Shown here piece by piece: positions 1-44,030 of a stretch of 44,030 nt of DNA (within the stretch, counting starts at the first letter, position 1; the number at the start of each line of letters is the position of its first letter). This DNA is from Trueperaceae bacterium (GTDB lineage Bacteria; Deinococcota; Deinococci; Deinococcales; Trueperaceae). The stretch spans positions 1,790,465-1,834,494 of the forward strand of contig CP070651.1 of the NCBI GenBank assembly GCA_020354625.1, written 5' to 3'. The notes under the pieces were generated by a model. The model saw only the letters and a program-made list of their open reading frames with translations, was not told where the DNA came from and ran no database searches. Position numbers and translations under genes: made by a program.

Positions 1-2
1 AG

Positions 3-632
3 CTGCAAGAGGCCTACGCCCTCTATCAACTACAGCACGATCTTTGCTCGACGCCCCCAAACCCACTTCTGGCAGATGTGCTCGAGACGCGCCTTCGTCA
101 GGCACAAGACCGGCTCTTCTCGCTACTCGAGCTCGCGTATCCCGGCCGAGGGCTGGCGCGCGTGCGCACGGCACTCCACTCGCAAGATTCACACGAGCAC
201 GGGCTGGCGATCGAGCTGCTCGACACCGTGATGACGCGAGAGGACAAGACCCTGATTTTACCGCTTCTAGAAGGTCTCGAGGAGCGTATCCAGGCACTTG
301 CCAGCGAGTATTTCGAGGTCGAGTCTGCAAACGTTCAAAAGCGTCTGGATGAGCTGGCGGGAAGCCACGATCTCTGGCTCCGCGCCTGCGCCCTGCTCGA
401 GATCGCCCAGAAGCGACTAACCTCGCTGCAAGATCGGGTCATCGACGCCCTTGAGTCTGAGGAGCCCCTGGTGCGCGAGACGGCGCTGTTCGCCTGCACC
501 TCGCTTTTCGATGCCGAGAAGCTGACCCCCTTGCTCGCTATCCAGGCGAAGGAGGCGAGCGATGCCGGGGTGAGGCGTTATGCCGAGGCCGTTCTAAGGA
601 GCTTGGAGCGACATGAAGAGGGTAATGCGTAA
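3..632 (+). CDS. HEAT-repeat protein, C-terminal part (5' end outside window)
   Basis: The frame is open to the left edge, so this is the C-terminal ~209 residues of a longer protein. The sequence is helical and leucine-rich, with HEAT-like repeats such as RTALHSQDSHEHGLAIELLD followed by LILPLLEG, and a later repeat around VIDALESEEPLVRETALFA. This layout resembles the C-terminal extension of Npt1/Npt2-type nucleotide carriers and related MFS proteins, which often carry HEAT repeats and a cyclic-nucleotide-binding domain. No membrane segment is visible in this fragment, so the transporter link is inference. An internal GTG at 78 could be mistaken for a start. The last codons (Gly-Asn-Ala-stop) are made of the intergenic heptamer repeat, so the repeat appears to supply the stop codon. 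Confidence 0.75.
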   Translation: MQEAYALYQLQHDLCSTPPNPLLADVLETRLRQAQDRLFSLLELAYPGRGLARVRTALHSQDSHEHGLAIELLDTVMTREDKTLILPLLEGLEERIQALASEYFEVESANVQKRLDELAGSHDLWLRACALLEIAQKRLTSLQDRVIDALESEEPLVRETALFACTSLFDAEKLTPLLAIQAKEASDAGVRRYAEAVLRSLERHEEGNA

Positions 633-817
633 TGCGCGTTGCAAATGGATATGTACGAGGTAGTCCGCTCTTCTTATAGTGCCTGGATGAAAGGTAATGG
701 GTGATGAAAAAAGGTAATGCGTAATGAGAAATGAGTCATGCGTGGGTGACGCGCAAAAGATAGGCTGAACCCGTACCCTTCGCAGCACCCATCACCCATT
801 ACCCATCACTCATCACC
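620..817. repeat. Heptamer-arm palindromic repeat, copy 1
   Basis: A lone arm (ggtaatgcgtaatgcg, from 620) overlaps the end of the HEAT gene. A full palindrome follows at 693-817. Its left arm is built of TAATGGG/TGATGAG-like heptamers, then a core containing gataggctgaacccgtaccc, then a right arm cccatcacccattaccc ending in catcacc. The 633-873 gap otherwise holds nothing I recognise. Confidence 0.85.
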
Positions 818-873
818 ACTTAGGTTTCAGAGCAAAGATCTTACGTACAGAACTGAGTTTTGAGGGCAACGCT

Positions 874-1491
874 CTAGGCCTTCTGATCGGCCAGCGCCTC
901 GAGCTTAGAAGCGAGAACCCCGATGTTCTCTTTCTTTGTGGCTCTTCGCAAGGTCACAGCCGCTTTGGTAAAGTAGCGGTGGTTTTTCATAAACCCGATC
1001 TGCGACCGGTACCAGACTTCATCGGTGACCGTTCTGCCGATAGCGGCGAGTTCCTCGCGCAATATCGTATTCCGAGATAGGAAGTCTTCCCGGCCGAGCA
1101 CATCGAGATCGGCATCGGCCATGATCTCTTCGAGTAGAGTGGTTGGAGACTGTGGCAGCTTGGTCGCCATGATCATGCTCGCGATGCACTCGATCTGCTC
1201 CTCGTCGTAACCGAAGTGGGGCAACTCCCTACGAGCGACCTCGACCCCCACCACTTCGTGCCCTTCGTAGACTGTGAGAAAGCCGACGTCGTGGAAAAGA
1301 GCAGCGGTGCGGAGTAGCACCAGCTCGTCTTCCGGCACGCCCTCGAGGGCCGCTAGCCGTTCGGCAGCGGGCAAGACGTCATTGAGCGTGTGCTCGAGCG
1401 AGTGATAGGTCAGGTGCGAATCCAAACCGTTCCTCAACGTGGCCATCACATAGTTTCGGGCACCATCAAAATCTACGTCTGGTTTACTCAT
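874..1491 (-). CDS. HD-domain phosphohydrolase
   Basis: A 205-residue cytoplasmic protein of the HD superfamily. The metal-binding pattern is visible: H in YHSLEHT (about residue 30), the HD pair in ALFHDVGF (about 67-68) and a downstream Asp in MADADLDVLGR. Small stand-alone HD proteins of this size hydrolyse phosphate esters, often of nucleotides. The substrate cannot be read from the sequence. Its ATG overlaps the stop of the upstream cyclic-nucleotide-binding gene by 4 bp (ATGA), so the two are probably translationally coupled. A cNMP phosphodiesterase or nucleotidase role is attractive but is inference from context only. Confidence 0.8.
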   Translation of the reverse strand: MSKPDVDFDGARNYVMATLRNGLDSHLTYHSLEHTLNDVLPAAERLAALEGVPEDELVLLRTAALFHDVGFLTVYEGHEVVGVEVARRELPHFGYDEEQIECIASMIMATKLPQSPTTLLEEIMADADLDVLGREDFLSRNTILREELAAIGRTVTDEVWYRSQIGFMKNHRYFTKAAVTLRRATKKENIGVLASKLEALADQKA

Positions 1492-1958
1492 CCCGAACCC
1501 TCACCTTGGGGTTGCGCTCCCGCGGACGTCAATTTCTTTAAGTTGGCGACCGCCTCGTCGAGACGCTGTGCCAACACCTTGATCACGCCTAGCGCGAGCG
1601 GTGGTTTTTCCGCCAGAAGCTCCCAAAAATCATGGTACCCTATTTTCAACGCCGTCACATCCGTCTTTGCGATACAGTCCGCCGTGCGCGGCTGGCGCGA
1701 GAGAATGGCCATCTCGCCGATCACGCTCTTCGGCTCACGTTGGGCTACCACTCCAACGCCCTGGATCACGATGTCTACCGTACCGTCGACCAACAGGTAG
1801 AGACAATCGCCGAGTTCACCTTGGCGGATGAAGGCCTCCCCTGCTTCGAAATGAAGCTCCTCGGCGACCTGCGCCACCGGCACCAGGTCTTCGCTGTCGA
1901 TGTTGCTGAAGAGATCGGCTCCTTTGAGGAACAAGACCCTCTCGATGGTCGACAACAT
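1488..1958 (-). CDS. Cyclic-nucleotide-binding domain protein
   Basis: A 156-residue single-domain protein. The CNB fold is recognisable: GEAFIRQGELGDCLYLLVDGTVDI, then the phosphate-binding cassette region VIGEMAILSRQPRTADCIA (G-E-M-A-I-L with the R-T-A that contacts cyclic phosphate). No helix-turn-helix follows, so it is not a CRP-type regulator. The C-terminal helix (about 120-156) is amphipathic. The start is the second ATG: GGAGGG lies 7 nt before it, while the ATG at 1976 lies upstream of that Shine-Dalgarno. It is first in an operon with the HD protein and divergent from the adenylate/guanylate cyclase gene. A local cAMP or cGMP circuit is plausible. Confidence 0.85.
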   Translation of the reverse strand: MLSTIERVLFLKGADLFSNIDSEDLVPVAQVAEELHFEAGEAFIRQGELGDCLYLLVDGTVDIVIQGVGVVAQREPKSVIGEMAILSRQPRTADCIAKTDVTALKIGYHDFWELLAEKPPLALGVIKVLAQRLDEAVANLKKLTSAGAQPQGEGSG

Positions 1959-2004
1959 GTACGCACCCTCCAACATTGAAGCATAGCTCGAGCGCGCTAC
2001 CCTT

Positions 2005-2010
2005 TATAAT
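2005..2010 (+). promoter_or_regulatory. Candidate -10 box for the cyclase gene
   Basis: A perfect TATAAT lies 85 bp before the cyclase start, in the divergent gap between the CNB and cyclase genes. No convincing -35 is seen at 17 bp. Confidence 0.45.
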
Positions 2011-2094
2011 AGTTGCCGGTCGAGGACCACGCGAAGGGCTCATCCGCTGCGGATCCTTCGCGACGGCAGCGCAGCATTCGAAAGCAACCGGACG

Positions 2095-5000
2095 GTGATG
2101 AAAGGCGATCGTACGCCACCTCGCAACCTGGGCGGATACGCCGACGACCAACGAACACGCCAGTACATAGAGGCGCTCACCGCCTACGTCCCGGCCGACC
2201 GGCTACAGGCCATGGCGCGTGGCGAAGACTTGCCCGACCGCACCTCGGGGGCCGCGCTCTTCGCCGACATCTCCGGTTTCACCCCCCTCACCGAAGGACT
2301 GACACGCACCCTGGGACCTCTCCACGGTGCTGAGGAGCTCTCACGCCAACTACTGACCATCTACACCGCCCTCATCGCTGAGGTGAACTGTTTTGGCGGC
2401 AGCGTCATCGGCTTCAGCGGCGACGCCATCACCTGCTGGTTCGACAAAGATGATGGTTCCCGGGCCAGCGCCTCGGCCCTGGCCATCCAGACGGCGATGG
2501 CCCGGTTTGCCAGCGTGCCGCTGCCCGACGGCGGAACGGCCTCGCTGGCGGTCAAGGTGGCAGTGGTGACCGGTCCGGTGCGCCGTTTTGTCGTCGGAAA
2601 CCCAGGCATCCAGGTCATCGACGTCCTCGCGGGCCGTACCCTCGACCTGCTGGCTGCCGGGGAGCATCTAGCTGAACGTGGTGAGGTGGTGGTAGCCGAC
2701 ACAGTACCCGATCTGGAACAGCGGTTCGAAGTCACGGGCTGGCGCTATAGCGAGGAAGCAGACGGTGCCAGGTTCGCTCTGCTAAGTGGAAAACGGGAAC
2801 AGGTTCCGGAGTCGCCGTGGTCTGAGCTCCCTGTGGGCAGCTTAAACGAGACCGTGGTGCGTACCTGGCTCTTGCCACCGGTCTACCAGCGGCTACGCCA
2901 GGGGCCGGGTCAGTTTCTGGCTAGTTTCCGGCCGGCCGCGGCGCTGTTTCTGTCTTTCACGGGCATCGAGTACGATCACGACCGCGAGGCCGGCGCAAAG
3001 CTCGACGCCTACGTGCGCTACGTCCAGTCCACCGTAGATCGCCTCGAAGGCGCTATCATCCAGCTGACCATCGGTGACAAGGGCAGCTACCTCTACGCTG
3101 CTTTCGGTGCGCCCGTGGCTCACGACGACGACGCTGCTCGTGCCGTGGCGGCTGCGCTCGTGCTGTCTTCACCCCCGAAAGAGTTCGATTACATCCACTC
3201 CGTCCGTATCGGCCTGGCCCACGGCCATATGTATGCAGGTGCCTACGGCAGCCCGGTACGGAGCACCTTCGGAGTGCTCAGCAACAAGACCAACCTCTCG
3301 GCCCGGCTGATGGGCAAGGCCGAGATCGGTGGGATCCTCTGTGATGAGGAGATCTACCGGCACGCCCGGCGTACCTGGGCGTTCGAGGCCTTGACGCCGA
3401 TTTTCGTCAAAGGCAAAGAGGAAGCGGTGCCGATCTTCGCCCCCACCGGCGAGACGGCAAAGACGCCCAAGGAGACCGAGACAAAGCCGGAGGCCCAAGT
3501 GGTCGGACGCGACGCTGACATCGCCCGGCTCCAAGAGGCGCTCGACGAGCTGGTGGCAGGCAAAAGCCGGGTTCAGTTCATCGAGGGCGAGGCGGGCATC
3601 GGCAAGTCGACCCTGGCGAGCGTGCTGGTCGGGCATGCCATCTCAAGAAACATCGCGGTGCTGAGAGGGGCCGGTCAGAGTGTCGAACAACAGACACCCT
3701 ACCGGGCCTGGCGCGACGTGTTCAGCAGCTACTTCGGCCTCGAAGACACCGCAGAGCAGCACGAGCGCCAAATACAGGTGCAGAGCGTGGTCGAACAGAT
3801 CGCCCCGGCCTACTTGGAACGCTTGCCGGTCCTCAACGACATCCTCGCCCTCGGCCTACCCGACACCCCACTCACCGCGGCCTTCGAGCCGAGCGTCCGG
3901 CAAGAAAACCTGGTCGACTTCCTCCTCCACTTGCTGACGATACGGGCCAAAGAAGGGCCGCTCGTGCTCGTGCTCGAGGACGCCCACTGGCTCGACAGCC
4001 TCTCCTGGGATCTCACGGTCCAATTCGGACGAACACTGCAAACGACCGGGGAGCCCGTTCTCATGACGCTGGTGAGCCGCCCACTCGATCCACGCGAGAT
4101 CGGTGCCGCCCCGACCAAGACGCTACGAGAGCTCGAGGGCACACACACCGTGGAGCTGACCGCACTCAGCCCTGAGGCGACCGTCGCCCTGGTCGCCAAC
4201 CGGTTGGGCCTCAAGCCCGGCACCCTCCCCGAAGTGGTGGCCGAACTGGTCCGCGAGCGCGCCGGCGGCAACCCGTTTTTTGCCGAAGAGCTGGTGCAGA
4301 CCTTTTTGGAGCAAGAGCTCATCAGCGTCGAGATTCGAGACGGGGTTCCGACCTGTGTGGTGAGTGAGGCGCTCAAAGACGCTGAACTCACCCTGCCCGA
4401 TACCTTGCAAGGGATGATCCTGGCCAGGATCGACCGGTTGACAGCCGACCGGCAGCTCACCCTCAAGGTCGCCTCGGTCATCGGCCGGATCTTCGCTTCT
4501 GCCGCGCTGCGCGACACCCTGTCACGCTTTACGGAGATCGAGATCAAAGCCTTGCGCAGGCAACTTCGAGAACTGACCAACCGGGTGCTCATTTTGCTCG
4601 AGATCCCCGACCCGGAGCTGACCTATATCTTCCGGCACATCATCACCCACGAGGTGGTCTACCAGTCGCTTCTGTTCGCGCAGCGGCGCGAGGTCCATCT
4701 GGCCGTCGGCGAGTGGTTCGAAGAGACGCACGTGGGACAGCTCGAGGACCATTACCCCATTCTGGCCTACCACTTCGGAAACGCCGCCGAGGGCGCCGGC
4801 GATCTGGCGCTCACCACCAAGGCGGTGGATTATCTATCGCGCAACGGCCGGCAGCTCACCCAGCTCTGCGCGTATCCTGAGGCCGTTTCGGCCTACCGGC
4901 GTGCGCTCGAGCTGTTACCGCAAACGGTCGATTGGGCCGCGCAGCGCGCCGACTTGCTGGTACAGCTCGGCCTAGTATACGAAAAGATGAGCGACTATCC

Positions 5001-5907
5001 GCTGGCCACCGAGTGTCTGGAGGACGGGCTCCGGCTGGCCAACCAGGCTGAGGAGAGCACGGTGGCGGTGGAGGCGCTGACGGGGTTGTGTTTGGTGTTT
5101 ACTTGGCAGGGTTCTTTTACCGAGGCTGAACGATCCGGGAAAGAAGCGCTACTGTTGGCACAACAAAGTCGAAACCAGGTTGGTGCCGCAGGGGCACGGT
5201 CAAGGTTGGGGATTGTAGCAGCGTACCAGGGAGACTTTACGACATCCGTCAAACACTTCGAGGCAGCTCTCGATGTGTACCGTGGCTTGAGCGACCTCAT
5301 TGGCATCTCACGTTGCCTCAATAACTTAGGGAGCGTTGTAACCTACCAGGGAGATTATCTGACAGCCAGGCGATATTTCGAGCAGTCGCTGGAAATCGAT
5401 CGCCAGCGAGGTGACCGAGACGCCATCGGCAAGGTCCTTGCCAACCTCGGCAACCTTGCTGAAAAGCAGAGAGATTATCAAGCAGCCCATGCGTACTTCG
5501 AGGAGAGTTTGGCAATCTTTCAAGAGATCAATTCCCGACGTGATGTCGTCGAAAACTTGACCAGCTTGGGCAACCTCGCGATAGCTCAGGATGAGACAGC
5601 AGAAGCCCAGAAACACTATCAAGAAGCGTTGAATGAAGCTCTGGCACTTGGCGCATTGCCTGCAGCCTTACTCGCCCTAACAGGAATTGCATGGGTGCTG
5701 TCTCAGCAGGGCCAACTACAATGGGCCGCTGAGCTGCTTGGGTTTGCAAAAGCCCATCCGGCACGCAATCCAGATTTTGAAGAGCAGGCAGAATCACTCG
5801 TTGAGTTCTTGGAAAATAATCTTTCATCCGAGCTCCTGACAGCTGCTATAGAAAGGGGACAGAAGCTCGATCTCTATGATGTTATTCGTACACTGCAAGA
5901 TACCTAA
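2095..5907 (+). CDS. Adenylate/guanylate cyclase-AAA ATPase-TPR signalling protein
   Basis: A 1270-residue cytoplasmic multidomain protein. The first class III cyclase domain (about 50-200) keeps both metal aspartates: D58 in FADISGFTPL and D110 in GFSGDAITCWF. A second cyclase-like domain (about 280-420) has Ser in place of the first Asp (ALFLSFTGI) but keeps IGDKGSYLYAAFG, so it looks degenerate and may act as a regulatory partner. An AAA/STAND-like ATPase follows, with Walker A GEAGIGKST (about 498-506) and Walker B LVLVLEDAHWLD (about 624-635). From about 900 on there are tetratricopeptide repeats such as NNLGSVVTYQGDYLTARRYF. Start is GTG 2095 or ATG 2098, without a clear Shine-Dalgarno. 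From about 5080 the TPR part is visibly less GC-rich than the rest. The family is common as sensor cyclases; the input signal is unknown. Confidence 0.9.
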   Translation: MMKGDRTPPRNLGGYADDQRTRQYIEALTAYVPADRLQAMARGEDLPDRTSGAALFADISGFTPLTEGLTRTLGPLHGAEELSRQLLTIYTALIAEVNCFGGSVIGFSGDAITCWFDKDDGSRASASALAIQTAMARFASVPLPDGGTASLAVKVAVVTGPVRRFVVGNPGIQVIDVLAGRTLDLLAAGEHLAERGEVVVADTVPDLEQRFEVTGWRYSEEADGARFALLSGKREQVPESPWSELPVGSLNETVVRTWLLPPVYQRLRQGPGQFLASFRPAAALFLSFTGIEYDHDREAGAKLDAYVRYVQSTVDRLEGAIIQLTIGDKGSYLYAAFGAPVAHDDDAARAVAAALVLSSPPKEFDYIHSVRIGLAHGHMYAGAYGSPVRSTFGVLSNKTNLSARLMGKAEIGGILCDEEIYRHARRTWAFEALTPIFVKGKEEAVPIFAPTGETAKTPKETETKPEAQVVGRDADIARLQEALDELVAGKSRVQFIEGEAGIGKSTLASVLVGHAISRNIAVLRGAGQSVEQQTPYRAWRDVFSSYFGLEDTAEQHERQIQVQSVVEQIAPAYLERLPVLNDILALGLPDTPLTAAFEPSVRQENLVDFLLHLLTIRAKEGPLVLVLEDAHWLDSLSWDLTVQFGRTLQTTGEPVLMTLVSRPLDPREIGAAPTKTLRELEGTHTVELTALSPEATVALVANRLGLKPGTLPEVVAELVRERAGGNPFFAEELVQTFLEQELISVEIRDGVPTCVVSEALKDAELTLPDTLQGMILARIDRLTADRQLTLKVASVIGRIFASAALRDTLSRFTEIEIKALRRQLRELTNRVLILLEIPDPELTYIFRHIITHEVVYQSLLFAQRREVHLAVGEWFEETHVGQLEDHYPILAYHFGNAAEGAGDLALTTKAVDYLSRNGRQLTQLCAYPEAVSAYRRALELLPQTVDWAAQRADLLVQLGLVYEKMSDYPLATECLEDGLRLANQAEESTVAVEALTGLCLVFTWQGSFTEAERSGKEALLLAQQSRNQVGAAGARSRLGIVAAYQGDFTTSVKHFEAALDVYRGLSDLIGISRCLNNLGSVVTYQGDYLTARRYFEQSLEIDRQRGDRDAIGKVLANLGNLAEKQRDYQAAHAYFEESLAIFQEINSRRDVVENLTSLGNLAIAQDETAEAQKHYQEALNEALALGALPAALLALTGIAWVLSQQGQLQWAAELLGFAKAHPARNPDFEEQAESLVEFLENNLSSELLTAAIERGQKLDLYDVIRTLQDT

Positions 5908-5960
5908 GACTGAACCTGGTCATCTACCCTAAAGTGGGTAGTACCAGGTTCAGTCTTAGG
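5903..5960. terminator. Long perfect hairpin between convergent genes
   Basis: An 18-bp perfect inverted repeat (5903-5920 with 5943-5960) starts at the cyclase stop codon. An inner 6-bp stem CTACCC/GGGTAG sits inside its loop. There is no T-run. It lies between a + gene and a - gene, so a bidirectional terminator or mRNA 3' end protector is likely. Confidence 0.7.
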
Positions 5961-6005
5961 CTAGGCACAAAACCTATATAGCGAATCCAGACTATCTATC
6001 GAGAA

Positions 6006-6791
6006 CTAGAGCTCAATGCATTCCAATCTGTCCGGAAACTCATCGGCATCATCGAAAAAGCTAGTACAACCTAAAACGATCTCTTCTACATCACCATCGT
6101 CTTGTATCGCCGTAGTGGTAATCAGAAGCAACGCCGACGGATCAGCATCGAACACATCAACGGGTGAAATCGGCGCCGGATAGTTCTCAAGATCGTGCGT
6201 CAAGGCTACCAGAATCAATAACCAGTTGGTATTAGGGCATTCGGGCAGATTGGCATCTGTGAAATCTATGCCATTACCATCCAGAACCAGATTGAAATCA
6301 AAGCGACCATTCCTAGGTTGTTCAAACGTTAAATCACCAGAGTCTTCAACCAGGTCGACTGGGTTCACACCCGGCGCTTCAAACGTATATTTTCCTGGGT
6401 TTCCACAAAGGAAGAGTGGAAATCCACTAACAGAAGCTATAACGCTACCGGAATTACCAAGACCTGTTAACGTTCCCGTTTCAACGATCGCCAAGTATTC
6501 GTCTAGACAAACGGTTCCAGAGAGATCAAATTGCTCACATGTTTCAGAACCTGCGGTCGTTAGTTTTTTTGGACCACCTCCGGGTTTGCCAGAGCCTGAA
6601 TCATCATCCGGTATGCACTCTCCAGTGTCGGGATCGACTGTGCCGTCACAATAATCAGCTGTGGTGTTTTTGAAGCGCATTCCCAAGGTATCCAGATCTT
6701 GGGAAACCTCACTCGGCGCCGAACAAGCCGCAAAAATCAACAACAGAACTGCCGATAAACCCAACAGAACGAACTTACGTGTCTTAAGCAT
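6006..6791 (-). CDS. Secreted lipoprotein of unknown function
   Basis: About 261 residues. The N-terminus is a lipoprotein signal: basic KTRK, a hydrophobic run LLGLSAVLLLIF, and the lipobox FAAC. The mature part is acidic, starts with a low-complexity linker (DDDSGSGKPGGGPKK) and contains several cysteines, suggesting an extracytoplasmic fold. I recognise no domain. The start is the second of two adjacent ATGs, because GGGGAGG lies 4 nt before it and only 1 nt before the first. Base composition is lower in GC than its neighbours, which could mean recent acquisition or relaxed selection. It is convergent with the cyclase gene. Confidence 0.7.
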   Translation of the reverse strand: MLKTRKFVLLGLSAVLLLIFAACSAPSEVSQDLDTLGMRFKNTTADYCDGTVDPDTGECIPDDDSGSGKPGGGPKKLTTAGSETCEQFDLSGTVCLDEYLAIVETGTLTGLGNSGSVIASVSGFPLFLCGNPGKYTFEAPGVNPVDLVEDSGDLTFEQPRNGRFDFNLVLDGNGIDFTDANLPECPNTNWLLILVALTHDLENYPAPISPVDVFDADPSALLLITTTAIQDDGDVEEIVLGCTSFFDDADEFPDRLECIEL

Positions 6792-7155
6792 CATACCTCC
6801 CCAATGTGCTTTTGTTGTGGAGCGATTTCGGGTACGGCTCGCACAACCATAGAATCCTCTTCCTCACTCTTCTTCAGGCAACTCGGAGCGCTTTTCCCTC
6901 GTTACACCCATCCCAACACCAACGGGTAAACCCCTCGCTCCAGGCTGATGGCGGTCTACCAATCGATCCAACCACCACCTTCAGGAAATCCACTTGCTCC
7001 CAACCCTAGGTTCATCAACCCCTTCCGAAAACACCGATTTTCTACCTGATCAACAGTGTACTAGATTATTTTGCGAGGCATGTAACACCGCTACCAGCCC
7101 CGCCGGTACGACAGCAGAGCGCTTCAACAAATATCAATTTTGTTGGATCAGGAGA
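6792..7155. other. Gene-free stretch between lipoprotein and HD-GYP genes
   Basis: This 364-bp gap has no supportable ORF and none of the heptamer repeats seen in other gaps. It must contain the lipoprotein promoter (reading leftwards). A TATGGT on the minus strand near 6850 is a weak -10 candidate. The right end holds a small AT-rich hairpin at 7125-7145. Confidence 0.5.
7125..7145 (-). terminator. Weak AT-rich hairpin after the HD-GYP gene
   Basis: CAACAAA (7125-7131) pairs with TTTGTTG (7139-7145) around a 7-nt loop, 10 bp after the HD-GYP stop on the minus strand. The stem is short and AT-rich, so a termination role is uncertain. Confidence 0.35.
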
Positions 7156-8190
7156 TCAGACGACCGTGTTGCGCGCTTCGCGGCGGTGGTCGAGCTCAGC
7201 CGCTGTCTCGAGAAGGAGACGCTGAGTGGGGGTACGGATAGTAAGGAGCTCTTCAGGCACGTTCTCGCGCTCGAAGGGCTCCAACATGAAATCCATCGAC
7301 GGGTAGCTCTCGGCCTTGGCGAGCATCTGCATGAGGCCCTCTTCACCGACGAAGCGGTTGAACTCGGTATGGACCAGACGTCCCTTGTGGATCAGCAGAG
7401 TAGCCTCACTGAAGCCGACGTAGACCAGGAGCTTGCTCGACTTGTTGTTGTGCGTAAGCGAGATGATCAGGTCATAAAGCGTGTCGATGTCGACGGTACC
7501 GCGGAGTTGGAGTCCTTGGGTCTGCTTGGGTTTGACCAGGAAACGTTCCTCTTTTTCGGTTAAAACCCTCATAAAGGCGGTGACGAGCCGCGGGTTGAAC
7601 TCGCTACCACTACGCCTTTTGACCTTGGAGATGGCCTCCTCGACCGACCAGGCACGCCGGTAGGGCCGGTGGTGGGTAAGGGTGTCGAAGAAGTCGGCCA
7701 AGGCCACGATCTGACCGACCAGGGGGATGTTGTCACCATTGAGTTTTCGGGGATAGCCGGTGCCGTCGAACCGCTCGTGGTGGGTTAGGGCGATGAGCCG
7801 CGCCATCTTGAGGATGTCGGTGTCGCCGTAAGAGAGCATCTTGGCACCGATCTCGACGTGCTTTTTTACCTTCTGGTGCTCTTCGGTCGAAAGAGGGCCC
7901 GGTTTCAAGATGATTTTGCTCGGCACACCGATGATACCGACGTCGTGAAGCGGGGCGGCGAGCTGGATCAGTTCGACTTCGTCGTCCGGCATGCCGAGTC
8001 TGCGCGCCAACATCGCCGCGAGCTCGGAAACCCGCTGTCCGTGTCCACCGTCTTGGAGCAGAACCTCGTTCGCCCGGATCAGGTGCTCAAGGGTGTTCAA
8101 ACGACTTGTCGCCCGCTCGATATCCTGGTACGACGGAATCGCGAATGGATCGTTGGGTTGAGAGTCCCCACGCCTCATGGTTGGTATCAT
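7156..8190 (-). CDS. HD-GYP domain protein with C-terminal DUF4388-like domain
   Basis: 344 residues. The HD-GYP signature is complete: H in DGGHGQRVSELAA, the HD pair in APLHDVGIIGVPSKI, then HHERFDGTGYP and ALADFFDTLTHHRPYR. Such proteins hydrolyse cyclic di-GMP (or related dinucleotides) using a bi- or trinuclear metal centre. The last ~120 residues (GTVDIDTLYDLIISLTHNNKSSKLLVYVGFSEATLLIHKGRLVHTEF) match the pattern of DUF4388/PATAN-type domains found in gliding and second-messenger signalling proteins. Start ATG 8190 lacks a Shine-Dalgarno. A TTAGAC hexamer 10 nt upstream could be the -10 of a very short-leader transcript; a second ATG lies at 8178. Confidence 0.88.
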   Translation of the reverse strand: MIPTMRRGDSQPNDPFAIPSYQDIERATSRLNTLEHLIRANEVLLQDGGHGQRVSELAAMLARRLGMPDDEVELIQLAAPLHDVGIIGVPSKIILKPGPLSTEEHQKVKKHVEIGAKMLSYGDTDILKMARLIALTHHERFDGTGYPRKLNGDNIPLVGQIVALADFFDTLTHHRPYRRAWSVEEAISKVKRRSGSEFNPRLVTAFMRVLTEKEERFLVKPKQTQGLQLRGTVDIDTLYDLIISLTHNNKSSKLLVYVGFSEATLLIHKGRLVHTEFNRFVGEEGLMQMLAKAESYPSMDFMLEPFERENVPEELLTIRTPTQRLLLETAAELDHRREARNTVV

Positions 8191-8342
8191 AGGAGAGGTT
8201 GTCTAACAGGATTCTTATGTGAGTCGATCGAAGCCTAGAGGGACGCGGCTCAACGCGTGCGAGTGGACGAAGGAGTCGTTTATACACGGGTGAAACCGAT
8301 GCTTCTCTCGACAAGTAAAACACCAGAAGAAGGAGGAATTGA

Positions 8343-8888
8343 GTGCGCATCGCCATCCTCTCCGATATTCACGACAACATCTGGACCTTAGCGGCAGTGC
8401 TCCCCGCCATAGGTCAGGCCGAGGCGCTCGTCTTCTGCGGCGACCTCTGCTCCCCGTTCGTGGTGAATCAGCTGGCCGAAGGGTATCAGAAAGGACCCAT
8501 ACACATCGTCTTCGGGAACAACGACGGTGACACCTTCCTCATCTCCAAAAATGCATCGGCCTTCGAACACGTTCAGATTCACGGGGAGCTGTTTCGGGGT
8601 GTGCTCGGCGGCAAGCGCTTCGCCGTCACCCACTACCCCAGCCTGGCAAACACGATGGATATGGGAACCTTCGACGTCGTCTGCTACGGGCACGATCATA
8701 CTTACCACCTCAGCCGCCGAGGGAACACCCTGAAGCTGAACCCAGGGCCGGTGATGGGGTACCTGCCCTCGGAGCGCCGCACCGTTCCCGCCAGCTTCAT
8801 GATCTACGATGCAGCCAGGCACGAGGTTGAGGGATATCAGCTGGCAGAGGGTGGTGGCGCCGTTCCATACTTTGGTGAAAAGGAATGA
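8343..8888 (+). CDS. YfcE/MJ0936-type metallophosphoesterase
   Basis: 181 residues, the usual length for the family. All metal-binding motifs of calcineurin-like phosphodiesterases are visible: SDIHDN (8-13), CGDLCSP (about 32-38), GNND (about 58-61), THYPS (about 98-102) and YGHDHT (about 117-122). These enzymes are Mn/Fe-dependent cytoplasmic phosphodiesterases. The physiological substrate is usually unknown. GTG 8343 is chosen because AGGAGG lies 6 nt upstream. It is divergent from the HD-GYP gene and followed by a palindromic repeat. Confidence 0.9.
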   Translation: MRIAILSDIHDNIWTLAAVLPAIGQAEALVFCGDLCSPFVVNQLAEGYQKGPIHIVFGNNDGDTFLISKNASAFEHVQIHGELFRGVLGGKRFAVTHYPSLANTMDMGTFDVVCYGHDHTYHLSRRGNTLKLNPGPVMGYLPSERRTVPASFMIYDAARHEVEGYQLAEGGGAVPYFGEKE

Positions 8889-8892
8889 ATCT

Positions 8893-8993
8893 GGTGATGA
8901 GTTATGAGAGATGAGTAATGAGTGTTGCGAACCGTCATGTCTGAGCCTGTGCCCTTCGAAGCACTCATGACTCATTACTCATCACCCATCACC
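8893..8993. repeat. Heptamer-arm palindromic repeat, copy 2
   Basis: The left arm ggtgatgagttatgagag with gagtaatgagtg and tgcga is mirrored by ttcgaagcactcatgact and cattactcatcacccatcacc. It fills most of the gap between the phosphoesterase and adenosine-kinase genes. Confidence 0.85.
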
Positions 8994-9046
8994 TTTTTCC
9001 CTGGTCGTTCGCCACCGTCCAGGGTTCACTTCTGAAGGGGGAGCCG

Positions 9047-9532
9047 ATGAACATAAGTACCGTCGCTATCGATAAGCCCACAGACACCAATTTCATCCTC
9101 GGCCAGACGCACTTCATCAAAACGGTGGAAGACATCCACGAGGTGCTCGTCTCCAGCGTGCCGGGCATCGTCTTCGGCCTGGCCTTCTGTGAGGCCTCGG
9201 GACCGTGTTTGATCCGCTGGACCGGTACCGACCCCGAGCTGACGGCCTTGGCGCAGAAAAACGCCCAGGCCATCGCGGCCGGGCACAGCTTCATCCTCTT
9301 TTTGGGCGACGGCTTTTTCCCCATCAATGTGCTGAACCCCATCAAGGCCGTGCCCGAGGTCTGCCGGATCTACTGCGCCACCGCCAACCCCACCGAGGTG
9401 ATCATCGCCGAAACAGAGCAGGGCCGGGGCATCCTCGGCGTGATCGACGGCTTTTCGCCCAAAGGGGTCGAAGGGGACGAGGAGATCGCCGAGCGAAAGG
9501 GGTTGCTGCGGAAGATCGGCTACAAGCTGTAA
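9047..9532 (+). CDS. Adenosine-specific kinase (DUF355 family)
   Basis: A 161-residue protein matching the compact archaeal/bacterial adenosine-specific kinase family (PF04008), which is unrelated to ribokinase-type kinases. The recognisable core includes NFILGQTHFIKTVEDIHEVL, VPGIVFGLAFCEASGPCLIR, AAGHSFILFLGDGFFPINVLN, VCRIYCATANPTEVI and GILGVIDGFSPKGVE. The length is typical. A Shine-Dalgarno gggggag lies 4 nt before the ATG. It probably phosphorylates adenosine (purine salvage), though several family members are poorly characterised. It stands alone between two palindromic repeats. Confidence 0.88.
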   Translation: MNISTVAIDKPTDTNFILGQTHFIKTVEDIHEVLVSSVPGIVFGLAFCEASGPCLIRWTGTDPELTALAQKNAQAIAAGHSFILFLGDGFFPINVLNPIKAVPEVCRIYCATANPTEVIIAETEQGRGILGVIDGFSPKGVEGDEEIAERKGLLRKIGYKL

Positions 9533-9535
9533 AGA

Positions 9536-9754
9536 GGGTAATGGGTCATGAGGAATGATTAAAGAGGGTGATGGGTAATGAGGAATGAGTAATGCGTGGG
9601 TCACATGCAAAGGTTAGGCTGAACCTGTAGCTTTCACCGCACTCATCATCCTAAGAGGTAATGAGTTATGAGTCATGCGTGGGTGACGGGCGAAAGATAG
9701 GCTGAACCCGTACCCTTTGCCACACTCATCTCTCATGACTCATCTCTCATCACC
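9536..9754. repeat. Heptamer-arm palindromic repeat, copies 3a and 3b in tandem
   Basis: Two elements lie back to back (about 9536-9650 and 9657-9754), filling the 321-bp gap after the kinase gene. The core of 3b (gataggctgaacccgtaccc) is identical to that of copy 1. The core of 3a is a diverged version (ggttaggctgaacctgtag). Left arms read ggtaatgggtcatgagg and ggtaatgagttatgag; the right arm of 3b ends ctctcatcacc. Confidence 0.87.
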
Positions 9755-9762
9755 ATCGGGGA

Positions 9763-9777
9763 GGGACAAATTTCCCT
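9763..9777 (+). promoter_or_regulatory. DosR-like box A
   Basis: GGGACAAATTTCCCT, a near-palindrome. A -10-like TATGCT (9800-9805) lies 32.5 bp from the box centre, placing the box around -42 of a promoter for the 88-residue gene. There is no separate -35, as expected for an activator-dependent promoter. The site is 9 bp from the end of repeat copy 3b. Confidence 0.55.
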
Positions 9778-9853
9778 AGTGACACCCTCCTCTATGGTCT
9801 ATGCTGAGCCTAGGGGGGGAAGGTAGAGGACGGCCTGGAAGGAGCGTTGCACC

Positions 9854-10120
9854 GTGGAAGTCCTCGATCGGTCCGTCAGAACACGCCTCAACGAAATCCT
9901 CGCCGAAGTCGGTCCCGAAGTCGATATCGACAGCGTACGAACAGAGCTCGAAGAGCTGTGCGACAGGATCGGCTACCGGGGCATAGCCACACACCAGCGA
10001 ACCTTCGAGCGGATCCTCGACATCTTAGGCCGCTACTGCTTGAGCGTCCAGGTAGCACGCCATAAATTGAACGACGACCTGTTCAGATTGGTGGCGCAGC
10101 TCGAGTATCCCTCTCGGTAG
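9854..10120 (+). CDS. Small conserved-looking protein of unknown function
   Basis: 88 residues, predicted helical, soluble and mildly charged (MEVLDRSVRTRLNEIL... RTELEELCDRIGYRGIATHQRTFERILDILGRYCLSVQVARHKLNDDLF). I do not recognise a family. GTG start with ggaaggag 9 nt upstream. Its promoter carries DosR-like box A, which would place it in the same regulon as the kinase/regulator pair at 12.9-14.7 kb. The helix-hairpin-helix gene follows 90 bp downstream and may be co-transcribed. Confidence 0.7.
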   Translation: MEVLDRSVRTRLNEILAEVGPEVDIDSVRTELEELCDRIGYRGIATHQRTFERILDILGRYCLSVQVARHKLNDDLFRLVAQLEYPSR

Positions 10121-10210
10121 TAAGACGGCTTTCGGCACCCTCGGTCGGGTAGATCGACGAGTCGAAAAAACGGAGTGAGGGCATGACGGGACAGGTGAGG
10201 AGGGCCGGAC

Positions 10211-11065
10211 ATGACCGAAGTCCACAACGCCAGAATCGCAGGGCGTCTCGACGAGGTCGCAGCGCTACTCGAGGAGCAGCACGCCAACCCCTACCGGGTC
10301 CAGGCCTATCGACGCGCTGCCGAGACGCTGCGCTTTCTCGAAAGACCTGTGGCTGAGATCCTCGAGTCCGAGGGTCTCGAGGGGCTCATCCGTCTTCCAG
10401 CGATCGGTGAGAGTATCGCCCGTTCGGTGCGTGCAATGGTACTGACCGGACGGCTGCCGATGCTCGAGCGCCTTCGCGGTGAGAGCGACCCGGAAGCACT
10501 GCTCCGCTCTATCCCGGGCATCGGGCGCAAGACGGCGGAACTTCTTCACGACGAGCTCGGCATCGAGTCGCTCGAGGAGCTCGAGTTAGCGGCTTTCGAC
10601 GGGCGGCTCCACGATCTGGCTGGTGTCGGCGATAAGCGGCTCGAGGGCATCCGCGACACCGTGACCGCCCGGCTGGGGCGTGTGCGGATGCCGAGGAGGC
10701 TCACGCCCAGTGAGGAACCCTCGGCAGCGGAGCTGCTCGAGATCGACCGGGAGTACCACGACCAGGCTCGAGCGGGCCGATTGCGTACCATCGCCCCACG
10801 GCGTTTCAACCCTGGTGGCGAGGCCTGGCTACCGGTACTGCACACTCACCGGGGCGAGCGGCACTACACCGTTCTCTTCTCCAACACCGCCCGGGCGCAC
10901 GAGCTCGGTAAGACCCGTGACTGGGTGGTGATCTACTGCGACAGCGGTGGCGGCGAGCGCCAGTACACCGTCATCACCTCACAGTGGGGAGCGCTCAAAG
11001 GACGCCGCATCGTCCGCGGGCGCGAGGCGGAGTGTAGGCAGTACTATTGGCCGGAAGTGGTATGA
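10211..11065 (+). CDS. Helix-hairpin-helix protein resembling the PolX N-terminal region
   Basis: 284 residues. The N-terminal half matches the 8-kDa lyase-like domain and fingers region of family X DNA polymerases: ARIAGRLDEVAALLEEQHANPYRVQAYRRAAETLR (about 7-41), then helix-hairpin-helix motifs LIRLPAIGESIARSVRAMV, LLRSIPGIGRKTAELLHDELGI and LHDLAGVGDKRLEGI. No polymerase palm with catalytic aspartates follows. Instead there is a ~110-residue domain of unknown function (WLPVLHTHRGERHYTVLFSNTARAHELGKTRDWVVIYCDSGGG). Non-specific DNA binding, perhaps in repair, is likely; a deoxyribose-phosphate lyase activity is possible but unproven. Shine-Dalgarno gaggaggg lies 6 nt before the ATG. Confidence 0.8.
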   Translation: MTEVHNARIAGRLDEVAALLEEQHANPYRVQAYRRAAETLRFLERPVAEILESEGLEGLIRLPAIGESIARSVRAMVLTGRLPMLERLRGESDPEALLRSIPGIGRKTAELLHDELGIESLEELELAAFDGRLHDLAGVGDKRLEGIRDTVTARLGRVRMPRRLTPSEEPSAAELLEIDREYHDQARAGRLRTIAPRRFNPGGEAWLPVLHTHRGERHYTVLFSNTARAHELGKTRDWVVIYCDSGGGERQYTVITSQWGALKGRRIVRGREAECRQYYWPEVV

Positions 11066-11100
11066 GCCGGTTTGCTCTTCCGTTTGCAGCAGAAATACAA

Positions 11101-11252
11101 GGTAATGGGTGATGAGTGATGAGTAATGGGAGTTGCGAAGGTCTTGGTTGAACCAGCCTTTTCTGACGTTTGCGACAACGAAATCAAGTGCTCCAAAACC
11201 GTTCTCCTTCGCGATTGTCCAACCCATTTCCCATCACCCATTCCCCATCACC
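11101..11252. repeat. Heptamer-arm palindromic repeat, copy 4 (long-core type)
   Basis: The left arm ggtaatgggtgatgagtgat with gagtaatggg and gttgcgaagg is mirrored by cccatttcccatcacccatt and ccccatcacc. The ~95-bp core (tctgacgtttgcgacaacg ... gttctccttcgcg) is shared with copies 6b and 7. It occupies most of the 304-bp gap after the helix-hairpin-helix gene. Confidence 0.87.
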
Positions 11253-11296
11253 AAATAGGCTTTTTGGAAACACATATCGGAACTCGGCAAAAGATA

Positions 11297-11322
11297 ACCG
11301 CAGACCCAATGGAGTCTGCGGT
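11297..11322 (-). terminator. Rho-independent-type terminator of the 89-residue gene
   Basis: A 9-bp perfect stem (ACCGCAGAC/GTCTGCGGT, 8-nt loop) is followed on the minus strand by TATCTTTTG. It lies 48 bp after the stop at 11370. Confidence 0.65.
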
Positions 11323-11369
11323 CGTTGGCGCCGACCTTGGGGAGTGGGCCGGCGGGGAGGAGATCTGGC

Positions 11370-11639
11370 TCAAGCCAACTGCTTGACCTCTTTCGCTGGG
11401 GAAGCGGGGCCGTCATGGAAGTGCTGTTCCCAATCGATCACGTCACCATAGGTAAAGAGCAGCGCCGTGATGCGGCCGGTGTTCATCCAAGACTGCTCGT
11501 CCGGCACCTCGAACTCGAGCCGGCGCGTACGCTGGTCGAAGCGAACCTGGCAGTGATAGCTCTTGAGTTGCTCATCCAAAGCCCGCAAACGGGTACGTGA
11601 GGCATCCGGTCTTACGTTGAGATCGCTGATAAAAGACAT
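11370..11639 (-). CDS. Small protein of unknown function
   Basis: 89 residues, soluble and charged (MSFISDLNVRPDASRTRLRALDEQLKSYHCQVRFDQRTRRLEFEVPDEQSWMNTGRITALLFTYGDVIDWEQHFHDG). I do not recognise a family. It shows an alternation of a helical N-terminus and two beta-like stretches. Shine-Dalgarno GGAGG lies 6 nt before the ATG. The promoter carries DosR-like box B and the 3' side a terminator, so it appears to be a single-gene transcription unit in the putative stress regulon. Confidence 0.72.
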   Translation of the reverse strand: MSFISDLNVRPDASRTRLRALDEQLKSYHCQVRFDQRTRRLEFEVPDEQSWMNTGRITALLFTYGDVIDWEQHFHDGPASPAKEVKQLA

Positions 11640-11730
11640 ACAAAGCCTCCGACTACGGGCGAGAGCGAGAAAGGGGAACGACGTCCCCGGCCATAAAGAC
11701 TATTGTGGTCTACGCCCTGGATCTGTGCAT

Positions 11731-11745
11731 AGGGATATTTGTCCC
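11731..11745 (-). promoter_or_regulatory. DosR-like box B
   Basis: On the minus strand it reads GGGACAAATATCCCT, with 13 of 15 positions as in box A. Its flank is GAACC, giving a 14-base block GAACCGGGACAAAT identical to box C. A weak -10-like CACAAT (minus, 11702-11707) lies 33.5 bp from the centre, facing the 89-residue gene. Confidence 0.55.
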
Positions 11746-11886
11746 GGTTCAGTGGTGATGTGAAGAGCCGATTCGGGCCGGGAAATGCCTTATAGTGGAG
11801 GGGTACATGTTTTCAGAGAAACGTGTGGCGAGCCGGGACTCTTGTGGCCGTGTGCGGGCACGTTCTGAACTGGGGAGGAGAAATCG

Positions 11887-12720
11887 ATGCGTAGATCAAG
11901 AACCACGCTGATGCTGTTCGGCCTCTTGCTCACTGGCCTGATTCTGGCAGGCTGTAGCAGTCTGAGTAAGAGCACCGACATTGCGCTCGTACCGCAGATT
12001 ACAGGGGGAGAGCCCGATGGAAATGATCATCCCTATGTTGGTTTGATTGTTTATTACGATGCAGAGGGCCGTCCCTTAACCCGCTGCACAGGTACGTTAG
12101 TCGCACCCAAGGTGGTCTTGACAGCGGCCCACTGTATGTTCAATCCAGTCCCAGATAGTGCAGCCGTCTGGTTCGACCCCGCCATTGCCTCATCTGCAGA
12201 ACTCAGAAACCCTCGCCTTGCCGACGCTACCGGTACGCCTGTCCCCCATCCCAACTTCCAACCGGTCATTCCTGACTCGCACGACGTTGGGGTCATCCTG
12301 CTCAAAAAACCGATAAGACTCGATACCTACGGCGCACTACCGGAACTCGGCCTACTCGATAGACTAACCAATAGTTCCGATCTTACTGTCCGCTCAGTCG
12401 GCTACGGGCTGCAAAGCATCGTGCCAGAGCTACAGGCAGACCTTGTACGCTACACGGCTATCTCAACCATTATCAATCTGGATAGTGCCAACAATGATGG
12501 CTACAATGTGCAAACCTCTAACAAGGCTGGCAAGGGTGATGGTACAGGGGGACAGTGCTTCGGGGATTCAGGAGCACCGGTTTTCTATCCTGAAAACAGC
12601 AATGTGGTCATCGGTGTCTCGTCGTTCGGATTCAGCCCCAACTGTACTGGTAATAACGATTTCTCCTACCGGATGGACATCGCTGATTCCCAGAACTTCA
12701 TCGGGCAATTTCTCGATTAG
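11887..12720 (+). CDS. Trypsin-like (S1) serine protease lipoprotein
   Basis: 277 residues. The signal peptide LMLFGLLLTGLILAGC has a clear lipobox (LAGC), so the protein should be lipid-anchored outside the cytoplasm. The catalytic triad of the chymotrypsin fold is present: His in VVLTAAHC, Asp in DSHDVGVILLKKPI and Ser in GGQCFGDSGAPV. The mature N-terminus ITGGEPDGNDHPYVGLI resembles the IVGG start of activated trypsins. gctGGGGAGGagaaatcg supplies the Shine-Dalgarno. Base composition is somewhat lower in GC than the flanking genes, like the lipoprotein at 6.0-6.8 kb. It is divergent from the 89-residue gene; substrate unknown. Confidence 0.9.
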   Translation: MRRSRTTLMLFGLLLTGLILAGCSSLSKSTDIALVPQITGGEPDGNDHPYVGLIVYYDAEGRPLTRCTGTLVAPKVVLTAAHCMFNPVPDSAAVWFDPAIASSAELRNPRLADATGTPVPHPNFQPVIPDSHDVGVILLKKPIRLDTYGALPELGLLDRLTNSSDLTVRSVGYGLQSIVPELQADLVRYTAISTIINLDSANNDGYNVQTSNKAGKGDGTGGQCFGDSGAPVFYPENSNVVIGVSSFGFSPNCTGNNDFSYRMDIADSQNFIGQFLD

Positions 12721-12744
12721 ACACACCTTGCGCTAAAAATCGTT

Positions 12745-12769
12745 GGGTCGTGTCATCGTAACACGACCC
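12745..12769 (+). terminator. Rho-independent-type terminator of the protease gene
   Basis: A 9-bp perfect stem GGGTCGTGT/ACACGACCC with a 7-nt loop, followed by TTTCGCT, 24 bp after the protease stop. Confidence 0.75.
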
Positions 12770-12862
12770 TTTCGCTATCAAGCTACCGTTCATCCAAATT
12801 GTCACGACAAGAGCAAGAACCTGATGGGCAAGTTCGCTTCCGACCTAGAAGATCATCGCATA

Positions 12863-12904
12863 CCCTTCGCAGCTCTCATCACTCATAACTCATCCCTCAT
12901 CACC
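12863..12904. repeat. Heptamer repeat, solitary right arm (copy 5)
   Basis: Only the right half is present: cccttcgcagctctcatcac followed by tcataactcatccctcatcacc. No matching left arm lies within 200 bp, so this is a half element. Confidence 0.75.
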
Positions 12905-12940
12905 AAAAAGGCTTCCGCGAAAAGACCTCTCAAACTCGCT

Positions 12941-13573
12941 TCATAGCACGTCATGCTCGAGCGCCCAGCGCACCAGCTCGGCGCGGGTTTTGACCCCGAG
13001 CTTCTCTGAGGCCCGTTCTCTGTAGGTAGCGACCGTCTTCTCGCTGATGCCGAGCTCCTCGGCGATCTCTTTGTAGGTGCTGCCGTGGGCGATCTGGCGC
13101 ACCACTTCGTACTCGCGCTGGGTGAGCTTGGCGTTTTTGTAGGGGTCTGAACCGGCCATCTCGCGAGCGAGTTCGGCCAGCAACTTGGCGGGGGCGTAGT
13201 ACTCACCGCGCGATACCGCCAGGATGGCGTCGATGAGTTGGGTCTCGAGGGCGCTCTTGGGGACGTAACCGGAGCCGCCGGACTCCAAAAACCCTTGCAC
13301 GTACTCGGGATCTTCGTGCATCGACAGGGCGATGAAGCGCGAAGAGGGCAGGAGCCGCTTGAGGATCTTGGCGGTCTCGATGCCGTTCATGCCGGGCAGC
13401 GACAGGTCGAGAAGCACGATCTGCGGCTCGAGCGGCGGGGCGGTCCGGATCGCTTCCTCGCCACTTTCGGCCTCCCCGATGACGCTGATGTTGTCCTTGG
13501 CGTTTAGGAGCATGCGGATGCCGGCACGCACCACCGCGTGGTCGTCGACCAGGAAGAGCGTGATCTGCTTCAT
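12941..13573 (-). CDS. NarL/FixJ-family response regulator
   Basis: 210 residues. The receiver domain has the acidic pair D10/D11 (FLVDDHAVVRAG), phosphoacceptor D56 (VLLDLSLPGMNG), S84 (IALSMHED) and K106 (YVPKSA). The C-terminal LuxR-type helix-turn-helix (about 148-205: LTQREYEVVRQIAHGSTYKEIAEELGISEKTVATYRERASEKLGV) binds DNA as a dimer. It lies 9 bp downstream of the sensor kinase gene, so the two form a two-component system. This family includes DosR/DevR, whose operator resembles the seven boxes reported here. I infer that this protein binds them. Confidence 0.93.
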   Translation of the reverse strand: MKQITLFLVDDHAVVRAGIRMLLNAKDNISVIGEAESGEEAIRTAPPLEPQIVLLDLSLPGMNGIETAKILKRLLPSSRFIALSMHEDPEYVQGFLESGGSGYVPKSALETQLIDAILAVSRGEYYAPAKLLAELAREMAGSDPYKNAKLTQREYEVVRQIAHGSTYKEIAEELGISEKTVATYRERASEKLGVKTRAELVRWALEHDVL

Positions 13574-13582
13574 ATAGGGTAA

Positions 13583-14707
13583 CTATACTGCGTAACTGTA
13601 GCGGACCGGCAGCCGCGCGAATACGGCGCAGCCTCGTGCCGGCGCGCTCTCTAAGCGGAAACTGCCGCCCAGGAGCTCGATACGCTCGCGCATGCCGGTG
13701 ATACCGAGTTGCTCGCCGGGGGTGAGCGCCCCGGGATCGAAGCCGCCACCGTCGTCTTCGACCACGAGCTTCACGTGTTTGTTGCTGGAGGTGACCACCA
13801 CCGAGGCCCGCTGGGCTTCCGCGTGGCGTACCACGTTGGTAATCGCCTCTTGGACCACGCGGTAGAGAACGGTCTCCTCTTCGTGTGAAAGGCGCGTGGG
13901 GAGCCGCACGAACACGCTGATCTCGAGCGCGTAGCGCTCGTGGATCTCTCTAGCGTAGCGTTTGATGGCCGCTTCGAGCCCGAGCTCGTCGAGGAGCGAA
14001 GGGCGCAGGTCCATGGCGATGCGCCGCACGTCGCCGAGTGTGATGGAGGTAAGCTCCTTGAGCTGCTTGAGCTGCTGGGGCTCGGGCTCCAAGCTGGCCT
14101 TGTCGAGCCCGAGCAAGATGGCGGTGAGGGCCTGACCGATCTGGTCGTGCAGGTCGCGGGAGATGCGACCGCGCTCTTCCTCTTGCGCATGCAAGAGCGC
14201 TTGCAATAACCTCGAGCGCTGCCGCTCTTTGCTGGTGAGCCGCTGGTGCAGTTCGGTACGCTTCAAAGAGGCGCTGACGAGATCTCTGACGGCTTCCAGA
14301 AACGCTTGAGAGACCGATGCACCGCTGCCCCCCACCAGGGCCAGCAGCGAACTCTTCTCGATGGGGACGAGCTGCCAACGGTCACCTCTGCGGAGTTCGC
14401 CGGCCTTGAAAGCGGCCTCGACGTCGTCGATGAGCCCACTGCGCAAGGAACACGTTTCCGGATCCTCCTCAACACAGAGCTCGAGCGAGGCCACGCTCGC
14501 TTTCTTACCAGTCTTGATGAAGGCCTCACCGCAATCGAACCAGCCCATCGAAATGAGCACCTCGAGAGCGCGGGTCAGCACCTCGCGACTGTCGAGGCTC
14601 TCGGCGATGCGTTGGGCCAGCTTGTGCAGGGTCTCGAGCTCGTGGGTGCGACGCTCGGCCTCGTCCCCCGGTAGGCCGGTCTGGTGAGGACTAAAGTGCT
14701 CGATCAT
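13583..14707 (-). CDS. HisKA_3-type sensor histidine kinase
   Basis: 374 residues, no membrane segment, so a cytoplasmic sensor. The N-terminal ~150 residues have a coiled start (about 15-45) and a GAF-like region with several cysteines (WFDCGEA, ELCVEEDPETCS). The HisKA_3 dimerisation domain carries the phospho-acceptor H187 in EEERGRISRDLHDQIGQALT. The HATPase domain shows the N box (LYRVVQEAITNVVRHAEA, N291), G1 (VEDDGGGFDPG) and G2 (LGITGMRERIELLGG). It resembles soluble NarL-partner kinases such as DosS/DevS, although heme ligands cannot be assigned. It is first in the operon with the response regulator and lies under DosR-like box S3, suggesting autoregulation. Confidence 0.92.
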   Translation of the reverse strand: MIEHFSPHQTGLPGDEAERRTHELETLHKLAQRIAESLDSREVLTRALEVLISMGWFDCGEAFIKTGKKASVASLELCVEEDPETCSLRSGLIDDVEAAFKAGELRRGDRWQLVPIEKSSLLALVGGSGASVSQAFLEAVRDLVSASLKRTELHQRLTSKERQRSRLLQALLHAQEEERGRISRDLHDQIGQALTAILLGLDKASLEPEPQQLKQLKELTSITLGDVRRIAMDLRPSLLDELGLEAAIKRYAREIHERYALEISVFVRLPTRLSHEEETVLYRVVQEAITNVVRHAEAQRASVVVTSSNKHVKLVVEDDGGGFDPGALTPGEQLGITGMRERIELLGGSFRLESAPARGCAVFARLPVRYSYAV

Positions 14708-14718
14708 CGGTACCCTTC

Positions 14719-14724
14719 ATGATA
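14719..14724 (-). promoter_or_regulatory. Candidate -10 box of the kinase/regulator operon
   Basis: TATCAT on the minus strand, 31.5 bp from the centre of box S3 and 11 nt before the kinase ATG. The transcript would have a leader of only a few bases, or be leaderless. Confidence 0.5.
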
Positions 14725-14745
14725 GTGACTCGTCGCAGCGCCGGT

Positions 14746-14760
14746 GTCGGTAAAAGTCCC
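14746..14760 (-). promoter_or_regulatory. DosR-like box S3 (kinase/regulator promoter)
   Basis: On the minus strand it reads GGGACTTTTACCGAC. With its 6-bp upstream flank AACTGT it matches box S1 at 19 of 21 positions. The core shows dyad symmetry GTNGG-N7-CCNAC. It faces the kinase gene. Confidence 0.55.
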
Positions 14761-14767
14761 ACAGTTT

Positions 14768-15034
14768 GGAGTAATGAGAGATGAGTAATGGGTGCTGCGA
14801 AGGGACACGCTCGAGCCAGTCTGTTCTTGTGTTAGTGCCTGAAAAACGAGGTAATGGGTGATGAGTAATGAGTAATGGGTGCTGCGAAGGTCACGGTGGA
14901 GCCTATCTTTTCTAACGTTTGTGACTGCGAAACCAGGCGCTCTAGCGCCGTTTCCTTTCGCGGCGGACCGACCCATTCCCCATTACGCTCCTACCGTTGT
15001 CCCTCTCATCACTCATAACTCATCTCTCACTACC
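14768..15034. repeat. Heptamer-arm palindromic repeat, copies 6a (half) and 6b (long-core type)
   Basis: A left half-element (ggagtaatgagagatgagta to gctgcgaagg, about 14768-14801) is followed by a full element at 14850-15034. The core of 6b (tctaacgtttgtgactgcga ... gccgtttcctttcgcgg) is homologous to that of copy 4. Together they fill nearly all of the 327-bp gap between the kinase and stress-protein genes; the rest holds box S3 and the kinase -10. Confidence 0.87.
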
Positions 15035-15580
15035 TCAGGTGGTAATGAGCTTCGCAGGGACTTCTTCTGCGGCTCCCTTCTGAACGGGCCTCACCATCAT
15101 CACCGGGACCCGCAGGCCACGCAGGACTTTTTCGGCCACGCTCCCCATCAACATGCGCAGGACCCCGCTACGGCCATGGGTGGCCATGACCACCAGTTCG
15201 AAATCGTGGTTGTCGGCGAAGTTGATGATCTCGGTGGCCGGGTCGCCAAAATGTACCGCTAGAGACACGTTGAAGCCGGCTTCCCGGAGGTCTTCCATTT
15301 CGTCTGCCATGTCGTCCATGAGCTCAGCTCGGAAGCTCTCCCACACCTGGCTGGCGTAGATCGGGTGCTGGTGCTCCTCGACCGGTTGCATCTGTTTGAA
15401 CATCCAGGCGTCGAGCACCAGCGGCCGCTGCGGCACCAACGGGTAGCCTTGGGGGACAGGTGCGACACGGAAGAGCGTCAAGGTGTACTCTTTGGGATTG
15501 AGCAAGCTGCGTACGTAGCCGAGAACTTGACGGCTAAAGTCAGACCCGTCAAAGGGAATGAGGGCTTTGTGTGCGGCCAT
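15035..15580 (-). CDS. Universal stress protein (UspA family)
   Basis: 181 residues. N-terminal strand KALIPFDGSDFSRQVLGYV with the Asp that contacts adenine, and a C-terminal nucleotide-binding loop MATHGRSGVLRMLMGSVAEKVL. That loop fits the G-x2-G-x9-G-S pattern except that the first Gly is Ala. It is longer than minimal USPs because of an insert around QRPLVLDAWMFKQMQPVEEHQHP. Such proteins bind ATP or AMP and act in stress survival. AAGGAGG lies 6 nt before the ATG. It follows the second USP gene by 104 bp in the same direction and may be co-transcribed with it. Confidence 0.9.
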   Translation of the reverse strand: MAAHKALIPFDGSDFSRQVLGYVRSLLNPKEYTLTLFRVAPVPQGYPLVPQRPLVLDAWMFKQMQPVEEHQHPIYASQVWESFRAELMDDMADEMEDLREAGFNVSLAVHFGDPATEIINFADNHDFELVVMATHGRSGVLRMLMGSVAEKVLRGLRVPVMMVRPVQKGAAEEVPAKLITT

Positions 15581-15684
15581 CTCTTACCTCCTTTGGCAGC
15601 GAGTAAACGAACCACGTAGTGGCGATACCGGTCTCTCCACAGATGTCGAATCCCATCGGTCTCTGGTAGCTCGCTGTAGCGGGC

Positions 15685-16140
15685 TCACGCAGCCTCCGTG
15701 CCCCCCTCGCTTCGAATCAACAAAAATGGCTTTTGCGAGCGCCGCAAGGCACCTTCAGCAACCGAGCCGAACATCCAGCGGTTGAACCCACGCCGCCCAT
15801 GGGTGCCCATCACTACCAGGTCGTGATCCGCTTCTGCCTCGTGAATGGCTTGGACCGGTTCACTGTTCTCGATCAGCAAAGCGGACGCCTTGACGCCGAA
15901 CTCGGCAGCCTGGCTACACGCGTTATCCAGCGATTCTTGAGCTCCAAGCTTGAGATCCTCGTAGAGTTGAGGTTGGTAAGAGACCGTTTCCGGCATGGCA
16001 TAAACGGTCTTCAGAGGGTTTTCAAGGGCGTGCAAGAAGGTGACCTCAGCGCCGAGCGCCTTGGCCAGCTCGAGCCCTTGTGCTACGGCTTGCTGACTGC
16101 AAATACTGCCGTCGGTCGGGATCAGGATTCGCTGGTACAC
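15685..16140 (-). CDS. Universal stress protein (UspA family)
   Basis: 151 residues, the standard single-domain length. It starts YQRILIPTDGSICSQQAVAQGLELAKALGAEVTFLHAL and ends with a complete ATP-binding loop VVMGTHGRRGFNRWMFGSVAEGALRRS. A Shine-Dalgarno GAGGAGG lies just upstream of the ATG. The two USPs are diverged paralogues. In mycobacteria several USPs belong to the DosR regulon, and this gene lies downstream of a shared motif region at 16213-16261, although the box orientation faces the other way and I see no convincing -10. Confidence 0.92.
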   Translation of the reverse strand: MYQRILIPTDGSICSQQAVAQGLELAKALGAEVTFLHALENPLKTVYAMPETVSYQPQLYEDLKLGAQESLDNACSQAAEFGVKASALLIENSEPVQAIHEAEADHDLVVMGTHGRRGFNRWMFGSVAEGALRRSQKPFLLIRSEGGTEAA

Positions 16141-16246
16141 AGTACACCTCCTCAGCCGGTATCTTCGAATGCTACGGTAGTGAGCCTCGCCTCTAGGTTA
16201 CGAAAGGACCTGCGGGTTCACATCCCCAAAGCTCCGACAGAACTGT

Positions 16247-16261
16247 AGGAGTTTTACCGAC
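16247..16261 (+). promoter_or_regulatory. DosR-like box S1
   Basis: AGGAGTTTTACCGAC, preceded by the dyad CTCCGACAGAACTGT. It lies between the divergent USP (minus) and LysW-like (plus) genes. A second GGG-N8-CCC dyad (minus strand, 16213-16227) sits beside it. No -10 at the expected distance is convincing on either side. Confidence 0.4.
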
Positions 16262-16356
16262 CTGCCCCGGCGCTGTGCTGTGCTCCACTGAGGCTACTAA
16301 AGCGCTTCGATTTTACGTCGACTCGGCACGAGTCATGAGTTGGGAAACTGCAGGAA

Positions 16357-16494
16357 GGTCATGAGGAATGGGTGATGGGTAATGAGTTGGGCAACTGCGA
16401 AAGACAATGGTGTTGGAGCGCCTTCTTTCGAAGACACGCAGGCTCAGCCACGGATTTCGCAGCACCCATACCTCATCACTCATTACCCATTACC
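16357..16494. repeat. Heptamer-arm palindromic repeat, copy 7 (long-core type, inverted)
   Basis: Its core (gcgaaagacaatggtgttgg ... tttcgcagcaccc) matches the reverse complement of copies 4 and 6b, so the same element exists in both orientations. With box S1 it accounts for most of the 423-bp gap 16141-16563; a diverged part-arm lies at 16332-16356. Confidence 0.8.
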
Positions 16495-16563
16495 TTATCT
16501 CCTGGGCGCCACCACAAGCGCAGATTTGCTCGAGCACATCCAGTCCAGTAAAGGGGGTCGGCG

Positions 16564-16764
16564 ATGGCAACACTGGTGACAGCTTGCCCGATCTGTGAGG
16601 GACTCATCGAACTCAGAGACCCACGCAAAGGCCTGCGCGTGGAGTGCCCCGACTGCCAGGGGCTCTGGATGGTGACATCAGTCAGCCCCCTCAAGCTCGA
16701 GGTTGCGCTCGACATGGAGAACGAGACGATCCGGGCCGATCCGTCAGACGAGTGGCCTAGATAA
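16564..16764 (+). CDS. LysW-like zinc-ribbon protein with altered C-terminus
   Basis: 66 residues. Four cysteines in two CxxC knuckles (C8-P-I-C11 and C28-P-D-C31) form a zinc ribbon. The spacing and the flanks (IELRDPRKGLRVECPDC, then SPLKLEVALD) match LysW, the amino-group carrier protein of lysine biosynthesis in Thermus and archaea. True LysW ends in EDWGE, and the terminal Glu gamma-carboxyl carries the substrate. This protein ends DEWPR, so the attachment Glu is missing. It is also longer by an insert (MENETIRADPS). It is therefore probably a paralogue with another role. AAAGGGGG lies before the ATG. No lysine gene is nearby. Confidence 0.72.
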   Translation: MATLVTACPICEGLIELRDPRKGLRVECPDCQGLWMVTSVSPLKLEVALDMENETIRADPSDEWPR

Positions 16765-16769
16765 AATCA

Positions 16770-16917
16770 GGTAATGAGAAATGAGTGATGAGTAATGCGT
16801 AGGTCTGCGACAAACTGCGTACGGAGTCTGCGCTCCCAGCACCAAAAGAAGTAACAGTCTGTGTAGATCAGCTCGGCTACGAACGTTCGCAACACCCATT
16901 ACTCATCACCCATCACC
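16770..16917. repeat. Heptamer-arm palindromic repeat, copy 8
   Basis: Left arm ggtaatgagaaatgagtgat and gagtaatgcg; right arm ttcgcaacacccattactca and tcacccatcacc. The core differs from the other subtypes. It separates the LysW-like gene from the convergent AhpD-like gene. Confidence 0.82.
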
Positions 16918-16982
16918 TTTCTTGCAGGCTCAGGCATCCCAGAAAACGGGCTCAGCCATAAATTTCGCAGTACCTGTCACCT

Positions 16983-17351
16983 TCAAGAGGCCGTACCAGA
17001 CCACTCTTTCGGTTTCGACTCGAGCTGCTGCAAGGCCTTGAGGGCCAGCGAGCCATAGACGACCGAAGGCGCCCCACCCATGAGGACCGCCACCCCGATC
17101 GTTTCGACGATCTCTTCTCGGTCTGCCCCGGCTTTGAGGGCATCGGTAAGGTGATAGGTAATGGACCCTTCGCAGCGACCAGAAACGGCGATCCCCAGAG
17201 CGATCAGCTCCTTGACCTTCACACCGAGAGCGCCATCACAAATCACCGCGTAGTGAAGGTGACCAAAACCGTCCATGACCTCGGGGGCAGCAGCGTGCAG
17301 TTCAGCGACCGAACGCTGCAACTGACTGTAGGCCTCGGCGTAGTTTTTCAT
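16983..17351 (-). CDS. Carboxymuconolactone decarboxylase/AhpD-family protein
   Basis: 122 residues, all-helical CMD fold: LHYAVICDGALGVKVKELIALGIAVSGRCEGSITYHLTDALKAGADREEIVETIGVAVLMGG. The AhpD-type redox motif is C-x-x-C followed by His; here it is C-E-G-S with H five residues later, so only the first Cys is kept. Peroxidase activity with a classical CXXC disulfide is thus unlikely, though one-Cys members exist. It follows the flavodoxin gene by about 57 bp in the same direction and is likely co-transcribed. Such pairs are common in anaerobic or redox-stress clusters. Confidence 0.85.
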   Translation of the reverse strand: MKNYAEAYSQLQRSVAELHAAAPEVMDGFGHLHYAVICDGALGVKVKELIALGIAVSGRCEGSITYHLTDALKAGADREEIVETIGVAVLMGGAPSVVYGSLALKALQQLESKPKEWSGTAS

Positions 17352-17408
17352 CCTTCGCTCCCGTCGCTACCAGAGACACCTCGATGACTGCCTCGGCGTA
17401 GGCAAAGC

Positions 17409-17927
17409 TTAGCTGGGAAAGAGCGCCTCGGGTGCCAGGGCCTGGGCGATGTTGCCGGCCCAGATCTCGATCTGTTGCCAATTGCGAAAGTCACCCACCA
17501 CACCGCTCATTGAGCGGTTGATGAGCCAGTCTTGCAAGCTGAGTTTGTCGGCATCTATCCTGCCGCCGAAGAGGGTGATACCTCGGGGTTGAACGTGACC
17601 GATGAGCGACTTGAGCTTCTGGGGATAGCGCCAGCCACCTAGGGCTTCGACCGGATCGCCCGAGGCAGTCGGTCCGCTCGAGAAGAGCCACAGAGGGCGC
17701 TTTTTGAGCTCATCTTGAAAGCTTTCGAGGAATTCTTTGGCCTCGACCAGCCAATCACCTGAGTAGACAGCGCTCCCAAGCACCACGGCATCGTAGGTTT
17801 CGAGTGTGACGACATCGTCTGCCGGACGTACCTCGGCGGTCTGCCCGAGGGCCATCAACACCCTACCGACCGTCTCGGCGATCTCCTGGGTCGAACCGTA
17901 TTTGCTGGCGTAAGCGACCAGAACCAT
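17409..17927 (-). CDS. Flavodoxin-domain protein (HemG-like)
   Basis: 172 residues. The FMN phosphate-binding loop is at the N-terminus: VAYASKYGSTQEIAETVG. Then come LETYDAVVLGSAVYSGDWLVEAKEFL and LWLFSSGPTASGDPVEA, which match flavodoxin-like proteins of the HemG/protoporphyrinogen oxidase type. It is an electron carrier or FMN oxidoreductase in the cytoplasm. ATG 17927 begins the family-typical MVLVAYASKYGS, with GAGG 10 nt upstream; GTG 17936 is the alternative. Similar flavodoxins sit beside USP, PEP synthase and NarL-type regulator genes in other hypoxia-type islands. Confidence 0.87.
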   Translation of the reverse strand: MVLVAYASKYGSTQEIAETVGRVLMALGQTAEVRPADDVVTLETYDAVVLGSAVYSGDWLVEAKEFLESFQDELKKRPLWLFSSGPTASGDPVEALGGWRYPQKLKSLIGHVQPRGITLFGGRIDADKLSLQDWLINRSMSGVVGDFRNWQQIEIWAGNIAQALAPEALFPS

Positions 17928-17956
17928 TGCGGACACACCTCACCTCGACTCCGGTT

Positions 17957-17987
17957 GGAGAGAGCCGGGACGAACCCGGCTCTCTCC
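17957..17987 (-). terminator. Strong hairpin at the 3' end of the PEP synthase gene
   Basis: A 13-bp perfect stem (GGAGAGAGCCGGG with CCCGGCTCTCTCC, 5-nt loop) begins at the PEP synthase stop codon. There is no T-run. It separates that gene from the flavodoxin gene. Confidence 0.7.
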
Positions 17988-20377
17988 TAAATGACGAGTT
18001 GCCTCTCGGCCTCGAGCACTTCGGTAGTGGTACGCAATACCGAATCGGGGCTGAGGCTGATCGAGTCGATACCCTCTCCAACCAAGAACGCGGCAAACTC
18101 GGGGTAATCAGAAGGCGCCTGACCGCAGATACCGACCTTGCGACCGCGTTTATGGGCCTCGCGGATGAGTAGGCTGCAGGCGCTCCTCACCGAGCGGTTA
18201 CGCTCGTCGAAGAGCTGGGCGATACGCTCGGAGTCGCGGTCGACCCCCAAGATCAACTGGGTGAGGTCGTTGCTACCGATCGAAAAGCCGTCGAAGATCT
18301 CAGCAAACTCGCTGGCCTGCAAGATGTTGCTGGGGAGTTCGGCCATCACGTAGACCTCGAGGCCGTTTTCACCACGCACGAGGCCTCCTTCGCGCATCAC
18401 CTCGAGCACCCGCTTGCCCTCTTCAGGAGTTCGGCAAAAGGGCACCATGACTTTGAGATTGGTGAGGCCGAAGACATCACGTACGCGCTTGACGGCGGCG
18501 AGCTCGAGCATAAAACCTTCTTTGTAGTCGGAGTGGTAGTAGCGGCTGGCACCGCGCCAACCGATCATCGGGTTTGCTTCGGTCGGTTCGAACAGCTCAC
18601 CGCCGAGTAGATGGGCGTACTCGTTGGTCTTGAAGTCGCTAAAACGCAAGATCACATCACGGGGCCAGAAAGCTGCAGCGATGGTGCCGATACCCTGGGC
18701 CAACTTATCGACAAAGTAGTCGGTCTTGGTCTTGTAGCCACTGGTGAGTTCATCCACCTGGCGTTTTGTAGTGATGGGGAGGATGTGGTAGCGGGTGAGA
18801 GCGAGGGGGTGGACGCCGATCCAGCTGGCGAAGATGAACTCCATCCGGGCCAGGCCGACGCCGGAAGAAGGCAGTAGCGAGGTGTGGAGCGCCTGCTCGG
18901 GATTGCCCACGTTCAGCATCATGCCGACCCGCGGGGTCTCGAGGTGGAGCAGGTCGACCTCTTCGACCTCGAACGGCAAGGCACCCCGGTAGATGATGCC
19001 GGTCTCGCCCTCAACGGTGGAGATGGTGACTTGCTCCCCGTTGGGGAGCTTCTCGAGGGCGCCTGCAACACCTACCACAGCAGGGATACCGAGCTCACGG
19101 GCCACGATGGCCGCGTGCGAAGTACGCCCCCCCCGCTCGGTGACGATGGCTGAAGCCCGCTTCATAATCGGCTCCCAATCGGGATCGGTGATTTCAGTCA
19201 CCAACACCTCGCCGGCCTCGAACGCGTCCATATGGCGTGGATCGTCGATGAGGCGGGCCTTGCCGATGGCGACAGCTTCGCCGACGGCAAGACCTTGCGC
19301 CAACACCGTCCCCCGCTCCTTGAGCTCGAAGACTTTGACTCTGTAGGTGTCCTTTTGGCTGTGCACCGTCTCCGGCCGCGCCTGAACGATGTAGAGCTCG
19401 CCGGTGATGCCGTCTTTGGCCCACTCGATATCCATGGGCATGAAGGTGTTGCGCTTCAGCGAGTAGTGGTCTTCGATCGCAACCGCCCACCTGGCGAGCA
19501 GCAACACCTCGTCATCAGAAATCGAGAACTGGCGGCGCTTACCTGTGTCGGTGGGTTGATTGTCGAGTCGGTGGGAAGACTCCTCATAGCCGAGGGTGAA
19601 CTCTTTGGCACCGAGCTTTTTCCAAACGAGGGGCTTGAACCCGTCTCTGAGCTTGGGCTTGTGGACGTAAAAGGCGTCGGGGATCACCCGGCCCTGCACG
19701 ATATTCTCCCCGAGCCCCCAGATCGAGTTGATGTAGACCATGTCGCGGTGACCGGTCTCGGTGTCGAGGGTGAACATCACCCCGCTGCTCGAGAGATCGC
19801 TGCGCACCATCTGCTGAACCCCAACCGAGAGCGCAACCTGGAAGTGGTCGAAGCCCATATCGATGCGGTAACCCACGGCCCGAGCCGTGAAGAGGCTGGC
19901 AAAGGCTCGTTTGACTTTATCGAGCAGGTCGGCCCCACCGTGAACCATCAAGTAAGACTCTTGCTGCCCGGCAAAAGACGCGGTCGGCAGGTCTTCAGCC
20001 GTCGCCGAGGAACGGACGGCAACGTAGGCTTCCGGTACGCCGATCTCCTCACAGAGCTGCCCATAGGCCGCATTGATCTCACGGGCCAGATCAGCAGGGG
20101 TCTCGCCTGCATAGATCAGGTTACGAATCTTGCGGGCCCGCTCGGAGAGATCGTTGACGTTGTGGCGGTCGAGCCCTGTTAACAGCTCTTTGATAACCGT
20201 TTCGAGACCGTTTTCTCGAATGAAATAGCGGTAGGCTTCAGCCGTGACGGCAAACCCGTCGGGCACTTTGACCCCGAGGGCAGAAAGCTCCTGGATCATC
20301 TCTCCCAAGGAGCTGTTCTTACCCCCCACCAGACCTACATCGTCTATACCTGTCTCGTGAAACCAACGAATATACAC
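17987..20377 (-). CDS. ppsA: Phosphoenolpyruvate synthase
   Basis: 796 residues, normal for PEP synthase (pyruvate, water dikinase), which makes PEP from pyruvate and ATP. The N-terminal ATP-binding domain starts VYIRWFHETGIDDVGLVGGKNSSLGEMI. The phosphohistidine domain carries the catalytic His in TERGGRTSHAAIVARELGIPAVVG. The C-terminal PEP/pyruvate barrel carries GSNDLTQLILGVDRDS and the catalytic Cys in GICGQAPSDYPEFAAFLV. The start is GTG 20377, because AAGGAGG lies 7 nt upstream and the protein then begins as in the family. The frame stays open upstream to 20509 but that part has no homology-like content. It is divergent from the PacL-type ATPase with box S2 between them. Confidence 0.95.
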   Translation of the reverse strand: MYIRWFHETGIDDVGLVGGKNSSLGEMIQELSALGVKVPDGFAVTAEAYRYFIRENGLETVIKELLTGLDRHNVNDLSERARKIRNLIYAGETPADLAREINAAYGQLCEEIGVPEAYVAVRSSATAEDLPTASFAGQQESYLMVHGGADLLDKVKRAFASLFTARAVGYRIDMGFDHFQVALSVGVQQMVRSDLSSSGVMFTLDTETGHRDMVYINSIWGLGENIVQGRVIPDAFYVHKPKLRDGFKPLVWKKLGAKEFTLGYEESSHRLDNQPTDTGKRRQFSISDDEVLLLARWAVAIEDHYSLKRNTFMPMDIEWAKDGITGELYIVQARPETVHSQKDTYRVKVFELKERGTVLAQGLAVGEAVAIGKARLIDDPRHMDAFEAGEVLVTEITDPDWEPIMKRASAIVTERGGRTSHAAIVARELGIPAVVGVAGALEKLPNGEQVTISTVEGETGIIYRGALPFEVEEVDLLHLETPRVGMMLNVGNPEQALHTSLLPSSGVGLARMEFIFASWIGVHPLALTRYHILPITTKRQVDELTSGYKTKTDYFVDKLAQGIGTIAAAFWPRDVILRFSDFKTNEYAHLLGGELFEPTEANPMIGWRGASRYYHSDYKEGFMLELAAVKRVRDVFGLTNLKVMVPFCRTPEEGKRVLEVMREGGLVRGENGLEVYVMAELPSNILQASEFAEIFDGFSIGSNDLTQLILGVDRDSERIAQLFDERNRSVRSACSLLIREAHKRGRKVGICGQAPSDYPEFAAFLVGEGIDSISLSPDSVLRTTTEVLEAERQLVI

Positions 20378-20477
20378 GGTCCGACCTCCTTCACTAAGGA
20401 ACCGAACGACTCGTCTCTGTAAGGAGCCTAGCGACTCATCGCGAAAACGGCATCCGCATGACTCTGACAGAAACTGT

Positions 20478-20492
20478 AGGAGTTTTTCGGAC
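20478..20492 (+). promoter_or_regulatory. DosR-like box S2 (ppsA/pacL intergenic)
   Basis: AGGAGTTTTTCGGAC, preceded by CTCTGACAGAAACTGT, nearly as at box S1. A -10-like TAGGCT (20514-20519) lies 31.5 bp from the box centre toward the ATPase gene. Another TAGGCT occurs on the minus strand at 20425-20430 toward ppsA. Confidence 0.55.
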
Positions 20493-20525
20493 ATGTGCGT
20501 GCTCGACACGACTTAGGCTAGATGC

Positions 20526-23033
20526 ATGGAAGGTCCGATGGTCGCTTCCGAACCGGTGGAACCGGTGGCTGCAACGGGTCTCGGCAGCCGGAAAGCGGCC
20601 GAGTTGCTGGAGCGGTTCGGACCCAACAGCCTACCTGAAGCAGGGAAAACATCGCTGTGGCAGCGTTTCGCCAGCCAGTTTCGCAACCCGCTGATCTACA
20701 TCCTGATCTTCGCACTCGCTTTCGACCTGGGAGCTTGGACCCTCGAAGGCCGTGAAGGGCTACCGCTAGAGGCGATCGCCATCGCCATCATCTTGCTCTT
20801 AAACGCGGCGCTGGGGATGGCGCAGGAGTATCGGGCCGAGGCGGCTCTCGAAAAATTGAAGGACCTGGCCGCACCGCACGTGTGGGCCTATCGGGATGGA
20901 GAGCTCAAAAGGTTACCGAGCAGCGAGTTGGTACCCGGCGACGTAGTGCGGCTCGAGGCCGGCGACCGCGTACCGGCAGACGGCATGGCGCTCCAGCCGC
21001 AAGGGCTGCTGCTCGACGAATCGATGCTGACCGGTGAATCGGTGCCGATCGACAAGGGGGCTGGTGCCGAAGTGCTCGCTGGAACCCTGGTCGCCCGGGG
21101 CAAGACGCTCGTGGAAATCACACAGACCGGCTCGAACAGCGCCATGGGCCGGCTCGCCGGCATGCTCGAGCACGTTCAAACCGAGAGAACGCCTCTTGAG
21201 AGGCGCCTGGCTGTCTTCGGTAGCAAAGTAGCCCGCTGGGTGATCGTGCTGGCGGCCGCCCTGGTGGTGCTCGGCGTCGCGATCGAAGGTGTGGATCGCT
21301 TCGCCGAAGTGTTCCTGTTCGCCGTCGCCTTGGCGGTAGCAGCAGTTCCGGAAGGCCTCCCGGCGGTCTTGACTTCCACCTTGGCCCTAGGAACCGAACG
21401 GATGGCACGTCGCCGCGCCGTGGTGCGGCGGCTCGCCTCGGTAGAGGCGCTCGGGTCAGTGACCGTCATCGCCACCGACAAGACCGGTACCTTAACCGAA
21501 AACCGTATGCGGGTTCGGGCGGTCGACACGCCAGACCACACCAAAGCGCTCAAGGCCATGGTGCTTGCGAGCGATGCCGAAAACCACGCCCAGGCGGGCG
21601 ACCCGCTCGAGCTAGCACTACTCGCCTACGCCGAAAACGAAGGGGTGGGGCTCGAGGCTTTACGAGTCGCTCACCCCCGCCACAGCAGCCGTCCCTTCGA
21701 TTCCGAGTGGCGGTATATGCGGATCACCGTCGAAGAGGGAGACCGGCTCACGAGTTACTTCAAGGGAGCGCCGGAAGTCTTGCTCGAGCGGAGCACGTTG
21801 CCCATGCAAGCTCGCTCGAACTGGCAGGAGAAGATCACCGCCTACGGGCATGAGGGGTATCGCACCCTGGCGTTGGCTAAGGGTAGCGGCGAGGTCGAAA
21901 CCGAGCTCGAGTTCTTGGGGCTCGCGCTGCTCTGGGACCCGGCCAGGTCCGAAGTGCCCGCTGCGGTGAAAGCCGCTCAGGATGCGGGCATCCGAGTCAT
22001 GATGATCACGGGCGACCACCCGGCGACGGCGCTGGCAGTTTCGCAGTCGGTCGGCATCTCGTCTGGGAGCATCCTCACCGATACCGACCTCACGAGCATG
22101 GAGCCGGTAACCTTGAGACGGTCTTTAGAAGACGTCAACATCCTGGCGCGCGTGAGCCCCGAGCACAAGCTGAAGGTGGTCGAAGAGCTCAAGCGGGCCG
22201 GTGAGATCGTGGCCATGACCGGCGATGGGGTCAACGACGCGCCGGCCTTGAAGCGCTCCGACGTAGGCGTGGCCATGGGTCGTCGCGGAAGCGATGTCGC
22301 TCGGGAAGTAGCCGATCTCGTCCTCATGGACGATAACTTCGCCACCATCGTGGCAGCAGTCGAAGAGGGGCGCAGCATCTACACCAACATCCAGAAGTTC
22401 ATCCGCTTCCTCTTTGCGACCAATCTGGCCGAGGTCCTGGTGGTGGTCTTGGGCGTGGTGGCGGCTTTTGTTTTTGACCTACGGCAGGCTGATGGGCGCT
22501 TTCTGTTGCCGCTCACGGCAACACAGATCCTGTGGATCAATCTGGTCACGGATGCGCTGCCGGCTTTGGCACTGGCGCTCGATAGGAATCCGGCGGCGAT
22601 GAAACGTCCGCCGAGGCCTCCCGACGCCGCACTGCTCGACAACACCTCGCTCACCTATATCTTTACAAGCGGCAGCATCCTAGCGCTCTTGGTTCTGGGA
22701 TCGTTCGGAGCGCTCCCGCGCTTGGGCTTCTCTGTCGATGAGACCCGCACCGCGGGCTTCATGATCCTGGTGCTCGGACAGCTACTCTACACCTTCTCTG
22801 CCCGAAAGCTCGACGGCATCCCACCGGCCAACACCTTTTTATTGTTGGCCGTGGCGCTCTGCGGTGGTCTTCAAGCGCTCATGCTGCTGGTTCCGGTCCT
22901 TCGTCCTCTCCTGTCACTGGCACCGCTCACACCACCGGTGGTCCTCTGGGTGATGGCGACTACGCTGCTCGCCTGGCTCGTGAGCGAAGGCTGCTCGGCC
23001 CTGTTGCGCTCACGGATCGCTCCAGCGAGCTAG
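20526..23033 (+). CDS. PacL-type (P2) cation-transporting ATPase
   Basis: 835 residues, an integral membrane P-type ATPase close to bacterial SERCA-like Ca2+ pumps. Motifs in order: N-terminal cation ATPase domain ([18 protein letters not shown]), TM1-TM2 (about 53-97), actuator loop MLTGESVP (about 168-175), TM4 with PEGLP (about 275-279), phosphorylation site D318 in [12 protein letters not shown], hinge [19 protein letters not shown]5 [11 protein letters not shown] and TM6 [17 protein letters not shown]. The TM4 PEGLP and TM6 N..D residues fit a Ca2+ or Mn2+ site. ATG 20538 (GGAAGG 4 nt upstream) is an alternative start. A PacL-like pump (CtpF) is also in the mycobacterial DosR regulon, and here box S2 precedes the gene. 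Confidence 0.93.
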
Positions 23034-23614
23034 CTCCCAGGTTCGGGTGGACGTTCGGCGAGATCGGGTAACTCCTCCGATTCAGACTCCTCGCCCGACC
23101 TCTTGTTGCGCAGGAGCAGATAAGCCCCACCGCCGATCAACAGGAGCGGCAGCACGACGCGTCCCACGAACGATCCGAAGAAGTTCTGGAAGATGAACAT
23201 CTCGAAGAAGACGCCAAACGCGAGGAACATCAATACGCCGATACGGGCCAGCTGGAGGCCTTGCTCGCGGAGTGATTCATCGGTAGCCAGACCACCTTGG
23301 ATGACGAGACCGACGCCGACCGCGGTCGGTATGAGCGCCCAGGCGTACGACCAGCTCTCGAAGTGACCGGTCAAGTTCTGAACGAACAGGATCAGCCCCA
23401 CCGTGGTGACGATACTGCCGGGGACAGCCAAGCCGGCCGAGGATTTTCCTCCCACCGCCATACCGCCGAAGAGCAGCAGGCCGGGGATGATGATGAAAAA
23501 GGGCCAAGCGAACGAACCGACATTCAGGTCGAACGCCTGAACCAACAAGAAGAACCCGCCGAGGCAGATCAGGGCGATGCCGATACCTAGGTTGCGACCT
23601 CCGTTTTTAGCCAT
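23030..23614 (-). CDS. Multi-pass membrane protein of unknown function (LiaF-like layout)
   Basis: 194 residues with about six hydrophobic segments (GIGIALICLGGFFLLVQAF, FAWPFFIIIPGLLLFGGM, then IVTTVGLILFV, YAWALIPTAVGVGLVIQGG, IGVLMFLAFGVFFEMFIF and VVLPLLLIGGGAYLLL) and an acidic tail ([20 protein letters not shown]). The start GRNLGIGIALICLGGFFLLVQAF resembles the N-terminal membrane region of LiaF/DUF5668-type proteins, but no C-terminal LiaF domain follows. GGAGG lies 6 nt before the ATG. Its stop overlaps the end of the convergent P-type ATPase gene by 4 bp. Function not assigned. Confidence 0.78.
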   Translation of the reverse strand: MAKNGGRNLGIGIALICLGGFFLLVQAFDLNVGSFAWPFFIIIPGLLLFGGMAVGGKSSAGLAVPGSIVTTVGLILFVQNLTGHFESWSYAWALIPTAVGVGLVIQGGLATDESLREQGLQLARIGVLMFLAFGVFFEMFIFQNFFGSFVGRVVLPLLLIGGGAYLLLRNKRSGEESESEELPDLAERPPEPGS

Positions 23615-23644
23615 GCGCTACCTCCAATAGGGTGATGATACGAC

Positions 23645-23681
23645 CTGTTGTTTGGTCTGGCTGCGCCAGACCAAACAACAG
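23645..23681. terminator. Very strong hairpin upstream of the membrane-protein gene
   Basis: CTGTTGTTTGGTCTGG and its exact complement form a 16-bp stem, 17 bp counting the inner C-G pair, with a 3-nt loop. No T-run follows. It probably ends the four-gene operon coming from the right. Confidence 0.65.
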
Positions 23682-23747
23682 AAGACATATTCACTCATAA
23701 CCTCTTTAGGATACCAATTCGGTGTCTGCTCTCACGAGCCTACGCCG

Positions 23748-24146
23748 TTACACATCACCTTTCTCTTTGGCGCTCTCTTCGCCCGCCTGCTTGCTGCTCA
23801 TCACCTTCTCGAGCAGATCGGGAACGTGTTCGAACATCTCGGCCAGGGCTCCGCGGCGACCGGGAGCAGCCATGATCGAAACATCGCTCCCTTTGGAGAC
23901 GATGAAGGCGGCCGGCTCGATCTTGATGCCGCCACCGCCACCACCACCGGTGCCCTTGCCACCAGAGTTCGTCTTGCTGTCGGTCCCTTCACCCTCTCCT
24001 CCACCGGCACCGAAACCGAGATTCAAACGGATCACCGGGATGACCGTGCTTTCACCCACCTGGTGGGGCTCACCGATAATCGTCTCGGTCTTGGCGATCT
24101 GCCGGATGTTCGTAACGAGGGCGTCTAGCAGTTCTTGGGGTTGCAT
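23748..24146 (-). CDS. GerW/YtfJ-family protein
   Basis: 132 residues. MQPQELLDALVTNIRQIAKTETIIGEPHQVGESTVIPVIRLNLGFGAGGGEG, then a glycine-rich loop and GIKIEPAAFIVSKGSDVSIM, match the YtfJ (GerW) family, named after a Bacillus spore protein but widespread in non-sporulators. The role outside sporulation is unknown. The start is the ATG with AAGGAGAGGTC directly upstream; the TTG at 24161 lies before that Shine-Dalgarno. The gene is last in a four-gene operon and directly follows a DUF2953-like gene, the same neighbour as in Bacillus (ytfI-ytfJ). Confidence 0.85.
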   Translation of the reverse strand: MQPQELLDALVTNIRQIAKTETIIGEPHQVGESTVIPVIRLNLGFGAGGGEGEGTDSKTNSGGKGTGGGGGGGIKIEPAAFIVSKGSDVSIMAAPGRRGALAEMFEHVPDLLEKVMSSKQAGEESAKEKGDV

Positions 24147-24184
24147 GACCTCTCCTTTCAAGTGCAGTTACGTTGTAGCCTCAT

Positions 24185-24787
24185 TCACGGTGAAGATATG
24201 GGTTTGGTGAGCCTCCGGCCGAGCAACATCGCCCGAAAGCCGAACACGACCAGAACCAGGATCCGCACGCCGAGCGCGAGCCTGAACCTGCCACTGGGCT
24301 GCTCACGGGTAAAATCTGGTGTGATGTGGAGCCACCCGGCTGACGGTTTGAACATCGCAGCGGTTGCGCTCGCCACACCGTACAGGGTCCCGGTCAGGGC
24401 TGGGTCGGGGGTAGCTACGGTCAGGTCCACTTCGAAACGCTCCCAGCGGAGACGGCGCCAGAGGTAACGGAGGAGTTCTAAGATGCTGCCGCGCTCGGCC
24501 AAGAGCCGAATGGGAGCGAACCTGCGCTTGGGAGGGCGTTTCTTCTTCTCGGGTTTGGGTTTCTTCTCCTCCTTTTTCTCTTCCTCGAACCCGCGCCGGA
24601 GCACTCCTATCGAGAAGAGCGCCAGCCGAAACTCTCTCTTGCGGGTATCGAATCCGACGGTAACAAACAACCAACGGACCTCACCGGCGCCACCGGTCTC
24701 GTCCGCATCGACGCTGCACCAGAGGACCGGTGCAAGCAAAACGACGAGTAAGAGGGAAACGACCAAGAAGATCCAGACGAAAATCAC
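24185..24787 (-). CDS. DUF2953-like membrane-anchored protein
   Basis: 200 residues. One N-terminal membrane segment (IFVWIFLVVSLLLVVLLAPVLW), a beta-rich part with the family-like WLFVTVGFDTRKREFRLALFSIGVLRR, a highly charged linker (EEEKKEEKKPKPEKKKRPPKRR), a helical part, and a second hydrophobic stretch near the end (LALGVRILVLVVFGFRAMLLG). This matches DUF2953 in layout, and its position next to the GerW/YtfJ gene supports it. GTG start with GGAG 7 nt upstream. Function unknown; coupling to GerW-type proteins is inferred from conserved pairing. Confidence 0.75.
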   Translation of the reverse strand: MIFVWIFLVVSLLLVVLLAPVLWCSVDADETGGAGEVRWLFVTVGFDTRKREFRLALFSIGVLRRGFEEEKKEEKKPKPEKKKRPPKRRFAPIRLLAERGSILELLRYLWRRLRWERFEVDLTVATPDPALTGTLYGVASATAAMFKPSAGWLHITPDFTREQPSGRFRLALGVRILVLVVFGFRAMLLGRRLTKPISSP

Positions 24788-24811
24788 GCGCTTGCTCCAA
24801 GGGGTATGAGG

Positions 24812-25156
24812 TCAGTTTTTCAGCGGGCTGGGGGCTACGTCTGTTTCAACCCCCGCTTCACCAGCCGCGCTGGTCAAGGTTTCCTGGGCCTGGGCCGCGG
24901 CTTGCTCCAGGATCTGCTTGTGTTCGTATTCGGCCTCGGCCATGAGGTCCTCGAGGTTCTCCTGCAGTAAAGCAGCTTGAGTACGAACCTCGTCTGCTAC
25001 ATCAAAAGCACCGCGCACGGCCCCGACCAACAGAGGGCGCATCGACCTCCGCACAGCCGGAACCAGGACCATGGCCCCGAGCGTTACGCCGGCCCCCATC
25101 AAGAATCCCCGGGCGAAGCTGTGGCGCAGGGCCAGGGCCAATCTGCTCGTCGTCAT
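24812..25156 (-). CDS. Small membrane-associated protein (DUF5132/YtxH-like)
   Basis: 114 residues. One hydrophobic segment (SFARGFLMGAGVTLGAMVLVPAV) is followed by RRSMRPLLVGAVRGAFDVADEVRTQAALLQENLEDLMAEAEYEHKQILEQA, an amphipathic helical and coiled-coil-like stretch. The pattern GAGVTLGAMVLVPAVRRSMRPLLVGAVRG resembles the protein at 26551-26838 (GLAGAAVLLTLPASRRMLRKALVSSLATG), so the two are probably paralogues. AAGGAGG lies 9 nt before the ATG. It is 14 bp after the HMA-like gene in one operon. Similar small proteins accompany heavy-metal P-type ATPase genes in some bacteria; function unknown. Confidence 0.72.
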   Translation of the reverse strand: MTTSRLALALRHSFARGFLMGAGVTLGAMVLVPAVRRSMRPLLVGAVRGAFDVADEVRTQAALLQENLEDLMAEAEYEHKQILEQAAAQAQETLTSAAGEAGVETDVAPSPLKN

Positions 25157-25170
25157 CTCACCGCTCCTCC

Positions 25171-26259
25171 TTACTCCCTTTCAAGCTCTGTCTCGTAGCT
25201 CTCTGATGTCACGGAGACCTCTCTGTCCCCACGTCTACCCGCACGGTCCAGAGCCGGCAGAATCACACCGTCGGAGCCGGGCATACCCGCGCCTATCCGC
25301 TCGGCTCGAGCGACCAACACCAGGGTCCACACCTTTCGCAAGATCGAGATCGTCTGCGGGTCCACCCACCGTAGCAAGGCAACCAACATACCTATCTGAG
25401 CGAACCTCTCGGCCCAAGCGAGGCTCTGCTCTTCGAGGTGGAGCGCCTGGGCAACACGTTCCTCAGAACCTCTCCACGCAGCGTTGTGGGCAGCCAGGAC
25501 CCCGGTGCGCGCAGCGACCGGATTGGCAGCCAATAACACGCCGAGCCCCGGTGCGTGATGGCGGCTGATCAGCCAGCTGAGCGCAGCCGTGCTGAAGGCT
25601 GTGCTGGTGATACGCCTCTGGTATGCGTCGAGACGCTGTTGGGCTGCCGGTAAGGCAGGTGGTGGCGAGACGCCCCGCTCGTGCAGCGATCTCACAACGG
25701 CACTCTCGAACCTTGTGGTGGCGATGGCCGCGCTGCTCGCCAGACCGACCAGGTCCTCTCGAAGAGCATAGACGCCCGTTCCCGCAACGGAGGCGATGTC
25801 GCCGAGTCCGGCAGCCAGATGTCGGCGTTTCCCAAAAAGCGGTAGCGACGGGAGGTAACCCGAGAGAATGGTGAGAAGGCTCGAGAGCAGAAACAGGCTA
25901 TAGAACCCCGAAAAGAGCGAGGGGCCGGCCCAGAGGCGCTTGACGCAGAGTGCCACGAGCATGGTGCTAGGCGTCAAGGTGCGCCAGGCCAGGTTGCCAA
26001 CTTCGGCGCCGGGTTTTTCGGGCACCACAGCCCGAAGCTCGTTCAGGCGCACGGCGAGCGCTTCGCTCATCTGCGTATCGGGGTCACACTCGATCAGGAC
26101 CCGGCCCGAGCACGCATTGGCTCGAACCGAACGAACCTCGGGAAGCTCTAGCAGACCCGCATTTAGCCTCGCCGCCAACACTGGGTTGCCGCACAGACCG
26201 GGCACCGCGAGGCGAAACCGTCCCGGAAGCCGATGAACCATACGTACATCCGAAGTCAT
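25171..26259 (-). CDS. HMA-like domain protein without ATPase core
   Basis: 362 residues. The N-terminal ~75 residues (VRMVHRLPGRFRLAVPGLCGNPVLAARLNAGLLELPEVRSVRANACSGRVLIECDP) match the HMA-like domain at the start of CtpC-type heavy-metal ATPases, which lacks the CXXC metal site. Two or three hydrophobic segments follow (LFSGFYSLFLLSSLLTILSGYL), then helical parts. No P-type actuator, DKTGT or GDGxND motif is present, so it is not a pump, perhaps a decayed or regulatory relative. The start is ATG 26259; an open extension to 26385 has no Shine-Dalgarno. It heads the operon ending in GerW, and box D lies upstream. Confidence 0.72.
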   Translation of the reverse strand: MTSDVRMVHRLPGRFRLAVPGLCGNPVLAARLNAGLLELPEVRSVRANACSGRVLIECDPDTQMSEALAVRLNELRAVVPEKPGAEVGNLAWRTLTPSTMLVALCVKRLWAGPSLFSGFYSLFLLSSLLTILSGYLPSLPLFGKRRHLAAGLGDIASVAGTGVYALREDLVGLASSAAIATTRFESAVVRSLHERGVSPPPALPAAQQRLDAYQRRITSTAFSTAALSWLISRHHAPGLGVLLAANPVAARTGVLAAHNAAWRGSEERVAQALHLEEQSLAWAERFAQIGMLVALLRWVDPQTISILRKVWTLVLVARAERIGAGMPGSDGVILPALDRAGRRGDREVSVTSESYETELERE

Positions 26260-26377
26260 CGAGAGATCTCCATTAGGAAGAACCGGGGCCGGATACATTC
26301 CCTCTGTCAAGAGACCACATAACACCCCCCGGCTACTCTTCTCTCTTGAGTCTAGGTCGAGACCCAGGCATCTCGGT

Positions 26378-26392
26378 AGAGTCATTTGTCCT
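26378..26392 (-). promoter_or_regulatory. DosR-like box D (HMA/GerW operon)
   Basis: On the minus strand it reads AGGACAAATGACTCT. A -10-like TAGACT (26349-26354, minus) lies 33.5 bp from the centre, facing the HMA-like gene. It partly overlaps a separate 16-bp dyad TTGTCC-N4-GGACAA (26386-26401). Confidence 0.5.
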
Positions 26393-26424
26393 TGGGGACA
26401 ACCGGTTAAAAAGGTCTACGAACC

Positions 26425-26439
26425 GGGACAAATTGCCCT
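26425..26439 (+). promoter_or_regulatory. DosR-like box C (26551 gene)
   Basis: GGGACAAATTGCCCT. A good -10, TATACT (26462-26467), lies 32.5 bp from the centre and faces the 95-residue gene. It is divergent from box D, 47 bp away centre to centre. Confidence 0.6.
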
Positions 26440-26550
26440 TATATCTCCACACGAGGCTCCTTATACTGAATATCGTCTGTACGGTGAGACGCTCCGGCAA
26501 CAGAGTGGGCGTCTGGTCTTACATATTCGGTCATGTTAGGTCGGTGATGC

Positions 26551-26838
26551 ATGATGAAAGAGATCGAATTGGCAGGACATGAACTCAAAGCCGGCAACCT
26601 CCTCACGGGCCGGACGTTATGGGGGCTCGGGCTCGCAGGTGCGGCCGTACTGTTGACACTACCCGCTTCGCGCCGCATGCTCCGCAAGGCGCTGGTCAGC
26701 AGCCTGGCAACCGGAATGGTCGCCCGCGATCAAGTCCAAAAACTAGGACAGGAGTGGAAGGAGATCGTCGCCGAGGCCCGCAACCGGCGAGAGATCACCA
26801 CCGAGGTGGAGGCGACGCAACCGAGCACGCCGAGTTGA
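26551..26838 (+). CDS. Small membrane-associated protein (DUF5132/YtxH-like paralogue)
   Basis: 95 residues with one hydrophobic segment (TLWGLGLAGAAVLLTLPA) then SRRMLRKALVSSLATGMVARDQVQKLGQEWKEIVAEARNRREI, a positively charged amphipathic helix. The layout matches the 114-residue protein across the divergent promoter. The start is ATG 26551 or the adjacent ATG 26554, with only a weak Shine-Dalgarno. DosR-like box C and a TATACT -10 sit upstream. Function unknown; its promoter suggests induction together with the divergent operon. Confidence 0.7.
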   Translation: MMKEIELAGHELKAGNLLTGRTLWGLGLAGAAVLLTLPASRRMLRKALVSSLATGMVARDQVQKLGQEWKEIVAEARNRREITTEVEATQPSTPS

Positions 26839-26911
26839 ACCGACTCCGCGTTGCGCAAAGTTCTCGCATTCTGCCGCATCCACCACACCGGCATCGCCAG
26901 GTGATCGGTAG

Positions 26912-26935
26912 GTACGCTGCCGGGCGCCAGCGTAC
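26912..26935 (+). terminator. Possible terminator hairpin after the 26551 gene
   Basis: GTACGCTG (26912-26919) pairs with CAGCGTAC (26928-26935) across an 8-nt loop. No T-run follows. The rest of the 269-bp gap 26839-27107 holds nothing I recognise. Confidence 0.4.
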
Positions 26936-27107
26936 GTGCCTGCCAACCGACGCCCCACCTCTTCTCTTGCTCGTCGAGGGCAGCGGGGCGCGCTACGATC
27001 TTGGCGCAAAGGAGAAGGCTCAGATATGCTTGGCGTGGGATCGGCTTCCCGTGGCGTGCCGAGAGAAACTTGCGATGGACGATCCCCGCAGCAAGTAGGA
27101 GAGTGCT

Positions 27108-27887
27108 ATGGGTGACGAGAAAGAGGACGGTCGAGAGAAGTCGGGATCTTTCCCGATACCGGGAAGGGGTTGGAGGGAGATCTCACCAGCGAACCGTTAC
27201 GCCGCACCGGTAGGGGACGAAACCGACCCCCTACGCAAACCGGTGGGTGAACCATCAAGGTCGCAGAGGTACTTCCATGCCGGGAACGATGTCATCACAG
27301 ATCACCCCTGGGCGCGGGGGGTGACGTTCAACGTGGCCGGCGATTACCGCTACCTCTCCGATGGCTACTACGCCTCGCTCGAGGCAGAGTTGCGTGGCTG
27401 GCACATCCATCCCACCACCTCGGAAGCGTTGGACGGCTACATCGCACCGATCGCCGCGGAAAAGGCGGCCCGGGGGGGGCTGGCGGTTCCCGAAAGCAGT
27501 ATCGTGCTCGACACCGCAACCCTACCCGCTCTCGTCCACCCCGTCAACCCGTTCTCGCACCACCCCGAACTGATCTACTCCCAAGCAGAGGTACTCACTA
27601 AGCTCGGCACCTTGACGAGGGTCGGCAAGTACGTCGCTTTTTGCCAACACCTTCCAGAGTCCTTCGAAATCAAGGTGCTCCCCTGCATCTTTGGCCGTAC
27701 CCCGGACTCGACATTCGAACACTTGCTACAGCGCAGCTTCGATGTCTTCAAGCTCCCGTTGATGAGAGTGAGGTTGATCGACACCGACAAGACCACTCTC
27801 TTTTCAGGTATCGAGCCGCTGCCGCTCGAGCAACTCACCTCCGCAGAACTCGCTCTTGTAGAAGAGCTGGGCACGTGGCAGACCTAG
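27108..27887 (+). CDS. RimK-like ATP-grasp N-terminal (RLAN) domain protein
   Basis: 259 residues. After a disordered start (about 1-60), TFNVAGDYRYLSDGYYASLEAELRGWHIHPTTSEALDGYIAP matches the core of the RLAN domain, which normally forms the N-terminal half of RimK-family amidoligases. A second conserved-looking part (FEIKVLPCIFGRTPDSTFEHLLQRSFDVFKLPLMRVRLI) follows. Here the ATP-grasp part is in a separate gene that overlaps this one by 13 bp in another frame. AGGAGAG lies 4 nt before the ATG. It presumably works with the ATP-grasp protein in attaching an amino acid or amine to a carboxylate; substrate unknown. Confidence 0.8.
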   Translation: MGDEKEDGREKSGSFPIPGRGWREISPANRYAAPVGDETDPLRKPVGEPSRSQRYFHAGNDVITDHPWARGVTFNVAGDYRYLSDGYYASLEAELRGWHIHPTTSEALDGYIAPIAAEKAARGGLAVPESSIVLDTATLPALVHPVNPFSHHPELIYSQAEVLTKLGTLTRVGKYVAFCQHLPESFEIKVLPCIFGRTPDSTFEHLLQRSFDVFKLPLMRVRLIDTDKTTLFSGIEPLPLEQLTSAELALVEELGTWQT

Positions 27888-28753
27888 CGATCTTCACCGA
27901 CCGAAGAACGGTGCGCTCTGCTGACGAACTGACGGCCCTGATCCGCTTCCGGAAGGCCGCCTTCGATGGCGGGCACAAGCTGGATCTCCTGTTTTACACC
28001 GAACTCAGCTACCTCTCAAACTACCAGGGAATCCTGATTCGCACCCTCACCGATCCCCTCAATACCGCCTACGTGGTGGCTAAGTGGGCGGAGATCTATG
28101 GCATCCGTGTCCTGGACACACCGGACAGCATTCGAATCTGCTGCGACAAGGTCAACATGTACGGCCGTCTCATGAAGGCGCGCGTACCGATTCCCCAAAC
28201 GGCCTTTTTGGGCAAGGAGGACCTCGTGCCAGCGAGGGCCGAAGCGCTGTTCGATGCCTGGGGCTTTCCACTCATCTTGAAGGCCCCGAACTCGAGCTTT
28301 TCGGCCTATGTCGAAAAGGTGGCTACCCCGCACGAATTCGTCAGCATCGGCAGGCGCTTTTTTCGGAGGGCGGATCGAATCGTGGTGCAGGGCTTCGTGA
28401 AGAGCAGCTTCGACTGGCGCGTCATCACCCTAGGACAAGACGTCCTCGCCGTGGTCAAGTACGTCTTTGCCCCAGACCGTTGGAAAACCGAGCAGCGCTC
28501 GGAAAGCGGAGAGTGGGCGACCGTGGTCGCCGTCGCAGTCGAGGAGGCGGATCAGGGGTTGCTCGAGCTGGCCCGAGCAGCAGCCGCAGCGATGGGTAAT
28601 AGCCTCTACGGGATCGATATCAAAGAGGTCGAAGGAGGCTACCTGGTGATCGAGGTCAACGACAACCCCACCATCGCAGCTGGACAGGAAGATCGAGCCA
28701 ACCCGGATATCTACGAGAGGATCGTTGCCTACCTTGCCAGCGAGGTGGGGTGA
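27875..28753 (+). CDS. RimK-type ATP-grasp ligase, catalytic part
   Basis: 292 residues from GTG 27875. The RimK fold is clear: a pre-ATP-grasp part ending YGIRVLDTPDSIRICCDKVNMYGRLMKARVPIPQTAFL, the ATP-binding FPLILKAPNSSFSAYVEKV and IVVQGFVKSSFDWRVITLGQDVLAVVKYV, and the Mg2+ site IDIKEVEGGYLVIEVNDNPTI. The enzyme should form an amide bond through an acyl-phosphate, as RimK, LysX and CofF do. Usual homologues are ~490-residue fusions with the RLAN domain; here the two parts are split with a 13-bp overlap. Its 3' end overlaps the convergent GNAT-C39 gene by 25 bp. Confidence 0.87.
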   Translation: MADLAIFTDRRTVRSADELTALIRFRKAAFDGGHKLDLLFYTELSYLSNYQGILIRTLTDPLNTAYVVAKWAEIYGIRVLDTPDSIRICCDKVNMYGRLMKARVPIPQTAFLGKEDLVPARAEALFDAWGFPLILKAPNSSFSAYVEKVATPHEFVSIGRRFFRRADRIVVQGFVKSSFDWRVITLGQDVLAVVKYVFAPDRWKTEQRSESGEWATVVAVAVEEADQGLLELARAAAAAMGNSLYGIDIKEVEGGYLVIEVNDNPTIAAGQEDRANPDIYERIVAYLASEVG

Positions 28754-29847
28754 GCAAGGCGTTCGAGAACCACCATATACCGGTGGCGCGCCTTACCGAA
28801 GCGGCTCGACTGTTCGAACGACTCGGCATTGAGCGGCAAATTGAGACTGTCGGCACGATCGGTCCCGGGAGGAATCCACGGGTCGTGCAGGTAGAGGTGG
28901 GAGGAATCGTAACCCGTGACCACCACCCAATGGGGTTGTTTTTCGCCGTAGAGGCGGTAGCCGCTCACCAGCAGCAGCGGGATAGCCCCTCGGCTCAGCC
29001 GAGCCACCACATCGTCGAAGGTGAAGTTCTGGATTTCGACTGCGCCGCCCAGGTTTTGAAGGTCCTCGAGAAACCTCTCATGGCAAAGGGAAATCACATC
29101 TTTCTTTTCAGGGCGGCGGACCGAATCGAGGAACGGCACGGCGGCATCGCGGCTGACCACCGTCGCCCCGAAGCCGCGCCGCAACGCAGCGACCGCCAAA
29201 CCGTAGGGGCTACAGCCACCGTGCCCGGAGAGCATGAAGATGGTCGTCGCCTCGCGCCACAGCTCGAGTTCGAGGTCCCGTCCGAACGCGGCATCGTATC
29301 CCAGCGACCGCAGCGCCATCATGAGGGCGGCCGGGCCGCAGGTGAAGTCGAGGGATTGCGCATAGAAGGGAACTTCAACGAGGTGGGCGGGTTCGCCCTT
29401 GAGCTGTTTCCTCAAGCGCAAGGCGGAACTGTGATCTTCATAGTAATCCTTGGTAAGACCCATCAAAACGTACTCGTGACGCTGGTAGAGCGCCAAGGCA
29501 GCAGCGTTGTCCTCGCGTACTTCGAGCCTCATGGTAAAACAGCCCCGCTTCACGGCCGCCTGTTCCGCCGCTGCCAACAGCGAGCTGCCGATGCCTCGGT
29601 TCCTCTCGTGAGGATCGACCACGAGCGAGTAGAGCCGCGCCCCGTGAAACCCTCGCCGATAAAGAACCACGGCGTCGCCCACGATGGTTCCCTCCCGCTC
29701 GGCGACCAGAATGTCGGCGTTGGCCTTCTCCAGCAGATAGTACCAGTTGTCGGCCGTGATACGGTCGCTTGAGAAGGTTCTCTCCAAGCGGTCGAGCGCC
29801 TCGATATCAGCGGCTTTGGCCCAGCGTATCGACAAGATCGCATTCAT
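28729..29847 (-). CDS. GNAT acetyltransferase-C39-like peptidase fusion
   Basis: 372 residues. N-terminal GNAT domain (about 5-140) with the acetyl-CoA loop VVDPHERNRGIGSSLL (about 76-91) and ALYQRHEY. The C-terminal C39-like papain-fold domain has Cys170 (DFTCGPAALMMAL), His306 (QPHWVVVTGYD) and Asp322 (YLHDPW). This fusion is known as a neighbour of RLAN/RimK amidoligases, a context described by comparative genomics as peptide or small-molecule modification systems. Start ATG 29847 is chosen because GGAG lies 5 nt upstream; the frame continues to 29886. It is convergent with, and overlaps, the ATP-grasp gene, which fits opposing or paired functions (ligation versus cleavage). Confidence 0.88.
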   Translation of the reverse strand: MNAILSIRWAKAADIEALDRLERTFSSDRITADNWYYLLEKANADILVAEREGTIVGDAVVLYRRGFHGARLYSLVVDPHERNRGIGSSLLAAAEQAAVKRGCFTMRLEVREDNAAALALYQRHEYVLMGLTKDYYEDHSSALRLRKQLKGEPAHLVEVPFYAQSLDFTCGPAALMMALRSLGYDAAFGRDLELELWREATTIFMLSGHGGCSPYGLAVAALRRGFGATVVSRDAAVPFLDSVRRPEKKDVISLCHERFLEDLQNLGGAVEIQNFTFDDVVARLSRGAIPLLLVSGYRLYGEKQPHWVVVTGYDSSHLYLHDPWIPPGTDRADSLNLPLNAESFEQSSRFGKARHRYMVVLERLAHPTSLAR

Positions 29848-29964
29848 CTTCACTCCATCGCTCCACGAAGCCTCCGGTGGACACACGGCCTCCTCCCTCT
29901 ACCCTTTTCACCTAATACACCCAAACGCCCAAGGTCGTGATCCCGCCGACCTCGAAGGCGTAGC

Positions 29965-30774
29965 CTAGACACTACCGAAGCGCGCCTCGACCTCGAGCGA
30001 ATTGCCCGCCACGACCGACAGGTCGTGCAACCGCACCGCACCCAGAGAGAGTCCTGTCAAAGAGATCCGCTTGCCCTCGAACTTACGAAGCTGCTGCTGA
30101 ACGATGGTGCTGAGAACGGCGCTGAGAGGTCCGGCGCCCTTGCAACTGAGGCCCGATACCGTCGCGTTGAGCCCCTCATCGATGGCTAGATGGCCGCCGA
30201 TCTCGAGCGTTGCCGTCACCTTGGAGACCAATATCTTGCGACCGGCCCGAATGCGCACGGCCACCCGAGCCGAACGCTCGGTCTCCTGCACCAGCTCGAG
30301 CCCGGTCTCCTCGACGGTGACGCCTTGCTGCTGTGCCGCTCGTTTGGCTCCTGTCAACAAGAGCCGCTCGATGTCTTGTCTTGAAATCGAGACCCGGACC
30401 GATCCCTCGCCACCAGCAAGGACCAGCAGCGGCTTCCCCTGCTCGCTCTGCTGAAAACCGAAGGTCACATCCAGGGCGTTGAGGCCAACCGTCAGATAGG
30501 CGTCTTCCATGCGGATCGGCTCGCCTTTTAGGGTAAAGGACTTAGCGGTGAACTCCGGAATGATCTCACCGATGCCTCTGGGGGGAGGCGGGTTTTCGAG
30601 GCGCCAGCTCGCCTGATCGAGTTCGATATCGAGGCCGTCGAGATCCGGAAAGTCCCCTCGAACCCTCACCGGCGTACCGTCAACCGGCAACTCGAACAGC
30701 TCGGCGAGCGCCTCTTCGAGCGCCGCGGCCAGCGCCGCGGCAGAGGGTAGGGTGGAGGTCTTCAACGCGAACAT
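29965..30774 (-). CDS. DUF2993/LmeA-like protein
   Basis: 269 residues. The beta-rich repeating pattern (VRVRGDFPDLDGLDIELDQASWRLE..., AYLTVGLNALDVTFGFQQ, VRVSISRQDIERLLL, ISLTGLSLGAVRLHDLSVVAGNSLEVEARFGSV) fits DUF2993, a lipid-binding tubular fold also found in mycobacterial LmeA. No signal peptide is evident from ATG 30774 (MFALKTSTLPSAAALAAALEEAL), so it may act at the inner face of the membrane or in the cytoplasm. GAGGA lies 9 nt upstream of that ATG; the frame runs on to 30822. Stand-alone gene. Confidence 0.68.
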   Translation of the reverse strand: MFALKTSTLPSAAALAAALEEALAELFELPVDGTPVRVRGDFPDLDGLDIELDQASWRLENPPPPRGIGEIIPEFTAKSFTLKGEPIRMEDAYLTVGLNALDVTFGFQQSEQGKPLLVLAGGEGSVRVSISRQDIERLLLTGAKRAAQQQGVTVEETGLELVQETERSARVAVRIRAGRKILVSKVTATLEIGGHLAIDEGLNATVSGLSCKGAGPLSAVLSTIVQQQLRKFEGKRISLTGLSLGAVRLHDLSVVAGNSLEVEARFGSV

Positions 30775-30874
30775 AGTTTTGATTCCTCGAGGAGCAGGTG
30801 GATCCCACTCCCGCAAACGCACCCCCCTAGTGTAGCGCTTGGTTCGTGGATTATCCCTTACCCACCACCAGAAT

Positions 30875-31067
30875 CGTAATGGGTAAGGGGGAATGGGTAA
30901 TGCATGAGTCAGCCTCGAACGAGCGCGTTCACCGCTCCCGAGTTACAACAATCTAAGAAGACAGACTCAGGCACGATCCTTCGCATCACCCATTACCCAT
31001 CACCTTTCCATCAGGCAAACGTCGACACAGACTGGCTCGGACGTGAACATTCACATCACCCATCACC
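30875..31067. repeat. Heptamer-arm palindromic repeat, copy 9 plus a trailing half-arm
   Basis: Full element at about 30875-31006 (left arm cgtaatgggtaagggg, right arm ccttcgcatcacccattacc). A short extra arm catcacccatcacc follows at 31054-31067. It fills most of the 358-bp gap before the CHAD gene. This is the last copy in the window; none occurs from 31.1 to 44.0 kb. Confidence 0.82.
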
Positions 31068-31120
31068 TCTTTCTGAAACGTCACCGATGGTCGCAGACTG
31101 GCGCGGGTAGTGCCTCACGC

Positions 31121-31126
31121 TATACT
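31121..31126 (+). promoter_or_regulatory. -10 box of a leaderless transcript (CHAD gene)
   Basis: TATACT ends 6 nt before the ATG at 31133, so transcription should start at or next to the start codon. No Shine-Dalgarno fits in between. This arrangement is common in Deinococcota. Confidence 0.6.
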
Positions 31127-31132
31127 CTAGAC

Positions 31133-32233
31133 ATGGGAGAGCTCCTGAACAACTCAGTTGAGCTAGCCAGCAGGCAACTCGCACTCGGTTTATTAGATAA
31201 GGCCAACAAAAACGCCAAGCATTTCCAGGAGGGGAGCGACCCCGAAGCGCTCCACGACTTCCGAGTCGGGATCCGGCGGCTGCGAACCATCTTGCGGGCC
31301 TACAGCCCCTACCTGGAAAAGCAGGTTGCCAAGAAGCTGCGCAAGCGCCTCGGCGAGCTGATGGACAAGACGAGTGCCGACCGGGACGACGAGGTTCATG
31401 TCGCCTGGTTGGAAGCGCAGCTCGCCCGCCGTAAGCTCCCCAAGTTGCAGCAACAGGGAATGACGCACCTGCTCGAGCAGCTAAGGGGCGAGAAGGACCA
31501 TGAGGAGATCTCGAGTTCGATACTCGGAGAGTACGGCAAACTCTCCAACCGGCTGAGCGCCAGGCTACAAAAGAGCAGCCGGCGCATCAAGCTCGATAAG
31601 AGTGGGCGGCCCCTCAGCTTTGCTGTGGCCACCGCTACCATCGTCAGCTTCCACGCGGCCCTGTTGCAAGGCCAGCTCGGCGAAATTCACTCGGTCGACG
31701 ACGAAGAACCCGCACATCAGGCACGGCTCACCGTCAAGAAGCTCAGATATCTGCTCGAGCCCCTGCGAAAAGAGCTGAAAGGGGCTGCCACGACGGTACG
31801 AAAGCTCAAAGATCTGCAAGACATCCTCGGAGATCTGCACGACCTGCACACGCTCGAGGAGCGGGTGGAGAACGTGACCTCAGCAGCTGCCACCGATTGG
31901 GCAGAGCGGCTTCTCGATAAGGCGACGCCGGATGTCTCGCTGCGCGAACTCAGCCAGGTGGACCCCGTACTCGAGCACTGTTTTGCGCTGGCCGCTACCC
32001 TCAAGCGCGTCCGAAGTGAGCAGGCGCGCCTCTATCAGCGGCTCTATATCCATTGGCTGGACGAACACGCTCAGGCCTTTTTCGAGTTGGTTGCAGAACT
32101 GTGTACGGAGCTGAGTGGGGAGCCGAGACAAGATACAACGAGCAACGCAGAACCCGGCGTTCAAGAGCCCGCAGCTCCAAAGGAAGAGACTGAAACAAAC
32201 CCCGTATCCGAGGAGCCAGAGGGAGTCTCGTAG
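31133..32233 (+). CDS. CHAD-domain protein
   Basis: 366 residues, helical. The CHAD signature is in HDFRVGIRRLRTILRAYSPYLEKQVAKKLRKRLGELMDKTSADRDDEV (about 38-85) and again in the second half-repeat HQARLTVKKLRYLLEPLRKELKGAATTVRKLKDLQDILGDLHDL. The many His, Arg and Lys residues form a basic surface that in this family binds inorganic polyphosphate. No CYTH/triphosphatase domain is fused or adjacent. The C-terminal ~30 residues are a disordered acidic tail. ATG 31133 is preferred over the upstream in-frame start at 31043, because that extension is encoded by repeat DNA and a -10 box lies right before 31133. Confidence 0.88.
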   Translation: MGELLNNSVELASRQLALGLLDKANKNAKHFQEGSDPEALHDFRVGIRRLRTILRAYSPYLEKQVAKKLRKRLGELMDKTSADRDDEVHVAWLEAQLARRKLPKLQQQGMTHLLEQLRGEKDHEEISSSILGEYGKLSNRLSARLQKSSRRIKLDKSGRPLSFAVATATIVSFHAALLQGQLGEIHSVDDEEPAHQARLTVKKLRYLLEPLRKELKGAATTVRKLKDLQDILGDLHDLHTLEERVENVTSAAATDWAERLLDKATPDVSLRELSQVDPVLEHCFALAATLKRVRSEQARLYQRLYIHWLDEHAQAFFELVAELCTELSGEPRQDTTSNAEPGVQEPAAPKEETETNPVSEEPEGVS

Positions 32234-32238
32234 ATACA

Positions 32239-32263
32239 GGGGGCCGGCCTTGAGCCGGCCCCC
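32239..32263. terminator. Bidirectional terminator hairpin
   Basis: A 10-bp GC stem GGGGGCCGGC/GCCGGCCCCC with a 5-nt loop, followed by GTTTGCT on the plus strand. It lies between the convergent CHAD and D-aminoacylase genes. Confidence 0.75.
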
Positions 32264-32269
32264 GTTTGC

Positions 32270-33805
32270 TCATCCCCGCAACGCCCTCCCCGGACGCGCG
32301 CCGGTGATCTTGCCGTCTTCGACGGCGAGCTCGCCGTTGACGAAAACGTAGGAGACGCCTTCGGCCAGCCGGCGGCTGTCTTCGTAGGTCGCGGTGTCGG
32401 TAACCGTTTCGGGGTCGAACACCGTGATGTCCGCAGCCATGCCGGGCCGCAACAACCCCCGGTCTGAAAGCCCGAAGCGGGTTGCGGGGGCAGCGGTCAT
32501 ATGGCGGATCATCTCCTCGAGGGTCAGGATGTTCTGCTCGCGCACGTAACGACCCAAAAAGCGGGCGAAGGCTCCCCAGCCGCGCGGGTGCGGCCGGCCG
32601 CCGACGTAGATGCCGTCGCTGCCCACCATGTGTGCCGGGTGGCGGGTCACAGCGATCAGGTCCTCTTCGCCGCGCCAGCGCTGGAACAGCACTACACCGA
32701 CCGCCATCTCCTCACCGATGAGCAGTTCACCGATGAACTCGGCCCGCGAGTGCCCGGACAGCTCGGCGGCCTCGGCGACATTCATACCGACGAAGCGCTG
32801 ATGCTCGGGCCTGCGCAAGTTGGCAAGCACCATGTCTTCGAAGCTGTAGGGGGAGCTCGAAACCCAGGCTTCGAGGGCTCGCTTGCCCTCGGGCCGGCGC
32901 AGCTTCTCCACCATTTGGGCGGTCGTACCGAAGTGGAGGTCCCGCGGCAAAACCAGCATCAACACCGTGCTCCCGGCCAGGTAGGGGTAGCCGTCGAAGG
33001 TTACCTCGATCCCGCGGTCTCGGCCCCGGTCGATCTCGGCCAGCATGGCGGCCTTGCAATTGAAGTGCGAGATGTGTACGGGCAGGCCGGCCTCTTCCCC
33101 GACACGCAGCGTCTCCTCGATGGCCGCTGTGGCACCATCGACATAGTCACGCATGTGGGTCACGAAAACACCACCGGGTGCAGCAGGCCGGGCGATTTCG
33201 ATCAGCTCATCGGTGCCGGCATGCAGACACGGCAGGTAGTCGAGGCCGGTCGACACACCGATCGCCCCCTGCTCGAGCCCACGCTCGATCAAGAGTTGCA
33301 TGCGGCGTATCTCATTCGGGTCGGGGGCACGCGACACATGCCCCATCACAGCGGCGCGCACCGTACCGTGCGGCACCAGGTAGGCCACGTTCAGAGCCGA
33401 CGCGCCGTCGAAACGGCTCAGGAACTCGTCCACCGACTCCCAATCGAATGCCAGGCCCACACCGCCGTTGATCGCCGCAAAGTAGCGTTCCAAGAAGGGA
33501 CGGGTCTCGGACGTCAGCGGCGCGTACGAGACACCGTCTTGACCGATGATATGGGTGGTAACGCCCTGCACCAGGGAGCCGTCGCAGTGGCCGCCCTCGA
33601 GGAGGGTCAGGTCGGAGTGAAGGTGGGCGTCGATGAAGCCCGGCGCTACGACCTGGTCCCCTACCTCGAGCACCCGGCGGGCGGTGGCCCCCTCGAGCCG
33701 GCCGACCGCTCCGATCTCACCACCCTGAATCCCGACATCGGCCCGGTACCAGGGAGTCCCCGTGCCGTCGACGACCCGTCCACCTCGAATCAGAACATCG
33801 AACAC
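32270..33805 (-). CDS. D-aminoacylase / N-acyl-D-amino-acid deacylase family amidohydrolase
   Basis: 511 residues, typical for the family. N-terminal MFDVLIRGGRVVDGTGTPWYRADVGIQGGEIGAVG leads to the metal-binding VVAPGFIDAHLHSDLTLLEGG. Further landmarks are LVQGVTTHIIGQDG, GVSTGLDYLPC, VTHMRDYVDGATAAIEE, HISHFNCKA, and the catalytic-Asp segment ARHPAHMVGSDGIYVGG (here TRHPAHMVGSDG). It should release fatty or acetyl groups from N-acyl-D-amino acids in the cytoplasm. GTG start with AGAGGTGG upstream. It lies 103 bp after the D-threonine-aldolase-like gene in the same direction, suggesting a shared D-amino-acid pathway. Confidence 0.9.
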   Translation of the reverse strand: MFDVLIRGGRVVDGTGTPWYRADVGIQGGEIGAVGRLEGATARRVLEVGDQVVAPGFIDAHLHSDLTLLEGGHCDGSLVQGVTTHIIGQDGVSYAPLTSETRPFLERYFAAINGGVGLAFDWESVDEFLSRFDGASALNVAYLVPHGTVRAAVMGHVSRAPDPNEIRRMQLLIERGLEQGAIGVSTGLDYLPCLHAGTDELIEIARPAAPGGVFVTHMRDYVDGATAAIEETLRVGEEAGLPVHISHFNCKAAMLAEIDRGRDRGIEVTFDGYPYLAGSTVLMLVLPRDLHFGTTAQMVEKLRRPEGKRALEAWVSSSPYSFEDMVLANLRRPEHQRFVGMNVAEAAELSGHSRAEFIGELLIGEEMAVGVVLFQRWRGEEDLIAVTRHPAHMVGSDGIYVGGRPHPRGWGAFARFLGRYVREQNILTLEEMIRHMTAAPATRFGLSDRGLLRPGMAADITVFDPETVTDTATYEDSRRLAEGVSYVFVNGELAVEDGKITGARPGRALRG

Positions 33806-33908
33806 CTTCCACCTCTCATAAAAGCGGGAGACTCCCCTCTATAGAACCAGGGTTCATGTGCACCAGGTAGATACGTGGGACAAACTTGACGGGCGAGGGC
33901 GAACCGCT

Positions 33909-35114
33909 CTACCAGACATGTCCGCGCGCCGCCACCGGCCACACCTCTTCGACCACACCGTCCCTGACCCCGAGCAAGACGGTCGCCAGGTTCACAGTCG
34001 GGCAGACGTGCACCGGCACCACGTCGACAACCTGACCCAGGTGCAAGTCACACCGCGCGGGATCGTATTCGACGACCCCGTGTTCTTCCGACAAAGAGGT
34101 GATCACCGCCCCGGGAAACGGTTCACGGGTCTGCCCGTCGCGGACGATCCCGTAGCCGCTAAGCCGTAAGTTGGGCAGCTTGTGCTTGGTCTCTGCCGAG
34201 AAGACCTTCGAGCCGGCATCGAGCACCGCCCGGCCAGGGTGGGGCAGGCTGGCCACCATCGTCCGCATGCTGAGGGCGCAGTCTTCGAGCCGGCAGATGC
34301 CTGGCCCCACATGGGTGCCGCCGTAGAAGATGTACTCGCCCGGTTGGACTTCGGTGATGCCCGGCGTGCGAGCCACCAGCTTGGCGCTCGGGGTGGAACC
34401 GGCCACCACCTCCTCGACCGGCACGCCTGCCGCACGAACCTGTTCGGCCAGCTCGACGAGGAGCCGTCCTTCCTCGTCGGCGGTGGCCTCGATGTCCTCG
34501 GGGCCGTAGTCCCGAGGCTCAGGACTGTAAAACCAGTCGAGCCCCCGGTAGCCGAGAATGCCGGCGAAGCGGACGCTCGGCAGCGAGGCGAGGAGCTGGG
34601 CCAGCTCGGAAACCCGTTCGAACGCGATACCGGTCCGGCCCGTCTGACCGCTCGTATCCGAAATGTTGACCTCGATATAGAGCGAGATCTCGACCCCGGC
34701 TGCCCGGCAGGCGTCTGAAATGGCCTGTGCCGCTGCAGGGTCGTCGACGAGGCAGCTCGTCTTTACCCCGCTCGCCGCCAACGAGACGAGACGGCGCAGT
34801 TTGGCCTCGCCGACGGGCTGGTAGACCACGAAGATGTCGTCGATCCCGGCCTCGGCCATCACCGAAGCCTCCCCGAGCTTGGCGGTGGCGATGCCGGCTG
34901 CCCCGTAGGCGAGCTGCCGCTTGGCGAGGGCGGGGATCTTATGCGTCTTGATGTGGGGCCGGAGCTTCACGCCATATTGGGCGACCGTCTCGGCCATGTC
35001 TTCGAGGTTGCGCTCCATGATCTCGAGGTCGACGACCCAGCAAGGGGTTTCGAGGTCCGTTACGGAGCTACCAACCCGCCAGGATGGGGGGAGGGTGGGG
35101 GGCTGTATGTTCAT
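33909..35114 (-). CDS. D-threonine aldolase/D-serine dehydratase-like PLP enzyme
   Basis: 401 residues, fold type III (alanine-racemase-like barrel). The PLP lysine is K56 in LRPHIKTHKIPALAKRQL. GILGYRGLDW, VEEVVAGSTPSAKLV and EYIFYGGTHVG line the active site. The C-terminal metal motif is H-x-C in VVPVHVCPTVNLA, which separates this family from racemases. Members cleave D-3-hydroxyamino acids or deaminate D-serine; specificity cannot be told. No Shine-Dalgarno precedes the ATG; a TATGGT hexamer 14 nt upstream could give a very short leader. It probably feeds, or is fed by, the adjacent D-aminoacylase. Confidence 0.87.
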   Translation of the reverse strand: MNIQPPTLPPSWRVGSSVTDLETPCWVVDLEIMERNLEDMAETVAQYGVKLRPHIKTHKIPALAKRQLAYGAAGIATAKLGEASVMAEAGIDDIFVVYQPVGEAKLRRLVSLAASGVKTSCLVDDPAAAQAISDACRAAGVEISLYIEVNISDTSGQTGRTGIAFERVSELAQLLASLPSVRFAGILGYRGLDWFYSPEPRDYGPEDIEATADEEGRLLVELAEQVRAAGVPVEEVVAGSTPSAKLVARTPGITEVQPGEYIFYGGTHVGPGICRLEDCALSMRTMVASLPHPGRAVLDAGSKVFSAETKHKLPNLRLSGYGIVRDGQTREPFPGAVITSLSEEHGVVEYDPARCDLHLGQVVDVVPVHVCPTVNLATVLLGVRDGVVEEVWPVAARGHVW

Positions 35115-35225
35115 GTATCTGGTGTTTTACCATAACGCTTAAAGAGGCACGAACATAGACGCTGGTCCAGGCCAGACGTCTTCCGTTGACACACCGCTAT
35201 CGGCGGGTACCAAAGGAGAGAGAAC

Positions 35226-36059
35226 GTGATCGACTACCACACCCACGTCGGCGAGCAGGCCCACTACAGCGAGGAGTTTCTGACCGAGGGCTTCAAGATG
35301 CGCAACGCTCCGGCGCTCAAAACGACGCTTCAAGAGCACACCGCGGCGGTGGCCAAGGTCACCCACGCCGTGGTACTGGCCTTTCGCAGTCGCCACCTCG
35401 GCTTCAACGTCCCCAACGAATACGTAGCCGAGTACTGCCGCAGAGACCCCGAGAAACTGCTCGGCTTCGCTTCGGTCGACCCCCACGACCACAACGCCCT
35501 GGCAGAACTCAAGGAGTGCATCGAAGTCCTCGGGCTGAAAGGGCTCAAGACCAGCCCCATCTACCAGGGTTACGACCCCATGGACGAGCGGATGCTGCCG
35601 CTCTACCGCTACTGCGAGGACAACGGGGTGCCCATCTTGACGCACCACGGCACCACCTTCCCGCGGCGCGCGCCGATGAAATGGGCCCATCCCGAACAGG
35701 TCGAACAGGTGGCTCTGGCCTTCCCGGAACTGCGCATCATCATCGCGCACCTCGGCCACCCGTGGGAGACCGAAACGATCAGCGTGGTCCGCAAACACCC
35801 CCACGTCTACAGCGACGTCTCGGGGCTCTTCTACCGGCCCTGGCAGCTCTACAACTCGCTGATGCTCTGCTACGAGTACGGCGTCTGGGACAAACTGCTC
35901 TTCGGCACCGACTATCCGGTCACGACCTTCGACGAGGCGGTGGCCGGGCTACGCAAAATGGCCGGCTACGCCGAAAAGATGCCCTTTCCGGGGTTCGGCG
36001 CCGAGCACATCGAAGCGCTCTTGAATAACGACGTGCTGGCTGAGCTGAACCTCGTCTGA
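35226..36059 (+). CDS. Amidohydrolase 2-family metal hydrolase
   Basis: 277 residues, TIM-barrel amidohydrolase (PF04909 type). Metal ligands: H5 and H7 in MIDYHTHVG, His in ILTHHGTTF, His in IIAHLGHPWETE and Asp in LLFGTDYPVTTFDEA. This group includes aminocarboxymuconate-semialdehyde decarboxylase-like and 4-sulfomuconolactone-like hydrolases; the substrate is unknown. GTG start with AAAGGAG 5 nt upstream. It begins a plus-strand run with an oxidoreductase (28 bp gap) and an unknown 414-residue protein, likely one operon. It is divergent from the D-amino-acid genes. Confidence 0.88.
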   Translation: MIDYHTHVGEQAHYSEEFLTEGFKMRNAPALKTTLQEHTAAVAKVTHAVVLAFRSRHLGFNVPNEYVAEYCRRDPEKLLGFASVDPHDHNALAELKECIEVLGLKGLKTSPIYQGYDPMDERMLPLYRYCEDNGVPILTHHGTTFPRRAPMKWAHPEQVEQVALAFPELRIIIAHLGHPWETETISVVRKHPHVYSDVSGLFYRPWQLYNSLMLCYEYGVWDKLLFGTDYPVTTFDEAVAGLRKMAGYAEKMPFPGFGAEHIEALLNNDVLAELNLV

Positions 36060-36087
36060 TGCGGGGTTCGATGCCGAGGGAGATCCG

Positions 36088-37068
36088 GTGACGCTGAAGG
36101 CCGCGGTGGTCGGCGCCGGCATGATGGGAAAGCTTCACGCTGCGGCCTGGGCCATCCAAGAGGGATCGGAACTGGTGGCAGTGGTCGATGCACAGGGGGA
36201 TCTCGCCGAGGCGACGGCGAGCGGGTACGGGGCCACAGCGAGTGCCGAGCTCGAGCCGGTCCTCGGGGAGATCGACGTCTTGAGCATCTGCACCCCACCC
36301 CACGCCCACCGGGCACAGGTCGAAGCCGCCTGCCGCGCGGGGGTGCACGTGCTGCTGGAAAAACCGGCCGCCATGAACCTGACGGACTTCGACGCCATGC
36401 AAAAAGCGGTTGCCGACAGTGGGATCCGGCTCATGGTGGGCATGACCCACCGCTTCTACCCGGAGAGCCAGGCGGCGGCCGGGTACCTCGCCGGCGGCGC
36501 GGCCGGTGAGATCATCAGCATGAACGAAACCTTGCAGCTCGACGCCTCGAGCCTGCCCGATTGGTACTTCGACCGCGAGGCTGCGGGTGGCGGAATACTC
36601 CTCACCAACGGCATCCACGCCCTCGACCGGTTTCTGTGGCTGAGCGGGGCCGAAAGCGCGCGGTTGGAGCGCACTACGCTGCGCAACCTGGGCGGCCGCG
36701 GCGACGTGGAAGACTTCGCCGAGCTCGAGCTGAGCCTCGATACGGGTGTGAGGGCCCATGTGCAGCTCCTCTGGCAGGCCGGGGCCTCCGGCGACGCCCG
36801 GCTCGATATCGTCTGCCAGCGGGCCACACTGCGGATCGAAGCCTGGAAGGGCTTTACAGTCTTCGGTCCCGAGATGCGCGAAGAGCTATTCTACCCGACC
36901 GACATGGACTTCTTGGAGCGGACGCTCAGGGGTATCCGCGGTGAGACCGCAGCCCTGTCGGCAGCAGTGCGCGGAGAAGAAGCGCTGACGTCGAGCTTGG
37001 AGGAGAACCGGCAGGCGTTCGCCCTGATCGACCAGGCCTATAAAAAGGTCGGAGAGGTGGGATTGTGA
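36088..37068 (+). CDS. Gfo/Idh/MocA-family oxidoreductase
   Basis: 326 residues. Rossmann NAD(P) motif VVGAGMMGKLHAAAW at the N-terminus, ICTPPHAHRAQVEAACRAGVHVLLEKPAAMN with the conserved EKP lysine, GMTHRFYPESQAAA, then the C-terminal alpha/beta domain with GGGILLTNGIHALDRFLWL supplying the usual catalytic His. Family members oxidise or reduce sugars, inositols or related polyols. GTG start with GGGAGA 4 nt upstream. It overlaps the next gene by 4 bp (GTGA), so the two are translationally coupled. Substrate unknown. Confidence 0.9.
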   Translation: MTLKAAVVGAGMMGKLHAAAWAIQEGSELVAVVDAQGDLAEATASGYGATASAELEPVLGEIDVLSICTPPHAHRAQVEAACRAGVHVLLEKPAAMNLTDFDAMQKAVADSGIRLMVGMTHRFYPESQAAAGYLAGGAAGEIISMNETLQLDASSLPDWYFDREAAGGGILLTNGIHALDRFLWLSGAESARLERTTLRNLGGRGDVEDFAELELSLDTGVRAHVQLLWQAGASGDARLDIVCQRATLRIEAWKGFTVFGPEMREELFYPTDMDFLERTLRGIRGETAALSAAVRGEEALTSSLEENRQAFALIDQAYKKVGEVGL

Positions 37069-38309
37069 GCAAACACGTACCGGACCGCGGGCTCTTCGTC
37101 TACCCTTGGGATCTGCTCGGAGAGGGGGTGGCACCGACGCTGTCGGCGCTCAAAAACGACACCCTCTGTTCGGTGGTCGGCCTCAACTGCAGCTACCACA
37201 GCGGACGGTTCTTTCACCCGCGGCACCCCGAGGGCGGCACCTTGCCGTATTTCAGAGGCCGGCTCAACCACCGCCTCGGCGGCGCGGTCTCGTTCCGCCC
37301 CATGGCCGAACTCTACGGCGACGCCCCCTTGCCACCGGTCGAGGAGCCGCTGGTCGAAGCCGGGGTGCTGGCCGAAGCGCGCGACGCCTGCCGGGAGCTC
37401 GGCCTCGGCTTCAACCTGTGGACGGTGGTGCTCCACAACTCCACCCTCGGCGGCGCTCACCCCGAACTCTGCGAACAGAACGTCTTCGGCGACGTCTACC
37501 GCTTCGCACTCAACCCCGCTCACCCGTCGGTGCGCCACTACGCCCGCGCCCTGGTCGAAGACATCTGCCGGCAATTCCAACCCGACACCATCATGCTCGA
37601 AAGCCCCACCTACCTCGGCTTCGTCCACGGCGATCACCACGAACTGATCTTGGCCAACCTCGACGAGCTGACCCAGCTCCTTTTGAGCCTCGGCTTCAGC
37701 GAGGCCTCGCGGCGGGGAGCGGAGCAACACGGCTGCAAGGTCGAGGTGCTCGAGCACGAGGTGAGAGACCTCCTCGCCGTGCTGATCGAAGACGAGCGCG
37801 GTGCGCTCTCTCACGAGTTCCGCTACGGCGAGCCGGTCTCGCTCCTGCTCGACTACCCCGAGGTCTACAGCTACCTCCGCTACCGGCTGGATGTGGTCAC
37901 CAGCTTGCTGGCCGAGCTGCGCGAGGTGGCCGCCGGCTACGGCGTCAAGGTGGGCGTGACCAGCTCGATCTTCACCCGGCCGGCCTCACGCGCCTGGATG
38001 GAGGGGACCTCGCTCCGGGCGGCGTCGCAAGCGGTCGACGCGCTCTTAAGCGTCAGCTACTTCCCCGACCCGGCCGCGGTCCGAGGCGATATCCGCTGGG
38101 TCAAGACGCTGATAGAAGGGCGTCCCTTCGACGTGGCACTCGACGCCGGGCACCCCGACGCGCTCTCGGAAGAAAACCTCGTGGCCAAGGCCCGCATCGC
38201 AGCCGCGGAAGGGGCCGGTGCGGTCTTTTACTACAACTACGGTCTCTTGACCCGGCGGCGGCTCGGCTGGGTGGAGAGCGCCAACCGGGCGCTTCTGGAA
38301 GGGGCGTGA
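37065..38309 (+). CDS. Protein of unknown function, possibly a TIM-barrel enzyme
   Basis: 414 residues, soluble, no signal peptide. Motif-like parts include GLFVYPWDLLGEG, GLNCSYHSGRFFHPRHPEGGTLPYF, GLGFNLWTVVLHNSTLGGAHPELCEQNVFGDVYRFALNPAHPSVRHYARALVEDI, PDTIMLESPTYLGFVHGDHHE and VGVTSSIFTRPASRAWMEG. Alternating strands ending in charged residues and long helices look like a glycosidase-type (beta/alpha)8 barrel, with candidate acids in MLES and VALDAGHPD. I do not recognise a named family. It overlaps the oxidoreductase gene by 4 bp, so it probably acts on the same substrate. Confidence 0.8.
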   Translation: MSKHVPDRGLFVYPWDLLGEGVAPTLSALKNDTLCSVVGLNCSYHSGRFFHPRHPEGGTLPYFRGRLNHRLGGAVSFRPMAELYGDAPLPPVEEPLVEAGVLAEARDACRELGLGFNLWTVVLHNSTLGGAHPELCEQNVFGDVYRFALNPAHPSVRHYARALVEDICRQFQPDTIMLESPTYLGFVHGDHHELILANLDELTQLLLSLGFSEASRRGAEQHGCKVEVLEHEVRDLLAVLIEDERGALSHEFRYGEPVSLLLDYPEVYSYLRYRLDVVTSLLAELREVAAGYGVKVGVTSSIFTRPASRAWMEGTSLRAASQAVDALLSVSYFPDPAAVRGDIRWVKTLIEGRPFDVALDAGHPDALSEENLVAKARIAAAEGAGAVFYYNYGLLTRRRLGWVESANRALLEGA

Positions 38310-38310
38310 C

Positions 38311-38529
38311 GGGTCCGGCAGCGACACCCCGCGATATGACGGCTCCAAGACGCCGCAGAAGGTTTTCCCCTAGTTCTTCGCACGTGATATCCTGCTGCTG
38401 GCACCGGTCATCAACCTCGACCAGGCCCAGGATCCGCTCGGCAAGCTCACAGCGCTGCCGCTCAGGATCGAGGGCGCTTGCGCCTCGCCGGTGCGGGCGC
38501 TGTGGATCGAGGGAGAGAAGACCCCATAG
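38311..38529 (+). pseudogene. Cyclase-family (kynurenine formamidase-like) C-terminal remnant
   Basis: A frame right after the 414-residue gene reads GSDTPRYDGSKTPQKVFP, a TAG stop at 38371, then FFARDILLLAPVINLDQ and LTALPLRIEGACASPVRALWIEG. The latter matches the end of PF04199 cyclases (LPLKIRGGTGSPVRA-type). The N-terminal ~170 residues, with the HxGTHxDxP metal motif, are absent. It looks like a deletion remnant with an in-frame stop, 12 bp before the next gene's start. Confidence 0.62.
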
Positions 38530-38541
38530 GGAGGTAGAACC

Positions 38542-40044
38542 ATGAAAAAAACCCTTCGTAGAACGGCCTTCAAGCTCTTCAGCGCCGCGCTCGTCAGCCT
38601 GGTGCTGACGCTGGGCGGCCTGTCGCTGGCACAAGGCGGCGGTGTGCTGCAGATCGGTGTTAACGGCGACATCGACAACTTCGACCCCGCCTTCAACCAA
38701 CTGATCCAGTACTCGGCCACTATCGGCGGCACCGTATTCAACGCCCTGGTGAGCCTGGACGAGAACATGAATATCGTCCCCGGCCTGGCCGAGTCCTGGG
38801 AGCAAGTCGACGACACCACCTGGGTTTTCAACCTGCGCCAGGGGGTCACCTTCCACAACGGTGACGCCTTCAGCGTAGCGGACGTTCTCCACACCTTCGA
38901 CCGCACCCTCGAGCAGGGACTGATCTTCGCCAACAAGCTCGAGCCGATCGCCGAGGCAGAGGCCGTGGACGACCACACCCTTAGATTGACGCTCGAGTTT
39001 CCGGTGGCCACATTGCTCGACGACCTCACCCTGGTGGCGATCACCCCCCAAGGTGTGACCGACGAGGACCTGAAGCAGAACCCGGTCGGCACCGGCCCGT
39101 TCCGCTTCGTCAGCTGGACGCCCAACGAGACGACCGTGCTCGAGCGAAACCCGGACTACTGGGAAGCGGGCAAGCCTGCGCTCGACGGCATTACCCTGCG
39201 GGTGCTCGGTGACGCAGCCACGCGGATCGCCAACCTGCTCTCAGGCGAAGTCGACGCGCTCTACGACGTCCCCGTCGCCGACGCACAAGCCGTCGCCGGC
39301 GACCCCAACGTAGTGTTCCAACAGCCGAGCGCCAGTGGCAGCCTCTTCTTGATCGAGCTCGGCATAGCCAACAACGAAGCGCTACAAGACCAGCGCGTAC
39401 GCCGCGCCCTGGCCCACGCCCTCGACAAGGAGACGATCCAGCAGGTGGCCTACTTCGGCCAGGGTGAGATCATCTGTTCGCCGCTACCGGCCTTCTCCTG
39501 GGCCTACGAAGCGCAGGACTGCCCCGCCTTCGACCTCGAGCAGGCCGCGGCGCTCCTCGCTGAGGCCGGTCACAGCGACCTCGAGCTCGGCATCGAAGTG
39601 ATCAGCGGCGTCAAGGTGATGGAAGACATCGCCACCATCTGGCAGGCGAGCCTGGCGGAGATCGGCGTGACCCTAAACGTCAACAGCACCGCGGTGAGTA
39701 TCTGGCTCGACCGCTACATCGGCAAGACCTACGATATGACCACCAACTGGTTCAACCTGTCAGCCGATCCCAACTCCATGTTCGATATCATCTACAAGCC
39801 GCTACTCGACAACGTATACGACAACGAGCCGATGCGCGCCAAGATCCTCGAGGCCGCCTCGCTCAGCGACCAGTCCGCCCGCACCGAGATCTACCAGGAG
39901 CTGCAGCGCGAAACGGTCGAGACCATTGCGCCTTTGATCGTAGTGCAGTCCCAGCCGCTCCTGGCGCTGACCTCGAGCTCGGTCGAGGGCTGGAAAATGA
40001 ACGGCAAGAACCTGCTCCTTCTCAACGACGTCACGGTGGAGTAA
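38542..40044 (+). CDS. Peptide-type ABC transporter substrate-binding protein (SBP family 5)
   Basis: 500 residues. Signal peptide at 1-31 (KKTLRRTAFKLFSAALVSLVLTLGGLSLAQ). The family 5 pattern follows: GVNGDIDNFDPAFNQLIQYSATIGGTVFNALVSLDENMNIVPGLAESWEQVDDTTWVFNLRQGVTFHNGDAFSVADVLHTFDR, NPVGTGPFRFVSW and ERNPDYWEAGKPALDGI. It binds a peptide, opine, nickel chelate or glycoside outside the membrane and hands it to the two permeases downstream. GGGAGG lies 7 nt before the ATG. Two hairpins follow its stop, as is common where the binding protein must be made in excess. Confidence 0.93.
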   Translation: MKKTLRRTAFKLFSAALVSLVLTLGGLSLAQGGGVLQIGVNGDIDNFDPAFNQLIQYSATIGGTVFNALVSLDENMNIVPGLAESWEQVDDTTWVFNLRQGVTFHNGDAFSVADVLHTFDRTLEQGLIFANKLEPIAEAEAVDDHTLRLTLEFPVATLLDDLTLVAITPQGVTDEDLKQNPVGTGPFRFVSWTPNETTVLERNPDYWEAGKPALDGITLRVLGDAATRIANLLSGEVDALYDVPVADAQAVAGDPNVVFQQPSASGSLFLIELGIANNEALQDQRVRRALAHALDKETIQQVAYFGQGEIICSPLPAFSWAYEAQDCPAFDLEQAAALLAEAGHSDLELGIEVISGVKVMEDIATIWQASLAEIGVTLNVNSTAVSIWLDRYIGKTYDMTTNWFNLSADPNSMFDIIYKPLLDNVYDNEPMRAKILEAASLSDQSARTEIYQELQRETVETIAPLIVVQSQPLLALTSSSVEGWKMNGKNLLLLNDVTVE

Positions 40045-40061
40045 AACGACCGTGATCTTGC

Positions 40062-40079
40062 CGACACGCTAGCGTGTCG
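40062..40079. promoter_or_regulatory. Perfect 18-bp dyad after the binding-protein gene
   Basis: CGACACGCTAGCGTGTCG, with CTAG at the centre and no loop. It could be an mRNA 3' stabilising hairpin or a protein-binding site. Confidence 0.5.
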
Positions 40080-40081
40080 CA

Positions 40082-40114
40082 CGCGTTCCCGGAGGGATAC
40101 TCCCCGGGAACGCG
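40082..40114 (+). terminator. Intercistronic hairpin between binding protein and permease
   Basis: An 11-bp stem CGCGTTCCCGG/CCGGGAACGCG with an 11-nt loop is followed by AATTTC, 13 bp before the permease ATG. It is likely partial termination or processing that lowers permease expression. Confidence 0.6.
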
Positions 40115-40126
40115 AATTTCGACCCC

Positions 40127-41086
40127 ATGTTCTATTTCGTGCTCCGCAGGGCCTCCGAAGTCCTCTTAAGCGTCGTGCTGGTCAGCTTCTTGGTCTTCGC
40201 CATGATGGTGGCCGCACCGGGTGATCCAGCCATGATGCTGATGGGCCAGGCCGCCGCCAGGTCGGAGAACCAGGCGACGCTCGAGCGGTTGCGGCGTGAG
40301 ATGGGCCTCGACAAGCCCGTCTATGTTCAGTACGGGCTCTGGCTCGGCAAGGTAGTGCGGGGGGATCTCGGGGTCTCGTTCCGCAGCGGCCGCCCGGTAG
40401 CGGAGCTGATCACCGGGCGCCTGCCGGCCACCTTGCAACTGCTGTTCGTGTCGGTGCTGGTCTCGCTGCTCATCTCCATCCCGCTGGCGGTGGTGGCGGC
40501 GCTCACGGCCTCGAGCTGGCTCGACCGGCTGACGATCTTTTTCTCGGTCGGTGGGGTGGCGATCCCCGGCTTCTGGCTCGGCTTGATCTTGATCCTCGTC
40601 TTCTCGGTGCAGCTCGGCTGGTTACCGCCGTCTGGCTACACCTCGATCCTGGAGGATCCGGTCGACAACCTCAAGCGCTCAGCCATGCCGGTCGCCACGC
40701 TGTCTGTCTACTTGATCGCCACCTTCACCCGCTTTTTGCGCGGCGACCTCATCGAGGTGCTGCGCCAGGACTATATCCGCACCGCCGCCGCCAAGGGGCT
40801 CGGCCGCAGCGCTCTGTTGTGGCGACACGCCCTACGAAACGCCCTGCCGTCCTTGTGGACCGTGGTAGGCATCGAAACCGGTACGCTCCTGGGCGGGGCC
40901 ATCATCGTCGAAGTGGTGTTCGGCTGGTCGGGGATCGGCTGGCTGGCGGTGCAGGCGGTGATCAACAACGACTACGCCATCGTGCAGGGAGTGGTGCTCT
41001 TTGTGGCGCTCGGCTTCGCGCTGATCACGCTGCTCACCGATATCGGCTACGCCTGGCTCGATCCCCGTTTACGGGAGGCCTCGTGA
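40127..41086 (+). CDS. ABC transporter permease (DppB type)
   Basis: 319 residues, six membrane segments: VLLSVVLVSFLVFAMMVAAPG-like TM1 (as EVLLSVVLVSFLVFAMMVA), then four in the middle and a last one near FVALGFALITLLTDIGYAWLDPRL. The TMD-NBD coupling loop (EAA motif) is AAAKGLGRSALLWRHALRNALPSL. GEYG-like PVYVQYGLWLGKVVRGDLGVSF and the SGRPVAELITGRLPATLQL periplasmic part are typical of DppB/OppB. No Shine-Dalgarno is visible before the ATG, because a hairpin occupies that space. The next permease starts within its stop (GTGA overlap). Confidence 0.93.
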   Translation: MFYFVLRRASEVLLSVVLVSFLVFAMMVAAPGDPAMMLMGQAAARSENQATLERLRREMGLDKPVYVQYGLWLGKVVRGDLGVSFRSGRPVAELITGRLPATLQLLFVSVLVSLLISIPLAVVAALTASSWLDRLTIFFSVGGVAIPGFWLGLILILVFSVQLGWLPPSGYTSILEDPVDNLKRSAMPVATLSVYLIATFTRFLRGDLIEVLRQDYIRTAAAKGLGRSALLWRHALRNALPSLWTVVGIETGTLLGGAIIVEVVFGWSGIGWLAVQAVINNDYAIVQGVVLFVALGFALITLLTDIGYAWLDPRLREAS

Positions 41087-41940
41087 GCACCGAGCGTAAG
41101 GCCCGCGAGCGAAGCTGGTGGCGAGGACTCACCTCGCTCTTCCAACCGGCGATGCTGCCCGTTCTAGCTTGGCTGCTGCTCTTACTCGTCATGGTGGTAG
41201 CGCCGGGCCTGCTGGCGCCCCTTCCCCCCAGCGAGATGCACGCCATCGACAGGTTGCAGGGTCCGAGCGATGCCTATCTGCTCGGCACCGACGAGTACGG
41301 CCGCAGCCTGCTGAGCCGGGTGGTGTATGGCGGCCGGCTCACCCTACTGATCGCCCTCGGTTCGATCGCGCTCGCCACCGTGATCGGCGTGCCGCTCGGC
41401 ACGCTCGCCGGCTACTACGAAGGCCTGCTCGGTACCGTGATCATGCGCTTCCAGGACTCGCTCCTGTCGATCCCGGGCATTTTGCTGGCCATCTTGCTGG
41501 TGGGGAGCTTCGGACCCTCGGTGCTGGTCTTGATCATCACCATCGCCGCCCTCTACCTGCCGCGTTTTGCCCGGCTTCAGTACGGCAGCGTTTTGATGAT
41601 CAAAGAGCGCTCATTCGTCGAGGCCAGCCGGGCTTGCGGCGCGCACGACGCCTGGCTGCTCTGGCGCACCATTCTGCCCAACACCATCCCCCCGCTGATC
41701 GTGCAGGCCACGCTCGGGATCGCCATCGCCATCTTGATCGAAGCAGGCCTCAGCTACATGGGCCTCGGCATCCAGCCTCCGGCGGCCACTTGGGGCCTCA
41801 TGCTCAAGACTTCGCAGACCTATGTGCGCCTCGCCCCGCACTACGTGCTGATCCCGGGGCTGTTTCTCTTTTTCAGCATCCTCAGCTTCAACTTGCTCGG
41901 CGACTGGTTGCGCGACAAGTTGGACCCACGGGCAAGGTAG
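41083..41940 (+). CDS. ABC transporter permease (DppC type)
   Basis: 285 residues from GTG 41083, with GGGAGG 4 nt upstream; the frame is open much further upstream inside the DppB gene. N-terminal cytoplasmic stretch, TM1 (MLPVLAWLLLLLVMVVAPGLLAPLPP), the family motif YLLGTDEYGRSLLSRVVYGGRLTLLIAL, and the EAA loop EASRACGAHDAWLLWRTILPNTIPPLI. The C-terminal LFLFFSILSFNLLGDWLRDKLDPR is the usual DppC end. No ATP-binding subunit gene follows, so the ATPases must lie elsewhere in the genome. Confidence 0.93.
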   Translation: MSTERKARERSWWRGLTSLFQPAMLPVLAWLLLLLVMVVAPGLLAPLPPSEMHAIDRLQGPSDAYLLGTDEYGRSLLSRVVYGGRLTLLIALGSIALATVIGVPLGTLAGYYEGLLGTVIMRFQDSLLSIPGILLAILLVGSFGPSVLVLIITIAALYLPRFARLQYGSVLMIKERSFVEASRACGAHDAWLLWRTILPNTIPPLIVQATLGIAIAILIEAGLSYMGLGIQPPAATWGLMLKTSQTYVRLAPHYVLIPGLFLFFSILSFNLLGDWLRDKLDPRAR

Positions 41941-41953
41941 TGCGAACGCCTGG

Positions 41954-42637
41954 TCAGCCCCGGCGCCGCTCGAGGCCGGCCACGAACTCACGGTAGGCCT
42001 CGCTGTCGAGGTGTCGGCGCAACACCGCCAACACCCGGGCCATCTCACCGGCTAGCAAGGCCGGGACGTCCAGGCACAGTCCGGGAAAGATACGGCTGCA
42101 GATCACGCCCGCTGTATCAGGCGCCAGCGACAGATAGCTCCCCCGCTGCAGATAGAACCAACTAACACTGGCTTCAGCAATCTGCCACACCAGGTACTCC
42201 GCCACACCGCTGCGGCGGTAGGCTCGCAGTTTGTCGTGCAGATCGATCGAGGCGCTGCTACCCGCCACCTCCACCACCAGCTCCGGCAGGCCGGCCACGT
42301 AATCGTCCTCGTCGAGCCGGGAGCTGCCCCCTACCCCGGACTCGAGCCGGAGCAGCGCGTCGGGTTGCGGTTCGTTCTCTGGATCGAGCCGAACGGTAGC
42401 GTTGTCGAGCGCCATGACCTCGGGCGTGGCAGCCTCGAAAGTACCGAGCCAGGTCATGATGTGGGCGTGAGGGCGGCCGTGTTGCCTGGCGCGAACTGCT
42501 GAAGCCATGGTGACGACCCCTTCGATCAGCTCTGCTTTGATGTTGTGCGGCGTAACCTGGTAGCGCCGCTCGAACTCGTCACGGGTCAGGCGGTCGCCGT
42601 TTTCCAGCGGCGGAGGGCTCTTGATGGAGACGGCCAT
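41954..42637 (-). CDS. Uma2-family putative endonuclease (DUF820)
   Basis: 227 residues, PD-(D/E)XK-like restriction-endonuclease fold. AELIEGVVTM near the N-terminus, QPDALLRLE with the catalytic Asp, ELVVEVAGSSASIDLHDKLRAYRRSGVAEYLVW with the Glu and Lys of the active site. Uma2 proteins are numerous in Cyanobacteria, Chloroflexota and Deinococcota; their function is unknown. GGAG lies 5 nt before the ATG. Convergent with the permease gene (13 bp apart) and divergent from the thiamine-diphosphate enzyme. Confidence 0.88.
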   Translation of the reverse strand: MAVSIKSPPPLENGDRLTRDEFERRYQVTPHNIKAELIEGVVTMASAVRARQHGRPHAHIMTWLGTFEAATPEVMALDNATVRLDPENEPQPDALLRLESGVGGSSRLDEDDYVAGLPELVVEVAGSSASIDLHDKLRAYRRSGVAEYLVWQIAEASVSWFYLQRGSYLSLAPDTAGVICSRIFPGLCLDVPALLAGEMARVLAVLRRHLDSEAYREFVAGLERRRG

Positions 42638-42779
42638 ACCGTCTCCATCATACGAGATCGGCCTCGACCCCCAAGCGCCCGGCTAGGCAATCGGCCTACA
42701 CGCGGGCCCGGTCGGGTACAGCGGATTGCATATTCTTTGATCGAAGACGGAGTGTGTTTAGTGATACTCGCTCCGCTCG

Positions 42780-42812
42780 GCGTATTGATTGCGCAAAGCG
42801 CAATCAATACGC
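42780..42812. promoter_or_regulatory. 15-bp perfect hairpin or operator upstream of the ThDP enzyme
   Basis: GCGTATTGATTGCGC and its exact complement are separated by AAA. It is 45 bp before the start at 42858. Both arms are identical in length and sequence, with no T-run. It could be an operator or an mRNA element. No thiamine-riboswitch consensus is seen around it. Confidence 0.55.
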
Positions 42813-42857
42813 AACGCGCTGTAGGCTGGTAAAAATGAGGTAGGAGGCTTTTTTAGC

Positions 42858-44030
42858 GTGAAGAACACAGGTGGCGCGCTCGTCGCCAAGACCCTCAGAC
42901 GCTTCGGGGTGAAGCGCCTCTTTACCATCCCCGGGCACCAGACCTTATCGGTGCTCGACGGATGTTTAGAAGAGGGGATCACGGTCGTCTCGACCCGGCA
43001 CGAGGCGGCTGCGGTCCACATGGCCGAGGGGACCTCGTTCGCCACCCGCGAGCCCGGCGTGGCGCTCTTGGCCGGCGGCCCGGAGTTGACCAACGGCCTC
43101 ACCGGCCTGGCCAAGGCCTTTTACGCCAACACCCCGCTGCTGGTCGTCTCGGGGGTCAATCCACCGAAGAAGCTAGACCGCGGCTTCCCGCAGGACATGA
43201 ACCAGCTCGAGCTGGTGCGGCCCTTTACCAAGTGGAGCCGCTGCTGCTTCGATGTCATCCGGATCCCCGAATACCTGGGTGCGGCTTTTCGCCACGCCAC
43301 CAGCGGCAGGCCGGGACCGGTCTACCTCGAAATCCCCTACGACGTGCTCGAAGAGACCGTCCGCGACGGGAGCGTCCGCTTCCCGGAGCCGGGCACCCGG
43401 CTGCGGCCCGGCGGCGACGAGGCAGCGTTGGAACGTGCTCGTGAACTCCTCGAAACCGCCGAGCGGCCGCTCGCCATCGCCGGCAGCGGGGTGTTGTGGT
43501 CCGGGGCCGAAGACGAGCTTACAACCTTCGCCGAGAAGAGCGGCGTGCCCCTTTACACCACCAACGCGGCGCTGACGCTCCCCTCCCCGCCTGAGCTGGT
43601 CACCGGCTTGGGGAGTCCCGCCGGCGGGCGGCCCAGCCTCAACGCCATCGCCGAGGCCGATCTGATCTTGCTCTTTGGCACCCGCGTCAACTTTGCGCTC
43701 GGCTTCGGCCGGGAGCCGTTCATGTCGGATGCTCAGAAGCTGGTGCAGTTCGACATCGACGCGGCAGAAATCGGCGCTCACCGGCCCATCGATGTCGGCG
43801 TCGCCGGGGATCTCAAAGCCACGCTGACACAGTTCAACCAGGACCTGCGCATAACGAAGGATCTCGAGTCGTGGAAGCGACGCCTCTCTGGGGAACAAGA
43901 GTCCTTCGAAGCCGCGCTCGCGCCGCTGTTCAACTCGGAGCGGGTGCCGATCCACCCCATGCGGTTGGTGCGCGAACTCGAGACCGCTCGGAAACCCGAC
44001 TCGTTTCTGGTGCTCGACGGTGCCAACTCG
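42858..44030 (+). CDS. Thiamine-diphosphate-dependent enzyme, acetolactate-synthase-like (3' end outside window)
   Basis: The first 391 residues; no stop is reached before the window edge. The N-terminal PYR domain carries the catalytic Glu in VSTRHEAAAVHMAEG and continues GVALLAGGPELTNGLTGLAKAFYANTPLLVVSG. GRPGPVYLEIPYDVLEE marks the end of that domain. The central domain has PLAIAGSGVLWSGAEDELTTFAEKSGVPLYTT and ADLILLFGTRVNFALGFG. The GDG...NN ThDP site lies beyond the window; only VLDGANS of its start is seen. QDMNQLELVRPFTKWS recalls oxalyl-CoA decarboxylase and related decarboxylases, but specificity is open. GTG start with TAGGAGG 10 nt upstream. Confidence 0.88.
   Translation, partial: MKNTGGALVAKTLRRFGVKRLFTIPGHQTLSVLDGCLEEGITVVSTRHEAAAVHMAEGTSFATREPGVALLAGGPELTNGLTGLAKAFYANTPLLVVSGVNPPKKLDRGFPQDMNQLELVRPFTKWSRCCFDVIRIPEYLGAAFRHATSGRPGPVYLEIPYDVLEETVRDGSVRFPEPGTRLRPGGDEAALERARELLETAERPLAIAGSGVLWSGAEDELTTFAEKSGVPLYTTNAALTLPSPPELVTGLGSPAGGRPSLNAIAEADLILLFGTRVNFALGFGREPFMSDAQKLVQFDIDAAEIGAHRPIDVGVAGDLKATLTQFNQDLRITKDLESWKRRLSGEQESFEAALAPLFNSERVPIHPMRLVRELETARKPDSFLVLDGANS

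Follow-up and report, generated by a model that had tools for sequence, protein, structure and literature searches.

Within the window, a 44,030-nucleotide stretch of DNA from a Trueperaceae bacterium, an RLAN protein and a RimK/LysX-type ATP-grasp ligase are encoded by two overlapping genes (A and B, respectively), and we think it reasonably probable that together they form a heteromeric amide-bond ligase of duplication origin, in which an active enzyme is paired with a pseudo-enzyme and which works with a capping partner towards an N-capped product. RLAN/RimK-like ATP-grasp amidoligase systems (PF14401) with GNAT–papain-like peptidase, GCS2 or metal-cluster protein neighbours were reportedly described by Iyer et al. 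in 2009, and we take the RLAN/ATP-grasp/GNAT-peptidase context to be already known from there and from the Pfam entry. What appears to be new, judged against the open-licence literature, is (i) a large subfamily of split pairs whose overlap is fixed, (ii) the predicted ATP-grasp nature of RLAN, and (iii) a GNAT-or-GCS2 pattern of partner genes with triple fusions.

The locus and the proposed ligase

The locus comprises the following features:

27097–27101, + strand: ribosome-binding site AGGAG upstream of the RLAN open reading frame (direct sequence reading)
27108–27887, + strand: gene A, RLAN protein of 259 amino acids (open reading frame; PF14401, 2e-17; stop codon TAG at 27885–27887)
27321–27887, + strand: conserved RLAN core of gene A with a predicted degenerate ATP-grasp fold (Foldseek, VIA-align, hhalign)
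27875–27887, + strand: 13-nt overlap of the gene A stop and the gene B start, GTGGCAGACCTAG, of the length found in 35 of 48 split loci
27875–28753, + strand: gene B, RimK/LysX-type ATP-grasp ligase of 292 amino acids (start codon GTG at 27875; PF08443, 1.8e-11)
28729–28753, both strands: 25-nt convergent overlap of the 3′ ends of genes B and C (open reading frame coordinates)
28729–29847, − strand: gene C, GNAT acetyltransferase fused to a C39-like (DUF3335) cysteine peptidase (start codon ATG at 29847; PF00583, 8e-18; PF11814, 8.6e-73)
28765–29373, − strand: C39-like DUF3335 peptidase domain of gene C, optional in the family (PF11814)
29476–29769, − strand: GNAT domain of gene C, RimI/Ard1-like (profile matches)

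The open reading frame coordinates bear out exactly what a sequence-only reading of this DNA had described: two genes that overlap by 13 bp in different frames (gene B is in the −1 frame relative to gene A), and a convergent GNAT–peptidase gene with a 25-bp 3′ overlap. All domain assignments in the three genes exceed the Pfam cut-offs, with 63.7 bits for gene A against PF14401 (gathering score 25), 44.5 bits for gene B against PF08443 (RimK; cut-off 21) and 244.6 bits for gene C against PF11814/DUF3335 (cut-off 25). The whole genome (4.29 Mb, a single contig) contains one RLAN and one DUF3335. The start codon of gene A is uncertain because residues 1–70 (27108–27320) have no counterpart in the alignment of relatives and are disordered in the AF2 model; despite this unmatched extension, the AGGAG ahead of ATG 27108 is a good ribosome-binding site. 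Translation may in fact begin at GTG 27321.

In the family alignments, all invariant residues of genes A, B and C are kept in the window copies, and the few near-invariant positions that differ lie outside the catalytic motifs. The catalytic residues of gene B are intact, with K136, D248, E260, N262 and N264, invariant across the family, all retained; gene C keeps the Cys of FTCGP and the His of PHWV. The window copies diverge faster than their relatives: the end branch of gene B in the tree is 0.65 (median 0.21), and gene A is 42–47% identical to kin that are 59–69% identical among themselves.

Gene B shares the ATP-grasp fold and catalytic residues with LysX/ArgX and RimK, its best solved relatives being 3vpb, 7qyr and 1uc8. 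It scores below the NCBIfam cut-offs of both TIGR00768 (RimK alpha-L-glutamate ligase; 86.4 bits, cut-off 143.4) and TIGR02144 (LysX; 72.8 bits, cut-off 275.6). The window differs from these systems by its second, predictedly degenerate subunit, and no LysW or ribosomal protein substrate was noticed near the pair. Phage relatives of gene B are limited to two distant matches in the Yersinia phages LC779065 and MW570730, where an ATP-grasp-like sequence 25% identical to gene B is labelled 'structural protein'.

We infer the heteromer, the order of steps and the product as follows. The A/B pair, probably derived from a tandem duplication, would be co-translated as the subunits of one amide-bond ligase. 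B would be the working enzyme, using ATP to activate a carboxylate that it then couples to an amine, a chemistry established for the ATP-grasp superfamily. A, which appears to lack conserved catalytic acids, would be non-catalytic, binding B or the substrate of B and serving for structure, substrate binding or regulation. The window lineage would have kept two translationally coupled genes, and the other clade would have fused them with erosion of A. An N-terminal cap would come from a second enzyme: in the window and most other bacteria of the split form this may be a GNAT that transfers an acyl group from acyl-CoA, and in flavobacteria and most archaea it may be GCS2, which would add a gamma-glutamyl group. 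With a RimI/Ard1-like GNAT, acetylation would be at an N-terminus or an amino group. What the system makes would then likely be a small peptide with an N-terminal cap, or else a short peptide tag on a protein. As the split form consists of two small proteins, these can be expressed and assayed separately.

Partner genes and the candidate product

We compared 48 split loci, the window included. A GNAT, with or without a C39 domain, adjoins gene B in 45 of 47 bacterial split loci. The C39 peptidase is an optional component of the family: DUF3335/C39 is absent genome-wide from nine genomes that carry the split pair. The opposite-strand (convergent) placement of gene C is confined to Deinococcota, the GNAT elsewhere lying downstream of B on the same strand, and neither a GNAT nor a GNAT-C39 was found beside the A/B pair in the archaeal loci examined.

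These distributions bear on what the sequence-only reading had made its core idea, namely that the convergent peptidase suggests a make/cleave pair, in which what the ligase adds, a peptide or a residue, is taken off again by the C39 peptidase. The conserved catalytic Cys and His of C39 and the continued adjacency of GNAT-C39 to the ligase in many lineages are consistent with this, as is the RimK/RimB system, where a RimK-type ligase likewise has a dedicated protease that removes the RimK additions (PMC11957791); that protease, however, is a retropepsin, and the C39 of the window is optional in its family. The make/cleave idea is weakened because the peptidase is absent from nine whole genomes with the split pair and is missing beside the archaeal pairs examined, and because the layout that suggested it is a trait of Deinococcota only. 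We therefore regard it as unlikely. For the heteromeric ligase that we prefer, the C39 domain, where present, could be an accessory enzyme that trims or recycles the product. DUF3335 has been treated among the papain-like families that include phytochelatin synthase (PMC10318531). At two Lambdaproteobacteria loci (L060:6783-7874(+) and L071:6857-7840(+)), the GNAT is followed, where C39 would otherwise stand, by about 170–190 in-frame residues that match no Pfam model.

For a small peptide substrate gene, which had been proposed as something to look for nearby, there is no conserved candidate: the search found no conserved open reading frame of 18–110 codons within 3–4 kb, and no open reading frame of at least 50 codons other than A, B and C is common to all split lineages.

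Beside the A/B pair, most archaeal loci carry GCS2 and a CxxCxxCC protein. Among loci with a fused RLAN–ATP-grasp gene, those of flavobacteria have GCS2 and an N-formylglutamate-amidohydrolase-like gene, and those of gammaproteobacteria have GNAT-C39. Three proteins of about 1000 amino acids are natural fusions of all three domains:

Planctomycetota, RLAN–ATP-grasp–GCS2 triple fusions: L245:754-3759(-), L246:2391-5357(+) and L247:3052-5976(+)

No locus had GNAT and GCS2 together in the sampled flanks, and the window genome does contain a GCS2 gene, far from the RLAN pair. Since GNAT and GCS2 both acylate amines, they may be alternative caps for the same kind of intermediate. Two known pathways offer a comparison. 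Glutathione synthesis combines GCS with an ATP-grasp enzyme, and the GCS2–ATP-grasp pairing recurs in archaea, flavobacteria and the planctomycete fusions, whereas beside the window pair a GNAT stands in place of GCS2. The NAGGN (N-acetylglutaminylglutamine) synthetase cluster combines a GNAT with an ATP-grasp enzyme, as the window does, and makes an N-acetylated dipeptide, but its domain order and sequence differ: TIGR03103 (NAGGN synthetase) matches the GNAT part of gene C only, at 34.4 bits, below its cut-off of 569. The GNAT-or-GCS2 pattern narrows the product search to N-capped small peptides and makes it a question for metabolomics.

The predicted fold of the RLAN domain

To our knowledge, no fold or role has been assigned to RLAN so far. 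Pfam files the domain as an uncharacterised alpha+beta fold, a filing that a degenerate ATP-grasp origin would explain. We found no description of the RLAN domain, of an inactive ATP-grasp or of DUF3335 function beyond one line in the open-licence literature.

An AF2 model of gene A, built from RLAN sequences alone, has pLDDT >90 for residues 71–255. Foldseek returned 296 PDB matches for it at E ≤0.001, the best at 1.2e-7, with ArgX, LysX, D-Ala-D-Ala ligase and RimK leading and with ATP-grasp-fold enzymes filling the top 50 structural matches. VIA-align superimposed the model on the RimK protein 5i47 with a Z score of 12.2 (187 residues, 4.3 Å, ~11% identity), a Z of 7–8 being typical for models without a clear match. 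By both measures (Foldseek 1.2e-7, VIA-align Z 12.2), the predicted model of gene A has an ATP-grasp fold, and the order of its strands and helices, as we read it, fits that fold.

The sequence profiles agree. The profile of split RLAN aligned collinearly with that of gene B in hhalign (P 9.3e-5, or 2.1e-5 with larger sets), while the controls (C vs B, A vs C and reversed A) gave P 0.07–0.12, and none of 400 column shuffles scored above 33.2, against 41 for the true alignment. By eye, 'YYASLEAELRGWHIHPTTSEALD...AVPE' of A matches 'AYVVAKWAEIYGIRVLDTPDSI...PIPQT' of B. The metal-ligand strands of gene B are YGIDIKE and IEVNDNP; at the matching strands, paired by secondary-structure order and not by residue-level structural alignment, the RLAN columns are R/K, A/S or mixed, with no conserved acids. 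Given the matching fold and profile and the apparent loss of conserved catalytic acids, we consider a degenerate ATP-grasp paralogue the most likely identity of RLAN, its predicted fold and ancestry being supported by computation.

RLAN could instead be an unrelated alpha/beta protein that binds a substrate or carrier and resembles ATP-grasp enzymes by convergence, as might be suggested by the low identity of only ~11% and by the failure of the Pfam ATP-grasp models to match RLAN. No RLAN homologue was found among solved structures searched by sequence. Convergence would, however, have to account for a list of 50 top structural matches made up of ATP-grasp-fold enzymes throughout and for a collinear profile alignment better than every shuffle, and we deem it improbable.

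The fuller version of the degenerate-paralogue reading, to which we give an even chance, is that RLAN is an inactivated paralogue of the very enzyme it accompanies (a pseudo-ATP-grasp), retained in both bacteria and archaea as a subunit that is obligate and that regulates the enzyme or presents its substrate, and that the series of separate, fused and triple GCS2 fusion forms records a heteromer becoming a multidomain ligase for a widespread N-capped peptide. If RLAN is a dead ATP-grasp paralogue, the two proteins would be a clear enzyme/pseudo-enzyme pair whose separate, fused and triple-fused forms can be compared, and a domain that has long been unexplained would gain an origin and a testable role.

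Spread and age of the split form

The window resembles the RLAN amidoligase systems in combining RLAN and a RimK-like ATP-grasp enzyme with a GNAT–peptidase neighbour; in those systems RLAN is usually fused to the N-terminus of the ATP-grasp enzyme, whereas in the window it is a separate, overlapping gene. The two forms of RLAN are homologous (P 1.1e-14 in a profile comparison), but split RLAN, that of the window included, has about 50 residues that fused RLAN lacks. As these residues sit in the ATP-grasp-like part, split RLAN looks closer to the ancestor. The profile of fused RLAN alone matches ATP-grasp weakly (P 0.046), and in a fold search with a model of the fused form the alignment covers the ATP-grasp half only.

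The split loci belong to nine bacterial phyla: Deinococcota, Bacillota, Planctomycetota, Bipolaricaulota, Zixibacteria, Calditrichota, Gemmatimonadota, Ignavibacteriota and Lambdaproteobacteria. In phylum samples classed as split- or fused-sized by open-frame length, RLAN was present in 24 of 111 Deinococcota genomes (split wherever both genes were readable), 28 of 247 Halobacteriota (all split-sized), 72 of 398 Pseudomonadota (all fused-sized), 31 of 247 Bacteroidota (30 of them fused-sized) and 64 of 246 Planctomycetota (both sizes present). The statement that RLAN and ATP-grasp are usually one protein thus holds for Pseudomonadota, Bacteroidota and most Planctomycetota; it fails for the sampled Deinococcota and Halobacteriota matches and for several other phyla, which make up a large, old split subfamily.

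Both forms accordingly exist among relatives, as the sequence-only reading had suggested checking, and each keeps to its own side of one branch in the gene B tree, so that a single change suffices. This was a quick tree; its root is uncertain because the outgroup branches are long, and it gives no direction to the change between split and fused. The fused forms are a separate clade, and the window therefore belongs to the old split subfamily. Of the two explanations offered earlier for the split, a functional heteromer or an ancestral state, both fared well: the split is real, the A/B pair is likely a heteromer, and the arrangement is probably ancestral.

The overlap of exactly 13 nt, present in 35 of the 48 split loci, has the junction pattern RTGG....TAG, a recurrence well above what chance would give. 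Its constant place is in keeping with two subunits whose translation is coupled. Such coupling is not obligatory, because nine Planctomycetota and Bacillota loci have gaps of 70–816 bp between A and B. The archaeal pairs are two genes as well, mostly overlapping by 4–32 nt.

A conserved overlap with gene B in the −1 frame relative to A could also suggest programmed −1 frameshifting that yields some fused RLAN–ATP-grasp protein. We rejected this reading, which is very improbable: the junctions of the split loci share no slippery heptamer, gene B begins at a start codon of its own, constant in position, and up to 816 bp separate some A/B pairs. That a sequencing or assembly error cut one fused gene in two, as a single-base error in the overlap would do and as the existence of fused relatives might invite, is practically inconceivable and was ruled out, since the same split and overlap are conserved across nine phyla in dozens of independent assemblies and the split clade stands apart from the fused one. 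Nor does the concern that the RLAN part is non-functional apply, RLAN being conserved and predicted to fold.

Elsewhere in the window, at 24812–26838, an HMA_2 domain protein is flanked by two short proteins, of which that at 24812–25156 (−) has a weak DUF5132 match and that at 26551–26838 (+) a similar make-up. A possible cluster for the catabolism of D-amino acids or peptides occupies 32270–35114 (−) and 38542–40044 (+); its genes encode an amidohydrolase similar to N-acyl-D-amino-acid deacylases, a protein resembling alanine racemase-N/D-serine dehydratase, and a solute-binding protein of family 5.
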